Shown here: positions 1 through 64,000 of the stretch, one piece after another
How positions within the stretch are numbered: the stretch's first letter is position 1
How the letters are laid out: each line of letters opens with the position of its first letter
NCBI GenBank assembly: GCA_017471925.1
Contig: JAFURM010000053.1
Coordinates: 1-64,000, forward strand
Length of the DNA: 64,000 nucleotides
DNA from: Bacteroides sp.
Lineage (GTDB): Bacteria > Bacteroidota > Bacteroidia > Bacteroidales > Bacteroidaceae
Direction of reading: 5' to 3'
Made by a program: the position numbers and the translations under genes
The notes under the pieces: model-generated
Database searches by the model: none
What the model was told of the DNA's origin: nothing
What the model saw: the letters and a program-made list of their open reading frames with translations, nothing else

Positions 1-43
1 AGCCCGGATGATAGCTTAAGCCATCAACACGGAATACAGAAGT

Positions 44-78
44 AAGAATGAATGTCCCATCGAGGGACACTCATTCTT
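44..78. terminator. hairpin, probable terminator of a gene to the left
   Basis: Arms at 44-58 (AAGAATGAATGTCCC) and 64-78 (GGGACACTCATTCTT) pair over 14 of 15 positions around a 5-nt loop. There is no U-run on either side. It could end a gene lying left of the window, or be a simple structural repeat. Confidence 0.5.
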
Positions 79-237
79 GCCAAACAAAAAGCCCGGAATC
101 CTGCTTGTCCATCTTTGCGCAGGTGTAACCAATGTCAGGACAAAGAGGGAAAGTGTAAAGACTTCCAGTAGGCTTCCAGAAGAAGTGTCTACTAATACAG
201 CTAATGAAACTGAAAAACGTCTACTGAAATCAGGAAA

Positions 238-325
238 AGACAGTATCTTAGGATACTTGCCAGTTTATCCTAAGATAAATCGTAAAGTATCCTAAGATAA
301 ATGGCAAAGTATCCTAAGATACTTT
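238..325. repeat. 22-nt periodic palindrome array, 4 units
   Basis: The near-palindrome TATCYTARGATA occurs at 244-255, 266-277, 288-299 and 310-321, exactly 22 nt apart. The first copy is in the opposite orientation to the rest. Intervening bases are only loosely conserved. There is no gene here. Its period is shared with arrays near 5336, 13264, 16203, 37168, 57568 and 62802, whose sequences are unrelated. The stretch from 79 to about 240 shows nothing else I can identify. Confidence 0.8.
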
Positions 326-449
326 TTCAAGGAGCTTTCCTGCGGATAACGGCAATTGCCCGCCATTGACATATTTCCAGGTTTCTTTTCAAAGAAACAG
401 CCCGGAGAACACCTTACACGGCTTGCCAAACCAACAAAAGTTTTATGAA

Positions 450-543
450 TATGAATGCGCTGCTTACCGGCCAAATAGAAAATTTCAGTAACTTTATCCT
501 CGGAGAACATAGCGGTAATCGTTTTAATGTTATAATTGAACAC
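450..543 (-). pseudogene. transposase N-terminal remnant (IS982-like)
   Basis: Minus-strand translation gives an initial segment with KTITAMFSEDKVTEIFYLA. This resembles from memory the start of IS982-family transposases of Bacteroides. The similarity stops after about 25 residues, and the rest of the frame (down to 292) does not look like a transposase. The same start (MKTITAMF) occurs on the plus strand at 5208. I take it as a decayed IS end. The family name is from memory. Confidence 0.5.
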
Positions 544-586
544 TATAAAGTTAATACTTTTACCGCTATCCCCTAATTATCAAAAG
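506..586 (-). repeat. IS-end repeat, copy 1 (inverted relative to copy 2 at 5159-5230)
   Basis: Reverse complement of this block aligns with 5159-5230. Shared stretches include TTTTGATAATTAGG, TAAAAG, CTTTATA, ATAACAT and AAAACGATTACCGC. The two copies face each other across the lipoprotein/peptidase cluster at 682-4707. They contain the start of the transposase-like frame, so they are probably remnants of two insertions of one IS. Confidence 0.65.
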
Positions 587-681
587 ATTATTTCATTTTT
601 GCTATCAACGCACAAATAGGTTTAGCCTGTTTTGGACATATAGCCAATGGGATAAGCTAAACTGACATCCCGGCAAATAGT

Positions 682-888
682 TTATTTCTTTCCGCTCTCA
701 CGCCACGAATGCGGAACAACTACGGGCGGGTGTGTCGGTACAAAAACATCCACACTATCTGCCTGTGGCTGTTTGTCACTCTTCTTTTTCATCTTTCGGC
801 TTGCTGCACACGAACAAAGATATGCCAGCGATAGCAGTATAACTGCTACCGCCAACATATTGCGTGTTATTTGTCGCTTACTTTGCAT
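682..888 (-). CDS. small lipoprotein with PTHPPV-SW tail
   Basis: This 68-residue protein has a positively charged start, a hydrophobic helix (about residues 11-25) and a lipobox-like segment LAYLCSC, so it is probably an outer-membrane or periplasmic lipoprotein. The rest is short and polar. Its C-terminus (VPTHPPVVVPHSWRESGKK) matches the end of the peptidase encoded just upstream (KPTHPPVIINKSWKDAK). The start codon lies inside the 3' end of that gene (11-nt overlap), so the two are probably co-translated. No catalytic domain is visible. A role as a partner or localisation factor of the peptidase is inference. Confidence 0.6.
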   Translation of the reverse strand: MQSKRQITRNMLAVAVILLSLAYLCSCAASRKMKKKSDKQPQADSVDVFVPTHPPVVVPHSWRESGKK

Positions 889-1807
889 CTTTCCACGATT
901 TGTTTATGATTACAGGCGGATGAGTAGGCTTGTAATTTGCAGGTTTATATTCCATCGTACGCGTTGCCGATGATGTAGTTCTATTACGAGCATCCCACTC
1001 TACAAAATCTTCGTAATTATACTCCCAGCTGTCACCATAAGCAAGTTTGTGAATACGGTAATAGATAGCCTCACGCGATGGAGCGTTAAATCCGCCTGTG
1101 TTGTAGCGCATAATAGAGTTCTCGGTTGGTCGCCATACGCCTGTCCAATATGTCAAGCCTCCCTCATATGCACCCAAGCCCTCGTTAGCATAACGAGTGT
1201 CGCTGACGAAATGACTCCAACGGGTTGCTGCTGGATCGCTCGTGAAATCTACATTTTTCCACCAGCCCCAATTGCTCTGCTGGGACTTAATCGCTGAAAC
1301 ATAGTCGCTCGGAGCAGTTCCCATATCCTCGTAGGCATACTCATCGGCAAGTTTTGCAAAGCCGTGACCACACGCCTCGTGGTGGAGCAACTGAGCAAAT
1401 GTTGTTGCATCGCCACCACGCGGAAAGTATGACACCGATACGCCATTACCATACCCTGCGCCATTTTCGGGATAGTACATATAGCAAGTACCCGCATAAT
1501 TATCGGAGTTCATTGCTACGATCAGCAATGCTTCGTCAATCTCCTCCTCCGAGATTGCCTTGAGGGCATAATCAAATACAGCGTTATCATTACCACCAAC
1601 TAATGTGCCATCACCAAAATATCCATCAAGTGCAGTGTTTCCATACTCATAACCCTCAGTTGCGGATACCACATTTACATAATAAACATTAAAGTGGTCC
1701 TTGTACGACTTGTATGGTTCTTCGGTAAAGAGGTTGTTGTAAAGATTTTCCATATCAACCTTATATGTCCCATTCGCAATTTGACGGTCACTATAAGCAT
1801 CACCCAT
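878..1807 (-). CDS. M64-type metallopeptidase domain (3' part of a frameshifted gene)
   Basis: The reading frame encodes a secreted zinc-peptidase domain like the IgA peptidase M64 family. The putative metal site is HHEACGHGF followed by LADEY, at about residues 142-156. From memory the family has a HE..GH..LADEY arrangement, and I am less sure of the exact spacing. The domain starts abruptly without a signal peptide. The natural upstream sequence (TKG-GIDIVL) lies in the frame of the preceding gene, one base away. Restoring one A near 1826-1831 joins the two genes into one protein of about 1,276 residues. As read, this part would be made only by reinitiation (ATG 1807 or TTG 1810) or by frameshifting. 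The C-terminus ends in the PTHPPV-SW motif shared with the small downstream lipoprotein. Confidence 0.75.
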   Translation of the reverse strand: MGDAYSDRQIANGTYKVDMENLYNNLFTEEPYKSYKDHFNVYYVNVVSATEGYEYGNTALDGYFGDGTLVGGNDNAVFDYALKAISEEEIDEALLIVAMNSDNYAGTCYMYYPENGAGYGNGVSVSYFPRGGDATTFAQLLHHEACGHGFAKLADEYAYEDMGTAPSDYVSAIKSQQSNWGWWKNVDFTSDPAATRWSHFVSDTRYANEGLGAYEGGLTYWTGVWRPTENSIMRYNTGGFNAPSREAIYYRIHKLAYGDSWEYNYEDFVEWDARNRTTSSATRTMEYKPANYKPTHPPVIINKSWKDAK

Positions 1808-4707
1808 CAATACAATGTCAATACCATCCCCTTAGTAGCGGTTTGCAAAGTAGTTATATCACCATCTTTTGAATAGTCTGATGAAATATAGGTGTCATTC
1901 TTTGGTAAATCTGTGTATTTATAACCCTTTATATATCCTTTATATGGAGCCCAATCGGGAGAACCTTTATATGCTTCCAAAGATTCTTCCGGAACATAAA
2001 TTGTTAAATTGGGAAATAATGAAGGAATACGTTCAGGTTGATTATGACCAATTATAGGTGGAATAGGAGCTCGCAAATATATGGTTTCCAAGTTATCCCT
2101 ATAATCTAATCCAAATGGATCCATTCCAAGAATCCTTATATTGGCTGAAATTGTCACGGTTTTCAGATTAGGATTGTTCCATAGAATATATCCTAATGGA
2201 ATTTCATATGGTCGGCAACTTAAAGCATCACCCACTGCAACAACATCATCAGATATAACTACGCTCTCCAATTCTGGTTTTCGAGAAAGAACTTCATACG
2301 ATAAGTTAGTAACTCCATTAGGCGTTATATAAGCAGTCAAACCTTTTGGAGCCACATATAATAGTGAACCATTTACTACTAGACTTCTATTATCATCTGT
2401 CACATTTGGTCCATATATTTTTTCAATATTATATGTTCCCATAAAGGCATCTGCACTATATACGTATTTAATTGAGCTTGGAAATGTCAGTTCTTTGAGG
2501 CTCTCAACATAGTAGAAACAATCGGTATTTACACCCACTATACCTTCTGGAATTGTATATTCTGTATAACCGGACTTGCTAGCAAAGTGAATCATCCATT
2601 TGCCATAACCATTGAAATTATCTTTGTACAGGAAAGCGTTATCTTCTGAAACAAACCTCGGATTTCCATAAAATGCTTTTATGTTATTACAACGTCTTAA
2701 AATGTCTTCAATGTTTTCAACGCTTTCAGGGATTGTGAGAGTTTCGAGTGCTGTGTATTCATGAAAATTGTCATTGAGAATTTCTTTTAGCCCATCAGGC
2801 AGTATAATAGATGTAATACTGCTATTGTTAGAAAATACAGAGTTATAGATAGATGTAATCCCGTTTGGTAATTCATAAGAAGTTAGCCCATTTGGAGCAA
2901 AACCATACATAACACCACCAATAATAACACAACGTTTATCATCCGATGTGTGATTCCCCGTAAACTCTTTTAATCCCGGATTGTTTCCAAAGCAACGCTC
3001 TCCTCCAAATTGAAAGCTATCAGGGATTCTAATACTTTGTATAGAAGTGTCAGATATTGCTCCTTGCTCTAATCTTTTTATGGAATTTGGTAAATATATT
3101 TCTGTAATACTTGGATACGATAAAGCAAACTGATTAACCGTAGTAATTATTCCATTACATTTGATAACTCCAAGACCTTTTGAATAGGTATGCAAAATAA
3201 TAGGTACATTGAAAGGACTGCTATTATATCCTAATTGAGTATAATGGTCGATATCTATAAGACTATTATCGCTTGTCTTATACCAAATCTCATTATCAGG
3301 GATTTGCGATGGGTCAATCTCTACTCCTAACTCGCCATCCTGCTCCACCTGATACTCCAATTTAAGAGTGCCATCAGGAGATTGTACTATCACGGTTGCG
3401 CTACGGTAGTAGCCTTCGTTTGGCTCTAATTTTAGGGTAATAGTCTGCTTCTCCATTGCGCGAGTAGCAGGAACTACCGAAATCCAGCTCTGTGCATCTT
3501 CGGGGATAACAACCTCGTACTCCACATTCGATAAAAACTCGAGTGTCATCTCACCACCCTCTGCCGCAGCTTGCTTTGTGGCGTTCTCCTCCACAACCAA
3601 GCCAGCCTCTTCGAATGTGATGCTACGCATAATAACCTTATCACCATTCGAAACAAAAACAATCACCCTGCTATACTCCTCTTCAATTGTAGCACCCGTT
3701 GTAATGTGAATTTTTCCCGTCAAGCCACTCTCATTATCAGCTACCACCTTTGCCTTGATATCGGCTGAAGATGTAACTTCTACCTTTACGGTCTCGGTTG
3801 CACTTGTTACGGTATAGCCAATCTCGCGAGTAGAATTAGGTGACATCACCACCAAATCACTCTCGGCAAACTCAATGCTCAATGCTAAGCCCTTTGGAAC
3901 TGTGATTACCGTACCATCGGCAAGCGTGAAATAGACATTGCTCTCATCTTGAGTTACATCTTGGAAGAACGATTTTCCATCTACTCCATTGGTTCCGTCA
4001 ATACCATTGGTACCATCCTTGCCATCTTCTCCCGTAGCCTTGCCGAGTTGAGACCATGATGCGCCATTATCGTATGAAACATACCAATAGTCGTCCTCGA
4101 TTTTGAGTTGTGGTGTAATACCATCAGCGCCATCCTTGCCATTGGTGCCATCCTGACCGTCTTTACCATTCTCGCCATTTTGACCATTTTCTCCATCAGT
4201 TCCATCTTCGCCATCAACTCCGTCTTTACCGTCAAGACCTTGAGCTTTGATTTTGTTACCTGCATCATCAAGAAGCCATTCACCATTGAGAGTCCAATAA
4301 TAGATGCCGTCAGTGTCTTGCTTTACACCGATAGTAGGAACATAATCGCTATCCTTGCCGTCTGCACCATCCTGACCATCTTTACCATCGGCTCCGTTCT
4401 GACCGTCTTTGCCGTGATAGATTGTAATAGATTGCGCTTTGGAAAAAGTAATCGTATAGCCGATTGTTTGGCCATTTTCGGAAATGGGCGTAACGCCTGT
4501 CACATAGTCGTTGTTCTGCAAAGCGGTTACAATCGTCTGCAACGATGAAATATTGGTATTCAGCTGCTGACATAATTGCTCAAGCCGTTGCACGCGACTC
4601 TCCAAATCATCGACCCGACCCGACAATGCCGAGTCATCGTACTCCTTACTGCAACCTACCACAAGGAGTAAGGCTGCAACCATCCAAAAGGTAAATAATC
4701 GTCTCAT
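1807..4707 (-). CDS. surface lipoprotein: collagen-like, BACON and BspA-type LRR repeats (5' part of frameshifted M64 gene)
   Basis: A 966-residue lipoprotein. Residues 1-19 are a signal with lipobox VVGC (Cys19). Residues about 28-65 are a coiled coil (DUF4988-like start). Residues about 95-250 are GKDGQDG-type collagen-like repeats. About 370-465 is a BACON-like beta domain (VEEN-TKQAAAEGGEMTLEF). About 480-930 are BspA-type leucine-rich repeats (IKRLEQGAI, ITSIYNSVF, LKEILNDNF). The last residues TLQTATKG are followed by a stop one base out of frame with the peptidase domain at 878-1807, so the LRR region was almost certainly the targeting half of a cell-surface peptidase. Probably surface exposed. 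It is AT-richer than the core genes, and IS-end remnants flank the locus. Confidence 0.8.
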   Translation of the reverse strand: MRRLFTFWMVAALLLVVGCSKEYDDSALSGRVDDLESRVQRLEQLCQQLNTNISSLQTIVTALQNNDYVTGVTPISENGQTIGYTITFSKAQSITIYHGKDGQNGADGKDGQDGADGKDSDYVPTIGVKQDTDGIYYWTLNGEWLLDDAGNKIKAQGLDGKDGVDGEDGTDGENGQNGENGKDGQDGTNGKDGADGITPQLKIEDDYWYVSYDNGASWSQLGKATGEDGKDGTNGIDGTNGVDGKSFFQDVTQDESNVYFTLADGTVITVPKGLALSIEFAESDLVVMSPNSTREIGYTVTSATETVKVEVTSSADIKAKVVADNESGLTGKIHITTGATIEEEYSRVIVFVSNGDKVIMRSITFEEAGLVVEENATKQAAAEGGEMTLEFLSNVEYEVVIPEDAQSWISVVPATRAMEKQTITLKLEPNEGYYRSATVIVQSPDGTLKLEYQVEQDGELGVEIDPSQIPDNEIWYKTSDNSLIDIDHYTQLGYNSSPFNVPIILHTYSKGLGVIKCNGIITTVNQFALSYPSITEIYLPNSIKRLEQGAISDTSIQSIRIPDSFQFGGERCFGNNPGLKEFTGNHTSDDKRCVIIGGVMYGFAPNGLTSYELPNGITSIYNSVFSNNSSITSIILPDGLKEILNDNFHEYTALETLTIPESVENIEDILRRCNNIKAFYGNPRFVSEDNAFLYKDNFNGYGKWMIHFASKSGYTEYTIPEGIVGVNTDCFYYVESLKELTFPSSIKYVYSADAFMGTYNIEKIYGPNVTDDNRSLVVNGSLLYVAPKGLTAYITPNGVTNLSYEVLSRKPELESVVISDDVVAVGDALSCRPYEIPLGYILWNNPNLKTVTISANIRILGMDPFGLDYRDNLETIYLRAPIPPIIGHNQPERIPSLFPNLTIYVPEESLEAYKGSPDWAPYKGYIKGYKYTDLPKNDTYISSDYSKDGDITTLQTATKGMVLTLY

Positions 4708-5158
4708 AGTAATATGTTTTTGAAGTTAAAGTTCAAACCCCTATTACCATCCAACTCCGATATGGTATAGCTAAATAAAAAAGGAAAGTGTGGAGTTGAC
4801 TTTCGTTTATCTAAGTGAAGGTTGTGGAAAGACCTATGTAAGAATAAACGATACGATACCCCACACTTGAATAGTATGGGATACGCGCAATGCGCCATTC
4901 ACATATCTACACAAGTAGTGAGTGCTATTCGTCGTCCTCTTACATTTGAAAACTTCCACATTTTCACTTAAGGACAGTGCGAAAACACTTTCACAATTAT
5001 GTCTGCTTTGGGTATAAAAGCCCTAAGCGACTACAAAGTTATGAAAATTTAGCAAAACGAAGAAATACTCACGGTGGAATATCGCATCAATATATATATT
5101 GTTATTGATGTGGCTGTTAGCATATCTACGTGAGTTCGATATAAGAATTTTAAATAAG

Positions 5159-5230
5159 CTTTTGATAATTAGGAGAATAGAGATAAAAGCATTGGCTTTA
5201 TAATAACATGAAAACGATTACCGCCATGTT
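5159..5230 (+). repeat. IS-end repeat, copy 2
   Basis: Homologous to the reverse complement of 506-586. It contains a short frame starting at ATG 5208 (MKTITAMF...) that ends at a TAA near 5285, after running into unrelated foldback sequence. This fits the left end of an IS whose body has been lost. Together with copy 1 it brackets 682-4707 in inverted orientation. Confidence 0.65.
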
Positions 5231-5233
5231 TTT

Positions 5234-5301
5234 AAAAGAACAACCAAAATATCTCGAAAAGACTCCTCATGAAAAAGCAGAATAAATGCGAAACAGGTTC
5301 T
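5234..5301 (+). repeat. half copy of the 16.4-kb foldback element
   Basis: This segment aligns almost end to end with the right arm of the palindromic element at 16409-16581. Shared blocks include AAAGAACAA, CGAAAAGACTCCTCAT and GAATAAAT, and both copies finish CTAA. Only one arm is present here, so it is a degenerate or partial copy joined directly to an IS end. Confidence 0.65.
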
Positions 5302-5330
5302 AAAAGCAGAAAACCTTTTCCGTGTTTCGT

Positions 5331-5410
5331 CCATACACGTGTGGTGCTTGGACGAGACATGTTTCGTCCATCGTCCATACATGTGTGGTCCACGAGCCAC
5401 ACGTGTATCG
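5331..5410. repeat. 21-22-nt periodic palindrome array, 4 units
   Basis: ACACGTGT or ACATGT-type palindromes are centred near 5338.5, 5359.5, 5381.5 and 5402.5 (steps 21, 22, 21). Flanks CGTCCA/TGGACG are partly conserved and alternate in orientation. It lies about 200 bp before the gene at 5612 and about 620 bp upstream of the lipoprotein gene. Confidence 0.75.
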
Positions 5411-5558
5411 TCCAACCGGGGCCGCCATGCAATGGATAACCCGGTAGGATAATTAACTCTTTTTAAGAAAATAAAATCAATTGATTATCAGCACATCACG
5501 CATCAAGAGAAGCATTTGTAGAGTGAAGAGCGGGTATCGCAGGCCCACTTTTTTTTCG

Positions 5559-5566
5559 TATATTTG
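5559..5566 (+). promoter_or_regulatory. possible -7 box (TATATTTG)
   Basis: It matches the Bacteroides -7 consensus TAnnTTTG and lies 45 bp before the start at 5612. No TTG is found at the expected -33 distance, so support is partial. Confidence 0.4.
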
Positions 5567-5611
5567 CTAACGACAATCAGGCGACAATACGCCTAACAAT
5601 CAATCATATAT

Positions 5612-6409
5612 ATGGACAGTTTAAGAAATTCAGTACACGAGCTGACGAGTGCAAACGGGGTGCCCGTGACGCAACTGCAGCACATCAACGAGAGTTTATT
5701 GAAGAAGTACCAACTGACGTGCGGCAACTTCCTGACGGTGCTCCCCAAGGAGGTGGAGATTTACTACGTGAACCGCCAGGCCAAACCGCCCTACATTGAC
5801 CAGAACATGCAATGCATGGCCGTCAAGAAGGGAGAGGAGGACATTTGGGCACTGCAGAGCAACCGCTTTGGACGCGTCTACATCCCTCTGAAGGGAAGCG
5901 GAGGCATAGACATCTGCCTGTCGGACAGTGACGGATATGCCTTGTGCTGCACGCTGAAAGCGGCAGAAATCAACGGCACGGTCTATTGGAGCCAACAGAA
6001 AGTGCGCAATGTCGTGCTGGATACCCTCTGCCAACACGAAGGGATGGAGGCCAACGCCGAAAACCGGGAGAGGTTCATCAACCGACTGAACGAGAAACAG
6101 TCTATTACCCTGCTATCGGTCCGCGAAACGTCCATTGAGGGACATGTCTACCACCTGCACCGTCGTGCCTTGCGGCATCGTGACAAGGTGGCCCAACTTC
6201 CCCTGCGCTCCTTCATGGACATCTGGAACAAACAGCTGAACATGGACAACGTGAAACGTATCACGCTCTACATGAGTGCCCATCCCGAGGAGGATATCCT
6301 GGAGGTAATGCGACGACAACAGTTCCGCTACATCCCGGCAGAAATCAGGGTGCGCTACGGGATAGGCCGCAAGGTGAAGCTCTATGAAGAGACGATGCCC
6401 GCAGATTAG
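5612..6409 (+). CDS. conserved-looking hypothetical protein, 265 aa
   Basis: I do not recognise this protein. It is soluble, with no signal peptide or membrane segment. The N-terminus reads like a small basic module (LTSANGVPVTQLQHINESLLKKYQLTCGNFL). The middle contains a beta-rich stretch (WALQSNRFGRVYIPLKGSGGIDICLSDSD broken over residues 80-110). The C-terminus is charged. Its codon use resembles the core genes rather than the accessory DNA to its left. It converges with the GH2 gene and overlaps its 3' end by 4 nt, so no terminator separates them. Function unknown. Confidence 0.75.
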   Translation: MDSLRNSVHELTSANGVPVTQLQHINESLLKKYQLTCGNFLTVLPKEVEIYYVNRQAKPPYIDQNMQCMAVKKGEEDIWALQSNRFGRVYIPLKGSGGIDICLSDSDGYALCCTLKAAEINGTVYWSQQKVRNVVLDTLCQHEGMEANAENRERFINRLNEKQSITLLSVRETSIEGHVYHLHRRALRHRDKVAQLPLRSFMDIWNKQLNMDNVKRITLYMSAHPEEDILEVMRRQQFRYIPAEIRVRYGIGRKVKLYEETMPAD

Positions 6410-9400
6410 CGCATCGTCTGACGAATCATGTTCAGCAGCAGGCGGCCGGCTATCGGGTCGGTCGAAGCCTTGTCCGTACACATGGTAGATACCATGACCT
6501 CACCCTTGCCGGCATGAAGCTGCAGCAGGGTGACTCCACGCATGGCATTGATTTTGGCTATGCGGTCTTCGGGCTTGCCGCCATCAATATAGGCGTGTAT
6601 CTTCATCTGACCGGCCAGTTCCACAAGGTCGGCACTGCGGTTCACCTTCAGCGTGGCCCGGCAGGCAAGCGGTATCTCGCGACGGTTGTCATTGAAGTAG
6701 CGCAGCTCCAAGAGGTCGATGTCGCTAAAGACGGGATGGTCGCTCTGCTCCATGTTCACAATGTCGCCCTCGGTGGGGATAATCCATCCCGTGATGTGCT
6801 CGGGATAGAGCTGGCGGGCCAGTTCCTTGCAGTTCAGCAGCAACAGGTGTCCTCCCTTGTCCACATAGGTACGCAGGGCGGTTTGCTCCTCGGCGCTGCA
6901 CTCCGTCACTCCCGAGATGATGCAGAGCGCACTCTTCCTGGCGTGCTTCAGCAGTTCGGAAACGGTGGCAGCCGGACGATAAGCGATTTGCAGGAAGTCG
7001 AGCCGGCTGCCCGTTCCGTCCTTGTCCAACAGGACAATTCCGGCAGCAGGCTTCAGCTGTCCCACATTCCACTCCTTGCGGGCCAGCAGCAGGGCATACT
7101 CATTTCGGGAAAGCGTGGCGCCATTCTCGGCGAGTTCCAGCTTCAGGCGGGCGTTTACCTTGTCGGCCTGCAGATTATGGGGAATCCGGATGTCCGGCTC
7201 GATGTACTTGCGGCCATAGTATTCCACGGCGGGGAAGTCCTCTATCCCCGAAGCCAATATCCTGTCGGCATCGTCCACCAGGCTCCAGGCCAGTGTCATG
7301 GGTTGCAGGTCGCGGCCGGCATCGTTGTCGTTCACCACATAGATGCGGGTGGTCAGCTTCTCGCCGGCATAGAGGTTGCGTCCCCAAAGCTCGGCACTGA
7401 CCAGCACCGGCTGCATGGCCCGCTGCATGGCATAATAGGTGGGCCAGGGAGTGATGTTGCGGTGGTCATAGCACTGCCTGAACCAGGTCATGTAGGCAAA
7501 GTGCATGATGCCCGAAGCCTGGTCGTTGGTGCGTCTCAGGGTCTCGGCCAGTTCGCCCGTGATGAACGACTGCACCTTCAGGAAGCTGGCGGGATTGGCC
7601 CAGTCATAGGCTTCATAGCCAATCAGCGTGTAGGGATTCTGATGAATGAGCTGATAGGAGCGTGTGGGGTGTCCGGTCTCTCCATTGGGGTAGCCCGTGC
7701 TCATCTCCTGACTGATGAGCGGACGGCCGGGAGTCTTGAACTGCTTCTGGAACTCGCCGTTGAAGAAGCGGAACAGGGAGAAGTCATACCAGTTGTAGTA
7801 GCCATGATTGTCATCGATGTCGCCGTCATCGACCGTGCTGATGAACTCCTCGCCGAAGCGGTTCACCCCGTTACGCCTCATGTAGTTGGAGTCGAAGCAG
7901 ACGGGGCGTGTGGGGTCTTGCCGCCTCATCTCCTTCACCACGTCCGAGATAATCCGGAATTTCCGGCGGGCACGTTCAGTGTCTGCATCCAGGTCATAGA
8001 ACTTCATCTCATTGTTCACCGTCCAGAAGAAGACCGACGGATGGTTCTTGTACTTCTTCATCACCTGCAGCCACTCGCTGCTCCAGAGGTCGAGCACGGC
8101 CTTGTCGGGGATGGGCGTGGAGTGAATCATCAGCCACGACCAGGTGCCTTCAAAACTGATGGCAATGCCGTTGCGGTCGGCTGCCGACACCCACAGTTCA
8201 TTCCAGGGGGAGGTGTGGGTGCGCGTAGCATTCACATTGCCCTCCTTCATCAGCTGCATGAAGCGGTCAGCCAGCAGGGCATCGTTGGGACAAATGGCAA
8301 AGGGAATGTGATTGCCTCCACGAAGCCAGAACTTGCGCCCGTTGAGGTAGAGGAAACCATCGCGTGATTCAAAGGTGCGGAATCCTGAGGTGACCTCCAG
8401 ACGGTCTATCTCGCGTTCCTTGTTCCCTACCAGGCGGAACTTGAAGTCATAGAGGTTCGGGGTGGCCGGTTCCCACAATTTGGGAGTGAGGCCGCCCACA
8501 CGGCAGACATAGGTCTCCTGAGCACCGGCGGCAAGCTGGAGCTTCGACTGCAACATGCCGCTATAGAGCGGTTCGCCGGTGGCCTTGTCCACGATATCGG
8601 CCTGCAAGGCAAACTTGCCCTTCTTCGTGCCGTTGTTCTTCACGGTCACTTCCAGCGTGGCACCGTCCAGAGCAGGCTTGATGAATACGTCTTCTATCTT
8701 CAGGGGATTGCTGATGGTGAGTTTCACCGGCTGCCAGATGCCTGCAGGATTGTCGCCATAGAAGCCGTGGGGCACATCTGTGAGCACGGCCTGATGAGCC
8801 TGCGCGTCATTCTTGTTCTCTTCCACATCCTTGCGCACAGAGGAATAGTAGTTCTCCATGGCATCACTGGTCTGAGCCGCAGCACCCTTGATGTCGCGCG
8901 TCACCTTTACTGTCAGCAGGTTGCGTCCTTCATGCAGCAGGCGGCTACCATCCACCTGGAAGTCACCGAACATACCCACATGCGTACCGGCCAGCACGCC
9001 GTTGATATAGACTTCCGCTATCTTGGAAACGGCATCGAACGAGAGAACCATCCGCTTGCCCTGCACACCGGCAGGGAGGTCTATCCACTGGCGATACCAG
9101 GCCGCAGCGGTCTTACGGTAGTCGAAGGTATAGTTCTCGCAGCGGTCGGTCTCCTGCTGATAGTAGGTGTCGGACACGCCTTTGTGCTGCGCCCCTTTGG
9201 GGGAAGGCATGGTTTCGCCATGCAGCCAGATGCGTATGGGGTTCCAGAAGTTGGGCACACTCATCACGTGCCAATCTTCATCGGACGTTTCCGGAGAGAC
9301 GGCCTTCGCCTTGTCTTCCAACTGATACTCGGGCATGAAGAGCCAGTCTCCGTCCAGGGAGATGTCGGTGCGTTCCGCCGCCAACTCCCCTACCCGTACA

Positions 9401-10104
9401 GGAGCATATCCGGCCCGCTCCGCCCGACGCATCTCCTCCTTCTCTTGGGGAGATTTCCGTTCGCGATATTCGGTCATGGGGATAGTATCCAGGGCATCAT
9501 CGGCCAAGGGAGTCACCACCAAGTCATCATATTCGGTCTCTATCCATCCACCGCCCAAAGCGACAGGGCCTGTGGGAGCCAGATGGCCGTTAGGGTCTTC
9601 CAGGTCGATACGCGGCAATGCCTCATCGCCCACAAAGATACGGATGCGTCGGCCGCATACCTCTACCCGCAGGCTGTACCACTCGCCCGGCACCGGATGG
9701 AAACCGAGCGGACGCACTCCCATGAACTCATCGGTGCCCATGTAGCCGGTACGCATCAGGTAGAGGTCATCCTGCAGTCCGCCCTTGATGCCCACCACGT
9801 AGCGGTCAAAACGGTTGAAGGTGCGGAATCCTGCCCAAATCTGTACCTGCCCGGCCTCCTTGGGGGCACGAGCCCTGAAGGAGAAGCTGTAGTTTCTCCA
9901 CTCCTCGCTGCCAAAGCAAACGTAGGCATCTTTGGCACGAAAGGTGCCGTCATTTATCGAACAACATCCCCGCCCTACCTTTTCCATCGGGACATCGGAA
10001 CGGGAAAAGTCATTCTGCCATACACTCTGGGCATGGACACACACAGTCGTCACAACAGCGGCAAGCAAGGCCGGCAATCGGTAAAGTCTCTTCATCATAT
10101 TCAT
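6406..10104 (-). CDS. secreted glycoside hydrolase family 2 enzyme with N-terminal LamG-like domain
   Basis: 1,232 residues with signal peptide (about 1-25, ending VCVHAQ). Residues about 28-200 form a laminin-G/DUF1080-like beta-sandwich. They are followed by GH2 sugar-binding (VYINGVLAGTHVG), immunoglobulin-like and TIM-barrel domains. The likely acid/base is Glu699 (TVNNEMKF) and the likely nucleophile Glu800 (ISQEMSTG). The C-terminal about 200 residues (SDHPVFSDIDLLELRY) look like a glutamine-amidotransferase-type fold, common in long GH2 enzymes. The substrate cannot be read from sequence. Beta-galactosidase, glucuronidase or mannosidase types are possible. It is transcribed from its own promoter region, downstream of the DUF5010-like gene. 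The start could be the third or fourth codon (Met3/Met4). Confidence 0.88.
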   Translation of the reverse strand: MNMMKRLYRLPALLAAVVTTVCVHAQSVWQNDFSRSDVPMEKVGRGCCSINDGTFRAKDAYVCFGSEEWRNYSFSFRARAPKEAGQVQIWAGFRTFNRFDRYVVGIKGGLQDDLYLMRTGYMGTDEFMGVRPLGFHPVPGEWYSLRVEVCGRRIRIFVGDEALPRIDLEDPNGHLAPTGPVALGGGWIETEYDDLVVTPLADDALDTIPMTEYRERKSPQEKEEMRRAERAGYAPVRVGELAAERTDISLDGDWLFMPEYQLEDKAKAVSPETSDEDWHVMSVPNFWNPIRIWLHGETMPSPKGAQHKGVSDTYYQQETDRCENYTFDYRKTAAAWYRQWIDLPAGVQGKRMVLSFDAVSKIAEVYINGVLAGTHVGMFGDFQVDGSRLLHEGRNLLTVKVTRDIKGAAAQTSDAMENYYSSVRKDVEENKNDAQAHQAVLTDVPHGFYGDNPAGIWQPVKLTISNPLKIEDVFIKPALDGATLEVTVKNNGTKKGKFALQADIVDKATGEPLYSGMLQSKLQLAAGAQETYVCRVGGLTPKLWEPATPNLYDFKFRLVGNKEREIDRLEVTSGFRTFESRDGFLYLNGRKFWLRGGNHIPFAICPNDALLADRFMQLMKEGNVNATRTHTSPWNELWVSAADRNGIAISFEGTWSWLMIHSTPIPDKAVLDLWSSEWLQVMKKYKNHPSVFFWTVNNEMKFYDLDADTERARRKFRIISDVVKEMRRQDPTRPVCFDSNYMRRNGVNRFGEEFISTVDDGDIDDNHGYYNWYDFSLFRFFNGEFQKQFKTPGRPLISQEMSTGYPNGETGHPTRSYQLIHQNPYTLIGYEAYDWANPASFLKVQSFITGELAETLRRTNDQASGIMHFAYMTWFRQCYDHRNITPWPTYYAMQRAMQPVLVSAELWGRNLYAGEKLTTRIYVVNDNDAGRDLQPMTLAWSLVDDADRILASGIEDFPAVEYYGRKYIEPDIRIPHNLQADKVNARLKLELAENGATLSRNEYALLLARKEWNVGQLKPAAGIVLLDKDGTGSRLDFLQIAYRPAATVSELLKHARKSALCIISGVTECSAEEQTALRTYVDKGGHLLLLNCKELARQLYPEHITGWIIPTEGDIVNMEQSDHPVFSDIDLLELRYFNDNRREIPLACRATLKVNRSADLVELAGQMKIHAYIDGGKPEDRIAKINAMRGVTLLQLHAGKGEVMVSTMCTDKASTDPIAGRLLLNMIRQTMR

Positions 10105-10187
10105 TATTTAAACAGTCTTATGGAGTCATAGGGAGTCTACATCCATAAGGTCGCTGCATCAAATTGGACATTGTCGTTTTTCGGATG

Positions 10188-10222
10188 CAAAAATAGGCTG
10201 CAACGCTTAATTAAAGGTTGCA
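10188..10222 (-). promoter_or_regulatory. promoter and palindromic operator of the GH2 gene
   Basis: On the minus strand a -7 box TATTTTTG (10188-10195) is preceded by GTTGCAGCC. The 24-bp palindrome TGCAAC-N12-GTTGCA (10199-10222), with TTAATTAA at its centre, covers the place where a -33 element would sit. A related GTTGC-TCC-TATCTTTG arrangement precedes the DUF5010-like gene, so both may answer to one regulator. Confidence 0.55.
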
Positions 10223-10265
10223 CGGAGCATTAATTCCGAATTAAAATTCACTTAATACGGCTCTT

Positions 10266-11957
10266 TCATTCAGAAACTGCACAGATATTGAAGCAATTGA
10301 CCTCCATCCTGCCCGACAGGAAATGGAGCGTCACCTCGTGCCAGGCCTTCCGGTCGAAGTGTACGGCGGCAACCTCCTGCTCTTTCCATGCACCGTCCGT
10401 GGCCGGAAGTTTCACGCCGGCACACTTCTCGCCATCCACGGCAAAGCAGACTTCCGCCTCCTCCTGCGAGGCATAGCGTAGCTTCAGGAGCGACTTGCCG
10501 CTTCGGAAAGGCAATTCCACCCAAGTGAGGGACTCGCCGGCCTCGGTATCGGTGACGCACCATCCGCCGAAAGTGTCGTTGCACTTCTTGATGTCCAGGT
10601 CACCCTTACGATACTGACGGCCGCTGTTGCCCTCGGACTTGTCCACCGCACGGTCGCAAGTCTCAGCCTCCACACGCAGTTCAGCGGGATAGGCTTTGGT
10701 GGCATTGTACTTGCGCAGGATGTTCAGGCGCTGGTTGGGGAAGTCATAGTAGGTTTCATCGGTGCTCCGCCAGAAGGCGGCATTCTCGGCCATGTCCGTG
10801 AAGCCCTCCAGCAAAAGCAGGTCGGCCTTGTTCTTCACCATGTGATCCAGGGCCGTAGTCAACGTCTTGCCATGATTGGCGTCAAACAGCATGCGGCTAC
10901 CGGACTTGTCATTGGTGAGGAAGCCGGGCACGGCCACTCCCACGCTCGTACCGTTCAGGGTATAGAGGCTATAGGAGGAACGGTTGGTGGCCTGTTCGGA
11001 GGCAATGAACCAATCGTTACGGGCATCCACTACCGACTTGGTCACTCTGGAGTCACGGTCAAAGAAGGCCTTGTCCACACAGAGGAAGAGGTCTTCGCCG
11101 AAAGTGGCCTTGAAATCCTCGCGTATCTTCTCCAGAATGTTCTTCAACTTGCCGGTGCAGCTGATGCGCTTGCCTCCCAAGGCGGCATATTCCACATTGA
11201 GGAAACCGTTGATGCTCCACAGGTAGAGCACGGGCTTGCCATTGTAGCGGAACAAATAGTCGTTGTTGGCCGCATTCTCGCCATAGAAATTCTGGAAGGC
11301 AAGCTTGATGTTATAGTCCCAGATGTATTTATAAATAGCCTCCAGGTCATCAAGCGGATAGACCACCTCTTCGTCGCTGAGTTTCAGCGACTGCTGTTCG
11401 CTGCTGCTCAACACCGTGGAGTATTTGCCATAGAGGTCATAGTTGCGTGCTGCAGCCCACGACGCGGGGCAGTCGTCGAAGATGGCGATTTTCAGGTCTT
11501 TCACGTCGCGCCGTTTCAGTGCCGCAATGAGGTCTTTGATGCGGGTGGGGTCGCCATGATCCAACTCATACTTGGGGTTCTCGTCAGCCCGTGGCAGGCG
11601 GCCGCGACAGTTGGCTGCCACATAGTCCAGTCCGCTGTAGACAAACTCCTCCACCAGGTTGTCCCACCACTCTTCGTCCGTGGCAGCAAAGGTTTTGGCT
11701 TCGAACAACGGCTTATTATAAAAGGTGGTGGAAGCGGTTCCTCCATTGGCGGCATCCACACCGTTGCGCAGGTTCTTCTGGAAAGAGAAGAGGCTGCCCA
11801 TCAGGAAATGATGCGTACTCTCTTCGCTCTCCGGCGCATCGGGTTCTTCCTGTTCAGGTTCTTCCACTGCCGGCGGGATAACGTCACCGCCATTGTCCGA
11901 GCAGGCCGTCAGCCAGGTGACAGCCAGCATTAAAATAAGAGGTCTTATCTTTCTCAT
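10266..11957 (-). CDS. DUF5010-like lipoprotein with C-terminal carbohydrate-binding domain
   Basis: 563 residues, counted from the Met that precedes a clear lipoprotein signal (MRKIRPLILMLAVTWLTAC). A longer frame starts 10 codons upstream but would spoil the signal. An acidic Pro/Glu linker (about 25-45) is followed by a roughly 370-residue domain. That domain has FDDCPASW, RYNGKPVLYLWSING and LLLLEGFTDMAENAAFW, resembling TIM-barrel endo-acting glycosidase-like proteins (DUF5010, by recollection). The last about 130 residues (RVEAETCDRA...LTWVELPF) look like a CBM6/35-type sandwich. Probably outer-membrane, acting on the same glycan as the GH2 gene downstream (160-bp gap). The activity is unknown. 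Confidence 0.75.
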   Translation of the reverse strand: MRKIRPLILMLAVTWLTACSDNGGDVIPPAVEEPEQEEPDAPESEESTHHFLMGSLFSFQKNLRNGVDAANGGTASTTFYNKPLFEAKTFAATDEEWWDNLVEEFVYSGLDYVAANCRGRLPRADENPKYELDHGDPTRIKDLIAALKRRDVKDLKIAIFDDCPASWAAARNYDLYGKYSTVLSSSEQQSLKLSDEEVVYPLDDLEAIYKYIWDYNIKLAFQNFYGENAANNDYLFRYNGKPVLYLWSINGFLNVEYAALGGKRISCTGKLKNILEKIREDFKATFGEDLFLCVDKAFFDRDSRVTKSVVDARNDWFIASEQATNRSSYSLYTLNGTSVGVAVPGFLTNDKSGSRMLFDANHGKTLTTALDHMVKNKADLLLLEGFTDMAENAAFWRSTDETYYDFPNQRLNILRKYNATKAYPAELRVEAETCDRAVDKSEGNSGRQYRKGDLDIKKCNDTFGGWCVTDTEAGESLTWVELPFRSGKSLLKLRYASQEEAEVCFAVDGEKCAGVKLPATDGAWKEQEVAAVHFDRKAWHEVTLHFLSGRMEVNCFNICAVSE

Positions 11958-11984
11958 GTCATATAAGGTTTTTAATTCGGCCGA

Positions 11985-11992
11985 CAAAGATA
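11985..11992 (-). promoter_or_regulatory. -7 box of the DUF5010-like gene (TATCTTTG)
   Basis: It fits TAnnTTTG and is preceded on the minus strand by GTTGCGTCC, as at the GH2 promoter. The distance to the chosen start (11957) is about 28 bp, which also argues against the longer frame starting at 11987. Confidence 0.55.
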
Positions 11993-12003
11993 GGACGCAA
12001 CGA

Positions 12004-12041
12004 TTAATGCCCGGCTAAATTCATGCTTAGCCGGGCATTAA
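12004..12041. terminator. 15-bp perfect hairpin after the choloylglycine-hydrolase-family gene
   Basis: TTAATGCCCGGCTAA (12004-12018) and TTAGCCGGGCATTAA (12027-12041) pair perfectly around an 8-nt loop. It lies just beyond the stop at 12062. The T-run is on the proximal side in the minus direction, so it is not a textbook terminator, but it probably ends or stabilises that transcript. Confidence 0.65.
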
Positions 12042-12061
12042 AAAAGGATTAATATTCTTCT

Positions 12062-13126
12062 TTATTCCACACTGATTTTTTCCACCGGTTGCTCCTTCAC
12101 CTTGTCTAAGGGATGAGCCTGATAGGCCACACGGAGAAAGTCTATCTCGCTCAGGTCAATGAGACGGATGGTGTTGTTGTAAGCCGTCTTATAGTACACC
12201 TTGCGATGGGTCAGGTCGATGGCCGAGGTCCACTGTGTAGTGCTGGGCATGTCGGGGGCTTCACCCAAGGGATGCTCGATGCCGATGGGAATATCAAAGT
12301 TGTTCAGGATGTGGAAGCATTGGGTCACCGTGTCGTAAGCAGTGGGCCGGAGGGGAGCCGTGGCCCGATAGAAGGCAGCCCTGACAAAGCGCGACGGGGG
12401 TGTGGCATCACCGGGGATGCCCAAGAAGCCGGAGTTGCCGCCCAAAGGATGGAGCGTGATGCCGCTCAACGGACGGTCGGGTGCACTGCCGGGAAAGAGA
12501 TTCACATAGTTGTTGAGGTTGGCCAGATGCCATTCAAATCCGGGCGAATTGGTCAGCACACCTACCGTATTCTCGTAGAAACGAGGAACGCCGTCCACGA
12601 TTTCCAGCACCACCTGTCGGCCCGAAGGTTCACCTATGCGCCAATGCACCACCGCCTCGCGCTCCAATCCCACGATGCGCACCGTGGAGATGGCCGCCTT
12701 TACCTCCTCAATGGAGGAAAACCGGCTCAATATCCAGGCCGTGACCTGCAAATCGGCCAACGTCTGTGCGTTCAGCGAAGGGTCGTAGGGAAGATAACCG
12801 CCATAATAGGGAAAGAAGAAGAGGCCGGCCGACAATCCGGCTTCATTGATGCCCTCGGCAATAAACTCCTTCTGCACCACACAAAGCCCCACCACACCAT
12901 GACGTGCCTTGAATTTCAGGCCATTGGAACCCGTAGGAGTAAAGGATATGAGTTCCTGCCCACGCGGAATGATGACATACTCGCTCTCCATCGGTTCCTT
13001 GGCCCACTCTATGGTGCGAGCCTGTACATAACTGCCATCTTTGGCAAACAAGGATATGCCGGTGCAGGCCACCGCCTGCACCGTGCCGCCCCACACTGCC
13101 GTGAGGCCCAATAATAGCTTCTTCAT
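12062..13126 (-). CDS. choloylglycine hydrolase family enzyme (bile salt hydrolase / penicillin V acylase type)
   Basis: 354 residues from the Met that begins the signal peptide (MKKLLLGLTAVWGG). Cleavage before Cys21 (VA-CTGIS) would expose the N-terminal nucleophile that defines this Ntn-hydrolase family. Other family features are the ARTIEW segment just after it, and LTNSPGFEWHL further on, which carries the oxyanion-hole Asn. The protein would amide-hydrolyse conjugated bile acids or related N-acyl substrates in the periplasm. Bile-salt and penicillin-V specificity cannot be separated from sequence here. It has its own 3' hairpin, and a 22-nt repeat array lies about 115-210 bp upstream. 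Confidence 0.88.
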   Translation of the reverse strand: MKKLLLGLTAVWGGTVQAVACTGISLFAKDGSYVQARTIEWAKEPMESEYVIIPRGQELISFTPTGSNGLKFKARHGVVGLCVVQKEFIAEGINEAGLSAGLFFFPYYGGYLPYDPSLNAQTLADLQVTAWILSRFSSIEEVKAAISTVRIVGLEREAVVHWRIGEPSGRQVVLEIVDGVPRFYENTVGVLTNSPGFEWHLANLNNYVNLFPGSAPDRPLSGITLHPLGGNSGFLGIPGDATPPSRFVRAAFYRATAPLRPTAYDTVTQCFHILNNFDIPIGIEHPLGEAPDMPSTTQWTSAIDLTHRKVYYKTAYNNTIRLIDLSEIDFLRVAYQAHPLDKVKEQPVEKISVE

Positions 13127-13241
13127 AATCGGTTCTTTTTCCCAGAAGAACAACGATGGAGAGAAGAATGTTCGGGAGAGTATCCTTCCTCCCTCCCTTT
13201 ACGATATGTAAGGATTTTGCAAACATGTTAATAAAACTGAA

Positions 13242-13345
13242 ATAGTCTTCCCCAAAGGGGTCCCAACTGGGGAGAAATTTTTTCCCAACTGGCCCCGAAA
13301 ATTTTTCCAACGGAGGAAGGAATTTTTCCCAACTAATGGGGTGTA
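13242..13345. repeat. 22-nt periodic array, 4-5 units
   Basis: CAAC begins units at 13264, 13286, 13308 and 13330, exactly 22 nt apart. Units read CAACTGG...GAAATTTTTTCC with variation. A preceding unit contains the palindrome CCCCAAAGGGG. It lies upstream of the choloylglycine-hydrolase-family gene. No ORF of merit covers it. Confidence 0.8.
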
Positions 13346-13426
13346 CTGCAAACAGAGAGGCGACAAGCAATGTAAAGGTTTCGCACTTCGATATACACTT
13401 ATTAACACTCGGACTCAAAATACTAT

Positions 13427-13645
13427 TTATAAGGATACATATTCAAACACCCATACTGGGATTCCCTTTTTCCGAGCTATATCAATCATGTGTCTTGTGC
13501 CACTGGATTTTCCATCCCCCAATGCAATCAGATGAGTAGCGATACTTAGCATATCTTCATTTCTCAAAAAACCGGCTGCACGTGGATATAAAGTACACGA
13601 TTCTTTTTTCCACAAGACAAACGGACTTACTTGAATCCCAGGTTT
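13427..13645 (-). pseudogene. 3' remnant of a SLOG/DUF2493-like gene
   Basis: The open frame encodes QVSPFVLWKK...PRAAGFLRNEDMLSIATHLIALGDGKSSGTRHMIDIARKKGIPVWVFEY (split over the frame). This matches the second half of DUF2493/YspA-like nucleotide-binding SLOG proteins (AG-RN-M, then DG-S-GT--I--A). The first half is missing. A TGA stop at 13646-13648 closes the frame, and only a TTG start is available. A nine-codon frame starting at ATG 13656, directly after the rtcB stop, runs into it out of phase. Likely a decayed gene once co-transcribed with rtcB. Confidence 0.6.
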
Positions 13646-13657
13646 TCAAACTCCATA

Positions 13658-14917
13658 TTACTCTGCCGCTTTATAATTAAAGATGGGTTTTATCGTATTT
13701 ACTATTTCAACTGTATCTGTAATGTTACCTAAAATTTCAGTCATAGGTTTATATACCATGGGACTCTCATCTATAGTAGCTTCAGTTACAGTTTCGCTAT
13801 ATATGCCCTTCATGGATTGTGCAAAATCGGTCATACTGATTTGCCGGAATGCCTGACTTCTACTCATTATGCGCCCGGCACCATGAGGAGCAGAGAAATT
13901 CCAGTCCTCATTCCCCTTGCCGATACCTATCAGTGAGCCATCGCGCATATTCATCGGGATGATGCATTTTTCCCCTTTGCGGGCGGATATAGCCCCCTTG
14001 CGGATGATGTTGTCATCGCCGATGTAGTTGTGTACACTCTCAAAAGCCTCACTTGAAGCCTCGGCATAGCCCTCTTGGCTCAGATAATCGAGAAGCAAGC
14101 CAACGATAAGCCTCCGATTGATAACCGCCCATCGCTGACACAAACGCATATCGTGCAGATAGTCCTCCCGAAAACTGCCTTCCAAATAAGACAGTTCTGC
14201 CGGAATCGCGGACTTACGCATTTTGAATGAATTGTGGAGGCTGCGAATGACTTCCTGCAACTCGCTCTTCCTGCCCGCCTGCTTGTATTCATAGATAAGA
14301 CGGTTCTGTTCCTCCATCATTTCCGCCCAACCGGATTGACATTTCACGGCCAACTTCTGATAGATTTCCGCGACTTGCTTACCCAAGTTACGGCTACCCG
14401 TATGCACCACCAAGTAATACAGGTCCTGCTCATCCTTGTCCAATTCAATGAAATGATTGCCGCCCCCCAAGGTGCCGACGGACTTGTCGAGTCGCTTCAC
14501 ATCGTTCAACTCCCGATAACAGCGTATCTGTCGAATGATGCCTTTCGCTTCACTATAACTCCCCATATACTTCTGGGGCAAGGACAGGTATTCATTGCTC
14601 CGATGATTCCTGCCCGAAGGTATTGCCCGCAAGATATATTCATGAAAGGCGTGGTAATCTATCGGTTTCAGACATCGGAATGGCTGAACCCATATGCCGC
14701 AACCTATATCCACACCTACGATATTGGGAATAACCCTGTCCCCCAAGTCGCCCGTAAAGCCGATGACGCATCCTGCCCCGGCATGAACATCGGGCATAAT
14801 GCGTACCTTGCAACCGCTGAACACATCTATGGACATCAAGCGCTGGATTTGCTCAATAGCACTTTCTTCCACATTACCGGTGAAGATTTTCACGTCATGC
14901 TTTTCTATTGTCTTCAT
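13658..14917 (-). CDS. rtcB: RtcB family RNA ligase
   Basis: 419 residues, full length for the short RtcB type. It joins 2',3'-cyclic-phosphate (or 3'-phosphate) and 5'-OH RNA ends using GTP and Mn(II). Visible signatures are DVHAGAGCVIGF, VGVDIGCGI (metal Cys), LGGGNHFIEL, HTGSRNLGKQVA, and SAPHGAGRIMSR with the guanylated His. The C-terminal ESPMVYKP-EI segment also fits. It acts in the cytoplasm in RNA repair or tRNA processing. No archease or RtcA is nearby. Gene remnants flank it on both sides (13427-13645 and 15065-15205), so it sits in an eroded accessory segment. Confidence 0.92.
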   Translation of the reverse strand: MKTIEKHDVKIFTGNVEESAIEQIQRLMSIDVFSGCKVRIMPDVHAGAGCVIGFTGDLGDRVIPNIVGVDIGCGIWVQPFRCLKPIDYHAFHEYILRAIPSGRNHRSNEYLSLPQKYMGSYSEAKGIIRQIRCYRELNDVKRLDKSVGTLGGGNHFIELDKDEQDLYYLVVHTGSRNLGKQVAEIYQKLAVKCQSGWAEMMEEQNRLIYEYKQAGRKSELQEVIRSLHNSFKMRKSAIPAELSYLEGSFREDYLHDMRLCQRWAVINRRLIVGLLLDYLSQEGYAEASSEAFESVHNYIGDDNIIRKGAISARKGEKCIIPMNMRDGSLIGIGKGNEDWNFSAPHGAGRIMSRSQAFRQISMTDFAQSMKGIYSETVTEATIDESPMVYKPMTEILGNITDTVEIVNTIKPIFNYKAAE

Positions 14918-15064
14918 TTGATTCCTTTGAAATAAGTGATTCCCTTTCTACCTATATAATATAAAGGAAGAAACAAAAGTATAATTACGCTTAGCAGACA
15001 AATCAGACTTCTTTTTATAAAATCCGATTTATCCCACTGTCCTCCATTCAAGCTTTCCCTAAGA

Positions 15065-15205
15065 TTATCCATAGTTCAAGCCGAATGTATTCTCCATCCA
15101 TTCCCTACACACCGAAGCCCATTCATATCGCTTATCCAATTCCAATTGTTCTTTGCTGAAATTTTCCAAAGTGTCATAATGATAAATGTCATAAAGAGTG
15201 AATAA
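15065..15205 (-). pseudogene. C-terminal remnant of an unidentified protein
   Basis: A frame with strong amino-acid character (LFTLYDIYHYDTLENF, then LELDKRYEWASVCREWMENTFGLNYG) runs from just after a TAA to a TAA at 15065. It has no start codon. It follows the repeat-protein gene out of phase, so it may be a detached 3' end of that gene or of another one. Not identified. Confidence 0.4.
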
Positions 15206-15206
15206 A

Positions 15207-15728
15207 TCATGCCGTTATCTCTGCAATAATTTGATTTTTACGTTGTTCGATTATCTCATTCCATAACGATGAATTTTGCAGTTTTGCAGCCGGGATATAT
15301 TCCTTATAGCGTTCATAGAACTCCATAGCATTACAGTTAGAGAATAATTCGCTGTGATATCTACCTATTATTTCTTCCCAATCCCATTTGTCTACGAATT
15401 TATCAATAAGTTCGTTGGTGATAACACTATTGTTTGACAATTCACTCCAATTCCATTTTTCTTTAAAGGTCTCAATGCAATTTTCTGTTAATACCCTTTC
15501 ATCAGCACATCTGGACAACTTATCCCAATTTATACGAGGCTTAAATTTCTGCAACATTGGAATGGTCCATAAGACATTTCTGTTTTCAGACAACTCATTC
15601 CAGTCAATCTTATCCTGATACTTTTCCAATAGTTGTTCAGTCCAGCATAAATCATTAGAAAGTTCTTTCCATGCACCTTCATCTGCAATACGTTGCATAA
15701 ATTCATTACTCAATGTTTTTGTTGCCAT
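15207..15728 (-). CDS. W-x-x-L-S tandem repeat protein
   Basis: 173 residues built from about four 30-35-residue repeats with the pattern W-x-E/K-L-S then L--KF/Y-DK-(I/W)-W (WKELSNDL, WNELSENR, WDKLSRCA, WSELSNNS). Proteins with this repeat are common in bacteria and have no firm function. Scaffold or toxin/immunity roles are guesses. There is no signal peptide or membrane segment, so it is probably cytoplasmic. The C-terminal part departs from the repeat. The region after its stop (15065-15205) stays protein-like in another frame, so the gene may be shortened. Confidence 0.65.
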   Translation of the reverse strand: MATKTLSNEFMQRIADEGAWKELSNDLCWTEQLLEKYQDKIDWNELSENRNVLWTIPMLQKFKPRINWDKLSRCADERVLTENCIETFKEKWNWSELSNNSVITNELIDKFVDKWDWEEIIGRYHSELFSNCNAMEFYERYKEYIPAAKLQNSSLWNEIIEQRKNQIIAEITA

Positions 15729-15771
15729 AATTACAATATTTTAGTGAAACATTCAATTAACTGATGCAAAG

Positions 15772-15939
15772 TTATATGAAAGTTATGCCGATACGGGGCA
15801 TAAGATTAAAAAAATCAGCCCCATAAATTACAGAAATCCATATCTCCTCGATTGGATAGTCATGCTTATGAGTCCCAAACTTGGTTCTATCCCAATTTGA
15901 ATCTACAGCCCACTTTGGGTGCTCTTTCTTCTTACTCAT
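15772..15939 (-). CDS. possible small protein, unknown
   Basis: A 55-residue frame from MSKKKEHPKW with aromatic-rich content (AVDSNWDRTKFGTHKHDYPIEEIW). It stops just upstream of the repeat-protein gene. The composition is protein-like, but no family is recognised. It may be the truncated start of a longer gene. A start 14 codons upstream (15981) is also possible. Confidence 0.3.
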   Translation of the reverse strand: MSKKKEHPKWAVDSNWDRTKFGTHKHDYPIEEIWISVIYGADFFNLMPRIGITFI

Positions 15940-16185
15940 AAACTGCTTTTTCTGCAAAGTAAAAAGAAGGAGCTGGGTCATAAGTCAGTTCATTGAGATT
16001 TTAGGCAGGATACGGATAAGCACGAACTTGAATCCCGAGAGCAAATCATCCATAAATACACACACCAATCTCTCCATGAATCCGCAAGGGGCACTTGAAA
16101 AGCACGCTTTTTTCTTTAAAAACGAAGATTTTGCAACAATTTAACAATCAATACATTACAAAATCTTAAAGTAAACCTTCAGTTT

Positions 16186-16260
16186 CTCACTGGCAATCGG
16201 GTCGATTGCTAGTGAGAAACACCCCGATTGCCAGTGAGATTCAAGTCGATTGCCTATGGC
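16186..16260. repeat. 22-nt periodic array, 3 direct units plus one inverted
   Basis: CGATTGC begins at 16203, 16225 and 16247, exactly 22 nt apart. The inverted form, within CTCACTGGCAATCGG, is at 16186-16200. The longer unit CGATTGCCAGTGAGA is shared by the better copies. It lies in the 750-bp gene-poor stretch downstream of the defence-like operon. Confidence 0.75.
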
Positions 16261-16298
16261 ATTCCGAACAATGTAAATAAAGCAGAATCAGAAGCACC

Positions 16299-16317
16299 TC
16301 AGCGCGCCCCGCGCTGA
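16299..16317. terminator. GC-rich hairpin
   Basis: TCAGCGCG (16299-16306) and CGCGCTGA (16310-16317) form a perfect 8-bp stem with a 3-nt loop. No U-run follows. It could help end the long minus-strand transcript from the operon at 16733-24096. Confidence 0.45.
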
Positions 16318-16408
16318 CAAGCAGAATTATCAACAATGCATATTCACTCTCCCAAGTGGGAATATCATATATTGAATTTATGACAGCCCCCGAAAGAATT
16401 AGATATTA

Positions 16409-16581
16409 AGAGTCTGTTTTGAATTTATTCCATTCTTTTATTATTCGCTTTCCATGAGTCTCTTTTCGGCTCTTTTGCCCGTTCTTTCTCGTCACATAGC
16501 CCGCTATGCTCCTTGAAAGAACAAACAAAAGAGCCGAAAAGACTCCTCATAAAAAGGCTGAATAAATTCAAAACAGACTCT
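16409..16581. repeat. 173-bp foldback (near-perfect palindrome) element
   Basis: Outer arms 16409-16430 and 16560-16581 are perfectly complementary over 22 bp. Inner arms 16456-16477/16526-16545 pair apart from a 2-nt indel. GTTCTTTC (16481-16488) pairs with GAAAGAAC (16515-16522), and CATAGC with GCTATG closes the centre at 16501-16502. The element carries no gene. A half copy is present at 5234-5301, so it is a dispersed repeat, MITE- or foldback-like. It sits about 150 bp beyond the end of the operon at 16733. Confidence 0.75.
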
Positions 16582-16732
16582 AAATTGAGAGAGAATCTTA
16601 TTCATAGCTTTTATACAACTGGGTCAGGACAAAACTCCCTACGCTTGCACGTCTTGCAATGTTTGCCCATCCACAGCTCATCGAATTGTGTCATGGCTTT
16701 ATTGTAGTGGGCAGAATTGGAGATGAATGACG

Positions 16733-17566
16733 TCATAAAATACAATGATTCCATGTTACACAATGCAATGCCCCTCCATCTTTAATAAGCGGCTGAGCGA
16801 AAACCTGTTTAATTATCCTATTGGGGAATATGCTTTGAAATAGGCCTAATGCCTCCCTATCTTCGTCTGCATCATGGTTTAAGGATATAGCCGGAAGGAG
16901 AATGGCATCACATACTTCAAGGTAATTCAGATAACACCAACTATCGGGGACGAAGTTTTCATATTTGAGCTCGACAATATCGAAATGGTATTCAAGAATT
17001 TTAAAAATTCTCTTAGTGAATGGTTTTCCTGATTCCTTTTCCAACTGTCGGTAATTGTTCAACAGAATGCGATCATCTCCCAGCCAAGCGACCATTCCGT
17101 CTGCATGACCACATTTGTCCTCCATATCCCAAGGCAACAGGATGACTTCTGCCTGAAACGCCTCTTCCATCCGTTCTATCAGGTGCAGTGGGCTGTATTG
17201 AGGATTTTCCATGAAAATCTTGTCTGTCACTAAGACTTTCTCACCACATTTAACAAAGTTTCCGCCATCAAAAACAACGTCCATTCTGTCGGCAAACTCA
17301 ATATTCTGTTCTTCGCAAGCCAAAGCCTGTTCTGTGATGTATTGTCTTAATGAAGAACCCTCACGCAGATAATCAGGTTGGTAGTTGTAACCCACATATT
17401 TTCCATCGCCTATATGCACTGGCATAAAGTCACGACACCAAATGTCGTTGGAATAAGGAAGAGTTTTGGGCTGCATCTTCAAAGATTGCAAAGCGACACG
17501 AAACTGATTATAAACATTTTCGTAATCCTTATTTAACCACTCTGAAATATAAATATCATGCTTCAT
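16733..17566 (-). CDS. peptidyl-arginine/agmatine deiminase-like protein
   Basis: 277 residues, shorter than agmatine deiminases (about 350). The guanidino-group hydrolase signatures are intact: WCRDFMPV (about 43-50), FDGGNFV (about 99-105), DKCGHADGMVAWLGDDRILLN (catalytic His/Asp, in parts), and the C-terminal KDGGALHCVTW with the nucleophilic Cys. It probably hydrolyses a guanidinium substrate such as free arginine, agmatine or a protein Arg. The exact substrate is not readable. It is the last gene of the six-gene operon, 16 bp after the second DUF262 gene, which is an unusual place for a catabolic deiminase. It may be an effector, a metabolic modifier or cargo. Confidence 0.85.
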   Translation of the reverse strand: MKHDIYISEWLNKDYENVYNQFRVALQSLKMQPKTLPYSNDIWCRDFMPVHIGDGKYVGYNYQPDYLREGSSLRQYITEQALACEEQNIEFADRMDVVFDGGNFVKCGEKVLVTDKIFMENPQYSPLHLIERMEEAFQAEVILLPWDMEDKCGHADGMVAWLGDDRILLNNYRQLEKESGKPFTKRIFKILEYHFDIVELKYENFVPDSWCYLNYLEVCDAILLPAISLNHDADEDREALGLFQSIFPNRIIKQVFAQPLIKDGGALHCVTWNHCIL

Positions 17567-17582
17567 GTATTCATCTTTTTTA

Positions 17583-19874
17583 CTATATAAATTTGCCTAT
17601 TATTTCGTTAATCTCACCATCTCCACTTTCTATGATATCCATGTCAATTACATCAATTGACCGATTATAAAAGTCAGGAATAAAAGGAATGCAGGTTATA
17701 GGAGAATCCAAATTACTCTTCTTGTTCCAATTCTCTTCATTCCTTGCAGGATAGATTGTATAACTATATGAATATCCACAGAAAATATTGCCCCAATGAA
17801 AGTTGTCTATTGGCACAATGAAGTTGTCTTTTATATCAAAAAATGCAGATATGGCCCTGTCATTCCAATAATTTAGAAGTTCTCCTCTTTCGTCAGCCTG
17901 AAGAGTCTTTATGGTCATCCAACTGATAATGAGTTCCTTGTGGTCTGACGGCATAAAAATAAAAGGACGAACCTTCTCTTTTACTTGTTCTTTAATATAT
18001 GTCACAAGATTTTCACTGCTCATAAGTTTCTCTATCTGAGCACTTTCTATCCATAATGAGGAACTTGCTTTCTGAGAATAGTAACACCCCTCAAATGACC
18101 ATTGGCAATTATTGATATGGTGTAGACTGATGAGTCCGGAGGTAAGCCTATATAGTCTGAACCAATTTGCAAATTGTATATCTTGAGTAGCCCCTTTAGG
18201 GTCTAAGGCAATACACATTTTCTTTAATATATTCCATCTTTTCAATACTACTTGGGGAGTATCGACCGCCTGAGTACCATCAAACCATAACGGAGTTAAA
18301 TCACCCATGAGGTATTCGTTATCTTCCATCTCCTCTATAGGTAGGAAGTTTCCTAATCTTTTCTTTTGCACTTCATCTGCATTATACCATATTGGAATAT
18401 TTACCAGTTGTATCTTTGAGATATTCAAGGTATCCAAATCTGCAATCAACAAATTCTCGTCACTGGTTTGATTGACAATTTGAACTAAATATCTCCAATC
18501 CATATAGTTTTTACCCCTTCTTGTCTGCTCACCATTATATTTTCCCCATACGGCATCATAATGGTTCTTCCTTAAACGCCGGGCAAAAGGATACAGCATT
18601 TGTGTATTTCCGTGTTCGGCCATAAAGGCAATGAGTGGAAGGACTATGTCAAGATCTGCACTCCTGAGCCAATTCCAAATGGCAGGCTGAGAATCCATGA
18701 CTGCGATATCGTCTTTTTTCCTATTGGTCGACAAAAGTACATTTTGAATCTTTGAACTCTTGGAAATCTCGTCAACAAGGCGTTTTAAAGCATTAAAATA
18801 TTTGTCAAGATTTCTCAAAGACTGAAACTTCCTGTAATTCTCGATGCTCAACTTTATTTCATTGGCATTCTCTGTTATTTTTTTCGGAGCGTTGAGAAAC
18901 AGTTCCTTAATGTTAAGCGGTGTCTTCTTGTCATTCACCCAACCGCTTTCTTGAATCAATCCAATTTGCCAATACCACATAAAGAATTCGTGCATGCCTT
19001 TATCTGCCGTCTTGTCTTCCCCCCTGTTCTTCCAAAACCAGTCCTCGCGCAGTTCCCATTGACCAGAGTACTTTTTAACATCTGCAGGAGAAAGACGGGC
19101 ATCTCCTAAAAGTATGGGTTTGATGTTTTCTGTAGCAGAAAGGGGTTCGCCTGTAGTATTGATGACGACATAAGTCTCTTCACCCCTATAACGGTTTCCC
19201 ATGTCGTAGTATAGCACACGTAGGTTTCTTAGGACAAAGTTGCCTAGTTCCTTAAGTTCACAGTCTGTATATTCTCCAAAGAAACGGCTTATTGTTGACA
19301 ATGCCGCAACCATGCTTTGGATGGAGGCATCTTGGTCATACTCGTTGAAGTACCAGTTGGACTGCTTGATTTCATCTATTGGGGTAGTTCTTTCAATAAA
19401 GACTCTCCGTGCAAGGTCGCTCAGGAAGTATAGTGTGCTTTCGCGTATGGCATACTGCAAATGAGGTTCATAGTCATCGTTCATTTCTTTCTCCGATATG
19501 ATGAATTCGTTGAATTTGCCTCCTGACCTCGTGTTGATATATCCTAAAAGCAGGAATAATGTTGTCAGGCGTTGCTGACCATCGCAAATCTGAATATGAC
19601 CATGAGGCTGCTCGTATCCGTAGATAAGTCCCAAAGTGACCTTTAGCGACTTGTTTTCTTCGTATAGTTCAACAATATTCTTCACAAAGTCTGAAACAAG
19701 TTCTCTGGGTTTCTTATCATTAGAACCCACGTATGCGTTGTCGCCCCAGCAATAATCTCTCTGAAGATCTGGGATAATCACCTTCGTATCGTCTCCAAAT
19801 AGTTCACGAAGACTATACTCATTACCACTTACAAAAGTATTTGTTCTATTCATTTCTTTCAATATTGTAGTCAT
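17583..19874 (-). CDS. DUF262 protein without DUF1524 nuclease motif
   Basis: 763 residues. The N-terminal DUF262 (GmrS/ParB-like) domain has IPDLQRDYCWG (about 35-45) and the ICDGQQRLTTLFLLL motif (about 97-111), which in this family binds or hydrolyses nucleotide. The long C-terminal half is helical, and I see no HxxP DUF1524 HNH motif. Its start overlaps the 3' end of the preceding DUF262-DUF1524 gene (29 nt, or 8 nt if Met8 at 19853 is used), so the two are translationally coupled. The pair may form one complex in which only the other subunit carries the nuclease. No signal peptide. Cytoplasmic. Confidence 0.85.
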   Translation of the reverse strand: MTTILKEMNRTNTFVSGNEYSLRELFGDDTKVIIPDLQRDYCWGDNAYVGSNDKKPRELVSDFVKNIVELYEENKSLKVTLGLIYGYEQPHGHIQICDGQQRLTTLFLLLGYINTRSGGKFNEFIISEKEMNDDYEPHLQYAIRESTLYFLSDLARRVFIERTTPIDEIKQSNWYFNEYDQDASIQSMVAALSTISRFFGEYTDCELKELGNFVLRNLRVLYYDMGNRYRGEETYVVINTTGEPLSATENIKPILLGDARLSPADVKKYSGQWELREDWFWKNRGEDKTADKGMHEFFMWYWQIGLIQESGWVNDKKTPLNIKELFLNAPKKITENANEIKLSIENYRKFQSLRNLDKYFNALKRLVDEISKSSKIQNVLLSTNRKKDDIAVMDSQPAIWNWLRSADLDIVLPLIAFMAEHGNTQMLYPFARRLRKNHYDAVWGKYNGEQTRRGKNYMDWRYLVQIVNQTSDENLLIADLDTLNISKIQLVNIPIWYNADEVQKKRLGNFLPIEEMEDNEYLMGDLTPLWFDGTQAVDTPQVVLKRWNILKKMCIALDPKGATQDIQFANWFRLYRLTSGLISLHHINNCQWSFEGCYYSQKASSSLWIESAQIEKLMSSENLVTYIKEQVKEKVRPFIFMPSDHKELIISWMTIKTLQADERGELLNYWNDRAISAFFDIKDNFIVPIDNFHWGNIFCGYSYSYTIYPARNEENWNKKSNLDSPITCIPFIPDFYNRSIDVIDMDIIESGDGEINEIIGKFI

Positions 19875-21642
19875 TCGCTAATATTTTAAGGATTATCATG
19901 GAAGACTCTTCAATATTTGCAGGCTCCCATTTCCCGTTGGCAAAGGAAGAAATGGTATGCAAGAGATTCCTGCTTTCGAAGCTCCTTTCATTGTTGAAGA
20001 ACTTTTTCTTCTTCTCCTCAAAAGAGAGGTTTCCAAATTCAGAATTATTCCTGCCATATAACAGAACTATATTACCTATACAATGTTCGCTGAACCTTGT
20101 TTTGTCTGTAAAGACCTTGTCAGAGTTGAGGAGCGTTGGATTTGCTGTCTCTGCTTCTGACAACTCTGTCCCATCGCCTCTTACATAGACGCATCTGCCG
20201 TCATCCCTTATTTCAACATGATAGAATCGTGACTTTGGATAGATGTGTTCAAGTGACTTGTTGGCCCAAATAGAAAAGTCGAATTTCACTCCTTTGCCAC
20301 CATTCAGTTTGTTATACTCCTCTACATTTAACCTTAGCAATTGTTTGGTCAGCAAGTCATCATATACATTATAGACATGAGACTTTGACAGGTCTTCTAT
20401 CATTTTGCGGGCCCTCTCTTCCCGCTTATGAGCATTGTCTATTTTTCCATCTATTGCAGTAGGATCATTGGTAAAAGGTTCTGCTACTTCTATATGAGTG
20501 GCACCTAGAAGCCGCCATTTCGCATAGTATTCCAGTTTTTCTTTGGCCCGTTTGTTCTCAATGAAGTACATGATTACATTGTATTTATCTTCAGCGTCTC
20601 CAGAAGAACCGATTAATGCACACTTCAGGTAGTTAAAGGAGTGTACGTCATTATATACATCTTCGAAATCTTTCTGAAGATCACGAAGTTCCTTAAAGAC
20701 ATTCTTTGCCTGTTTTATATCATTGTCAGGCAGAAGGTGCTTAAAATTACGGAATGAGAAAGGACTTGTATGATTCTTCTTTTTATAATAATATTCTAAA
20801 AGTAATCCCATAGGTTTGTGGGTATTGAAAAAATCCTTCACATCTTCCCTGTTCCACCAATAAAGCCATTTATCCCACTCTCGGGCATACTTGCTTCTCA
20901 ATGCATTTGTTTCCCATTCCATTGATGCGATCTCTTTCAAAATGATAAAACTATCATCAAGAGTCCTTACTATAGGCAAATTCGCAATTTCTGCTGTTTG
21001 GGAAACTATATGAAGTATTTCTGCTTTCACAAGTTCCTCGTCATGCATCTTGGCTTTCTGTCCATTCATCATCGTAAATGTTCTTACTGCTTTCTCACGA
21101 TCTACTACAATGTACAGCAAACTAATTTTATTCAACAAGAAGTTTGTGAACTTCCCTTTGTCCATGTTGTCTCGAATCAGTTGCTTTATCTGCTCTATTG
21201 CTTGTTTGAAATAGAAAATGTCTTGATTTAGATTCTCTGGGTCTTCATTCTGATAGTCAAAACTTTCATTTTTCAAAGAATTCAAGAAAGACTTCGATTG
21301 CTCTCTGACAGCATAGTCCAAGTCTATTTCCATGTTTCCTGTGACATTCTTACTGTCCAGACACCAGAGTAAAAGATATAGTGTAGTAGTACGTTGCTGC
21401 CCATCAATTAGGAGTATCTTGTCACCATCTTCAACCACAGTGACACCTTGAAGAAAAAACTGGTGTTCACTATTCGCGGTATAAGCGGCAATCAGACTGT
21501 CAATAAGAACTTCTACCGAAGTTTTTTCATCAGCAATTCTAACAGACCATTTATAACCTCTTTGGTAATTGGGTATGACGAATGTCTTATGCCCATTGTC
21601 TGGATATAAATACTCTCTTAATGTTTTAAAACATGTTGACAT
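19846..21642 (-). CDS. DUF262-DUF1524 protein (GmrSD-like)
   Basis: 598 residues. The N-terminal DUF262 domain has VIPNYQRGYKWS (about 22-33) and LIDGQQRTTTLYLLLW (about 76-91). The C-terminal DUF1524-type HNH region has SLEHIYPKS (about 475) followed by IGNIVLLYGRNNSEFGN and KKKKFFNN. In GmrSD type IV restriction enzymes this domain pair couples an NTPase to cleavage of modified phage DNA. A similar role here is inference. It is followed with overlap by a second, nuclease-less DUF262 gene. It belongs to the WYL-led operon. Confidence 0.88.
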   Translation of the reverse strand: MSTCFKTLREYLYPDNGHKTFVIPNYQRGYKWSVRIADEKTSVEVLIDSLIAAYTANSEHQFFLQGVTVVEDGDKILLIDGQQRTTTLYLLLWCLDSKNVTGNMEIDLDYAVREQSKSFLNSLKNESFDYQNEDPENLNQDIFYFKQAIEQIKQLIRDNMDKGKFTNFLLNKISLLYIVVDREKAVRTFTMMNGQKAKMHDEELVKAEILHIVSQTAEIANLPIVRTLDDSFIILKEIASMEWETNALRSKYAREWDKWLYWWNREDVKDFFNTHKPMGLLLEYYYKKKNHTSPFSFRNFKHLLPDNDIKQAKNVFKELRDLQKDFEDVYNDVHSFNYLKCALIGSSGDAEDKYNVIMYFIENKRAKEKLEYYAKWRLLGATHIEVAEPFTNDPTAIDGKIDNAHKREERARKMIEDLSKSHVYNVYDDLLTKQLLRLNVEEYNKLNGGKGVKFDFSIWANKSLEHIYPKSRFYHVEIRDDGRCVYVRGDGTELSEAETANPTLLNSDKVFTDKTRFSEHCIGNIVLLYGRNNSEFGNLSFEEKKKKFFNNERSFESRNLLHTISSFANGKWEPANIEESSMIILKILANDYNIERNE

Positions 21643-21687
21643 ATTATAATTTGCATTTAATTAGTATCCACCGATTTATTATCAATT

Positions 21688-22182
21688 TTACAATATCTCC
21701 CTCGCAATCCAAGCACAAGCCTCAGCATCAGCCAGTGCATGGTGATGGTTCTCTAAATGATAGCCGCATCGGGTCGCAACGGTATGCAATTGGTGATTGG
21801 GAAGGCTTTTGCCAAAAGTCCGTCGGGCGGCTATACAGGTACAATGAAATTCATAATCAGGATAATCCATACCGTAGCAACGAAAGACAGCCTTCAAGCA
21901 ACTTTCATCGAAGGACTTGTTGTGAGCCACCAAAGGGAGTCCCTCTATCAAAGGTTCAATTTGTCCCCATACCGTAGGGAAAAGAGGGGCAGTTTCTGTA
22001 TCACTTCGGGTGATGCCATGCACTTTAGTACACCAATAGCTGTAATAGTTCGGTTCGGGGTGGATGAGCGAATAGAACGAATCAACGATTTCTCCATCCC
22101 GAACAATTACCACACCCACACTGCACACACTGGTGCGTTCACGGTTGGCGGTTTCAAAATCGATTGCTGCAAAATCTCTCAT
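21688..22182 (-). CDS. DnaQ-like 3'-5' exonuclease (DEDDh)
   Basis: 164 residues, a stand-alone exonuclease domain. ExoI is AIDFETA (about 6-12), ExoII is VAHNKSFDE (about 84-92) and ExoIII is HHALADAEAC (about 147-156), so all DEDDh residues are present. HGI near 55 is the usual structural turn. It degrades DNA or RNA from 3' ends in the cytoplasm. It lies 5 bp after the RhuM-Fic gene and 45 bp before the first DUF262 gene. In this operon it could process nucleic acid freed by the DUF262 pair (inference). It is too short to be the replicative epsilon subunit. Confidence 0.88.
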   Translation of the reverse strand: MRDFAAIDFETANRERTSVCSVGVVIVRDGEIVDSFYSLIHPEPNYYSYWCTKVHGITRSDTETAPLFPTVWGQIEPLIEGLPLVAHNKSFDESCLKAVFRCYGMDYPDYEFHCTCIAARRTFGKSLPNHQLHTVATRCGYHLENHHHALADAEACAWIAREIL

Positions 22183-22187
22183 AACAT

Positions 22188-23183
22188 TTATTTGTTTTCC
22201 CTATTTATCAAATTCACTACAACCTTGACCATAATATCCTTTTCCTCGGTTCGGCTCTCGGCTATCATTAGTGTAAGTGCCACCAAAGTGTTGTCGGCAA
22301 TACGTTTATGACCGTCTTCGGCGTACAAGATGCCGTTCTTTTCCATAAACCAAAGGAAGAGCATGGCTGCAATGCGCTTGTTGCCATCACTAAACGAGTG
22401 ATTCTTTACGACGAGGTAAAGCAACATAGCCGCCTTTTCCTCAACAGACGGATATAGATCTTCGCCGGCAAATGTCTGGTATATCTGTCCGATACTGCTT
22501 TTAAAAGAGTCGTCCTTCTCATTAGCGAACCATTGACTGCCACCGAATTTCTCTTTCAGAGCGTTGATGGCCGCCATCGCGTTTTCGTATGTGGCTCTAA
22601 ACGGTTCATTTGAGGTAGTCTTATCGATTGACAGGTTTTGATAGTCATAACGGTCGAGGGTATCGAGGGCATAGACGTAATCACTGATTACATTGAACAA
22701 ACCGCTATATTCGTTGTTGGACACTTTTTCTTGAAGCGACAAGGCTCTCGACATTAAATGGACAATGTTTTTCAGTTCATGATACCGTTCAAGTTTCAGA
22801 TTTTGATTGACCACATAGCCTTTAATCAAGAAATCCTTCAAAACTTTGTTTGCCCACTGGCGGAAACGGGTGCCATTGACAGACTTTACTCGATAGCCAA
22901 CGGAAATGATAACATCGAGAGAATAGAAAGGTACTGGTTTCTTGACTCCATTAACGTGTAAATTTTGCACGTTATTCTCTCGGAGAAGTTCTCCTTCTTT
23001 AAATACGTTGATTACATGACGTCTTATATTAGACTCTTCTCTTGCAAATAATTTTGCCATCTGACTTGTAGTCAGCCACACTGTTTCCTCCTGCAACTTT
23101 ACTTCCAACTGCGTATTCCCGTCTTCACTTGTATAGATAATGATAGAAGAGGTGTTATCGGATATGATTTCTTCTTTTCCCAT
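22188..23183 (-). CDS. RhuM-family N-terminus fused to a Fic/Doc domain
   Basis: 331 residues. About 1-150 is the RhuM-like winged-helix/virulence-protein domain (VWLTTSQMAKLFAREESNI, FYSLDVIISVGYRVKS). About 170-331 is a Fic/Doc domain with the signature HSFSDGNKRIAAML, the Doc-type form of HPFxxGN(G/K)R. Fic enzymes transfer AMP or phosphate to proteins. Together with RhuM this fusion is a known Bacteroidetes architecture but its substrate is unknown. The catalytic His and the GNKR anion-binding loop are intact, so it is probably active. It starts 1 bp after the WYL regulator gene stops. Confidence 0.88.
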   Translation of the reverse strand: MGKEEIISDNTSSIIIYTSEDGNTQLEVKLQEETVWLTTSQMAKLFAREESNIRRHVINVFKEGELLRENNVQNLHVNGVKKPVPFYSLDVIISVGYRVKSVNGTRFRQWANKVLKDFLIKGYVVNQNLKLERYHELKNIVHLMSRALSLQEKVSNNEYSGLFNVISDYVYALDTLDRYDYQNLSIDKTTSNEPFRATYENAMAAINALKEKFGGSQWFANEKDDSFKSSIGQIYQTFAGEDLYPSVEEKAAMLLYLVVKNHSFSDGNKRIAAMLFLWFMEKNGILYAEDGHKRIADNTLVALTLMIAESRTEEKDIMVKVVVNLINRENK

Positions 23184-23184
23184 A

Positions 23185-24096
23185 CTATTTCAACTGATAT
23201 TTATCACACATTCCTTTTATGTTACTTGCCATTTTGTCACGTAGCGATAGCGATTCGAGGACTTCCACGTCTTCGCCATTCCGCAATATCTCTTGCAGGA
23301 AATCGTATGTCGGACAAAGTTTCAATACGAAAATGCTATACTGCTCGGTTCTTTCTATCTCCTGCTGGCTATGGTGCAGCGGCAATGAACGCCAGTAGTT
23401 AGCTTGCTTAGCTGACACTTTCAGTTTGATTTCTTCTACATCAAGCTCGTCATCAATGATTACACCATAGTATTTTTCAAAATATTCCGATGGATGGAAC
23501 GTGTCCGGCATCTTGAACCTTTTGTCAGTGAGCACCGATAGCGTATGAATTCGGTCGAGCGCATATATCAATACATCGCCATAATAAGGGCTGCGGGCTA
23601 CCATGTACCAACGCTGTTTGAACAGCTTGACACAAAATGGCTCTACATCAAAGGTACTGCTCTTGTCACTCCAATAGCTTTGATAGGTCATGCGGATAGT
23701 CTGTTCCTTCTTCATCGCTTCGATAATGGAGGAAAGATAGGCCTGACCGGAGGGTATTTCTTCGAGCAGGATGCGATCCTTCATGTGCAGATTGTCTATC
23801 AGCAGGTTACTCACCGAAATGGAATTCAACAACCAGTTGCGAAGATTTCCATTTTTCAACTCTTCTTCATTGGCAATGTAATAGTGATACCCACCTTTGC
23901 GCTCGCAGTCGACAATCAGTCCAAACATCTCTTCAACAGCAATGCGCCATTTATGAAATGTCCTGAGAGGAAGTTCTACACCCTCACTCAATTCGCTATC
24001 AAGCCACTTTTCGTTTATCGCTTCAAAAGTGATTCGCTTGGCGGCATAAATGGTTTCAACCAACCAGACATACTTATTCAAAAGATTCTTTGCCAT
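23185..24096 (-). CDS. WYL-domain transcriptional regulator
   Basis: 303 residues. The N-terminal about 100 residues are a winged-helix-like DNA-binding region (LPLRTFHKWRIAVEEMFG). The central WYL domain has IRMTYQSYW, FCVKLFKQRWYMVARSP and LIYALDRI (about 135-185). A WCX-type extension follows to the end. WYL regulators often repress or tune defence loci and can sense nucleic-acid ligands. It is the first gene of the operon, behind a -7 box at 24121-24128, so it probably controls its own transcript. Confidence 0.9.
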   Translation of the reverse strand: MAKNLLNKYVWLVETIYAAKRITFEAINEKWLDSELSEGVELPLRTFHKWRIAVEEMFGLIVDCERKGGYHYYIANEEELKNGNLRNWLLNSISVSNLLIDNLHMKDRILLEEIPSGQAYLSSIIEAMKKEQTIRMTYQSYWSDKSSTFDVEPFCVKLFKQRWYMVARSPYYGDVLIYALDRIHTLSVLTDKRFKMPDTFHPSEYFEKYYGVIIDDELDVEEIKLKVSAKQANYWRSLPLHHSQQEIERTEQYSIFVLKLCPTYDFLQEILRNGEDVEVLESLSLRDKMASNIKGMCDKYQLK

Positions 24097-24120
24097 ATCA
24101 TCAATTTATCAATCCTATTG

Positions 24121-24128
24121 CAAAGGTA
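24121..24128 (-). promoter_or_regulatory. -7 box of the WYL operon (TACCTTTG)
   Basis: On the minus strand this fits TAnnTTTG and lies 24 bp before the WYL start codon. It is the only promoter-like signal before the six genes, supporting one transcript of about 7.4 kb. No clear -33 element is seen, as expected for a regulated promoter. Confidence 0.5.
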
Positions 24129-24202
24129 ACAAAAAGATGTGCAGGATGAGGGCACAGGATGGGAAATATAGTTGATTTTGACGAGATAGGTGTAGCAAAA
24201 TA

Positions 24203-24258
24203 GGCACGGATTACGAGGAAACGGTTCTGAATCCGTAATAATCCTCGCAATCCGTGCC
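24203..24258. terminator. long hairpin between mscS and the WYL operon
   Basis: GGCACGGATTACGAGGA (24203-24219) pairs with TCCTCGCAATCCGTGCC (24242-24258), 16 of 17 positions. It follows the mscS stop in the minus direction. The outer GGCACGGA/TCCGTGCC is the same as in the hairpin at 62935-62990, so the two belong to one repeat-hairpin family. Confidence 0.7.
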
Positions 24259-24306
24259 TTAGGAGTGACAGGAGAGAACACCTGTCTGAAATGATGTCGC
24301 AGGCTC

Positions 24307-25206
24307 TCAGGCCTGGTGTACCGTAAGTTGCGGGAAGGGGAAGCCGATGCCCTGCTTGTTGAACTCGGCATAAACGGTCTTGTTCATATCGAAGTAGACA
24401 TCCCAATAGTCAGCACTCTTCACCCATACGCGGACAACAATGTTCACACTGCTGTCGGCCAAGGCATTGAGGGCAACGAAAGGAGCGGGAGTAGTCAGAA
24501 TGCGCTTGTCGGCAGCGATGATGGCACGCACGGCAGCCTCCACCTTGTCATAGTCTTCGCCATATTCCACACCGAACACCCAGTCTACACGACGGGTATC
24601 CTCGCGGCTGTAGTTCACCACCGTGCCACTGCTCATGGCACCGTTAGGCACATAGATAATCTTGTTATCAGCCGTGCCCAGAACTGTGTGGAAAATCTGG
24701 ATTTCGCGCACCGTACCCGATACGCCCTGGCCTTCCACGTAGTCGCCCACCTTGTAGGGACGAAGCAACAGGATGAGAAGTCCGCCGGCAAAGTTCTGCA
24801 GATTACCGGAGAGTGCCATACCGATGGCCACACCGGCCGATGCCAGCAAGGCGGCGAATGAAGTGGTCTCTACCCCCAACTTACCTACAACGGCTATGAT
24901 GAGCAGGATGGTCAGCAGGATGTTTACCAGGCTCTTGGTGAAGGTCTGCACACCGGCATCCACCTTGCGCCTTTTCAGGAGTTTGGCCACCATCTTGTTG
25001 ACTACAGAGATAAGGAGACGTCCTACGATGAAAATGATGAGCGCACCCAGGATGTTGCTTCCTGCATTCACGCCCCAGTCTATCAGCTTCTGCATCAGCA
25101 CCTGCATTTTATCGAAGCCATCGGCTGCGACAACCTCGGTGGTAGCAGCAACTGCTTCAGTGGTTTCTGCGGCCACTACCGCCTCTTGTAATAAAGAAAA
25201 CATCAT
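24307..25206 (-). CDS. mscS: small-conductance mechanosensitive channel
   Basis: 299 residues. There is a short Ala-rich periplasmic N-terminus, three membrane helices (about 48-72, 92-112, 118-150) and the pore helix ASAGVAIGMALSGNLQNFAGGLLIL, whose Ala/Gly pattern is typical of MscS TM3. These are followed by the beta domain (YKVGDYVEG) and a C-terminal alpha/beta domain. It releases solutes under hypo-osmotic shock from the inner membrane. A -7 box (TATCTTTG, 25252-25259) lies upstream, so it is probably transcribed alone. Confidence 0.93.
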   Translation of the reverse strand: MMFSLLQEAVVAAETTEAVAATTEVVAADGFDKMQVLMQKLIDWGVNAGSNILGALIIFIVGRLLISVVNKMVAKLLKRRKVDAGVQTFTKSLVNILLTILLIIAVVGKLGVETTSFAALLASAGVAIGMALSGNLQNFAGGLLILLLRPYKVGDYVEGQGVSGTVREIQIFHTVLGTADNKIIYVPNGAMSSGTVVNYSREDTRRVDWVFGVEYGEDYDKVEAAVRAIIAADKRILTTPAPFVALNALADSSVNIVVRVWVKSADYWDVYFDMNKTVYAEFNKQGIGFPFPQLTVHQA

Positions 25207-25352
25207 TTTTAGATTGGTTTTAGTTTATATTGAACAATAGTATTATCGCTACAAAGATAATGCAAAAGCTGCTAATAGCCTCATTTTGCACGCCAACGCC
25301 TGACGTTTTTGGACAAATCGTCCACTTTTGCCGACGATTTCTAAAAGCGGAC

Positions 25353-26396
25353 TCACTCCCATCTCTTCTTCCGGAAATAGAGATAGACCGCCACGGCAAT
25401 GGCAATCATCACTCCCCAGGCAAAGAGGTAACCATAGCGCCACTCCAGTTCGGGCATGTGACGGTAGTTCATTCCCCAAATGCCGGCCAGAAAGGTCAGT
25501 GGAATGAAGATTGTGGAGACCACTGTCAGTTGCTTCATGATGCTGTTCATACGCCGGTCGTTGTTGGAAAGGTAGAGGTCGGAGAGTGCCGAAATCATAT
25601 CGCGACACCCCTCCAACGTCTGCAGCACAAACTGCAGATGGTCATTCACATCGCTGAAGAAAGGACGGTTGGCCTTGTGCAGCAATGCGTTCTCGGCATG
25701 AAAGAGTTTGCCCACGTGCTCCTTCAATGGGAACACACTCTTCCGCATAAGCCGGAACATGCGCCGGTAGAGTTGAATCTCATCAATTCCCGGCGTGCCA
25801 TTTCCTTCAGAGGCCAGCAGACGCTCTTCCAGGTCTTCCAGTTCGTCCTCCATGCGCGAAATCAGTCCCATATACTCTGTCATCACACTGTTGAGCAACA
25901 CGCTGAGCAGGAAGTCCGTTTCGCGATGGCGGATTTTCAGCACGTTTTTCTCCACAGCCTTCTCCACCTCGTGCAGGAAGGCAGCCTCTCCCTCCACAAA
26001 GGTCAACAGGTAGTCCTTACCCTGCACAATCACCAGTTGCTTGGTTGCATAGGTCCGTTCCTCCGTCCGATAGAGCAGTTCCTTCAGGATGACAACGTTA
26101 TAGCCGTCATGCTCTTCTATCTTGGGCAGATGTTCGGCATTCAGGATATCCTGCACCGTCAGGAAATCCACCCCGAAATGGTTACACACCTGATGCACCG
26201 TCTCCGCATCCTGCAAGCCATGTACTTGCAGCCAATTGATGGCACCAGACTGCAGCAGCGGCTTTATGGCAGCCATGTCCCCTCCTTGGTGAAAGGTAGC
26301 ACCATCGGCATTGTAGCTACACAGGTACAGACGGGTGGCTATCTCGCTCTGTCCGGTGTAGTGCAACTCTTCATTTAACTGATTGTTTCTGATCAT
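25353..26396 (-). CDS. corA: CorA-family magnesium/cobalt transporter
   Basis: 347 residues. A long cytoplasmic funnel domain is followed by two C-terminal membrane helices. The signature GMN is in LAGIWGMNYRHMPELEW (about 305). The second helix is YLFAWGVMIAIAVAVYLYF, with a basic C-terminal tail KKRWE. It mediates Mg2+ (or Co2+/Ni2+) flux across the inner membrane as a pentamer. It lies 30 bp after thrC in the same direction, so it may share that transcript. Confidence 0.93.
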   Translation of the reverse strand: MIRNNQLNEELHYTGQSEIATRLYLCSYNADGATFHQGGDMAAIKPLLQSGAINWLQVHGLQDAETVHQVCNHFGVDFLTVQDILNAEHLPKIEEHDGYNVVILKELLYRTEERTYATKQLVIVQGKDYLLTFVEGEAAFLHEVEKAVEKNVLKIRHRETDFLLSVLLNSVMTEYMGLISRMEDELEDLEERLLASEGNGTPGIDEIQLYRRMFRLMRKSVFPLKEHVGKLFHAENALLHKANRPFFSDVNDHLQFVLQTLEGCRDMISALSDLYLSNNDRRMNSIMKQLTVVSTIFIPLTFLAGIWGMNYRHMPELEWRYGYLFAWGVMIAIAVAVYLYFRKKRWE

Positions 26397-26426
26397 AAGA
26401 ACAGGAAAAAGAGACGGGAACAGACG

Positions 26427-27752
26427 TCACACCGTCAGCAGATAGCGTTTGAAATCGGCAAACTCCTTCGTCATGGGAACACTCTGCTTTTCGCCACGCA
26501 TAAAGGCCTGCAACTTCTCGGGAATGGCGACAGGAGCACCGATAATACTCTCCACCGTATCCTTGAACTTGGCCGGATGGGCCGTCTCCAGGAAGATACC
26601 GGTTTCTCCGGGTTGCAAACCTTCCGCCAAAGCTCTATAACCGCATGCGCCGTGGGGGTCAAGCAGATAGTCATTTCCCTTCCACACCTGCTTCATCGTA
26701 TCGGCAATCTGCTCGTTCGTGTAGGTAGCACCGCTGATTTCGTCACAGATGGCATCATGACTATTTTTGTAGAGATCCAGCACACGGGCAAAGTTGCTGG
26801 GGTCGCCCACGTCCATGGCATTGGCAATCGTAGCCACCGACGGCCGCGGAGAATAGACACCCGTCTGCAGGTATTGATAGAAGATGTCATTGCGGTTATT
26901 GGCAGCGATGAAACGCTTCACGGGCAGGCCCATATGCTTGCCGAAGAGTCCGGCCGTAATGTTTCCGAAGTTTCCGCTGGGCACACAGATGACCGGCATG
27001 GCCTCTTCGCCCGTAACCGTGCGTCCACCCGTCAGTCGTTTCCACTGGGCATAGGCATAGAAATAGTAGAACGCCTGGGGCAGGAAACGGGCCACATTGA
27101 TGGAGTTGGCGCTGGTCAGCTGCAGATGTTCGTTCAGCTCCCGATCCATAAAGGCCGCCTTCACCAATGCCTGACAGTCATCAAAGGTTCCGTCCACCTC
27201 CAGGGCGGTGATGTTCTGGCCCAGCGTGGTGAACTGTTTCTCCTGAATCTCGCTGACTTTTCCTTTGGGATAGAGCACATAGACGTGAATCCCCTCCACA
27301 CCGAGGAAACCATTGGCCACGGCACTGCCCGTATCACCCGAAGTGGCCACAAGCACATTCAGCGACGCACTGCGACCGGAGGTCTTCACGAAGTGACCCA
27401 GCAGACGGGCCATGAAGCGTCCGCCTACATCCTTGAATGCCAGCGTGGGGCCGTGAAAGAGTTCCAGGGAGTAGATGTTGTCGCTGACTTTCACCAAGGG
27501 CACATCAAAACTCAGGGTGTCATAGACAATCTGTTTCAGGGTGTCGGCCGGAACATCCTCACCAAAGAATGCATCGGCCACCCGATAGGCGATTTCCTGA
27601 AAAGAGAGGTTCTCAATGGAATCATAGAACTCCTTGGGGAGCAGTTTGATGCTACGGGGCATGAACAGCCCCTTGTCGGCTGCCAGCCCCTTCACTACGG
27701 CCTCTTCGAGCGTAGCTTCAGAAGCCTGACGGTTGGTACTGTAGTATTTCAT
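26427..27752 (-). CDS. thrC: threonine synthase
   Basis: 441 residues. It converts O-phosphohomoserine to threonine with PLP. The PLP lysine is in LAFKDVGGRFMARLL (about 108-122). Other family features are the N-terminal STNRQ and LFMP, ATSGDTGSAVANGFLG, and SGNFGNITAGLFG. It is the last enzyme of the threonine pathway and the third gene of a thrA-apgM-like-thrC operon (10-bp gap). Confidence 0.95.
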   Translation of the reverse strand: MKYYSTNRQASEATLEEAVVKGLAADKGLFMPRSIKLLPKEFYDSIENLSFQEIAYRVADAFFGEDVPADTLKQIVYDTLSFDVPLVKVSDNIYSLELFHGPTLAFKDVGGRFMARLLGHFVKTSGRSASLNVLVATSGDTGSAVANGFLGVEGIHVYVLYPKGKVSEIQEKQFTTLGQNITALEVDGTFDDCQALVKAAFMDRELNEHLQLTSANSINVARFLPQAFYYFYAYAQWKRLTGGRTVTGEEAMPVICVPSGNFGNITAGLFGKHMGLPVKRFIAANNRNDIFYQYLQTGVYSPRPSVATIANAMDVGDPSNFARVLDLYKNSHDAICDEISGATYTNEQIADTMKQVWKGNDYLLDPHGACGYRALAEGLQPGETGIFLETAHPAKFKDTVESIIGAPVAIPEKLQAFMRGEKQSVPMTKEFADFKRYLLTV

Positions 27753-27762
27753 ATAGTGGATT

Positions 27763-29013
27763 TTAGTCTTTTAAGAATTCGTTGATAAACTCGTCTTCCT
27801 TCATCACGCCATAGCACCCCTCACAGGCGGCCACCTCGTCGAAGGTCTGCACGCCGTCCGGCTCAATACCGGGATGCCACATGAGGAAAGGTACGGGTTC
27901 GGCCGTATGCGTGCGATGCACACAGGGAGTGGGATGGTCAGGGAGCACGGCAATGGCCACCGGTTCCTTCCAATCCTTCACCGCTTCATAGATGGGACCT
28001 ACAGCACGGCTATCCAGATTTTCTATGGTTTTTATCTTCAAGGGGATGTTGCCCTCATGTCCGGCCTCATCGCTGGCTTCGATATGTAGGTAGACGAAAT
28101 CGTCGGTCTTCAAAGCCTCAAGGGCAGCCTTCACCTTGTTCTCATAATTGGTGTCATAGAGTCCCGTAGCCCCTTCCACCGTCAGACGACGCAAGCCGGC
28201 ATAATAGCCGATACCGTTAATGAGGTCCACCGCAGAAATGACGTCTCCTTGCTTCACCTGCGGGAACTTCTCGCTGAGCAGTTCCATCTGCGGACGATAG
28301 CCTCCGCCCCAAGGCCAGATGCTATTGGCCGGGTCCTTGCCCTCGCTGATGCGCTTCAGGTTTATCGGATGGGACTTCAGGAGTTCCTGTGACTTCAGGA
28401 TAAGGTCGTTAATCAGGTCGGCCGTCTCTTGCGGGGTAAGTCGTTCCTCCTCAGGCTGTTGCAGAGAATCCGTTGCTGTCGGTTTCACCAGCAACGGGCG
28501 GAAGGGTTGTCCGGGCACGTCATGAGGCGGCGTACACTCCAGATGTTTGTTGCCTCCCTTGATGACCAGCAGATGACGGTATTGCACGCCCGTATGGAAG
28601 TGTATCCGTTCACTGCCCAGATTCTCTTGCAGGAACTTCACCAGCACGTCGGCCTCTTCGGTGGTAATGTGACCGGCCGAATGGTTCTTGATTTTCTCAT
28701 CCGCGATGCAGATGATGTTGCAACGTAGGGCCAGTTCGTCCGGCTTCAGATCTATGCCGATGCTGGCCGCCTCCAAGGGACCGCGTCCTTCATAGACCTT
28801 GGGCAGATTATAGCCCAGGACCGACATGTTGGCCACCTCACTGCCGGGATGGAAGCCCGGTGCGACGGTGACGAGACGCCCGTTACGACCCATGCAGGCC
28901 AGTTTGTCCATGTAGGGGGTATGTGCAGCCTGCAGCAACGTCTTCCCCCCCAGGGATTCCACCGGCCAGTCGGCCATTCCGTCGCCAAGAATAATGATGT
29001 GTTTCATACCCAT
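27763..29013 (-). CDS. apgM-like phosphotransferase, probable homoserine kinase
   Basis: 416 residues of the archaeal-type cofactor-independent phosphoglycerate mutase family (alkaline phosphatase superfamily). Metal-site segments are LGDGMADWP (Asp near 9), HIEASDEAGHEG (about 320) and VLPDHPTPC (about 375). It lies directly between thrA and thrC, starting next to the thrA stop. No GHMP-type homoserine kinase is in the window. In Bacteroides thetaiotaomicron an apgM-like gene in the same place was assigned homoserine kinase function from mutant fitness data, as I recall. I therefore favour homoserine kinase over glycolytic mutase. The start may be the third codon (Met3, at 29007). Confidence 0.82.
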   Translation of the reverse strand: MGMKHIIILGDGMADWPVESLGGKTLLQAAHTPYMDKLACMGRNGRLVTVAPGFHPGSEVANMSVLGYNLPKVYEGRGPLEAASIGIDLKPDELALRCNIICIADEKIKNHSAGHITTEEADVLVKFLQENLGSERIHFHTGVQYRHLLVIKGGNKHLECTPPHDVPGQPFRPLLVKPTATDSLQQPEEERLTPQETADLINDLILKSQELLKSHPINLKRISEGKDPANSIWPWGGGYRPQMELLSEKFPQVKQGDVISAVDLINGIGYYAGLRRLTVEGATGLYDTNYENKVKAALEALKTDDFVYLHIEASDEAGHEGNIPLKIKTIENLDSRAVGPIYEAVKDWKEPVAIAVLPDHPTPCVHRTHTAEPVPFLMWHPGIEPDGVQTFDEVAACEGCYGVMKEDEFINEFLKD

Positions 29014-31446
29014 TTATACATTTGCAATACTCATGATGTCGGCAAAGACTCCGGCAGCCGTCACGTCGGCTCCTGCACCATAGCCCTGAATCATCATCGG
29101 GTATTTGTTATAACGTTCAGTTGTCAGCAGAATGATGTTGTTGCTGCCTTCCAGACCATAGAAGGGATGGCGGGCATCCACTTCCTGCAGCCCCACGGTG
29201 CCTTTCCCCTCTTCCAGGCGAGCCACAAAGCGCCAATGCTTGTTCTCGGCCTCAAGTACCTTGCGACGGGCTTCGAAGTCGGCATCCAGCCCGGGAATAC
29301 GCTCCCAAAACTCTTCCAACGAGCCTTGGAAGAAGGCATCGGGCACAAAGAGATGTTTCTCCACATCGCTCTGTTCCAGACGATAGCCGGCTTCACGGGC
29401 CAGGATGACCAGTTTGCGAATAACGTCTTTCCCGCTGAGGTCTATGCGCGGATCTGGCTCGGAGTAGCCCTCCTCCTTGGCCATGCGGATAGTCTGGCTG
29501 AAGGGGATGTCGGCACTGATTTTGTTGAAGATGAAGTTCAGCGTACCGCTCAGCACGGCCTCAATCTTCAGAATCTTGTCACCGCTGTGGATAAGGTCGT
29601 TGATGGTGTTGATGATGGGCAGTCCGGCACCCACATTGGTCTCGAAGAGGAACTTCACACCGCGTTGGCGGGCAATCTGCTTCAGTTCACGGTAGTTGTC
29701 ATATGCGGACGAAGCGGCAATCTTGTTGGCAGCCACCACCGAAACGTTGTGGTTCAGCAAATCCTTATAGAGTGCAGCCACGTCGGCACTGGCCGTACAA
29801 TCCACGAAGACCGAGTTGAAAATGTTCATGCCGATGATTTCGTCGCGCAGCGTCTCCACCGTGTTGGGCATTCCTTCCTTGTCCAACAGTTCCTTGTACT
29901 GGCTCAGGTTGATGCCTTCGCGTTTGAAGAGGGCCTTGCGTGTGTTGGCAATGCCCACCACGTTCAGCCGCAGGCCATTCTCCTGCATCAGTTTCTGGCG
30001 TTGGCTGTGAATCTGTTCTATCAGGCTGCCTCCCACAGTGCCCACTCCGCAGAGGAAGATGTTGAGCACCTGATATTCGGAGAGGAAGAAGGAGTCGTGA
30101 ATGACGTTGAGCGACTTGCGCAGCGATTTGCTGTCAATGACAAAGGAAATGTTGGTCTCCGACGCACCCTGCGCACAGGCTATGACGTTGATGCCGTTCC
30201 GTCCCAGCGTGCCGAAGAGTTTGCCGGCAATGCCGGGCGTGTGTTTCATGTTTTCACCAACGATGGCCACTGTGGCCAAATCTTTCTCGGCCGTGATGGG
30301 AGAGATTTCACCCATCTCTATCTCCTTGGCAAACTCTTCATTCAGCACATTGCAGGCCAGGTCGGCATCGGCATTGCGCACACCGATGGAGGTGGAGTTC
30401 TCAGAGGAGGCCTGTGACACAAGGAAGACGCTGATGCCGTTCTGTGCCAAGGCACGGAAGATGCGGTAGTTCACACCGATGACACCCACCATACCCAAAC
30501 CTTGCACCGTAATCAGACTGGTGTCGTTGATGGAGGAAATTCCCTTGATGGCCTTGCTTTGGGGGTCGGAGACTTCCTGTTTGATTATGGTGCCGGGAGC
30601 CTCGGGATTGAACGTGTTCTTGATGAGAATGGGAATGTTCTTGTGACACACAGGATAGATGGTAGGAGGATAGACCACCTTGGCACCGAAGTTGCACAGT
30701 TCCGTAGCCTCCACATAGCTCAGTTCGCTGATGGTATAGGCAGTGGAGATGACCCTGGGGTCAGCCGTCATGAAGCCGTCCACATCGGTCCATATCTCCA
30801 GCACGTCGGCATCCAGAGCCGCGGCCAGGATGGCTGCCGTATAGTCCGAACCGCCACGTCCCAGGTTGGTCACCTGACCGGTCACCTTGTCCGTAGAGAT
30901 GAAGCCCGGTACGAGGGAACGCCTCGGCATGGAGGCAAAGGTTTCGCGAATCAGTCGCCCAGTCAGTTCGGCATCGAGCACATGCTTGGCATGTTTCTTT
31001 TCGGTCTTGACGAACTGGCGCGAATCAAACCATTCGGCTCCCGTCAGACTGGCTGCAATAATGGACGACAGGCGTTCGCCATAGCTGACGATGGCATCGC
31101 TCGTCTTCTGTGACAGGTCTTTGATGAGGTAGACACCCTGGAAGATGTCTTTCAGTTCATTGAGCAGTTCGCCCACCCTGCGGAGCAGTTCCTGCTGTTC
31201 CGCTCCGGCCGGGATGACCTCCTTCACCATCTCTACGTGGCGATACACAATCTCGCGGAACTCGTTTTCATAGGCCGCATCACCGGCCGCAGCCATCTTG
31301 GAGGTGTTGATCAGTTTGTCGGTGATACCACCCAGGGCCGACACAACGACGATGACCGGTTCTTTCACGGCTTCCACAATGCGTTTCACGCTTAATATGC
31401 TGTTGGCGGTGCCTACTGACGTTCCGCCGAATTTCAATACTTTCAT
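29014..31446 (-). CDS. thrA: bifunctional aspartate kinase / homoserine dehydrogenase
   Basis: 810 residues, normal for the fused enzyme. Residues 1 to about 290 are aspartokinase (KFGGTSVGTANSI at the start, FISTDKVTGQVTNLGRGGSDYTA). About 310-460 are ACT regulatory domains (ITVQGLGMVGVIG, VAIVGENMKHTPG). About 463-810 are homoserine dehydrogenase (IFLCGVGTVGGSLI nucleotide-binding loop, VVAANKIAAS, EAVLSGTLNFIFN). It catalyses the first and third steps from aspartate and is probably feedback-inhibited by threonine through the ACT domains. Transcription is preceded by a Thr-rich leader peptide and an attenuator-like hairpin. Confidence 0.96.
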   Translation of the reverse strand: MKVLKFGGTSVGTANSILSVKRIVEAVKEPVIVVVSALGGITDKLINTSKMAAAGDAAYENEFREIVYRHVEMVKEVIPAGAEQQELLRRVGELLNELKDIFQGVYLIKDLSQKTSDAIVSYGERLSSIIAASLTGAEWFDSRQFVKTEKKHAKHVLDAELTGRLIRETFASMPRRSLVPGFISTDKVTGQVTNLGRGGSDYTAAILAAALDADVLEIWTDVDGFMTADPRVISTAYTISELSYVEATELCNFGAKVVYPPTIYPVCHKNIPILIKNTFNPEAPGTIIKQEVSDPQSKAIKGISSINDTSLITVQGLGMVGVIGVNYRIFRALAQNGISVFLVSQASSENSTSIGVRNADADLACNVLNEEFAKEIEMGEISPITAEKDLATVAIVGENMKHTPGIAGKLFGTLGRNGINVIACAQGASETNISFVIDSKSLRKSLNVIHDSFFLSEYQVLNIFLCGVGTVGGSLIEQIHSQRQKLMQENGLRLNVVGIANTRKALFKREGINLSQYKELLDKEGMPNTVETLRDEIIGMNIFNSVFVDCTASADVAALYKDLLNHNVSVVAANKIAASSAYDNYRELKQIARQRGVKFLFETNVGAGLPIINTINDLIHSGDKILKIEAVLSGTLNFIFNKISADIPFSQTIRMAKEEGYSEPDPRIDLSGKDVIRKLVILAREAGYRLEQSDVEKHLFVPDAFFQGSLEEFWERIPGLDADFEARRKVLEAENKHWRFVARLEEGKGTVGLQEVDARHPFYGLEGSNNIILLTTERYNKYPMMIQGYGAGADVTAAGVFADIMSIANV

Positions 31447-31492
31447 GAGTCTTATCTGTTTAAGTAATAAAAGGTGTCCTTTTTCTTATTCC

Positions 31493-31538
31493 AAAAAAAT
31501 TAGAACCAGCCGCCTTCTCCTTGCTGGGAAAAGCGGGC
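31493..31538 (-). terminator. attenuator hairpin before thrA
   Basis: On the minus strand CCAGC and GCTGG (forward 31523-31527 and 31506-31510) pair within a GC-rich region. A longer imperfect pairing (GCCCGCTTTTC with GAGAAGGCGGC) competes with it. A run of seven Us follows (forward A-run 31493-31499), about 47 nt before the thrA start. It lies 70-110 nt beyond the leader peptide stop, as expected of a transcription attenuator. Confidence 0.6.
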
Positions 31539-31605
31539 GTCCATGTCTCCAAAGAGAAAAAATTGCTGAAAAACAGTGTAACACGTAGAAACACAAATAC
31601 CATCC

Positions 31606-31668
31606 CTAACCCCGAGGGGTTGTGGTTGTCCACTGGGTGGTGACTGAATATAGAGTGTACCGGTTCAT
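31606..31668 (-). CDS. threonine operon leader peptide
   Basis: A 20-codon frame (ATG at 31668, TAG at 31606) encodes MNRYTLYSVTTQ followed by W, four consecutive Thr codons and PRG. Seven of 20 residues are threonine. It lies 20-30 nt after a -7 box, and upstream of a hairpin plus U-run that precedes thrA. It fits a ribosome-stalling leader that senses charged tRNA-Thr. The codons used are ACT, ACC and ACA. Confidence 0.75.
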   Translation of the reverse strand: MNRYTLYSVTTQWTTTTPRG

Positions 31669-31702
31669 GTCTTGGTTTCTATCGTTTGATGGATAAGTGC
31701 CG

Positions 31703-31710
31703 CAAAAGTA
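31703..31710 (-). promoter_or_regulatory. -7 box of the thr operon (TACTTTTG)
   Basis: It matches TAnnTTTG on the minus strand. Its distance to the leader ATG (31668) is about 35 bp. No TTG is present at the usual -33 distance, so it is a partial match. Confidence 0.5.
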
Positions 31711-31813
31711 ACAATAAAATCTTTCATTCTATCACATTTTCCCACTTTTTTGCGATAAAAAGAGAGAATAGACGCAAATCATGCCCTGAAAAGAGAGGTT
31801 TCATTGCTTTTAC

Positions 31814-31844
31814 TTGGCAGAATCATACATTTTGCATAGCTTTG
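31814..31844 (+). promoter_or_regulatory. promoter of the GH2 gene (TTG-N20-TAGCTTTG)
   Basis: TTG at 31814-31816, a 20-bp spacer, and TAGCTTTG at 31837-31844 give a full match to the Bacteroides -33/-7 promoter. The start codon at 31870 follows by 25 bp. Confidence 0.7.
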
Positions 31845-31869
31845 CAGCATAACCTTAAAGTCCATTGAC

Positions 31870-34275
31870 ATGACACAGATTTACCGCACTCTTGCCACAG
31901 TCATCGTGGTACTGGCCTACTTCTCAGCCACAGTGGCCCAATCGCGCCACACTCTTATCGACGACAATTGGATATTTGCCCGTGAAGGAGCGGCATGGCA
32001 GTCCGTAGACCTGCCCCACGACTGGAGCATACAAGGCATACCCGACATCAACGAGCCTTCCGGCAACGACGGCGGCTACTACCCCACCGGGAAGGCACAA
32101 TACAGCAAGACACTACAGCTGGCCGATATCCGCCCCGACCACCGCTATGCGCTCTACTTTGAAGGGGTCTACATGAATGCGGAGGTTATCGTCAACGGTA
32201 CCTCCACCGGTATCCAGCACTATGGCTACACCTCGTTCCTGCGCGATGTGACCTCCCTGTTGCACGAGGGCGACAACGAGATACTGGTCAACGTGGACAA
32301 TTCCCTGCAGAAGAACTGCCGTTGGTACAGCGGGTCGGGCATCTACCGCCACGTGTGGCTCATCGAGACGGCCGACGTGCACTTCAAGCATTGGGGTACC
32401 TTTGTCACCACCCCTACCGTGAAGGCCGAAGGGGAGAGCCAGGTCTGCGTGCAGACGGTCATTGCCAACGAGAGCAAGCGACAACGCACGCTTGAAGTAG
32501 ACATCCATATATATAATAAGGTGGACGGTTCCACTGTTACGGCCCGTCCTGTGGCTCAATATACGACAAGCATCACCGCTCCGGCAGGCGAAGAGGTGGA
32601 GCTGAAAGGAGTGATGGAGATTGGACAGGCCCGTCTGTGGAGTCCGGACACCCCTCATCTCTACGAAGCCACGCTCACCCTCACCGAAGGTGAAAAGGTC
32701 GTGGACCGGATTACCCAGGAGTTCGGCATACGCAGCATTGCTTTCACTGCCGAACAGGGGTTCCTGCTGAACGGACACCCCATTGAAATCAACGGCGGAT
32801 GCCTGCACCACGACAATGGTCTGCTGGGAGCTGCAGCCTTCGACCGCGCCGAGGTGCGCAAGGCCGAACTGATGAAAGCAGCCGGATTCAACGCGGTGCG
32901 CACCAGCCACAACCATCCTTCGGAGGCTTTCCTCACCGCATGCGACCGCATAGGTCTGCTGGTCATTGACGAAGCTTTCGACGGTTGGCGTACGGCCAAG
33001 AACACCCACGACTACTCCACACTGATAGATGAGCATTGGCGCGACGACCTCTCGGCCTTGGTGTTGCGTGACCGCAACCATCCCTCCATCTTCGCATGGA
33101 GCGTGGGCAACGAAGTCATCGAACGCAAGGAGATTCAGGTAGTCACCACCGCCCGCAAGCTGGCCCGTCTGTGTCGCCGACTCGACCCCACCCGTCCCGT
33201 CACCTCGGCTCTCTGCGCCTGGGACAGCGATTGGGAAATCTACGATCCGTTGGCCGAAGCCTTCGAAATCGTGGGATATAACTACATGATACACAAGCAT
33301 GCCGGCGACCATGAGCGCGACCCGCAGCGTGTGATGTATCAAAGCGAGTCCTATCCCCGTGAAGCGTTCCGCAACTGGGCCTACAGCGCCGACCACCCCT
33401 ATATTTTCGGTGACTTCGTTTGGACAGCCATCGACTATCAGGGCGAGAGCGGCATCGGCCGTTGGTATTACCAGGGCGAAAGCGAAGGCGAGCACTACCA
33501 CCGCAAACAGTTCCCCTGGCATGCGGCCTATTGCGGAGACATTGATCTGACGGGACTGCGCAAACCCATCTCCTACTATCGCGACCTGTTGTGGAATGCC
33601 GACCGTCCTCTCTACCTCTGCGTGAAGGAGCCTGACGGCTATTACGGCAAGGTGAAAGAGACCCAATGGAGCGTATGGCCCACCTTCGAAAGCTGGACCT
33701 GGCCCGGCCATGAGGGCAAACCCATAGAGGTGGAAATCTATTCCCGCTCGCCGCGTGTGCGCCTCTACCTGAACGACAACATCATGGCCGAGCTGCCCAC
33801 CACACGGGCTGAAGCCTACAAGGCCGTCGTCACACTGCCCTACACGCCCGGCGTCCTGCGTGCCGAAGCCATCGACGAACAAGGCCACAACATCCCCGCC
33901 ATGAACACGAGCCACAACACGCTGCGCACGGCCGGAGAGCCCTATGCCCTCCAAATCACCTCCGACCGCACCACCATCTCGGCCGACAATCAGGACCTCT
34001 CCTTCATCACCATTCAGGTGGTGGACAAGCACGGTGTGCCCTGCCCCAATGCCACGAACGAGCTGACCGTCAATCTCAAGGGACAAGGTTCTCTCGCCGC
34101 TTTGGGCAATGCCGACATCAAGGACATCGACTCCACCACAGACCACACCCACAACACCTGGAAAGGGCGTGCCCTCGCCGTGGTCCGCTCCTCCAAGCGC
34201 AGCGGTACCATCACGCTCACCGTCTCCTCCAAGGGACTGAAGAGCGGAAAAGTGGTGATAAGGACGAAGCGATAA
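31870..34275 (+). CDS. secreted GH2 beta-galactosidase-type enzyme
   Basis: 801 residues with a signal peptide (about 1-23, ending ATVAQS). The sugar-binding domain contains LPHDWSI and CRWYSGSGIYRHVWL, typical of this GH2 branch. Then come Ig-like and TIM-barrel domains, with acid/base Glu415 (SVGNEVIER) and nucleophile Glu493 (YQSESYPRE), followed by FVWTAIDYQGESGIG. The last about 200 residues are DUF4982/Big-type beta domains (YALQITSDRTTISADNQD). Periplasmic. Beta-galactosidase is the most common activity of this branch, but the substrate is not proven. It has its own promoter and is followed 39 bp later by a BatD-like gene, so both may be co-transcribed. No SusC/SusD pair is adjacent. 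Confidence 0.9.
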   Translation: MTQIYRTLATVIVVLAYFSATVAQSRHTLIDDNWIFAREGAAWQSVDLPHDWSIQGIPDINEPSGNDGGYYPTGKAQYSKTLQLADIRPDHRYALYFEGVYMNAEVIVNGTSTGIQHYGYTSFLRDVTSLLHEGDNEILVNVDNSLQKNCRWYSGSGIYRHVWLIETADVHFKHWGTFVTTPTVKAEGESQVCVQTVIANESKRQRTLEVDIHIYNKVDGSTVTARPVAQYTTSITAPAGEEVELKGVMEIGQARLWSPDTPHLYEATLTLTEGEKVVDRITQEFGIRSIAFTAEQGFLLNGHPIEINGGCLHHDNGLLGAAAFDRAEVRKAELMKAAGFNAVRTSHNHPSEAFLTACDRIGLLVIDEAFDGWRTAKNTHDYSTLIDEHWRDDLSALVLRDRNHPSIFAWSVGNEVIERKEIQVVTTARKLARLCRRLDPTRPVTSALCAWDSDWEIYDPLAEAFEIVGYNYMIHKHAGDHERDPQRVMYQSESYPREAFRNWAYSADHPYIFGDFVWTAIDYQGESGIGRWYYQGESEGEHYHRKQFPWHAAYCGDIDLTGLRKPISYYRDLLWNADRPLYLCVKEPDGYYGKVKETQWSVWPTFESWTWPGHEGKPIEVEIYSRSPRVRLYLNDNIMAELPTTRAEAYKAVVTLPYTPGVLRAEAIDEQGHNIPAMNTSHNTLRTAGEPYALQITSDRTTISADNQDLSFITIQVVDKHGVPCPNATNELTVNLKGQGSLAALGNADIKDIDSTTDHTHNTWKGRALAVVRSSKRSGTITLTVSSKGLKSGKVVIRTKR

Positions 34276-34314
34276 CCCCACACCCACCAAGATTCATCAA
34301 CCAACCTCATACCC

Positions 34315-35193
34315 ATGTTCAGACAAGCCATACTTTTCATAGCCGGATTATGCGGATGCGCAACACCCCTCATGGCACAAAGCCATGCAGAAAAGCACGT
34401 GAAAGAAGGAATTACCGTCAGCGTGAAACAAGCGGCGGCAGTAGGAGACACCATCAAGGTAATCTACAACTACACCTATCGGGAGAAGTCCGATACGCTG
34501 GTCAGCGCACGCTGGGGAGAGTGGCCGTCAGACGAAGTGTGCCAGGTCATCAGCGGCCCGTCACGTTCAAGCGGACAGAGTTACTCTTTCACACACGGAA
34601 CAATGAGCAAGAGTTATACCGCAGGCTACCACTATAAAGTCCGTCTGTTGAAAGCCGGGAAAGTGCGTCTCCCGGCCATGCGGGCAAGTACGGCCGGAGG
34701 GAAAGAATTACATTCTCCAGCCCTGAAGCTGAAAGTATGGAAAACGAAGGAAGAGGCAGAAGCTGCTACAACGGCCAACGACATACTGATTGTGACGTTG
34801 ACACCAGACAAGCAGCACATCCGCTTGGGCGACAGCATACAATGCGAGCTGCGTCTCTACACGGACCAGGACGTGAGAAATGTCCTGCCCGATTCGCTTG
34901 AAACAGCCAATGTCGTTTGTCGTCTACAGCCCCCGATGAGACCGCAAAAGGTCCAATGGGAAACAACCGAATATCAGGGTCGGCAACTCCGCACCCTCCT
35001 GCTGGGCCGCTACACCATCCTGCCCCTACAACCCGGCCGTCTGTACATCAAGCCGATGAACCACCGGATAGCCTACCAAAAGAGAGACCACTCGCTCGAC
35101 CTGGAAGAACTGTTCCACCATCCCACCGGCGGCCACACCTTCCACCAGGCGACCGTGAAAAGCAAAGTAGTAAAGATTTGGGTGGAAGAATAA
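34315..35193 (+). CDS. BatD-like secreted protein
   Basis: 292 residues with a signal peptide (about 1-22, LMAQS). Beta-rich repeats carry the BatD hallmarks: GPSRSSGQSYSFTHG (gPs-S-S pattern) followed by YKVRLLKAGKVRLPAMRAS, and a second module beginning IVTLTPDKQHIRLGDS. BatD proteins usually sit with BatA/BatB MoxR-type genes. None is here, and the protein is only about half the length of full BatD. It lacks the C-terminal membrane helix. Its role beside a GH2 gene is unknown. Confidence 0.7.
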   Translation: MFRQAILFIAGLCGCATPLMAQSHAEKHVKEGITVSVKQAAAVGDTIKVIYNYTYREKSDTLVSARWGEWPSDEVCQVISGPSRSSGQSYSFTHGTMSKSYTAGYHYKVRLLKAGKVRLPAMRASTAGGKELHSPALKLKVWKTKEEAEAATTANDILIVTLTPDKQHIRLGDSIQCELRLYTDQDVRNVLPDSLETANVVCRLQPPMRPQKVQWETTEYQGRQLRTLLLGRYTILPLQPGRLYIKPMNHRIAYQKRDHSLDLEELFHHPTGGHTFHQATVKSKVVKIWVEE

Positions 35194-35211
35194 GCCCAAT
35201 CCATATTATCC

Positions 35212-35240
35212 GAGGGCGTGTCAAAAATCGGCACGTCCTC
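35212..35240. terminator. hairpin after the BatD-like gene
   Basis: GAGGGCGTGTC (35212-35222) pairs with GGCACGTCCTC (35230-35240), allowing G-U pairs, with a 7-nt A-rich loop. It lies 19 bp after the stop at 35193 and is a plausible terminator. Confidence 0.55.
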
Positions 35241-35305
35241 AAACAGGCCATCAAAAAGCGGAAGAAGGAACTGAGCATATAGCTTTTTTCGCAAAATTGT
35301 CGATT

Positions 35306-35339
35306 CCGACCGACAGTTTCTTGCAAAACTGTCGGTCGG
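35306..35339. terminator. 14-bp perfect hairpin between convergent genes
   Basis: CCGACCGACAGTTT (35306-35319) and AAACTGTCGGTCGG (35326-35339) are perfectly complementary with a 6-nt loop. Related half-sites AATTGTCG (35295) and CGACAATT (35352) flank it in alternating orientation, so it may be part of a short repeat cluster as well as a bidirectional terminator for the genes ending at 35193 and 35380. Confidence 0.6.
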
Positions 35340-35379
35340 GTGTCAGAAAAACGACAATTCGGGCTTTCAGAAGAGGTTC

Positions 35380-37074
35380 TCAGAAGGCGACAACTTCAAA
35401 GAAGTAGTCAGAATCTCTGTTGAAGTGTCCGGCTTCGAAACGGGTGTCGAAAGTCATGGAGGAGTGGGTGAGCCGACCCTGATGAGTGCCCCAACGGACA
35501 ATGTAGCCGGTGGCTTCGGGCACAGCATCCCACGTCAGCTCAAAGCGGCGGGTATCCCGAGCATTGCGGGTCACCTGCAGACCGGTGGCCACGACATCAA
35601 GGCGTTTGTCTCCGCCAAAGACGCGCAGGTCATAGAGCGAGAACTTGCCGTCGGCAATGCTCTCCTTGTTGGTGACGCGCAGGTAGCGGGCCTCTATCGG
35701 GCGCTCCAGCAGGTGCAGGCGATGAGGGGCATCCACCGTATTGGCTGACATGTCGGCCACGGTCTGCCACTGTCGGCCGTCGGCCGAAGCTTCCACCACG
35801 TAGCGATAGACCACATCGCCGTGAGGAGCCCACACCTGAAAGTCCTGGTCGGCCAGGTTCACCTGCACGGCTCTCACCACCTCTGCACGGCCCAGGTCCA
35901 GCATGAACCATTCGCCGACCTCACCGCTGGCTGCGCTCCACCAGGTCTCCACCTGTTCGTCAGCGGCCAATTCGGGTGCATAGCCCTCCAGCGAAGAAGA
36001 GGCCGTGGCCTGCTTGTGACGCGAAAGCAGGTTGTAGCCCGTCAGATGCCAGTCGTGCCGTTCGTCCACCTTGGCAGTGGGGATTTCAAAGGGGAAGTCG
36101 GCAAAATCCTGATGGGCATACATGCCATATTCATCGGAAATGGTAACAGGGAAAAGGCCGATACGCCGTTCAAACCAATGGCGTACGGAGATGCGCATGG
36201 TAGCCACGTGCCACAGGTTGCCATACTTGTCGCGGAAGGTATCGCCATGACCGGCGCCGCCGATGAATCCGCCCGTCTTGATGGAGAAGGGACTCTCTTC
36301 GGCATAGGTGTAGGGTCCCAGGGGATTGTCGGCCACGTAATAGCCGTCGCCATAGGTGCGGAACTGGGTGCCGGGAGCGGCATATTGCAGGTAATACTTT
36401 CCCTTGTGTTTCAGCACGGCGGGCCCTTCGTTCCATCCGGCCTTGTCGTCGTCGTTCCACTCGCCGGGCACCTCCCAGCCATACTGCTTATAGTTGTGTT
36501 CCACGATAACCACCGGCTCGCCCAAGGGGGCAAAGCCATCCTCCGGGTCCACCTCCACCCCGACAATGGGATCCACGTCGTGGCATCCCCAGAAGAAATA
36601 GACGCGTCCGTCATCATCCTTGAAGAAGGCGGGGTCGTGCTGTCCCGGAAGGGTGAACTTGGTGGGCACCTCCACCCACTCATCGCGTTCGGGATGGGCA
36701 TTTCTGAAGAATCGGGTGAGTCTGCCGTCGCTGGAGGCCGTGAAGTAGAGTTCGCCTTTGTACTCCATGATGGTCGGTGCATAATCCATGATGATGGGGA
36801 TGGTGTGACAAGGGATATAGTCCCACCGGGCCAGGTTTTCCGAGCGCCAATAGCCGCCCGACTTGGAAGCAAACAGGTAGTAGGCATCCTTAAAATAGAT
36901 GCACACGGGGTCGGCCGCCTCGCGTCGCGACATTTCATCGGGCTGGAAACGATAGTTCAGTTCCAGGGGATTGCAGATGATGAGTTTCTCCTCTTGTTGA
37001 GGTAGCGGGGCGGAACAGGCCGTTGCCAGCATTGTGCCGACAAGCCCCATGAGCCATGCGGTTGTTTTCTTCAT
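35380..37074 (-). CDS. GH43-family lipoprotein with CBM32-like and FN3-like domains
   Basis: 564 residues. A lipoprotein signal (MLATAC, Cys20) precedes a five-bladed-propeller GH43 domain to about residue 330. The catalytic triad candidates are Asp55 (EAADPVCIY), Asp147 (GQHDPAFF) and Glu216 (WNEGPAVL). About 345-490 is an F5/8 type C (CBM32-like) domain (WFMLDLGRAEVVRAVQV, YLRVTN). About 497-560 is fibronectin-III-like (FELTWDAVPEATGYIVRWG). It probably removes arabinofuranose, xylose or galactose side groups at the cell surface. The exact linkage is unknown. It has a well-formed promoter and an array of 22-nt repeats just upstream. Confidence 0.88.
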   Translation of the reverse strand: MKKTTAWLMGLVGTMLATACSAPLPQQEEKLIICNPLELNYRFQPDEMSRREAADPVCIYFKDAYYLFASKSGGYWRSENLARWDYIPCHTIPIIMDYAPTIMEYKGELYFTASSDGRLTRFFRNAHPERDEWVEVPTKFTLPGQHDPAFFKDDDGRVYFFWGCHDVDPIVGVEVDPEDGFAPLGEPVVIVEHNYKQYGWEVPGEWNDDDKAGWNEGPAVLKHKGKYYLQYAAPGTQFRTYGDGYYVADNPLGPYTYAEESPFSIKTGGFIGGAGHGDTFRDKYGNLWHVATMRISVRHWFERRIGLFPVTISDEYGMYAHQDFADFPFEIPTAKVDERHDWHLTGYNLLSRHKQATASSSLEGYAPELAADEQVETWWSAASGEVGEWFMLDLGRAEVVRAVQVNLADQDFQVWAPHGDVVYRYVVEASADGRQWQTVADMSANTVDAPHRLHLLERPIEARYLRVTNKESIADGKFSLYDLRVFGGDKRLDVVATGLQVTRNARDTRRFELTWDAVPEATGYIVRWGTHQGRLTHSSMTFDTRFEAGHFNRDSDYFFEVVAF

Positions 37075-37103
37075 AACAGGTTATCATTAAGTTTACGTTT
37101 GCA

Positions 37104-37134
37104 CAAAAATAGGCAAAAGTCCGTTTTCTACCAA
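37104..37134 (-). promoter_or_regulatory. promoter of the GH43 gene (TTG-N20-TATTTTTG)
   Basis: On the minus strand TTG (37132-37134), a 20-bp spacer and TATTTTTG (37104-37111) form a full Bacteroides promoter 30 bp before the start codon. Confidence 0.7.
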
Positions 37135-37167
37135 CTCTTTAGGAAAGAATTTACGATGCAGGAAATG

Positions 37168-37277
37168 CACGCAATTTCTGCCGGAAACGCACACGTTTCT
37201 CCCCGAAACAGCACGCAATTTCTTGGGGAATTGCACGCAGTTTCCCTGAAAACAGCACGCACTTCCGAAGGAAACTG
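37168..37277. repeat. 22-nt periodic array, 5 units
   Basis: Units begin CAC(G/A)C at 37168, 37190, 37212, 37234 and 37256, exactly 22 nt apart, with the pattern CACGCAnTTTCnnnnGAAAnnG. Each unit holds a short palindrome (GTTTC...GAAAC or AATTTC...GGAATT). The array ends 34 bp upstream of the GH43 -33 element. The remaining 37278-37525 is AT-rich with no gene that I can support. Confidence 0.85.
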
Positions 37278-37525
37278 TACATTGTGCTTCCGTAGGCCGT
37301 ATTGATTCGGATTAACGTATTAAAATACACCTTAACAAGCCACACAACACACACCCTCGAAAGAGCTTTCCGAAAAGGAGCAAAAAACGGCAAAAAGTGT
37401 CCCATTTCCCAAATTCGGGAGATAACCGTTTTCGAGAGTTTTTCGCAGCAAAAGGAGGTTTTTCGGGTAGTTTTTGCCCGCTTTTCGGAGTTTCGGATGT
37501 TACATGTTACAAAACCAAATTTGTG

Positions 37526-37816
37526 TTAACGTATGGGCAGGATGTAACTCTTCAACGCCTCCACATACTCCTCGAAGGCTGCAACACCTTCGGGCGTGAT
37601 GCGACAGGTGGTACAGGGCATCTTGCCCCGAAAACTCTTGCTGAGCGACACATATCCGGCCTTGCTCAGCTTGTCCAGCTGCACGCTGAGGTTGCCGGCC
37701 GTGGCTCCCGTCTGCTGGCGGATGTAGACAAAATCGGCCTCATCCACGGAGAGGAGCAGAGAGACGACGGCAAGCCTCAACTCGCTATGCAGCAAGGGAT
37801 TCAATGCTTTAAACAT
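37526..37816 (-). CDS. small winged-helix transcriptional regulator
   Basis: 96 residues from MFKALNPLLHSELRL. A longer frame to 37858 lies entirely inside the preceding gene and is less likely. The sequence is a compact winged helix (FVYIRQQTGATAGNLSVQLDKLSKAGYV, then RITPEGVAAFEEYVEAL), of the MarR/ArsR-like HTH type often annotated transcriptional regulator. Its ATG overlaps the stop of the upstream membrane protein by 8 nt, so expression is coupled. It probably controls this two-gene unit. Confidence 0.8.
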   Translation of the reverse strand: MFKALNPLLHSELRLAVVSLLLSVDEADFVYIRQQTGATAGNLSVQLDKLSKAGYVSLSKSFRGKMPCTTCRITPEGVAAFEEYVEALKSYILPIR

Positions 37817-38441
37817 GACTTTTACGGGCTTTATGGTTAAGGATATGACCGGGAACAATCATCATGCAGACAAAGCTGAACATGAACAGCGGAATAATCC
37901 AGGCTGCAAGCAAGGGTACACCTGACAGGGCGCAGCACAGCAGCACCCCACCGGCCAGCATGCCTACACCACCACCCAGCATCAGGCTCTTCTCGGCAAG
38001 GATGACACCCTGCATGGAGGCGGCAAAGCCTATCACGAACAGGCCGAAGATGAGCATCAGCACCCAACAGTTGGCTCCCCTGAAAAGCATGAAGCCAAGA
38101 CACAGGGCCACACCCATCAGCACACAATAGCCCACGATACTCCACAGGCCGTGGCTGATGCGGTCGGTATAGCTACGGGCACCGTCGTCGCTCCGCCGCT
38201 CCACATGACGGGAGAGCGTACCGCCCACAATCCATATCAGAAACCAAAGGAAATTCCAGCCCGGATGGGCGGAGAAAAAGCCTACCACCCACACCAGCAG
38301 CGCCACCGCCACCGAGGTATATCCCCACAACAGGCACACATTGCCGCTGCCCAGACAGAGACGGCGACGGGTATGCTGAATCATCCGTGTGATGATTTCA
38401 AGGCTTTCCTGAGCATTCAAGTTCTTTTCTTCCATAATCAA
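37809..38441 (-). CDS. multi-pass membrane protein, unknown function
   Basis: 210 residues with six hydrophobic segments between about 32 and 200 (LLWGYTSVAVALLVWVVGFF, WNFLWFLIWIVGG and others) and a polar N-terminus with ESLEIITRMI. It lies directly before a small winged-helix regulator with overlapping codons. This pair is familiar in Bacteroides genomes, but the protein has no known function. A role as a regulated membrane sensor or exporter is speculation. The start could be Met3. Confidence 0.75.
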   Translation of the reverse strand: MIMEEKNLNAQESLEIITRMIQHTRRRLCLGSGNVCLLWGYTSVAVALLVWVVGFFSAHPGWNFLWFLIWIVGGTLSRHVERRSDDGARSYTDRISHGLWSIVGYCVLMGVALCLGFMLFRGANCWVLMLIFGLFVIGFAASMQGVILAEKSLMLGGGVGMLAGGVLLCCALSGVPLLAAWIIPLFMFSFVCMMIVPGHILNHKARKSHV

Positions 38442-38703
38442 TCCAAATAAAAGGTTAATGAAACAGTTGATAAAATGGTTTATAGTATAAACCTCGCAGC
38501 TAAAAAATAAAAGGGCAAGTGCGCGCGATTGTCCTTCTGCTGAGATTTACGCCATAAAGATAAGCAGTTTATTTTATAAACCAAACTATTCGAGGAAACT
38601 TTTTTCGCATTTCATGGGAAAAGTCTATCTTTGTTCCAAGTAAGCAAGCAGAAGCCCGTTCAGGAGCCAACCCCATACTTGCGAAACTAAAACAAACAGA
38701 GCA

Positions 38704-40083
38704 ATGGCCAAAGAAAAAACCGTGTACGTCTGCAACAACTGCGGACAGGAGTCACCCAAATGGGTAGGGAAATGTCCGGCATGCGGACAGTGGAACACAT
38801 ACGTAGAGCAGGTGGTGCGCAAGGAGAGCGCCTCGGGACGCTCCGCCGTCGTGGCAGCGGCCGGACTGCCCGAGCGCAAGCAACGCCCCGTGACCCTCAG
38901 CGAGATAGAGGCGGGTGACGAGCCGCGTATAGACATGCACGACGACGAACTGAACCGCGTGCTGGGAGGCGGACTCGTGCAAGGCTCGCTCGTTCTGCTG
39001 GGCGGAGAGCCAGGCATCGGCAAGTCCACCCTGCTGCTGCAAACCATCCTGCGCATGCCCGAGAAACGCATCCTCTACGTCAGCGGCGAGGAGAGTGCCC
39101 GACAGCTGAAACTGAGGGCCGACCGCATCTTCCACCACTCATCGGACTGCCTCATCGTCTGCGAGACCTCCCTGGAGCACATCTTCACCCACGTGAAGAA
39201 CATCCGTCCCGAACTGCTCATCATTGACTCCATCCAGACCATCTCCACCGAGAGCGTAGACTCCTCGCCGGGCAGCATCACGCAGGTCAGGGAGTGTGCC
39301 GCCGCCATCCTGCGCTTCGCGAAGGAGAGCCACACGCCGGTCATCCTCATCGGACACATCAACAAGGAGGGCACCCTGGCCGGTCCCAAGGTGCTGGAGC
39401 ACATCGTGGACACCGTGCTGCAGTTTGAAGGCGACCAGCACTACATGTACCGCATCCTGCGCAGCATCAAGAACCGCTTTGGCAGCACGGCCGAACTGGG
39501 CATCTACGAAATGCGGCAAGACGGCCTGCGACAGGTGAGCAATCCGTCCGAACTGCTGCTGACGCAGGACCACGAAGGGATGAGCGGCATAGCCATCGCT
39601 TCGGCTATCGAGGGCATACGCCCCTTCCTGATAGAGGTGCAGGCCTTGGTGAGCAGTGCGGTCTACGGCAACCCGCAACGCTCGGCCACCGGCTTCGACA
39701 TTCGCCGCATGAACATGCTGCTGGCCGTGTTGGAGAAGCGGGTGGGCTTCAAGCTGGCCCAAAAGGATGTTTTCCTGAACATTGCCGGCGGACTGCGGGT
39801 GAACGACCCCGCCATTGACCTGGCCGTCATCAGCGCCATCCTCTCCAGCAACATGGATGTGGCCATCGAACCGGAAGTCTGCATGGCGGGCGAAATCGGC
39901 CTGTCGGGCGAGATACGCCCCATCGCCCGCATCGAACAGCGCATCAGCGAGGCCGAAAAGCTGGGTTTCAAGCGTTTCCTCCTGCCCAAGCAAAACCTGC
40001 AAGGACTGAACGCCTCCAAAATCAGCATCGAGCTGGTTCCCGTTAAAAAGGTGGAAGAGGCGTTCAGGGGTCTCTTCGGATGA
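38704..40083 (+). CDS. radA: DNA repair protein RadA/Sms
   Basis: 459 residues. The N-terminal zinc finger CNNCGQESPKWVGKCPACGQW (in two CxxC pairs) is followed by a RecA-like ATPase with Walker A GGEPGIGKSTLLL (about 98) and Walker B LLIIDSIQTI. The RadA motif KNRFGS is at about 258. A Lon-protease-like domain ends the protein (GGLRVNDPAIDLAVISAILS). It promotes branch migration of recombination intermediates. A -7 box (TATCTTTG, 38626-38633) lies upstream. Confidence 0.96.
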   Translation: MAKEKTVYVCNNCGQESPKWVGKCPACGQWNTYVEQVVRKESASGRSAVVAAAGLPERKQRPVTLSEIEAGDEPRIDMHDDELNRVLGGGLVQGSLVLLGGEPGIGKSTLLLQTILRMPEKRILYVSGEESARQLKLRADRIFHHSSDCLIVCETSLEHIFTHVKNIRPELLIIDSIQTISTESVDSSPGSITQVRECAAAILRFAKESHTPVILIGHINKEGTLAGPKVLEHIVDTVLQFEGDQHYMYRILRSIKNRFGSTAELGIYEMRQDGLRQVSNPSELLLTQDHEGMSGIAIASAIEGIRPFLIEVQALVSSAVYGNPQRSATGFDIRRMNMLLAVLEKRVGFKLAQKDVFLNIAGGLRVNDPAIDLAVISAILSSNMDVAIEPEVCMAGEIGLSGEIRPIARIEQRISEAEKLGFKRFLLPKQNLQGLNASKISIELVPVKKVEEAFRGLFG

Positions 40084-40126
40084 TTTTGAAACGTGGATTT
40101 TCGCAGATTTTAATTAAAGGACAAAT

Positions 40127-41722
40127 ATGATTCTAGAATACCAACTCCGCATCATTCCTGAGATTGCCGCCAACGAGCAGCAGTTGAAGGCGTACATTGT
40201 GAACGAAAAGGGACTGAACGCCCGAGACATCAACACCATACGCATACTGAAGCGAAGCATAGACGCCCGGCAGCGCACCATCTTCGTGAACCTCAGCGTA
40301 CGGGTCTACCTCAACGAAATTCCCGATAAGGAGGAATATACTCCTACCATATATAACAAGGTGGAAGGGAAGCCACAAGTCATCGTGGTGGGTGCAGGTC
40401 CCGGCGGGCTGTTCGCCGCCCTCCGCCTGATAGAGCTGGGCCTGAAGCCCGTCATCGTGGAGCGGGGCAAAGACGTGCGCGAACGCAAGAAAGACCTGGC
40501 GCAGATAGGCCGCCGGCAATGTGTGGACCCGGAATCGAACTACAGTTTCGGCGAGGGAGGAGCGGGAGCCTACAGCGACGGCAAGCTCTACACCCGCAGC
40601 AAAAAGCGGGGCAACACGGAGAAAATTCTGAACGTCTTCTGCCAGCATGGAGCATCGCCCAACATCCTGGTGGACGCCCATCCACACATCGGCACCGACA
40701 AGCTTCCCCGCGTCATCGAGAACATGCGCAACACCATCTTGCAGTGCGGTGGTGAAGTCCATTTCCAGACCCGCATGGACGCGCTCATCATGGAAGGCGA
40801 TGAGGTGAAGGGCATAGAGACCAACACCGGCAAGGTCTTCCTAGGTCCCGTCATCCTGGCCACGGGCCACTCGGCCCGTGACGTCTACCGCTGGCTGGCG
40901 GCCAACAGGGTGGAGATAGAGGCCAAAGGTATTGCCGTGGGGGTGCGTCTGGAACATCCGGCCGCACTGATTGACCAGATTCAATACCACCGCAAGGAGG
41001 GGCGCGGCACCTTCCTCCCCGCAGCGGAATACAGCTTTGTCACCCAGGTAGACGGGCGCGGAGTCTACAGTTTCTGCATGTGTCCCGGCGGTTTCGTGGT
41101 GCCGGCTGCCAGCGGGCCCGAGCAGATTGTGGTGAACGGCATGAGCCCCAGCAACCGCGGTTCGCGCTGGAGCAACAGCGGCATGGTTGTAGAGGTGAGA
41201 CCCGAAGATCTGGAACAGGCCGGATGGGGAACAACAACGGCCGACGCTTCATCTCCCCTGCCCGCCTCCCTCCGAATGATGCAGTTCCAGGAACAATTGG
41301 AACGCCTGTGCTGGCAGCAGGGCAACATGAAGCAGACGGCTCCCGCCCAGCGCATGTATGACTTCGTGAAGAAGAAACTCAGTTATGAACTGCCCGAGAG
41401 TTCCTATACGCCGGGACTTATTTCCTCGCCCCTGCACTTCTGGCTGCCGTCGTTCATGAGCGACCGTCTGAGTCGTGGGCTCCAGCAGTTCGACCGCCAA
41501 AGCCGGGGATTCCTCACCAATGAAGCCGTAATGATAGGCGTGGAGACACGCACATCGGCACCCGTGCGCATCGTCCGCGACCGCGACACCCTGCAGCACA
41601 TCCGCCTCCGCGGGCTCTTTCCCTGTGGTGAGGGGGCCGGTTATGCCGGCGGCATCGTCTCGGCAGGAGTGGACGGTGAACGATGCGCCGGAGCCGCAGC
41701 TCAATATATCCAAATGATATAG
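40127..41722 (+). CDS. FAD-dependent oxidoreductase (COG2509-like)
   Basis: 531 residues. An N-terminal about 85-residue domain (LRIIPEIAANEQQLK) precedes an FAD-binding Rossmann fold with VVGAGPGGLFAALRL (about 87-101) and VIVERGKDVRERK. It contains SYSFGEGGAGAYSDGKL and the C-terminal FAD motif LFPCGEGAGYAGGIVSAGVDG. The family is widespread and uncharacterised, and is often annotated as an NAD(FAD)-utilising dehydrogenase. It is probably cytosolic. It lies 43 bp downstream of radA in the same direction, so it may be co-transcribed. Confidence 0.88.
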   Translation: MILEYQLRIIPEIAANEQQLKAYIVNEKGLNARDINTIRILKRSIDARQRTIFVNLSVRVYLNEIPDKEEYTPTIYNKVEGKPQVIVVGAGPGGLFAALRLIELGLKPVIVERGKDVRERKKDLAQIGRRQCVDPESNYSFGEGGAGAYSDGKLYTRSKKRGNTEKILNVFCQHGASPNILVDAHPHIGTDKLPRVIENMRNTILQCGGEVHFQTRMDALIMEGDEVKGIETNTGKVFLGPVILATGHSARDVYRWLAANRVEIEAKGIAVGVRLEHPAALIDQIQYHRKEGRGTFLPAAEYSFVTQVDGRGVYSFCMCPGGFVVPAASGPEQIVVNGMSPSNRGSRWSNSGMVVEVRPEDLEQAGWGTTTADASSPLPASLRMMQFQEQLERLCWQQGNMKQTAPAQRMYDFVKKKLSYELPESSYTPGLISSPLHFWLPSFMSDRLSRGLQQFDRQSRGFLTNEAVMIGVETRTSAPVRIVRDRDTLQHIRLRGLFPCGEGAGYAGGIVSAGVDGERCAGAAAQYIQMI

Positions 41723-41853
41723 AAACAAAAAAAAAACACCTCTTTAGAAAGTTATCCACTGAATTATTTGACGTTTTCATAATATTTTCATTAATTTGCA
41801 GAACAATTATCAAACAAACAGCGTTAAACTACAACTAAAGACCAACGACAAGC

Positions 41854-44800
41854 ATGAGAACCGTTGTACGCATAGCCTGCCTCTTGCTGCTATTACCTTT
41901 ATTTGCCTACGCACAGACCTTCAGATACATCGGCGTGGAGAACGGTCTGAGCAACCGAAGAGTGTTCAGCCTCCAACAGGACAGCACAGGTTACATGTGG
42001 TTTCTGAACAGCGACGGCATCGATCGCTACAACGGGAAAAACTTCAAGCACTATCCGCTTGGCGAAGAGCAGGCATCGTTCACCTTTCCCATCCATCAGG
42101 GCTGGATTTGGCAGGACAGGCAAGGCACCCTGTGGGTGGTGGGCAAGAACGGCAACATCTTCCGGTATGACAAACAGCACGACCGTTTCAAAAGGCTCCA
42201 CAAGTCTGCCGGGCCATCAGCCACCATCAGCTACAGCTACATGGACCGCACAAACCACATCTGGCTCTGCTACTCCAAAGAGATACTCCTGTATGACACG
42301 CAAAAGCAGGAAATCCGCACCATACCCAACCTGTTCAGGAGCGAAATAACCGCCATCGAGCAACAGGACGAGGAGCATTTCTTCATAGGCACCTCCTCTG
42401 GAATACGCCATTGCTGCCTCCATGAAGGCCGACTACAAATGTTGCCGCAGGAGACACTCGATGCCATCCGCACCCAGGTCAGCACCCTCTATCTGCACAG
42501 CGAGGCCGGCAAACTCTTTATCGGCACCTATGGCCGGGGAGTCTTCACCTATGACATCAACGGGAAAACGATCACAGACCCTCACAGCGAACTGGAGGAG
42601 GTGAACATCACGCGCATCAAGCCGCTGACTCCCTCTGAACTGCTGATAGCCACCGAGGGCATGGGACTCTACAAGATAGACGTCAACACCTGCCTCACCA
42701 CCCCCTACCTCAACACCGACCACGAACGCTACAACGGCATGAACGGCAACAACATCAGCGACCTCCACGTGGACAAGGAGAAGCGGATATGGCTCATCAA
42801 CTACCCCTTTGGCATCACCCTCATCGACAACCGCTACACGAACTACAACTGGATAAAACACTCCGTGGGCAACGGACAGTCGCTGGTCAACGACCGGGTG
42901 CACGCCATCATCGAAGACAGCGAGGGCGACCTGTGGTTCGGCACAAGCAACGGCATCAGCCTCTATCGTACCCGAAGCCGGCAATGGCACACCTTCCTGA
43001 ACCAACAGAACAGCAAGTCCAAGAACAGGAGCCAGACGTTCCTCACCCTGTGTGAAGTGGCACCGGGAACCATCTGGGCCGGCGGCTATTCCCCCGGCAT
43101 CTATCGGATAGACAAGGCCGGACTCTCCGTAGACCATTTCCTGCCCGGACAGTTCACCCCGGACAGCATACGCCCCGACAAACACATACGGGCCATCACG
43201 AAAGACAGCGCAGGCGACATCTGGCTGGGCGGCTATTACAACCTGAAGCGCATGGAGCCACGCAGCAACCGGGTGCGCCTATATCCGGGCATCAACTATA
43301 TCACCGCCATCATAGACAACGACGACCACCACCTTTGGGTGGGCACCAGCGCAGGACTCTACCTGCTGGAGAAAGAGAGCGGCAACTACACCCCCATCGA
43401 ACTGCAGGAAGAGATTCCCTACATCAACTCGCTCTACCAATCGGAAGGAGGACTGCTCTACATCGGTACGAACGGTGCCGGACTCTACATCTACAACCAC
43501 CGCAAGAAGAGCTTCACACACTACCACAAAGACAATTGCGCCCTCGTCTCCAACAACATCTACACCATCCTGCCCGAGACCGACGGCATCATCCTGATGA
43601 GTACGGAGAACGGTATCAGCGGCCTCAACGTGAAGGGAAAGGTGTTCCACAACTGGACCAAGGAGCAGGGACTGCTCTCCTCACGCTTCAGTGCCGCCTC
43701 GGGAACAATCAGAAGAAACAAGAACTTCATCTTCGGAAGCACCTCGGGAGCCGTGGAGTTCCCGGCCGGCACACGAATGCCCGGCTACACCTACTCGCCC
43801 ATGATATTCAGCAACTTCCGCGTATCCTACAAGGAGGTCTACTCCAACGAAAGCGGTTCGCCCCTGAAGCAGGACATCAACGACAGCCGACGGCTGGACC
43901 TGAGCTATTTCCAGAATACCTTCGGCTTCAAGGTGTCGGCCATCAACTATGACGCACCGGACAACGCCCTCTTCTATTGGAAGTTCAAGGAGAAGACGCA
44001 GACCTGGAGCCGGGTGCCCGAGGACGGCATGCTGCGCTTCATCAACCTGGCTCCGGGCAGGTACACCCTCCAGGTGAGGGCCGTCTCCAAAGAGGAGCCC
44101 TACAAATACTTCGAGGAACGCGAACTGTACATCACCGTGGCCCAACCGCTCTGGCTCAGTCATTGGGCCTTTGCCGGCTATCTGTTGATCATCATCCTGA
44201 TTTTCGTCAGCACGTTCCGCTTCATGATACTCCGCAAGCAGAAGCGCATCTCGGACGAGAAGACCCGCTTCTTCATCACCACCGCCCACGACATCCGCAC
44301 TCCGCTCACCCTCATCAAGGCCCCGTTGGAGGAAGCCCTGAATAGCGGACACCTGGAAGAGAAGGAGAGCGACAACCTGAGCATGGCCCTGCGAAACGCC
44401 AACAGCCTCCTGCAGATGGCCACCAACCTGATTAACCTGGAAAGAGCCGTGGTACACTCCAGCAAACTGAGCCTCGCCGAATACAACCTGCACGAATACC
44501 TGCAGGACATCTATCACCTGTTCCACTCTTATGCCGCCAGCAAGCACATCACTCTGACGTATGAGAGCGACTTCCGGGAACTATACGTCTGCTTCGACAA
44601 GGAGAAGATGGACTCCATCCTGAAGAACATCCTGAGCAATGCCATGAAGTACACCCCCGAGCATGGCCAGGTGAGCATCACGGCCCGGGAACACAACGCG
44701 CACTGGAGCATTGACATCAAAGACAGCGGCATCGGCATTCCCAGCCGGGAACAGCGCAAGCTCTTCAGGCTGCACTTCCGTGGAAGCAACGCCGTGAATC

Positions 44801-45837
44801 TGAAGATTTCCGGCAGCGGCATCGGACTGATTCTCGTCAGAAAGCTGGTGAAGATGCACCAGGGCAAAATCTGCATTGAGAGCGTGGAGCAGCAGGGCAC
44901 CACCGTGAAGATGATCTTCCCCAAAGCGCGCGAAGCCTCCTCCTCCGCCACTCCGGCCACGCCTGTCAACCAGAAGGAGAGCATCCCCGTCATGCCGGCA
45001 GCCTTCCACGTGACGGGCACCGCCCCTAAGCCGGCCGCTGAAACGGAGGAACAAGAGAAACCCCGCCTGCTGGTTGTGGAAGACAATGACGGACTGCGTA
45101 ACTACCTCACACAACTGCTGGGCAGGGAGTATATTGTGAGGAGCTGTACCAATGGCAAAGAGGCACTTGTCATCACACCGGAATTCCGTCCCGACCTCAT
45201 CCTGTCGGACATCATGATGCCTCAGATGGGTGGCGACGAACTGTGCCGCGCCATCAAGAACGACCTGGCCACCTCCCACATCCCCGTACTACTGCTCACC
45301 GCCCTGGGTGAAGAGAAGCACATACTTGACGGACTGCAAATCGGTGCCGACGACTACATCGTGAAGCCATTCAACGTAAACATCCTGAAGGCAAGCATCG
45401 CCAACCTGCTGCACAACCGTGCCCTGCTACGTAGGAAGTATGCTAATTTCGAAATAGACAACGACTTGCCCACACCGCTTCCCGAGTGCAGTACTCCGCT
45501 GGACTGGCAGTTCATGAACAACGTGAAGAAGAAAATTGAGGAGCAGTTGGACAACACGGACTTCACGGTAGACACGCTGTGTAGCGCACTCCACATGAGC
45601 CGCACCAGCTTCTACAACAAGCTGAAAGCACTGACGGGGGAGGCTCCTGCTGTTTTTGTACGCAACTACCGCCTGAAGCGGGCAGCCGACCTGCTACAGG
45701 AGAACCGCATGAGCGTCACCGAGATTGCCGAACGCACGGGCTTCAACGACACCAAGTACCTCCGGGAGGTCTTCAAGAAACGCTACGGCATCAGCCCCAG
45801 CCAATACAGGCAGGAAAAAGGACATAGGCACGGCTGA
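41854..45837 (+). CDS. hybrid two-component system regulator (HTCS)
   Basis: 1,327 residues in one chain. It has a signal peptide (about 1-21) and a periplasmic two-propeller sensor of Reg_prop repeats (about 25-650, repeated G-IWLGGY/DLWFGTSNGI patterns). A Y_Y_Y domain (about 700-770) and a membrane helix (about 772-795) follow. The kinase has phospho-acceptor His812 (TTAHDIRTPLTL). The receiver has Asp1119 (ILSDIMMP). A C-terminal AraC-type HTH (about 1225-1322) completes it. Such proteins sense a glycan fragment in the periplasm and switch on a polysaccharide utilisation locus. No SusC/SusD pair adjoins it, so its target is elsewhere. A TTTG-N20-TTAATTTG promoter-like sequence precedes it at about 41767-41798. 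An eight-G run lies beyond the stop (45848-45855). Confidence 0.95.
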   Translation: MRTVVRIACLLLLLPLFAYAQTFRYIGVENGLSNRRVFSLQQDSTGYMWFLNSDGIDRYNGKNFKHYPLGEEQASFTFPIHQGWIWQDRQGTLWVVGKNGNIFRYDKQHDRFKRLHKSAGPSATISYSYMDRTNHIWLCYSKEILLYDTQKQEIRTIPNLFRSEITAIEQQDEEHFFIGTSSGIRHCCLHEGRLQMLPQETLDAIRTQVSTLYLHSEAGKLFIGTYGRGVFTYDINGKTITDPHSELEEVNITRIKPLTPSELLIATEGMGLYKIDVNTCLTTPYLNTDHERYNGMNGNNISDLHVDKEKRIWLINYPFGITLIDNRYTNYNWIKHSVGNGQSLVNDRVHAIIEDSEGDLWFGTSNGISLYRTRSRQWHTFLNQQNSKSKNRSQTFLTLCEVAPGTIWAGGYSPGIYRIDKAGLSVDHFLPGQFTPDSIRPDKHIRAITKDSAGDIWLGGYYNLKRMEPRSNRVRLYPGINYITAIIDNDDHHLWVGTSAGLYLLEKESGNYTPIELQEEIPYINSLYQSEGGLLYIGTNGAGLYIYNHRKKSFTHYHKDNCALVSNNIYTILPETDGIILMSTENGISGLNVKGKVFHNWTKEQGLLSSRFSAASGTIRRNKNFIFGSTSGAVEFPAGTRMPGYTYSPMIFSNFRVSYKEVYSNESGSPLKQDINDSRRLDLSYFQNTFGFKVSAINYDAPDNALFYWKFKEKTQTWSRVPEDGMLRFINLAPGRYTLQVRAVSKEEPYKYFEERELYITVAQPLWLSHWAFAGYLLIIILIFVSTFRFMILRKQKRISDEKTRFFITTAHDIRTPLTLIKAPLEEALNSGHLEEKESDNLSMALRNANSLLQMATNLINLERAVVHSSKLSLAEYNLHEYLQDIYHLFHSYAASKHITLTYESDFRELYVCFDKEKMDSILKNILSNAMKYTPEHGQVSITAREHNAHWSIDIKDSGIGIPSREQRKLFRLHFRGSNAVNLKISGSGIGLILVRKLVKMHQGKICIESVEQQGTTVKMIFPKAREASSSATPATPVNQKESIPVMPAAFHVTGTAPKPAAETEEQEKPRLLVVEDNDGLRNYLTQLLGREYIVRSCTNGKEALVITPEFRPDLILSDIMMPQMGGDELCRAIKNDLATSHIPVLLLTALGEEKHILDGLQIGADDYIVKPFNVNILKASIANLLHNRALLRRKYANFEIDNDLPTPLPECSTPLDWQFMNNVKKKIEEQLDNTDFTVDTLCSALHMSRTSFYNKLKALTGEAPAVFVRNYRLKRAADLLQENRMSVTEIAERTGFNDTKYLREVFKKRYGISPSQYRQEKGHRHG

Positions 45838-45862
45838 GAAACGTTGAGGGGGGGGGAAGTAT

Positions 45863-46339
45863 TCAGAAGCTGATGCCATACTCATGCTTCACCTCGTCCA
45901 TCACGAAAGTGCTCTCCAGCGACCCTAGGTGCTCCACCGTACCCAGCACATTGAGCACAAACTCCTGATAATACTTCATGTTGGGGGCATGAATCTTCAG
46001 CAGATAGTCAAAACTGCCGGAGATGTTATAGCACTCGGTCACCTGGGGGATTCCCCGGATGATGCGGGTGAACTCTTCGGCAATCTCCCTGTTCAAGCGG
46101 CTCATCTTCACGTTACAGAAGACAATAAAGCCTTGGTTCAGCTTTTCGGCATCGAGCACGGCAATGTATTTCTTGATGTAACCACTGCTCTCCAACCGCT
46201 TCAACCGTTCAAAGACCGGTGTGGAGGAGAGGCTTACGCGTGCGGCCAGTTCCTTGGTGGTCAGCCGGGCATTCTCCTGCAAAGTGCGCAGAATCTGCAA
46301 ATCTGTTCTATCCAACGTATCCATAAGTGACATCTTCAT
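45863..46339 (-). CDS. Lrp/AsnC-family transcriptional regulator
   Basis: 158 residues. An N-terminal winged helix (LDRTDLQILRTLQENARLTTKELAARVSLSSTPVFERLKRLESSGYI) is followed by a RAM/AsnC_trans ligand domain (VTECYNISGSFDYLLKIHAPNMKYYQEFV). It responds to an amino acid or similar small ligand. It is divergently transcribed from the O-acetylhomoserine sulfhydrylase gene, suggesting local control of sulfur amino acid synthesis. The start could be Met3 or Met6. Confidence 0.9.
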   Translation of the reverse strand: MKMSLMDTLDRTDLQILRTLQENARLTTKELAARVSLSSTPVFERLKRLESSGYIKKYIAVLDAEKLNQGFIVFCNVKMSRLNREIAEEFTRIIRGIPQVTECYNISGSFDYLLKIHAPNMKYYQEFVLNVLGTVEHLGSLESTFVMDEVKHEYGISF

Positions 46340-46408
46340 AAAAGAATATTATTCTATCCAAAGCCTGTTCGCAGCAGGCAAACAAGCGGTTTATTCTGTT
46401 TGAAGCAA

Positions 46409-46475
46409 CAAATATAGTGATATTCTCTCAATTTTGAACAAATCTTGTAGGATATTTCTATCCACTCTACCTTTG
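46409..46475. promoter_or_regulatory. divergent promoter region, Lrp gene / sulfhydrylase gene
   Basis: Plus strand: TTG (46445-46447), a 20-bp spacer and TACCTTTG (46468-46475), a full match. Minus strand: TATATTTG at 46409-46416 with TTG about 22 bp upstream. The plus-strand spacer carries the inverted repeat GGATATTTCTATCC, a possible Lrp-type operator placed to occlude RNA polymerase. Confidence 0.6.
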
Positions 46476-46521
46476 TCGCAGCAAACAAGCAAGAATGTAT
46501 CACTTAAAAAATAACAAGATT

Positions 46522-47814
46522 ATGGCAACAAAGAAACTTCACTTCGAGACCCTGCAACTCCATGTAGGACAAGAGCAGCCCGACCCTGCAACCGATGCAC
46601 GCGCCGTACCCATCTACCAGACCACCTCCTACGTGTTCCGCAACTCCCAGCACGCTGCCGACCGCTTCGGCCTGCGCGATGCCGGCAACATCTATGGCCG
46701 ACTGACCAACTCCACGCAGGGCGTATTCGAAACCCGCGTAGCCGCCCTGGAAGGTGGCGTGGCCGGACTGGCCGTTGCCTCCGGTGCTGCCGCCGTGACC
46801 TATGCCCTGCAGAACATCCTGCAGACCGGTGATCACATCGTGGCAGCAGACAACCTCTATGGCGGTTCCTTCAACCTCATTACCCATACACTGACCACGC
46901 AAGGCATCAGCAACACCATCGTCAACGTGAACGACACGGCTGCCCTGGAAGCAGCCATCCGTCCCAACACCAAGGTGATTTATGCCGAGACCTTCGGCAA
47001 TCCCAACTCCGATGTCACCAACATTGAGGCCGTGGCCGAAGTGGCCCATCGGCACGGCATTCCGCTGATTATAGACAACACCTTCGGCACGCCCTACCTC
47101 ATCCGCCCCATTGAGCACGGAGCCGACATCGTAGTCCACTCGGCCACGAAGTTCATCGGCGGCCACGGCAGTTCGTTAGGCGGAGTCATCGTGGACGGCG
47201 GCCGCTTCGACTGGAAGGCCAATGCCGACAAGTTCCCCACCCTGGCCAAGCCCGACCCCAGCTATCACGGAGCCGTCTTTGCCGACGTGGCCGGAAGTGC
47301 CGCCTTCGTAACCCGCATACGGGCCGTCATCCTGCGCGACACGGGAGCCACCATCTCACCCTTCAACGCCTTCATCCTGCTGCAGGGATTAGAGACCCTC
47401 TCGCTGCGGGTGGAACGCCACGTGGCCAACGCGCTGAAGGTGGTGGAATACCTCAGCCATCACCCCAAGGTGGCCAGGGTGAACCATCCCTCCCTGCCCT
47501 CACACCCCGACCATGAGCTCTATCAGCGCTACTTCCCGCAAGGTGGCGGAAGCATCTTCACCTTTGAAATCAAGGGCGGACAAGAGGAAGCCTGGAAATT
47601 CATCGATGCCCTGCAAATCTTCTCACTACTGGCCAACGTGGCCGACGTGAAAAGTCTCGTCATACACCCCTACACCACCACACATTCGCAAATGTCGCCT
47701 GAGGAACTGGCCGAGCAGCACATCACGCCCTCCACAGTGCGCCTCTCCATCGGCACGGAACACATAGACGACATCATAGACGACCTTGCACAAGCTTTTG
47801 AAAAAATATCTTGA
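46522..47814 (+). CDS. O-acetylhomoserine sulfhydrylase (Cys/Met PLP family)
   Basis: 430 residues from [15 protein letters not shown] longer frame adds nine poor N-terminal residues. The PLP-binding Lys is in [12 protein letters not shown], with [22 protein letters not shown] and [18 protein letters not shown] as further family marks. The length fits the O-acetylhomoserine aminocarboxypropyltransferase (MetY) group more than cystathionine gamma-synthase. It converts O-acetylhomoserine and sulfide to homocysteine. It fits the metA gene at 56452, which has the residue for acetyl-CoA use. Probably regulated by the divergent Lrp/AsnC protein. Confidence 0.9.
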
Positions 47815-47852
47815 GCAGAATGGCTCTGATTTGTTCGATTTATGCTAACTTT

Positions 47853-47886
47853 GCTTCAACAATGGGGGAAACTCCGTTGTTGAAGC
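47853..47886 (+). other. hairpin in the 5' region of mnmA
   Basis: GCTTCAACAA (47853-47862) and TTGTTGAAGC (47877-47886) are perfectly complementary over 10 bp with a 14-nt loop. It starts at the end of a -7-like box (TAACTTTG, 47846-47853), so it would form at the very 5' end of the mnmA mRNA, or alternatively be the terminator of the gene before it (stop at 47814). Confidence 0.5.
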
Positions 47887-47927
47887 AATTAACGCATATT
47901 ACTCACCCACAACAAATCAACAGAACA

Positions 47928-49001
47928 ATGGAAATTGCCGTATTACTTTCTGGAGGCGTAGACAGCTCCGTAGCCGTTCACCTGCTCTGCGAGCAGGGCC
48001 ATCGCCCCTCCCTCTTCTATATCCGCATCAGCAGTGATGAGAACGATGTCATGGACTGCTCCATGGAGGAAGACCTGGAGATGTGCCGTGCCATAGCCCG
48101 CCGTTACGGTCTGCCTCTGGAAGTGGTGGACCTGCACCGCGAGTACTGGGACAATGTCGTGGCCTATGCCATAGAGAAGGTGCGCCGCGGGTTCACGCCC
48201 AACCCCGACGTGATGTGCAACCGTCTCATCAAGTTCGGCTGCTTCGAGCAGCAGGTGGGCTGCCACTTCGACAAGACCGTCACCGGCCACTATGCCACCA
48301 TCCTGACCCGCCACGACAAGACCTGGTTGGGCACGGCCACAGACCCAGTGAAAGACCAGACCGACTTCCTGGCACAGATTGACCAACTGCAAGTAGGGCA
48401 CCTGATGTTCCCCTTGGGACGGCTGCCCAAGTCGGAAGTGCGCCGCATAGCCTTGGAGGCCAACCTGCCCACCGCCCGCCGCCGCGACAGTCAGGGCATC
48501 TGCTTCCTGGGCCGCATCGACTACAACGAGTTCGTACGCCGCTTCCTGGGCGAACGCGAGGGACGCATCGTGGAACAGGAGACGGGCCGTACCATAGGCA
48601 CCCACAGGGGCTACTGGTTTCACACCATCGGACAGCGCAAGGGACTGGGACTGAGCGGCGGTCCCTGGTTCGTCACAGGCAAGGACATTCACGAGAATGT
48701 CATCTACGTCTCCCACGGCTACGACACTCCCCTGCAGTATGGCCATGAACTGACGCTCCGCGATTTCCACTTCATCACCGAGAATCCCTGGAGCGACCAT
48801 CCCACCGGCGAAGACATCTCTGTGATGTTCAAGATTCGCCACACCCCGGAGTTCCTGCCCGGCATACTTACCCCACTGGGCGACGGCAACTATCACCTCG
48901 TCTCCATCTCACCCCTGCAAGGCATCGCCCCCGGCCAGTTCGGCGTCATCTACGACACCGAAGCGGAATACTGCATCGGAAGCGGAGAAATCAGGCTGTG
49001 A
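47928..49001 (+). CDS. mnmA: tRNA-specific 2-thiouridylase MnmA
   Basis: 357 residues from [21 protein letters not shown] longer frame to 47811 is disregarded because it crosses the hairpin and overlaps the upstream gene. The PP-loop SGGVDSS (8-14), catalytic CNRLIKFG and [11 protein letters not shown] with the second Cys are present, and [14 protein letters not shown] is a family mark. It inserts sulfur at U34 of tRNA for Lys, Glu and Gln using ATP and a persulfide donor. The C-terminal beta domain is complete. Confidence 0.93.
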
Positions 49002-49040
49002 AGTTAGAGGCTGTTTGATTTTATTCACTATCTTTGCGCC

Positions 49041-49628
49041 ATGAAGCCGGAGATTGCGATTATAGAGCCCAACACCCTGGCCCTCTTGGGGCTGCAGCGA
49101 CTGATAGAAGAAATCATCCCCGTTGCCACGGTGCGTGCGTTCCGCTCCTTCAGTGAACTGATGGACGACACGCCCGACATGTATGCCCACTACTTCGTGG
49201 CTTCACAGGTCTACTTTGAGCACACGACCTTCTTCCTGGAGCGCCGCCCCAAGAGCATCGTGCTGGCGAGCGGTGAATGCACCCTGTCCCAGTTGGGCGG
49301 CATCACCACCCTGAACACCCAGCAGAGCGAGCACGACCTGGTGAAGTCCATCCTGCAGCTCCACAACCACGGCCACCATCACGCCCACCAGCCCCTGCTC
49401 CCTCCTCAGGCTCCTGCCGAACACGACCTCTCTCCACGCGAAATAGAGGTGCTCGTCCTGCTGACCCGCGGCTTCATCAACAAGGAGATAGCCGACCGGC
49501 TCAACATCAGCCTGACCACCGTCATCACCCACCGCAAGAACATCTCCGAAAAGCTGGGCATCAAGTCACTCTCCGGCCTCACCATCTATGCCGTGATGCG
49601 CGGCTACGTGGAGGTGGACTCCCTGTAG
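49041..49628 (+). CDS. LuxR-type HTH protein with divergent receiver and His-rich linker
   Basis: 195 residues. The N-terminal about 110 residues have receiver-like order (MKPEIAIIEPNTLALLGL) but no acidic pocket or conserved phospho-Asp that I can see (MYAHYFVASQVYFEH in that place). About 111-120 is a His-rich linker (HNHGHHHAHQ). About 130-195 is a LuxR HTH (LSPREIEVLVLLTRGFINKEIADRLNIS, TTVITHRKNISEKLGI). It may bind DNA in response to a metal or another non-phosphorylation signal. It lies upstream of a TonB-dependent receptor, a likely target. The -7-like TATCTTTG ends 4 nt before the start codon. Confidence 0.85.
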   Translation: MKPEIAIIEPNTLALLGLQRLIEEIIPVATVRAFRSFSELMDDTPDMYAHYFVASQVYFEHTTFFLERRPKSIVLASGECTLSQLGGITTLNTQQSEHDLVKSILQLHNHGHHHAHQPLLPPQAPAEHDLSPREIEVLVLLTRGFINKEIADRLNISLTTVITHRKNISEKLGIKSLSGLTIYAVMRGYVEVDSL

Positions 49629-49709
49629 CGGGAGAGGCGACTTCCCCCACGCCTGCAGGAGAGACGACTCCCCTCACACACTCCCCCCGTAAATCCTAAT
49701 AAATGAGGA

Positions 49710-49740
49710 TTGCCCGGGTAGACGCAGTGGCGTACCTTTG
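49710..49740 (+). promoter_or_regulatory. promoter of the TonB-dependent receptor gene
   Basis: TTG (49710-49712), exactly 20 bp, then TACCTTTG (49733-49740). The start at 49781 is about 40 bp downstream. This rules out the longer frame beginning at 49703, which would start before its own promoter. Confidence 0.7.
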
Positions 49741-49780
49741 CAGCCGCAACAAGCAACATCACCCATTCGACCAAGAAACA

Positions 49781-52225
49781 ATGAGAACAAGAAGAATGCA
49801 ACGCATGATGCTGGCGGCACTCCTATGCCTGCCGCTCGGCGGACAAGCCACGGCCCACGAAGCCGACACGCTGAAAGTAGTGGACGTAGAAGAAGTGGTC
49901 ATCGTCTCCACGCCCAAAGAGACCAAGAAGCTGCGCGAACAGCCCGCAGCCGTCACCCTGCTCTCCCGACAAGCCATGCAGGAAGCCCAGGTGGGCCACG
50001 TGAAGGGGCTCACCGCCGTGGTGCCCAACATGTTCATCCCCGACTACGGTTCGCGGCTCACGTCCGCCGTCTACATCCGAGGCATAGGCTCACGCATCAA
50101 TACTCCCTCCGTGGGTCTCTACGTGGACAACATTCCCTATATCGATAAGTCGGCCTTTGACTTCAACTATGCCGACGTAGAACGCATTGACGTGCTGCGC
50201 GGCCCACAGGCCACCCTCTATGGACGAAACGCCATGGGAGGACTCATCAAGGTGCACACCAAGTCGCCCTTCTCCTACCAAGGCACTGACCTGCAGCTCG
50301 GTGTGGTTAGCGACAGTAGCTGCAACGCTGCCGTGACCCACTATCACCGTCTGAGCGACCGTTTCGCCTTCTCTGCCGGTATGTTCTATGAGCACGAGGG
50401 CGGTTTCTTCCGCAACGCAGCCCTGGACAAGAAGAAGATAGACCGGGGGGAGGATGTCGGCGGACGCCTGAGGGGCATCTGGCTTCCCGGCGAGAACTGG
50501 AAGCTGGACCTGAACGTGAGCTATGAATACAGCGACCAGGGAGGCTACCCCTATGGCCTGCGCAACGCAGAAAGCGGCGAGGTGGCCCAACCGGCCTACA
50601 ACCGCGAAAGCAGCTACCGCCGCAACCTGCTGAATGCCGGACTGAACATCGAGCATCAGACACGCCACTTCACCCTGAGTGCCGTCACCGGCTACCAATG
50701 GCTGAAGGACCGCATGTTTCTGGACCAGGACTTCACCACCGCCGACATCTACACGCTGGAACAGGCACAGGGCATACACACCCTGAGCGAAGAGATTGTC
50801 CTGAAGAGTCGTCCCGGCAACCGCTGGCAGTGGACCACCGGTGCTTTCGGCTTCTACCAATGGCTGGACACCGACGCCCCCGTCACCTTCCGCAAGGAGG
50901 GCATGAAGATGCTGGGAGGAATGTTGGGCAGCGTCATCCCTTCACGGATAGAGATCCCCATGCAGGGCGGAATGCAGATGGACGTGCTGCCCACGCTCAC
51001 CCTGAGCAGCAGCGAAATGCCCATCAACGGACGCTTCGACACACCGTTGTTGAATGTAGCCCTGTTCCATCAGTCCACCCTGCGCAACCTCTTCGGGTTG
51101 GAAGGAGTGTCGGCCACCATCGGCCTGAGACTGGACTATGAGAAGATGAAACTGGACTACAACTCGGGCACTGCGCTGGACTATAGCGTAGGCATCAAGG
51201 GAGAGATGAGCAGAAACGGAGAGGTGATGCGCGAGATAGAGATGATGCCCGTCACCGCACTGACCGTGAAGTCGCACTATGTGGGCAAACTCAGCAAGGA
51301 CTACCTGCAACTGCTGCCCAAGGTAGCCGTGCAGTATGACCTGCAAGGTGGACGCGGCAACCTCTATGCCTCTGTCAGCAAAGGCTATCGCTCGGGGGGA
51401 TACAACATCCAGGGATTCTCGGAACTGTTGCAGTCCAGCCTGCGCAACGACATGATGAACCAGGCCAAGGAGGAAATCATGAAGAACGTGCCCGATGCCT
51501 ACAAGAGTCTGGTGGACGCGAACATCCCCGCCGGTGGAGAAAACCCCGATGCCCGCAGTGCCGTGGAGTACAAGCCCGAACAGACATGGAGCTACGAAGC
51601 TGGAACCCACTTGAATCTTCTTGACCACCGATTGCAGGTGGATGCCGCCCTCTTCTGGATGGAGACCAAGGACCAGCAGATTTCCCGCTTCGTCACTTCC
51701 GGACTGGGACGTGAAACGGTGAACGCAGGCAAGAGCCGCAGCCTGGGTGCAGAGGTGGCCCTGACAGCCGCCGTGACCGATGCCCTGCAGCTGAACGCCG
51801 CCTACGGTTACACCCGGGCCACCTTCCGCCATTATGAACTGGGCGACCCCCTATCTGCTGCCGATCCATACGTGAACTACAACGGCAACTACGTGCCCTT
51901 CGTGCCCAAGCACACGCTGAATGTAGGCGGAAGCTATACCTTCCACCTGAAATGGGGAAGCCAGCCGGCGAACATCGTACTCAGTGCCAACTACAACGGA
52001 GCGGGACGCATCTACTGGACGGAAGACAACAGCGTCAGCCAAGGCTTCTATGCCACCCTGAACGGGCGCATCAGTCTGCAAAATGGCAATAGAGAACTGA
52101 GTTTATGGGTGCGCAACGCCCTGGACCGCACGTATGCCTCCTTCTACTTCACCAGCATGAACAACGGCTTCGTACAGCAGGGACGCCCTGTACATGCGGG
52201 CATAGAGGTAAAGTGGAGGTTCTAA
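49781..52225 (+). CDS. TonB-dependent outer-membrane receptor
   Basis: 814 residues from MRTRRMQRMMLAALLC with a signal peptide (to about 26, GGQATA). The plug domain follows (VVIVSTPKETKKLREQPAAVTLL, LYVDNIPYIDKSAFDFN, RGPQATLYGRNAMGGLIKV) with no SusC-type carboxypeptidase-like extension. A beta-barrel ends in an aromatic residue (VKWRF). Such receptors import iron chelates, haem, cobalamin or other large solutes. The ligand is unknown here. The preceding LuxR-type gene with a His-rich linker may control it. It lacks a SusD partner. Confidence 0.9.
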   Translation: MRTRRMQRMMLAALLCLPLGGQATAHEADTLKVVDVEEVVIVSTPKETKKLREQPAAVTLLSRQAMQEAQVGHVKGLTAVVPNMFIPDYGSRLTSAVYIRGIGSRINTPSVGLYVDNIPYIDKSAFDFNYADVERIDVLRGPQATLYGRNAMGGLIKVHTKSPFSYQGTDLQLGVVSDSSCNAAVTHYHRLSDRFAFSAGMFYEHEGGFFRNAALDKKKIDRGEDVGGRLRGIWLPGENWKLDLNVSYEYSDQGGYPYGLRNAESGEVAQPAYNRESSYRRNLLNAGLNIEHQTRHFTLSAVTGYQWLKDRMFLDQDFTTADIYTLEQAQGIHTLSEEIVLKSRPGNRWQWTTGAFGFYQWLDTDAPVTFRKEGMKMLGGMLGSVIPSRIEIPMQGGMQMDVLPTLTLSSSEMPINGRFDTPLLNVALFHQSTLRNLFGLEGVSATIGLRLDYEKMKLDYNSGTALDYSVGIKGEMSRNGEVMREIEMMPVTALTVKSHYVGKLSKDYLQLLPKVAVQYDLQGGRGNLYASVSKGYRSGGYNIQGFSELLQSSLRNDMMNQAKEEIMKNVPDAYKSLVDANIPAGGENPDARSAVEYKPEQTWSYEAGTHLNLLDHRLQVDAALFWMETKDQQISRFVTSGLGRETVNAGKSRSLGAEVALTAAVTDALQLNAAYGYTRATFRHYELGDPLSAADPYVNYNGNYVPFVPKHTLNVGGSYTFHLKWGSQPANIVLSANYNGAGRIYWTEDNSVSQGFYATLNGRISLQNGNRELSLWVRNALDRTYASFYFTSMNNGFVQQGRPVHAGIEVKWRF

Positions 52226-52249
52226 TTGACAGCCAGACTTGTTGACTCG

Positions 52250-53542
52250 TCAGCTGCCTTCTTCTGTTTTCAGCGTCTTCTTCTCTTCTTCAATGCGTAC
52301 AGCCAGTTCGTCAATGCGCTGCTTCAGACGCCCGATTTTCTCTATACAGTCATCGGGCGCATCCTGAATGGCATCGACAAGGGCTGCAGCACGGTTGTTC
52401 CGGGTGGCGGCCGATGAGAGTATGGCGAGCGTCTCGGCCCGGCTGCGCACCGGCTTGAAGCCGTTCTTGCGATAGCGGATGAAGCTGTTCACCAGGTCCA
52501 CCGCCTCCTCCCATAAGTCCTGGGCTTCATTGAAACGGTCCACCACCTGCTTGCGTTTCAGCGTACTGATTTGGGAATAGAGCAGCAGGTATTCGTTCTC
52601 CACCAGTTTGTTCATGCCCGGATTGTGCTTCATGCGCTCCACTACGCCCTCCAGCCGGGCCAGGGAGTCCTGAGCCAGATAGGCTGCCAGTTTCTTCTCC
52701 CACTCCGCAGTGGAGAGGAAGCGGTGTCCGGCATACGAAGCGCCGGCATCGAACTGTTCATAGGTGAGGGGCGGTTCGCACATCTGCCACATGGGGTCGA
52801 AAGGCATGTGGGTGGCCAGCAGCTCGGCCGAGGAGAGCATGAAGTAGCGGTCGTTCAGCAGGGGAGTAAAGGTATAGTCTTCCATCGTCCCAGCTCCCCA
52901 GGTGGGGTCGAACAGATACCATTGTCCGTCCACCATGGCCATGCACCATTCGTGGGGTGTGGGCAGGAGCATTTCCCCGTTGCGGTTGTAGCCCTGGATG
53001 GTCTGGCAGGCAATGCCCACACGGCTGCACAGGTCGCGGAAGAGCAGGGCATACTGCCGGCACACCCCATTCCGCTCGTCCAGTGTCTGCTGCACGTCCT
53101 CCTTTTCGTTATAGATGACGTTGCGCGACTGGAAGTCTGCATAGACGCTATATTCGATGTTGCGTGCAATCCAGATGTAGATGCCTCTCACCAGGTCCTC
53201 TTCGGTCTCCAGACGGGTACTCAGGTATTCGGCCAGCCTCCGTGCACTCCGGGTGTGCACCTCGGGCACGGTGAGGGCGATGGAGTCGGGATATTCGTAG
53301 GCCGTGGAGAGATTGCCGGGATAGGCATAGCCGCCCCATAGCCGTTGTGTCCGCCGGGATTGCCGATAGATGGTGGTATCGGCAAGGCAGGCATCGCAGG
53401 CCGGCCGCAGAGAGGAGGCGGTGGAGACGCAGGAAGAGGGGAAAGAGGGAGCACCGGAGCTCATCGGCCCCGAGCAGAGCAGGGCGGCTGTCCAACAGGC
53501 CGCCTTCCGCCACAGTTGTTTCATTTTCATCGTTGCAGTCAT
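52250..53542 (-). CDS. transglutaminase-like domain protein
   Basis: 430 residues from MTATMKMKQLWRK. The longer frame to 54106 is out of phase inside the upstream gene and rejected. There is a signal-like N-terminus (AACWTAALLCSG). A transglutaminase-like core at about 120-230 has NGVCRQYALLFRDLC (Cys), TPHEWCMAMVDGQWYLFDPTWG (His/Asp). A helical C-terminus follows, rich in Arg/Glu (about 330-430). It is probably periplasmic and may crosslink or cleave peptide bonds. Last gene of a minus-strand operon, 5 bp after the zinc-ribbon protein. Confidence 0.85.
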   Translation of the reverse strand: MTATMKMKQLWRKAACWTAALLCSGPMSSGAPSFPSSCVSTASSLRPACDACLADTTIYRQSRRTQRLWGGYAYPGNLSTAYEYPDSIALTVPEVHTRSARRLAEYLSTRLETEEDLVRGIYIWIARNIEYSVYADFQSRNVIYNEKEDVQQTLDERNGVCRQYALLFRDLCSRVGIACQTIQGYNRNGEMLLPTPHEWCMAMVDGQWYLFDPTWGAGTMEDYTFTPLLNDRYFMLSSAELLATHMPFDPMWQMCEPPLTYEQFDAGASYAGHRFLSTAEWEKKLAAYLAQDSLARLEGVVERMKHNPGMNKLVENEYLLLYSQISTLKRKQVVDRFNEAQDLWEEAVDLVNSFIRYRKNGFKPVRSRAETLAILSSAATRNNRAAALVDAIQDAPDDCIEKIGRLKQRIDELAVRIEEEKKTLKTEEGS

Positions 53543-53547
53543 CTGTG

Positions 53548-54576
53548 TCAGTAGGTTTCGTTCACGGCTCCGCAGCGTGGACAGGTTCCCTTCTCCCTGA
53601 GCCTGTGGCCACAACGGCCGCAACGGTACAGGGGTTTGGCGAAGGAGCGGACTGCCCGCCTCAGGAAGAGCCAGGTCAGGAGTAGCAGAAAGAGATAGCC
53701 CACGTAGAGGGCAGTGGTCATCACAAAGAAGAAGTAGCAGAAGATGCAGGCCGAAGCCAGTCCCAGCAGGTAGGAGACGGCGGCCACGGGCGAAAGCTGG
53801 TGAAAGCAGTCGTCCACGGCTGCCAGCAGCACAATGACAAAGGCCCAGAGCGAGAGCAGGAAGAGCGACAGGAGACAAGGTGCTTCGAAGGGCGAGAGCG
53901 TAGGATTGTAGTAGAAGTGCTCCCACATATCGGGGTGGAAGAGCTGCATCGTCTCGTAGAGTGTGGCACTGGAAGCCATCAGCAGACAGAGCAGCAGGGG
54001 GTAGGCACTGTCTATGTCCCTGAAGTAGACCAGGCGGAACTGTTTTCTGAAGGCTGCACGCACCAGCCACAGCAACACACACAGGGCGAAAACCGCCAGC
54101 GAGCAACCCACGTGGACATTGCTGAAGAGGTGGATGGCCTGGGAGATGCTGTCGGAAGGCACCAGGTCACGCTTCAGGTCACACTCCCTCATCCATCCCT
54201 GCACCTCCTGGGAGTGGGCCAGTTTCACCCACACGGAGTCTACACTATCGGCAGGATGCACGGCAAACTCAGCCACGACCAGACGGTCGCCTCTACGCAG
54301 GCGATAATAGGAGTCCTTCACCGGCAGGCAGGCCAAGGTTACGGAATCGGCCGCCACTTCCAGGTTAGTGTCCCAGGTGTAGTGGCGTTCATGGAGGTAG
54401 CGCAGGGAGTCGCGGGCCTCGGCAGTAAGCCCTTCGGCATCGAGAGACGGCGCGGGATAGCGACACGAGGAGAGTAGTGCCACGAGGAGGACGAGGCAGG
54501 GGAGCCATCCGCCGGGCAACGGCCCGAGAAGCGGACCGGCCTTCGTCCACTGTCGTCGGAAGAGTTGTCTGCTCAT
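53548..54576 (-). CDS. membrane protein with C-terminal zinc ribbon
   Basis: 342 residues from MSRQLFRRQW. A signal-like or anchor segment ends LLSSC (possible lipobox). A periplasmic domain of about 140 residues and four or five hydrophobic helices follow (HVGCSLAVFALCVLLWLV, SLFLLSLWAFVIVLLAAV, ACIFCYFFFVMTTALYVGYLFLLLLTWLFL). The extreme C-terminus is a zinc ribbon (CGRCGHRLREKGTCPRCGAV). The start overlaps the U32 peptidase stop (ATGA), so translation is coupled. Function unknown. It sits between the U32 protein and the transglutaminase-like protein. Confidence 0.75.
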   Translation of the reverse strand: MSRQLFRRQWTKAGPLLGPLPGGWLPCLVLLVALLSSCRYPAPSLDAEGLTAEARDSLRYLHERHYTWDTNLEVAADSVTLACLPVKDSYYRLRRGDRLVVAEFAVHPADSVDSVWVKLAHSQEVQGWMRECDLKRDLVPSDSISQAIHLFSNVHVGCSLAVFALCVLLWLVRAAFRKQFRLVYFRDIDSAYPLLLCLLMASSATLYETMQLFHPDMWEHFYYNPTLSPFEAPCLLSLFLLSLWAFVIVLLAAVDDCFHQLSPVAAVSYLLGLASACIFCYFFFVMTTALYVGYLFLLLLTWLFLRRAVRSFAKPLYRCGRCGHRLREKGTCPRCGAVNETY

Positions 54577-56444
54577 GGTTCCTCCTTGTATAGTTTCATC
54601 TGACAATTCCTGCAGTCGAACTCCAGGCGGAAACGTCGTCCGTCGGAGGTTTGCAGCACGTAGGGCTCGCGATAGGGCGATGCTTCGCGACCCTGACGCG
54701 GGCACCAGCCCATGCTGTAGCGCAGGCAGTGCTTGCAGAACATCAGGGGCACTCCCTCCACGTGGCGGGCTTCGTAGGCGGGAGCCAGGCGTTTCACGCC
54801 ATGCAGGCGGTAGAACTCCTCGGCATGGCTGTTCATCACGTTGCCCAGATAGGTAAGTTCTTCTTGCGGATAGGGATGGGTGGTGGCGGGCCACGAAGAG
54901 AGTTCACGGCGATGGGTCATGCGACGGGCCGAGAGCAGGCGTTCGATGACCTTGCGCCGCCAGTCGGCCAGCTGTGAGGCCGGCAGGAAGCGGGGGGTGG
55001 CAAAGGCTATCTCCACAGCCGGCTGACGACGGCCGTTGAGGGGAGAAGAGACGGTGGTCACTTCAAAGGGGGTATTGCCCAATTTGCTGAGTTGTGAGAC
55101 GACATGGTCGTTCTGCGGTGTGCGGGCCGTCTGTTTCTCGCAGTCGAAAGCAAGGGTCACGCGGTTGTCGTCTTCATCGGTTGCGGTGAGGGCAAAGCCA
55201 CGGGGCGTTTCGGCCAGGTGCCACGACAGGGCGATGCGGCGCTCGGCCGAGGGGCGCGAGAGCAGGCGTTCGAACTCCTGGTCATGGTTGCGGTAGAGCG
55301 GTGTGCGTTGCCGTATGCGGGGCATGGGGCCTGCGGCATAGAGGCGGTTGCCTTCCACACGGTTGACGCGGAAGCCCTGCAGCTTTCCCTGCTCGTCCAT
55401 GAAGCAGAGTCCGTCGCCGTTATGGAAGGACTTCAGGCCGGCCACGGTGATGTAGCTGCCCCGATGTTCCTTCAGGGTGCCCATGAACTCGCCCAGCGAC
55501 TTGGGGCTGTCGGGCGAGGCGATGTCGGGCGTTCGTCCGTGCAGGAAGTAGGGCGTAAAGCCTCGGCTGAAACTCTTCTCGGGCTGTGGGGTGAAGGTGT
55601 AGCGGCAGCTGCCCGAGGAAGCGCGTACATACTCCGGCCGGCGGCGCAGGATGGCGTCCAGGCGTTGGCGATAGTAGGCTGTGACGTTCTTCACGTAGGA
55701 GGTCTCCTTCAGCCGTCCCTCTATCTTCAGCGAGGCGGCTCCGGCATCCAGCAGTTGCTCCAGGCTGTCGCTGCGGTTCAGGTCGCGCAGGGAGAGCAAG
55801 TGTTTGCCGGCAGCCATCACCCGTCCGTCGGCATCGGTCATGTTGAAGGCCAGGCGGCAGAACTGGGCACACTCGCCCCGGTTGGCACTGCGTCCGAAGC
55901 AGGCTTCGCTGACGTAGCACTGTCCGCTGTAGCTGACGCAGAGGGCACCGTGTACGAAGACCTCCAGGCGGGTGTCGGGGGTGGCCTGGTGTATGTCGGC
56001 TATCTCCTGCAGGGTGAGTTCACGGGCCAGCACCACCTGCCTGAATCCGGCCTTGGCCAGGAAGGTCACTTTCTGTGGTGTGCGGTTGTCTGCCTGTGTG
56101 CTGGCATGGAGGGGGATGGGCGGCAGGGAGAGGCGGGTGATGCCCATGTCCTGCACGATGAGGGCATCCACACCGATACGATAGAGCTGATGGATGAGGT
56201 GTTCGGTCTCTGCCAGTTCGTCGTCGCGCAGGATGGTGTTCAGGGCCACATAGACGCGCACGTTATAGCAGTGGGCATACTGCACCAGGGCGGCAATGTC
56301 CTGCAGGGAGTTTCCGGCAGCGGCGCGTGCGCCAAACTTGGGTGCACCGATGTAGACGGCATCCGCTCCGTGGTTCACGGCTTCGATGCCACACTCCAGG
56401 TTGCGTGCCGGTGCCAGCAGTTCTATCGGTCTTGCCTTTTTCAT
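54573..56444 (-). CDS. peptidase U32 family protein, RlhA-like
   Basis: 623 residues. The U32 region (about 5-290) begins LLAPARNLECGIEAVNHGADAVYIGAP and includes VFVHGALCVSYSGQCYVSEACFGRSANRGECAQFCR, whose cysteines bind an iron-sulfur cluster in this family. The C-terminal half fits DUF3656. E. coli RlhA (YdcP, similar length) makes 5-hydroxycytidine in 23S rRNA from prephenate-dependent chemistry. I think that role is more likely than proteolysis. It starts 7 bp after metA. Confidence 0.85.
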   Translation of the reverse strand: MKKARPIELLAPARNLECGIEAVNHGADAVYIGAPKFGARAAAGNSLQDIAALVQYAHCYNVRVYVALNTILRDDELAETEHLIHQLYRIGVDALIVQDMGITRLSLPPIPLHASTQADNRTPQKVTFLAKAGFRQVVLARELTLQEIADIHQATPDTRLEVFVHGALCVSYSGQCYVSEACFGRSANRGECAQFCRLAFNMTDADGRVMAAGKHLLSLRDLNRSDSLEQLLDAGAASLKIEGRLKETSYVKNVTAYYRQRLDAILRRRPEYVRASSGSCRYTFTPQPEKSFSRGFTPYFLHGRTPDIASPDSPKSLGEFMGTLKEHRGSYITVAGLKSFHNGDGLCFMDEQGKLQGFRVNRVEGNRLYAAGPMPRIRQRTPLYRNHDQEFERLLSRPSAERRIALSWHLAETPRGFALTATDEDDNRVTLAFDCEKQTARTPQNDHVVSQLSKLGNTPFEVTTVSSPLNGRRQPAVEIAFATPRFLPASQLADWRRKVIERLLSARRMTHRRELSSWPATTHPYPQEELTYLGNVMNSHAEEFYRLHGVKRLAPAYEARHVEGVPLMFCKHCLRYSMGWCPRQGREASPYREPYVLQTSDGRRFRLEFDCRNCQMKLYKEEP

Positions 56445-56451
56445 GTCGCCT

Positions 56452-57369
56452 CTATGCTATCTCCTCTATGTTGTAGGGAGTTTCCTGATAAACGAAGTAG
56501 TTCAGCCAGTTGGAGAAGAGCAGGTTGGCATGGGCACGCCAGCTCACCTTCACGCCCTTGGCGGGGTCGTTGTCCACGTAGTAGTTGCGCGGCATGCCGA
56601 TGGGGAGTCCCTTGGCCAGGTCGCGGCGATACTCGGCATCCAGCGTCAGAGGGGAGTATTCAGAGTGTCCGGTGACGAAGAATTCGCGTCCTCCGCGGGC
56701 CATGACCAGGTGCACGCCGGCCTCGGCCGACTCGCTGAGCAGGGTCAGTTCGGGCACACGCAGGATGTCCTCCTTGCGCACCTCGGTGTGACGGCTGTGG
56801 GGCACGCAGAAGGCATCGTCGAAGCCTCGGAAGATGGGGTGCAGGGGGTGCAGGGGACGGTGTTCGAAGATGCCGAACATCTTCTCCTCCAGGTGATACT
56901 TGGGCACGCCATAGTGGTGGTAGAGTCCGGCCTGTGCCGCCCAGCAGATGTAGAGGGTGGAGGTGACGTGCGTGCGCGACCAATCGAAGATTTCCATGAT
57001 TTCGCCCCAATAGTTCACCTCTTCAAAGTCCATGTGCTCCACGGGTGCACCGGTGACTATCATGCCGTCGAACTTCTCGTGGCGCAGTTGGTCGAAGTCG
57101 GTGTAGAACGTCTTCATGTGCTCCACAGGGGTGTTCTTGGAGGTGTGGCTCTTTATTTTCATGAACTGTATCTCCACCTGCAGGGGAGTGTTGGAGAGCA
57201 GGCGCACGAGGTCGGTCTCCGTGGTAATCTTCAGGGGCATCAGGTTCAGGATGACGATGCGCAGGGGGCGTATGTCCTGTCTGCGTGCACGCGAATGCGA
57301 TATCACGAAGATGTTCTCCTCCTTCAGCAGTTCGATGGCCGGCAGTTTATCGGGTAGATTCAGTGGCAT
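56452..57369 (-). CDS. metA: homoserine O-acyltransferase MetA, probably acetyl-CoA type
   Basis: 305 residues from [16 protein letters not shown] longer frame to 57450 crosses the promoter. Catalytic Cys142 ([11 protein letters not shown]), His235 and Glu237 (VTGHSEYSP) are in place. Position 111 is Glu ([11 protein letters not shown]). In this family Glu111 marks acetyl-CoA use, and Gly111 (E. coli) marks succinyl-CoA use. The enzyme therefore probably makes O-acetylhomoserine for the sulfhydrylase at 46522. It is the first gene of an operon with the U32, zinc-ribbon and transglutaminase-like genes. Confidence 0.93.
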
Positions 57370-57395
57370 AATCTTCTTTTGTATGATGTGTCGGG

Positions 57396-57426
57396 CAAAG
57401 GTAAGGCTTTTTTCCCGCTTACACAA
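57396..57426 (-). promoter_or_regulatory. promoter of the metA operon
   Basis: Minus strand: TTG (57424-57426), 20-bp spacer, TACCTTTG (57396-57403). Full match, 27 bp before the metA start codon. Confidence 0.7.
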
Positions 57427-57508
57427 ACTATTTGCAGCGAAGTGATGCAAAGCGTGCTTCCTCCTCCCGCCATGCGCGCAAAAAGTTTACGCAAAGCAGG
57501 AGATAAAG

Positions 57509-57540
57509 TTGGGAGGAATGAGGAAGGATGATTATCTTTG
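57509..57540 (+). promoter_or_regulatory. promoter of the HU-like gene
   Basis: TTG (57509-57511), a 21-bp spacer and TATCTTTG (57533-57540). With a start codon at 57815 the 5' UTR would be about 265 nt and would contain the palindrome array at 57553-57645. Confidence 0.6.
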
Positions 57541-57552
57541 CAAAGAGCAAGC

Positions 57553-57645
57553 TATGAATCAGGGCGTGATTCTTAAGACTCACGTCGGGATTCATAAGAA
57601 TCAAACCGCGATTCATAAGAATCAGGCCGTGATTCATAAACGGAC
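57553..57645 (+). repeat. 21-nt periodic palindrome array in a 5' UTR
   Basis: GATTC begins at 57568, 57589, 57610 and 57631, exactly 21 nt apart. The inverted TATGAATC is at 57553-57560. Units carry the palindrome GATTCATAAGAATC with a GC-rich linker (CAGGCCGT, CAAACCGC). It is transcribed if the promoter at 57509-57540 is used, so it could form a series of RNA hairpins ahead of the HU-like gene. Confidence 0.8.
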
Positions 57646-57814
57646 ACACGGGGAAAAGGCCCTCGGCACGAAGCCGGCAGAGGATTATAACGAAGGCGAA
57701 AGGACTTTTTTGCGTGTACGGACGGAGGGGCAGACAAAGAGGGGCGGAGGAGCCGGCGCAGGAGAAGGAAGGGCTGCAAAGAAGAACAGGAAACACTTGA
57801 AAAACAGAGAAGAT

Positions 57815-58453
57815 ATGGCAGAATATGACATGCAAGAGATGACGCTCCCCAACGAGGAGGGGAAGCGGGTATTGTTTCCCCGCATGAGACTGTGGGGACA
57901 GACGGAGTTGGAAGAACTGGCCGAGCGCATCAGCTATGCCTCGTCGTTCACGAAAGGCGACATCGTGGGGCTGGTCAGGGCATTGAGCGACAGCATCGCC
58001 GCCGAAATGGCCATGGGGCGTTCGGTGAAGATAGAGGGCATAGGCATTTTCACGCCCGCCTTAGGGCTGCGCAAGGGCAAGGAGCGGGAGACAGGCGAAG
58101 AGGGGGAGAGCAAACGCAATGCCATGAGCATCTGCCTGAAAGACATCAACTTCAAGGCCGACAAGGAGTTCATACGCAACACGGCACGACGCTGCACCCT
58201 GGAGCGCAGCAAGCACAAATTCCGCCGTTCGCAACAGAAGTACACCCCCGAGGAACGCCTGAAACTGGCACAGGAATACCTGACGGCGCACAGCTACATG
58301 ACCGTGGCCGACTATAGCCGCCTGACAGGACTGCTGCACGTCACCGCCGCCCGCGAACTGGTCCGCCTGGCCCAAGAAGAGGGCAGCGGCATAGGAAGCA
58401 CGGGCAAGTGGTCGCACAAGGTATACGTGGCCAAGCCCGTTGCCAACCCTTGA
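57815..58453 (+). CDS. HU-like DNA-binding protein with C-terminal extension
   Basis: 212 residues from MAEYDMQEMTLPNEEG. A longer in-frame extension to 57509 reads through the repeat array and is unlikely. About 35-115 is an HU/IHF-like fold (ELAERISYASSFTKGDIVGLVRALSDSIAAEMAMGRSVKIEGIGIFTPAL), as in Bacteroidetes HU-HIG-type proteins. The C-terminal about 75 residues (LAQEYLTAHSYMTVADYSRLTGLLHVTAARELVRLAQEE) look like a winged-helix-like module. It probably binds DNA as an architectural or regulatory factor. Confidence 0.82.
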   Translation: MAEYDMQEMTLPNEEGKRVLFPRMRLWGQTELEELAERISYASSFTKGDIVGLVRALSDSIAAEMAMGRSVKIEGIGIFTPALGLRKGKERETGEEGESKRNAMSICLKDINFKADKEFIRNTARRCTLERSKHKFRRSQQKYTPEERLKLAQEYLTAHSYMTVADYSRLTGLLHVTAARELVRLAQEEGSGIGSTGKWSHKVYVAKPVANP

Positions 58454-58582
58454 CAACGGCCGCTTAGCAGCACGCTTCGACTAACAAATATCAACTTTCA
58501 ACCGCCAACTACACAAAGTTTCATTTCTTTTTCGTATTTTTGTCCCAATATGCAGAAATGCACCGACTAAACAACGCATATA

Positions 58583-59539
58583 ATGAAAGTTATTGACCTG
58601 ATAAACAGCAATTCCGAGAAGACCGCCTTCTCCTTTGAGATACTGCCGCCGCTGAAAGGGACCGGCATAGAGAAGGTGTGTGCCGACATAGAACAGCTGC
58701 TGGAGTTCGACCCGAAGTACATCAACATCACGACCCATCGCAGCGAATACGTCTACAAGGACCTGGGCAACGGCCTGTACCAGCGCAACCGCCTGCGCCG
58801 CCGTCCGGGCACGGTGGCCGTGGCCGCCGCCCTGCACAGCAAGTATGGCATCACTGTGGTACCCCACGTGCTGTGCAGCGGATTCAGCCGCGAAGACATT
58901 GAGTATGAACTGCTGGACCTGCAGTTCCTGGGCATCACCGACCTGCTGTTGCTGCGCGGCGACAAGGCCCGCCACGAGCAGGTGTTCACCCCCGAGCCCG
59001 ACGGACACACGCATGCCATAGAACTGGTGGAGCAAATCAATCGCTTCAATCAGGGCATCTTCGAAGACGGTTCGGAGATGAAGGTCACCAAGACACCCTT
59101 CTCCTACGGCGTGGCCTGCTATCCCGAGAAGCACGAAGAGGCTCCCAACCTGGAAAGTGACCTCCATTGGCTGAAGCGCAAGGTGGAGGCCGGCGCAGAA
59201 TATGCCGTGACCCAGCTCTTCTATGACAACCGGAAATACTTCAGCTTTGTGGAGCGTGCGCGGCAGGCCGGCATCAACGTGCCCATCATCCCCGGCATCA
59301 AGCCCCTGAAACGCATGGGACAACTGAACATCATCCCCAAGACCTTCAAGGTGGACCTGCCCGAAGAGCTGACCCGCGAGGTGATGAAGTGCAGCAACGA
59401 CGAGGAAGTGCGCCGCGTAGGCGTGGAATGGTGCATAGCCCAGTGTCGCGAACTCATCGCCCACGGCGTGCCCAGTCTCCACTTCTACTCTATGGGAGCC
59501 GTGGACAGCATTAAGGAAGTAGCTCAAAACGTGTACTGA
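58583..59539 (+). CDS. metF: 5,10-methylenetetrahydrofolate reductase
   Basis: 318 residues. It reduces methylene-THF to methyl-THF with FAD and NADH. TIM-barrel signatures are FSFEILPPLKGTGIE (about 13-27), ITDLLLLRGD, and AEYAVTQLFYDNRKYFSF. FAD-contacting Asp and His segments are intact. A -7 box (TATTTTTG, 58535-58542) lies upstream. The stop overlaps the holB start by one base (TGATG). Confidence 0.95.
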   Translation: MKVIDLINSNSEKTAFSFEILPPLKGTGIEKVCADIEQLLEFDPKYINITTHRSEYVYKDLGNGLYQRNRLRRRPGTVAVAAALHSKYGITVVPHVLCSGFSREDIEYELLDLQFLGITDLLLLRGDKARHEQVFTPEPDGHTHAIELVEQINRFNQGIFEDGSEMKVTKTPFSYGVACYPEKHEEAPNLESDLHWLKRKVEAGAEYAVTQLFYDNRKYFSFVERARQAGINVPIIPGIKPLKRMGQLNIIPKTFKVDLPEELTREVMKCSNDEEVRRVGVEWCIAQCRELIAHGVPSLHFYSMGAVDSIKEVAQNVY

Positions 59540-60666
59540 TGTTCAGCTTCGACGACATAATCGGCCAGGAACCTGCCAAGCAACGCCTGCGGCAGGAGGT
59601 AGCGGAAGGACGTGTGCCCCATGCCCTGCTCTTCTGCGGCCCGGCGGGAAGCGGCAAGATGCCACTGGCCTTGGCCTATGCCCGCTACCTGAGCTGCCCC
59701 AACCGCACGGCCACCGATGCCTGCGGCCACTGCCCCGCATGTGCCAAATGGGAGAAACTGGTACACCCCGACGTACACTTCGTCTATCCCATGGTGAAGA
59801 GCAGCAAGGCGAAGAAGGAGGTGTGTGGCGACTACCTGCCCGAGTGGCGGCGCATGTTGCTCAACTCTGCCTACTTCGGTCTGAACCATTGGCTGGCCGA
59901 GATGGAGGCCGAGAACGGACAGGCCATCATCTATGCCAAAGAGAGCGACGAGATAAGCCGCAAGCTTTCGCTGAAGGCCAGCGAGGGAGGCTACAAGATT
60001 ACCCTCATCTGGATGCCCGAGAAGTTGCATGAGGTGTGCGCCAACAAACTGCTGAAGTTGCTGGAAGAACCGCCCGAGCGCACCGTCTTCCTCCTGGTGA
60101 GCGAAGAGCCCGAGCGCATATTGACCACCATACAGAGCCGTACGCAACGCTTCAACCTGCCACGCATCGAGGACGAAGCCATCGCACAGGCACTGCAACA
60201 GAAGTATGGCCTGCAACAGAGCGACAGCCTGAGCATCGCCCATCTGGCCAACGGCAACTTCATCAAGGCACTGGAGACCATACACCTGAACGAGGAGAGC
60301 AAGCTGTTCTTCGACCTCTTCGTCAGACTGATGCGTCTCTCCTACCAGCGCAAGATACGCGAAATGAAGCAATGGAGCGAAGAGGTGGCCGCCCTGGGAC
60401 GCGAAAGACAGAAGAACTTCCTGGGTTACTGCCAGCGCATGATACGCGAAAACTTCATCCTGAACCTGCACCGGCCGGAACTGAACTACATGACACAGGA
60501 GGAGCAGAACTTCTCGGCACGCTTCTCCCCCTTCGTGAACGAGCGCAACGTCATGGGCATCATGCACGAACTGAGCGAGGCACAAGGACACATCGAGCAG
60601 AACGTCAACGCCCGAATGGTCTTCTTCGACTTCTCGCTGAAGATGATTGTACTGCTGAAGAGTTGA
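59539..60666 (+). CDS. holB: DNA polymerase III delta-prime subunit
   Basis: 375 residues. An AAA+-type clamp-loader domain has FDDIIGQEPAKQRL (2-15) and P-loop-like GPAGSGKMPLALAY, where Met follows the Lys instead of Ser/Thr. This fits a subunit that does not hydrolyse ATP. The zinc site is CPNRTATDACGHCPAC. It has the sensor TIQSRTQRF. It loads the beta clamp. Coupled to metF by overlapping stop and start. Confidence 0.92.
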   Translation: MFSFDDIIGQEPAKQRLRQEVAEGRVPHALLFCGPAGSGKMPLALAYARYLSCPNRTATDACGHCPACAKWEKLVHPDVHFVYPMVKSSKAKKEVCGDYLPEWRRMLLNSAYFGLNHWLAEMEAENGQAIIYAKESDEISRKLSLKASEGGYKITLIWMPEKLHEVCANKLLKLLEEPPERTVFLLVSEEPERILTTIQSRTQRFNLPRIEDEAIAQALQQKYGLQQSDSLSIAHLANGNFIKALETIHLNEESKLFFDLFVRLMRLSYQRKIREMKQWSEEVAALGRERQKNFLGYCQRMIRENFILNLHRPELNYMTQEEQNFSARFSPFVNERNVMGIMHELSEAQGHIEQNVNARMVFFDFSLKMIVLLKS

Positions 60667-60768
60667 GAGTTAACAGTTGACAGTTGATAATTGATAGTTG
60701 ATAGTTGACAGTTAATTGTTGATAGTCGGGCATTAAAGATAGAACATTAATCATTAAAGATAGAACAT
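60662..60768. repeat. heptad-like AT repeats and a 21-nt direct repeat before ricT
   Basis: 60662-60724 consists of imperfect AGTTGA(T/C)A units. CATTAAAGATAGAACAT is repeated exactly at 60731-60747 and 60752-60768, 21 nt apart, ending 2 bp before the ricT ATG. The duplication may give two ribosome-binding or promoter segments. Confidence 0.55.
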
Positions 60769-60770
60769 AT

Positions 60771-62249
60771 ATGGAATTCAAACTACATAATGGAAGCGGG
60801 CGGCTGTGCTGCAAGAGCTGCGGACGGCAAGACAAGCAGCTGAACACCTACGACTGGCTGGCCGACGTACCGGGCAATGCCCAGGAGTCGGAGTACGTGG
60901 AGGTGCAGTTCAAGAATACCCGCAAAGGCTACTACCGCAACAGCAACCAGCTGCCTTTAGAGAAGGGCGACATCGTGGCCGTGGAAGCCTCACCGGGACA
61001 CGACATCGGCGTGGTGACGCTCACGGGACGACTGGTGCCCCTGCAGATGAAGAAGGTGAACATCAAGAGCGAAGCCGACATCAAGCGCGTCTATCGCAAG
61101 GCCAAGCAGGTGGACATGGACAAGTATCACGAAGCCAAGGCACGCGAGCACGCCACCATGATACGCTCCCGCCAGATAGCGCTCGACCTGAAGCTGGACA
61201 TGAAGATAGGCGACGTGGAGTATCAAGGTGACGGCAACAAGGCCATCTTCTACTACATCGCCGACGAGCGCGTGGACTTCCGCCAACTCATCAAGGTATT
61301 GGCCGAAGCCTTCCACGTGCGCATAGAGATGAAGCAGATAGGCGCCCGACAGGAAGCCGGACGCATAGGAGGCATAGGCCCCTGCGGACGCGAGTTGTGC
61401 TGCGCCACCTGGATGACCAACTTCGTCTCCGTCTCCACCAGTGCCGCACGCTATCAGGACATCTCCCTCAACCCGCAGAAGCTGGCCGGACAGTGTGCCA
61501 AACTGAAGTGCTGCCTCAACTATGAGGTGGACTGCTATGTAGAGGCCATGAAGCGGCTCCCCTCCAAGGAGATAGAACTGATTACGCAGGACAACACCTA
61601 CTACTACTTTAAGGCGGACATCCTGACCAACCTTGTCACCTACTCCACCGACAAGAGCATACCGGCCAACCTCGTCACCATCAGCAGCCGCAGGGCTTTC
61701 GAGGTCATCGGCATGAACAAGCGCGGACTGAAGCCCGAGACGCTGCAGGAAGACGGCAGCCAGCCGGCACAGGAGAAGCCCGTGGACCTCGTGGAGCAGG
61801 AGAGCCTGACACGATTCGACCGCAACCGCAAGAAGAAAAAGAAGGGTGGTAACGGCAATGCCAACAACCAGCAGGCCAAGAGCCAACAGGGCGAGCAACA
61901 AGGCGAACAGGCCAAAGGCCAACCCAACAACCAGCCCGGCGGTGAAGGAGGCAAGAAGAAGAAAAAGAAGAAAGGCGGCAACGGCAATGCCAACAATCCG
62001 CAACAGGCCAAGGGGCAACAAGGCGGACATCCGCAGGCTGAGCAGCAGGCCAAGCCACAAGGTGGAGGCAACCCACCGCAGGCCAACGGCGAAGGCGGCA
62101 ACAACCGCAAGCCCAATCGTGGCAACAAGCCCAACCGTGGCAACAAGCCCCAACAGCAGGAGGGTGACAACCGTCCGGCCAACGCCCCACAGCCCAAACC
62201 GCAGGGACAACCCGAGAAACCCGCATCCAACAACGGCCAAGAGCAATAA
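60771..62249 (+). CDS. ricT: PSP1 domain protein, RicT/YaaT-like
   Basis: 492 residues. The first about 300 form the PSP1/RicT core, with VEVQFKNTRKGYYRNS and the Cys clusters GPCGRELCCATW and KLKCCLNYE. N-terminal CKSCGRQ adds two more. In Bacillus, RicT acts in a complex controlling RNA processing and development. Here it probably has an RNA-maturation role, but that is not shown. Residues about 345-492 are low-complexity (Lys, Asn, Gln, Gly, Pro) with KKKKKKKGGNG and NRKPNRGNKPNRGN repeats, suggesting an RNA-binding tail. It is followed by gldH, 11 bp after the stop. Confidence 0.88.
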   Translation: MEFKLHNGSGRLCCKSCGRQDKQLNTYDWLADVPGNAQESEYVEVQFKNTRKGYYRNSNQLPLEKGDIVAVEASPGHDIGVVTLTGRLVPLQMKKVNIKSEADIKRVYRKAKQVDMDKYHEAKAREHATMIRSRQIALDLKLDMKIGDVEYQGDGNKAIFYYIADERVDFRQLIKVLAEAFHVRIEMKQIGARQEAGRIGGIGPCGRELCCATWMTNFVSVSTSAARYQDISLNPQKLAGQCAKLKCCLNYEVDCYVEAMKRLPSKEIELITQDNTYYYFKADILTNLVTYSTDKSIPANLVTISSRRAFEVIGMNKRGLKPETLQEDGSQPAQEKPVDLVEQESLTRFDRNRKKKKKGGNGNANNQQAKSQQGEQQGEQAKGQPNNQPGGEGGKKKKKKKGGNGNANNPQQAKGQQGGHPQAEQQAKPQGGGNPPQANGEGGNNRKPNRGNKPNRGNKPQQQEGDNRPANAPQPKPQGQPEKPASNNGQEQ

Positions 62250-62260
62250 TCTCCCTGCCC

Positions 62261-62779
62261 ATGACCGCCAAAGGTATCCGACTCTTCATGCTGCCGCTCC
62301 TCGCAAGCCTGCTCATGGCTTGCGGGGAAAGGCAGACTGTCTATCACGCCTACCACACCCTGCCTATGGAGGGATGGCACCGACAGGACACGCTGCCCTT
62401 CGACATTCCCCTGCCCGACTCTCTCGCCACCTACCGTCTCTCCGTGGAGGTGCGCCATCGGGGCAACTATCCCTACCGCAACCTGCGTCTCCTGCTCTGC
62501 CACGAAGATGCACCGGACCGTCATCCTTCACAGGACTCCCTGAATCTGCTTCTGGCCACTCCCACCGGCCGATGGACAGGCGATGGCCTGAGCGGGCTGT
62601 ATCAGAACTCTTTCCCTGTAGGCCCCATCCGCATCGCTTCGCTCCCCTCCCTCCCCTCACCACAGGACACGACCATCCGCTGCAAGCACTTCCGCCTGCA
62701 CCTGCACCATCTCTTGCCCGACTCCCTGCTGCCCGGCCTCAGCGACATCGGCATCAAGGTGGAACGAATGGGGGAATAA
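62261..62779 (+). CDS. gldH: gliding-motility-type lipoprotein GldH
   Basis: 172 residues. Lipoprotein signal with lipobox LLMAC (Cys about 21). The GldH pattern follows: YHTLPMEGWHRQDTLPFDIPLPDS and VEVRHRGNYPYRNLRLLL. In non-gliding Bacteroides the protein is retained with unknown function, usually next to ricT as here. Periplasmic face of a membrane. Confidence 0.9.
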   Translation: MTAKGIRLFMLPLLASLLMACGERQTVYHAYHTLPMEGWHRQDTLPFDIPLPDSLATYRLSVEVRHRGNYPYRNLRLLLCHEDAPDRHPSQDSLNLLLATPTGRWTGDGLSGLYQNSFPVGPIRIASLPSLPSPQDTTIRCKHFRLHLHHLLPDSLLPGLSDIGIKVERMGE

Positions 62780-62895
62780 ACGGCCACACCGTTACATGGC
62801 CAACGCCACATCGTTATACAGGTAACGCTACGTCGTTATCTGATTAACGCTGCGCCTATATGTATAAAACGCTGCGCCTATATATATAATAAGGT
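62779..62895. repeat. 22-nt periodic array after gldH, 5 units
   Basis: AACG begins at 62802, 62824, 62846 and 62868, exactly 22 nt apart, with a first unit 23 nt earlier at 62779. Early units contain CACATCGTTAT-type sequence and later ones GCTGCGCCTATAT. Palindromic pieces GTTA/TAAC alternate. It starts at the gldH stop codon, so it lies in a 3' UTR. Confidence 0.8.
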
Positions 62896-62934
62896 GTAGC
62901 GGGCAGAGTGTGGCTTGACGTATAAACAAAACAA

Positions 62935-62990
62935 GGCACGGACAACGCGGGATGTACGGTAAGCACCGTTTCATCCGCGTAGTCCGTGCC
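62935..62990. terminator. strong bidirectional hairpin
   Basis: GGCACGGACAACGCGGGATG (62935-62954) pairs with CATCCGCGTAGTCCGTGCC (62972-62990). An inner ACGGT-ACCGT stem is nested in the loop. It lies between convergent gldH and the M13 peptidase gene. It has the same outer GGCACGGA/TCCGTGCC as the hairpin at 24203-24258. Confidence 0.75.
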
Positions 62991-63025
62991 TAAACTTTCA
63001 GGTAGATGCGAAAGGGGGAGTCGTA

Positions 63026-64000
63026 TTACCAAATGGAGACGCGCTCCTCTTCGGGAATAAAGAGAGGATCGTTCTCGGTGATGCCGAAGGCTTCATACCA
63101 GGCGTTGATGTGGGGCAGTGCTCCGTCCACACGCCACTTGCCCAGTGAGTGCACATCGGTGATGGTCAGCTGGAGAGCTGCCTCAGGACGGATGTTGCCG
63201 GCCCATACGCCGGAGTAGGCCAGGAAGAAGCGCTGTTCGGGCGTGAAGCCGTCCTTGACAGGCAGGGGAGCATTGGCCGTAGCGTTCTTGAACGCCTGGA
63301 AGGCCACTTGCAGGCCACCGTGGTCGGCTATGTTCTCGCCCAACGTCATCTTGCCGTTGGCATGTACGCCGGGAGCCACCTGGATGCTGTCGAAGAAGTT
63401 CACCATCACGTCGGCACGCTCCTTGAAGTGCTTGGCATCCTCCTCGGTCCACCACTCCTTCATGTTGCCCTCCTTGTCATAGAGGCGGCCCTGGTCGTCG
63501 AAGCCGTGGGTCATCTCGTGTCCGATGACTACACCGATGGCGCCATAGTTGAAGGCATCGTCGGCATTCATGTCAAAGAAGGGATATTGCAGGATGCCTG
63601 CGGGGAAGCAGATTTCGTTGGTCGTGGGGTTGTAGTAGGCATTCACCGTCTGCGGTGTCATGTGCCACTCGTCCTTGTCTACGGGCTTTCCGGCCTTGGC
63701 CATCATCTCGTCCATGCCCCATACGCTGGCACGCTTGATGTTCTCCCAATAGGAGTCGTTCTTGATTTCCAGGGTGGAATAGTCCTTCCACTTGTCGGGG
63801 TAGCCGATCTTCACGTGGAAAGTGGCCAGCTTTTCCTGTGCCTTCAGCTTGGTGGAGTCGCTCATCCAGGTCAGGTTGTCGATGCGTTGGCTCAGGCTGG
63901 TCTGCAGGTTCTTCACGAGCGTCACCATGCGTTCCTTGGCGGCTGCGGGGAAGTATTTCTCCACATACATTTGTCCGATGGCTTCGCCCAGCACGCCGCT
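63026..64000 (-). CDS. M13-family metallopeptidase, 3' part (runs off the window)
   Basis: About 325 residues of a neprilysin/PepO-type enzyme whose 5' end is beyond the right edge. The active site GHEMTHGFDDQGR (HExxH), the second zinc segment ENIADHGGLQVAF and the C-terminal RFFLAYSGVWAGNIRPEA are present. The end is VSIW rather than the more usual C-x-x-W type. It is secreted or lipid-anchored in Bacteroides relatives, but its signal peptide is not visible here. It cleaves small peptides. Confidence 0.92.
   Translation of the reverse strand, partial: SGVLGEAIGQMYVEKYFPAAAKERMVTLVKNLQTSLSQRIDNLTWMSDSTKLKAQEKLATFHVKIGYPDKWKDYSTLEIKNDSYWENIKRASVWGMDEMMAKAGKPVDKDEWHMTPQTVNAYYNPTTNEICFPAGILQYPFFDMNADDAFNYGAIGVVIGHEMTHGFDDQGRLYDKEGNMKEWWTEEDAKHFKERADVMVNFFDSIQVAPGVHANGKMTLGENIADHGGLQVAFQAFKNATANAPLPVKDGFTPEQRFFLAYSGVWAGNIRPEAALQLTITDVHSLGKWRVDGALPHINAWYEAFGITENDPLFIPEEERVSIW

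Follow-up and report, generated by a model that had tools for sequence, protein, structure and literature searches.

A Bacteroides operon with a GrwAB-type DUF262 pair, a WYL regulator and a DEDDh exonuclease is a candidate type IV restriction locus

Results

Six close-packed genes and their surroundings

Six complete open reading frames, all on the minus strand, were found at one locus of the window (the whole stretch of 64,000 nucleotides of Bacteroides sp. DNA that was analysed; Table 1). A WYL-WCX regulator heads one close-packed operon whose genes are separated, in order from this regulator, by 1, 5 and 45 bp, then by a 29-bp overlap and then by 16 bp, in agreement with the strand and gaps given by a first-pass annotation made from the sequence alone. 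Its domain calls also held, with Pfam matches above cut-off for each of the six proteins: WYL (2.9e-15) and WCX (2.1e-9) in the regulator, Virulence_RhuM and Fic in the second protein, RNase_T (1.7e-19) in the exonuclease, GmrSD_N (4.7e-23) and GmrSD_C (4.4e-9) in the GrwA-like protein, GmrSD_N (1.2e-21, over residues 23-255 only) in the GrwB-like protein and PAD_porph (8.9e-21) in the deiminase.

Table 1. Features of the operon and its borders, as positions in the window.
Feature	Position	Strand	Details
WYL-WCX transcriptional regulator, operon gene 1	23185..24096	-	303 aa; Pfam WYL + WCX
RhuM-Fic (Doc-type) protein, between WYL and DEDDh	22188..23183	-	331 aa; Pfam Virulence_RhuM + Fic
Putative DEDDh 3'-5' exonuclease	21688..22182	-	164 aa; Pfam RNase_T
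GrwA-like DUF262-DUF1524 nuclease of predicted type IV restriction pair	19846..21642	-	598 aa; GmrSD_N + GmrSD_C
GrwB-like DUF262 protein, long C-terminal part, without DUF1524	17583..19874	-	763 aa; GmrSD_N alone
Putative guanidino-deiminase, short accessory clade	16733..17566	-	277 aa; Pfam PAD_porph
Possible Bacteroidota -7 promoter box TACCTTTG	24121..24128	-	motif scan; assumed consensus
MITE-like foldback at the 3' border of the operon	16405..16585		inverted repeat

Ahead of the WYL gene, 24 bp from its start, is a TANNTTTG box, taken for a possible promoter element on the assumed Bacteroidota -7 consensus. There are 42 copies of this motif in the window against 24.45 expected, and three of them lie within the operon on the same strand (23649, 19832 and 18732); the box ahead of the WYL gene was present as annotated, but its description as the only one was overstated. 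GC content is 0.39-0.43 across 14-24 kb of the window, against 0.49-0.58 in the 2-kb blocks that cover 6-14 and 24-28 kb; the AT-rich character ascribed to the surroundings is shared with the window's first 6 kb (0.38-0.44). The adjoining foldback repeat was recovered, with arms at 16405-16441 and 16549-16585 and a 21-mer end that has 64 matches in the genome at up to 2 mismatches (control, 0), and it looks like a MITE. As for the gene remnants also placed there, one likely case was judged by eye and no more were noted.

The two DUF262 proteins resemble GrwAB

Both DUF262 proteins carry NTPase motifs, and the His-Me DUF1524 domain is found in only one of them, the 598-aa protein encoded first, where it is intact. 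In this GrwA-like protein QR, DGQQR, FxxxN and H466/N524/N533 were invariant across 12 sequences, that of the window among them, and its profile matched DUF262-protein and SspE structures. In the GrwB-like protein QR, DGQQR and N239 were invariant in 11 sequences, again including the window's, with the F of FxxxN replaced by Y in the window's protein; past DUF262, which ends near residue 255 of 763, no further family was found above the Pfam cut-off. Predicted structures of the two, built on three-row alignments, were unusable (mean pLDDT 40.2 and 35.2).

The nearest named counterpart is GrwAB of Vibrio cholerae VSP-II WASA, described in 2025 as a type IV restriction system made of two proteins and with 471 hits given for it (PMC12137116). 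GrwAB likewise has a DUF262-DUF1524 gene first and a DUF262 gene with a long C-terminus second, with the same QR, DGQQR, FxxxN and His-Me motifs, and N521/N530 of its GrwA are nine residues apart, as are N524/N533 in the window; it differs in the F of FxxxN that is Y in the window's GrwB. The two are likened here by gene order, architecture and motifs. TgvAB, a two-protein type IV restriction system of V. cholerae VPI-2, also comprises two DUF262 proteins, one with DUF1524, and requires both; however, its DUF262-only gene (tgvA) comes first by locus numbers, the reverse of the window's order, and the system sits inside a type I restriction operon (PMC11411939), whereas no hsd-type family was found among nine proteins scanned at 13.6-24.1 kb of the window. 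The single-chain enzymes GmrSD, BrxU and SspE combine DUF262 with DUF1524 as the window's GrwA does, but the window adds a second DUF262 protein.

WYL regulation of defence operons has a precedent in BrxR/CapW, with type IV restriction in 37/210 BrxR-associated systems (PMC9122601); the word 'exonuclease' is absent from that paper's main text. Neither 'wyl' nor 'exonuclease' occurs in the main text on GrwAB (PMC12137116), nor 'wyl' in the text on TgvAB (PMC11411939), and a literature search that covered few subscription papers and little of bioRxiv returned no report of a WYL protein together with an exonuclease and a DUF262 pair. Pairs of this type have been named before; what looks new is the coupling to WYL and DEDDh genes.

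The WYL regulator and the DEDDh exonuclease

A 13-row WYL profile gave its best PDB matches to 7tzv, 7u02, 9cu3, 9pfq and 8tp8 (E about 1e-26), the last four of which we identify by presumption, followed by PafBC (1e-19) and BrxR (1e-4). The window's WYL sequence alone matched PafBC first (6.7e-8) and then 7tzv (6e-5). PDB 7TZV is DriD (PMC12340889); the DriD match spans WYL-WCX only, the two domains that DriD-like activators share with the window's regulator, and residues 1-119 had no Pfam match, including to a winged-helix DNA-binding domain. Its nearest solved structures thus appear to be DriD and PafBC, both ssDNA-sensing activators, and in this it differs from BrxR/CapW. In the exonuclease D8, E10, D92, H147 and D152, to which we assign presumed active-site roles, were invariant in 9/9 sequences including the window's, so that the predicted active site of four acidic residues and a histidine appears intact.

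Both families are mostly found away from DUF262 pairs, which tells against a tight coupling. Beyond the window, the 25 top-ranking WYL places had a DEDDh gene within 3.5 kb in 6 cases and a DUF262 pair in one. DEDDh matches were found in 130/295 genomes, and this family is common by itself: at 40 loci examined, a WYL gene was within 3.5 kb in 11 and a DUF262 pair in 4. In PADLOC the WYL and DEDDh proteins matched CRISPR-associated models and the candidate PDC-S48, and neither matched a type IV system model. DnaQ-type exonucleases also function in DNA repair, as do WYL proteins, which would be consistent with an accessory operon for DNA maintenance or stress that plays no part against viruses. 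We consider such an operon improbable, as published tests show phage restriction by GmrSD-type pairs that bear these motifs (PMC11411939, PMC12137116) and RhuM-Fic is a defence candidate in PADLOC.

Recurrence of the WYL-DEDDh coupling

A genome search blind to neighbours yielded 23 other DUF262 pairs, two of them on contigs measuring 5.3 and 3.1 kb. WYL, DEDDh or both lay on the same strand within 2 kb of 8/23; the other 15 had neither that close, so these genes are no general requirement of DUF262 pairs. The order WYL-DEDDh-GrwA-GrwB runs unbroken in four other loci (L008, L010, L021 and L150) and is interrupted in the window and two more, by an ADP-ribosylglycohydrolase gene in L023 and by two tubulin-like genes plus one more in L162; in L030 the exonuclease gene comes after the pair. 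In L022 a SMODS (CBASS-type) nucleotidyltransferase gene lies some 2 kb from the pair, and in L190 the pair stands beside a serine recombinase in a viral contig. Twenty control stretches from the same genus, all taken next to one MscS-like gene and totalling 242,791 bases, held no WYL and no DEDDh gene. A conserved insertion site was discarded, as in related genomes 20 stretches by this MscS-like gene were without any operon gene.

Between the window and L010, a plasmid locus, identity was 66% for WYL and 79% for DEDDh, but 20% for GrwA and 19% for GrwB, which indicates that the modules exchange. Against L008, codon position 2 (0.76-0.88) was kept over position 3 (0.33-0.46) in the four core genes. 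On a 34-row GrwA tree the 10 rows with WYL and DEDDh within 4.5 kb need 8 state changes, forced by well-supported branches. Label shuffles gave no clustering: 8 changes are needed, and 8.7 on average after shuffling. Gain of the coupling can therefore not be separated from its loss on this tree, which is weakened by long branches and unsettled bootstrap.

These counts bear on whether the defence consists of the DUF262 pair alone, with WYL-DEDDh an independent unit, such as a DNA-damage switch, made adjacent by clustering in islands. WYL and DEDDh genes are adjacent without a DUF262 pair in L151, L153, L156, L186 and L321, before recA in L151 and with a PDDEXK_4 nuclease in L186, and the 15 pairs with neither gene nearby point the same way. 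Tight operon packing in several loci, gain or loss of the coupling several times on the GrwA tree and the absence of either gene from all 20 control stretches argue against such independence, and we hold it to be rather unlikely.

An origin as a phage gene module was set aside, as 50,697 phage records gave one weak match to the 763-aa protein. No relative came from scanning viral contigs with that protein itself; profile scans of viral contigs gave 2 loci for GrwB and, for GrwA, 124 stretches (80 kept), mostly across the DUF262 part only. From these matches, DUF262 pairs do ride viral contigs at times.

RhuM-Fic and the deiminase

RhuM-Fic matched PADLOC PDC-S23 end to end (E 1.4e-133; residues 11-329 to 4-326 of 327) and, narrowly, DOC_P1 (39.2 bits; cut-off 38.65). 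The Fic motif HSFSDGNKR, described earlier as intact, was confirmed; a [ST]xxxE[GN] motif was not found in the sequence. PDC-S23 is a single-gene candidate, as we read its 'S', whereas the window's protein lies inside an operon. No useful literature was found tying RhuM plus Fic to phage defence, or on a deiminase in defence.

The deiminase carries WCRD, DGGN, GHADG and GGALHC motifs, to which we attach their presumed roles, and matches occurred in 16/198 genomes of the order, its own included. An agmatine-pathway role was rejected (AguA TIGR03380, 34.8 bits against a cut-off of 381.8), with some relatives near defence-type genes. For the deiminase's partner elsewhere, a methylpurine-glycosylase identity was likewise rejected (1/6 members matching, below the Pfam cut-off), and no meaningful PDB match was obtained.

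The first-pass annotation had proposed a six-gene unit, to be sought as an ordered neighbourhood in other genomes. The six genes occurred together at 0/23 other pairs, where WYL and/or DEDDh with the pair was what recurred, and in the fetched stretches (E < 1e-20) RhuM-Fic was near 0/23 and the deiminase near 0/23, so the unit as proposed did not hold. Gaps of 1, 5 and 16 bp do place both genes on the same likely transcript, and in two genomes of a single genus (L153 and L156) WYL-DEDDh has fragments of RhuM-Fic nearby, as would suit a true system requiring all six. That the examined deiminase relatives keep neighbours other than those of the window, and that relatives of RhuM-Fic are spread widely over plasmids and occur on viral contigs as well (neighbours viewed at one locus, L269), speaks with the 0/23 counts against it, and we judge such a system highly improbable. 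We read both genes as cargo.

Discussion

The proposal of a defence locus is supported by family membership, namely the GmrSD-type pair and the identity of RhuM-Fic with PADLOC PDC-S23. From its sequence features, the locus probably encodes a type IV restriction system of the two-protein GrwAB type that carries its own regulator and exonuclease, along with two cargo genes. Restriction by the locus is likely; its switching by ssDNA we infer by analogy. Single-stranded DNA from damaged or replicating phage DNA would switch the WYL protein on, as with DriD and PafBC, and the active regulator would raise operon expression. GrwA and GrwB would jointly recognise base-modified phage DNA through NTP hydrolysis and GrwA would cut it, after which the DEDDh exonuclease could degrade the 3' ends left by cutting, completing destruction, and also clear the ssDNA signal so that the switch resets. 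RhuM-Fic (Doc-type, toxin-like) and the deiminase would be separately acquired cargo on the same transcript.

A possible, though doubtful, extension is that WYL-DEDDh forms a portable 'sense and erase' switch for whichever effectors follow, GrwAB in the window and PDDEXK_4 nucleases elsewhere, the exonuclease destroying the inducing signal as well as the ends of the phage DNA. If true, this would make the restriction enzyme inducible and self-resetting and not constitutive.

Little is known of how restriction enzymes against modified DNA are silenced and when they are switched on. Here a WYL regulator and an exonuclease appear to travel with a recently described kind of type IV pair and to swap between unrelated pairs, while single defence candidates such as RhuM-Fic and the deiminase may slip into such operons and leave them unbroken. 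The operon therefore offers a concrete, testable case of what may be inducible restriction in Bacteroidales.

Layout and setting of the operon

The six genes were found to be complete and on the − strand, with gaps of 1, 5, 45, −29 and 16 bp and with Pfam domains, in gene order, WYL and WCX; Virulence_RhuM and Fic; RNase_T; GmrSD_N and GmrSD_C; GmrSD_N alone; and PAD_porph, bearing out the six-gene run described in the first-pass annotation. Catalytic residues look intact, as read from sequence, in the DEDDh exonuclease and the DUF1524 nuclease (GrwA), as do the Fic motif HSFSDGNKR, which had been reported intact, and the deiminase motifs WCRD, DGGN, GHADG and GGALHC, which we take to have catalytic roles. 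The AT-rich setting beside a foldback repeat was likewise confirmed: both flanks are richer in GC, and a MITE-like foldback lies at the end. The genome holds 64 matches to its 21-mer end, 30 of them forward and 34 reverse (at most 2 mismatches; control 0), often paired about 150 bp apart. The nearest named plasmid relatives are from Prevotella and Segatella. RtcB RNA ligase genes were seen near WYL-linked loci in three genomes, and a 62-aa frame in the window is probably a gene remnant (table).

Coordinates of the operon and associated features (L-handles are loci from other genomes, plasmids or viral contigs)
Locus	Position	Feature	Remark
Window	24096-16733, − strand	six-gene operon	
Window	16405-16585	MITE-like foldback	about 180 bp; ends AT-rich stretch
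Window	13427-13615	62-aa frame	by eye like end of the L008 SLOG protein
L008	3361-3861	YspA-type SLOG protein	near WYL
Window	13658-14917	RtcB RNA ligase	
L023	14230-15726	RtcB RNA ligase	
L311	1-801	RtcB RNA ligase	incomplete; stops at end of stretch examined
L162	5587-8643	tubulin-like (Tubulin/FtsZ-family) genes	separate WYL/DEDDh from DUF262 pair
L063	12413-13120	one tubulin-like (Tubulin/FtsZ-family) gene	between WYL/DEDDh genes and DUF262 pair
L151	7701-10210	WYL and DEDDh	recA follows directly; no DUF262 pair in stretch examined
L190	2005-6455	GrwAB-like pair in viral contig	serine recombinase adjoining

The DUF262 pair resembles GrwAB

Searches with the 763-aa protein or its profiles gave matches in 7/198 genomes of the order, 7/149 of the genus and 15/395 of the phylum, each count including the window's own genome. 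All 26 other places were examined (genome G165 matched twice), and in 23 a DUF262-DUF1524 gene adjoins the DUF262 gene, including L029, with the second gene cut by the contig end, and L064, with the first gene split; the other three (L066-L068) have no GrwA-like partner. The same layout is found in GrwAB, for which PMC12137116 describes GrwA as DUF262 plus DUF1524, GrwB (the second gene) as DUF262 followed by other domains of unknown kind, and both as required, with phages carrying modified bases as targets. The three DUF262 motifs and His-Me residues described there are all present in the window's GrwA, and in its GrwB the F of FxxxN is replaced by Y. TgvAB is a similar pair, but with the DUF262-only gene first by locus numbers (PMC11411939). 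The GrwA profile matched DUF262-protein and SspE structures. As these published relatives perform type IV restriction, the window's pair would, by analogy, do the same. A further such pair was noted in a viral contig (L190).

WYL and DEDDh genes accompany some pairs and also occur apart from them

Within 2 kb and on the same strand, WYL was found at 5/23 pairs (L021, L022, L023, L062, L063) and DEDDh at 5/23 (L021, L023, L025, L029, where it precedes the pair, and L030, where it follows), with one or both at 8; in L022, WYL is immediately preceded by an exonuclease remnant of 31 residues, which was left out of the DEDDh count. WYL, DEDDh, RhuM-Fic and deiminase were absent from 20 control stretches, together 242,791 bases, taken from the genus next to a single MscS-like gene; one stretch measures only 895 bases. 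Outside the 23 pairs, all four core genes (WYL, DEDDh and the pair) are contiguous in L008, on the Prevotella plasmid pE2-28 (L010) and in L150, the last found via the exonuclease search. The L008 contig, labelled Erysipelotrichaceae, is perhaps a misplaced Bacteroidales contig, since it ends in a frame that by eye is OmpA-like. Four of 17 matching plasmid records were examined: besides pE2-28, a Bartonella plasmid (L011) reads WYL-GrwA-GrwB, a Chryseobacterium plasmid (L012) reads DEDDh-GrwA-GrwB with WYL downstream, and a Segatella plasmid (L009) has the pair with neither. WYL matched 24 plasmid records, and of two further stretches examined, one (L052) shows distant DUF262 genes lying 2.2 kb ahead of WYL, and the other (L053) has no DUF262 genes and a PD-(D/E)XK gene adjoining WYL.

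Against a tight coupling, the exonuclease family is common (130/295 genomes). Among 40 of its 148 places, mostly high-ranked and away from contig ends, WYL lies within 3.5 kb in 11 (L150, L151, L153, L156, L159, L162, L170, L173, L184, L185, L186) and the pair occurs in four (L150, L158, L162, L184). The WYL family has 50 places, the window's included, in 38/198 genomes; among the best 25 outside the window (20 newly taken and five known via the exonuclease, L150, L153, L159, L170 and L173), DEDDh lies within 3.5 kb in six, those five and L321, and the pair occurs in one (L150). WYL-DEDDh therefore also exists without restriction genes, as at L151. PADLOC matches for both proteins were to CRISPR-associated models and the candidate model PDC-S48.

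Modules are exchanged and genes inserted

Identity between the pE2-28 locus and the window is 66% for WYL and 79% for DEDDh, versus 20% for GrwA and 19% for GrwB, a sequence comparison indicating that modules are exchanged between loci. On a GrwA tree of 34 rows, with bootstrap not settled and long branches flagged, 10 rows carry both WYL and DEDDh no more than 4.5 kb away on either strand; these need 8 state changes, against a mean of 8.7 in label shuffles (187/500 as low), and the label is therefore scattered. The coupling is made or lost many times, and the tree gives no direction. Genes inserted between regulator and nuclease genes are RhuM-Fic in the window, an ADP-ribosylglycohydrolase in L023, two tubulin-like genes plus one other in L162, and one tubulin-like gene in L063. 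A calcineurin-like phosphoesterase follows GrwB in L022, L023, L025, L062 and L063 (by Pfam Metallophos in L025 and L062, by a profile of such genes or by eye in the others); one was also seen near WYL or DEDDh in L010, L306, L311, L170 and L178.

RhuM-Fic and deiminase as probable cargo genes

The expectation that the six genes would recur as a set failed, with RhuM-Fic and deiminase each near 0/23 other pairs (E below 1e-20). In L026 a RhuM-like frame of 100 aa, a weak match, lies about 4 kb from the pair. RhuM-Fic matches the PADLOC candidate model PDC-S23 over its full length and has relatives in 39 plasmid records from several phyla (13 covering at least 80% of the protein) and at 3 viral-contig loci. 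It resembles Doc, which acts on EF-Tu.

The deiminase is a member of a short accessory clade that matched in 16/198 genomes of the order, its own included. At 6 of the 14 loci examined, out of 15 others, its neighbour is one particular protein, about 190-335 aa long (L294, L295, L296, L299, L301, L302), one of these six proteins having a weak methylpurine-DNA glycosylase match, and in L272, a faecal contig labelled bacteriophage, it is fused to the same kind of partner. A scan of 10 chosen proteins placed defence-type genes within a few kb in at least four loci (PARIS-like, TIR, type IIG and DUF262 genes, in L298, L300, L303 and L299). The short deiminase and its partner are possibly an unrecognised defence pair. 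In two Flammeovirga plasmids (L055, L056) an exonuclease-domain gene is followed in a row by genes for a 137-aa protein, the short deiminase and a protein about 190 aa long.

Regulation and proposed mechanism

The WYL profile is closest to DriD-type structures, then PafBC, with BrxR far; the window's sequence alone gave PafBC first and DriD second. A preprint (PMC12340889) describes ssDNA as the activating signal of both DriD and PafBC. The position of a 3'-5' exonuclease beside a putative ssDNA-sensing activator suggests that this enzyme would remove the ssDNA signal as well as phage ends. A WYL regulator beside a type IV enzyme is not new in itself, because BrxR-type regulators are so placed in 37/210 cases (PMC9122601); for the coupling of the exonuclease to WYL and the pair, recurrent and far from universal, we found no description in the literature searched, nor for its recurrence. 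The operon is real and is probably a functional defence operon of GrwAB-type type IV restriction, a known kind, carrying RhuM-Fic and deiminase as two cargo genes, and its WYL-DEDDh part may be a DNA-damage unit recruited to defence.
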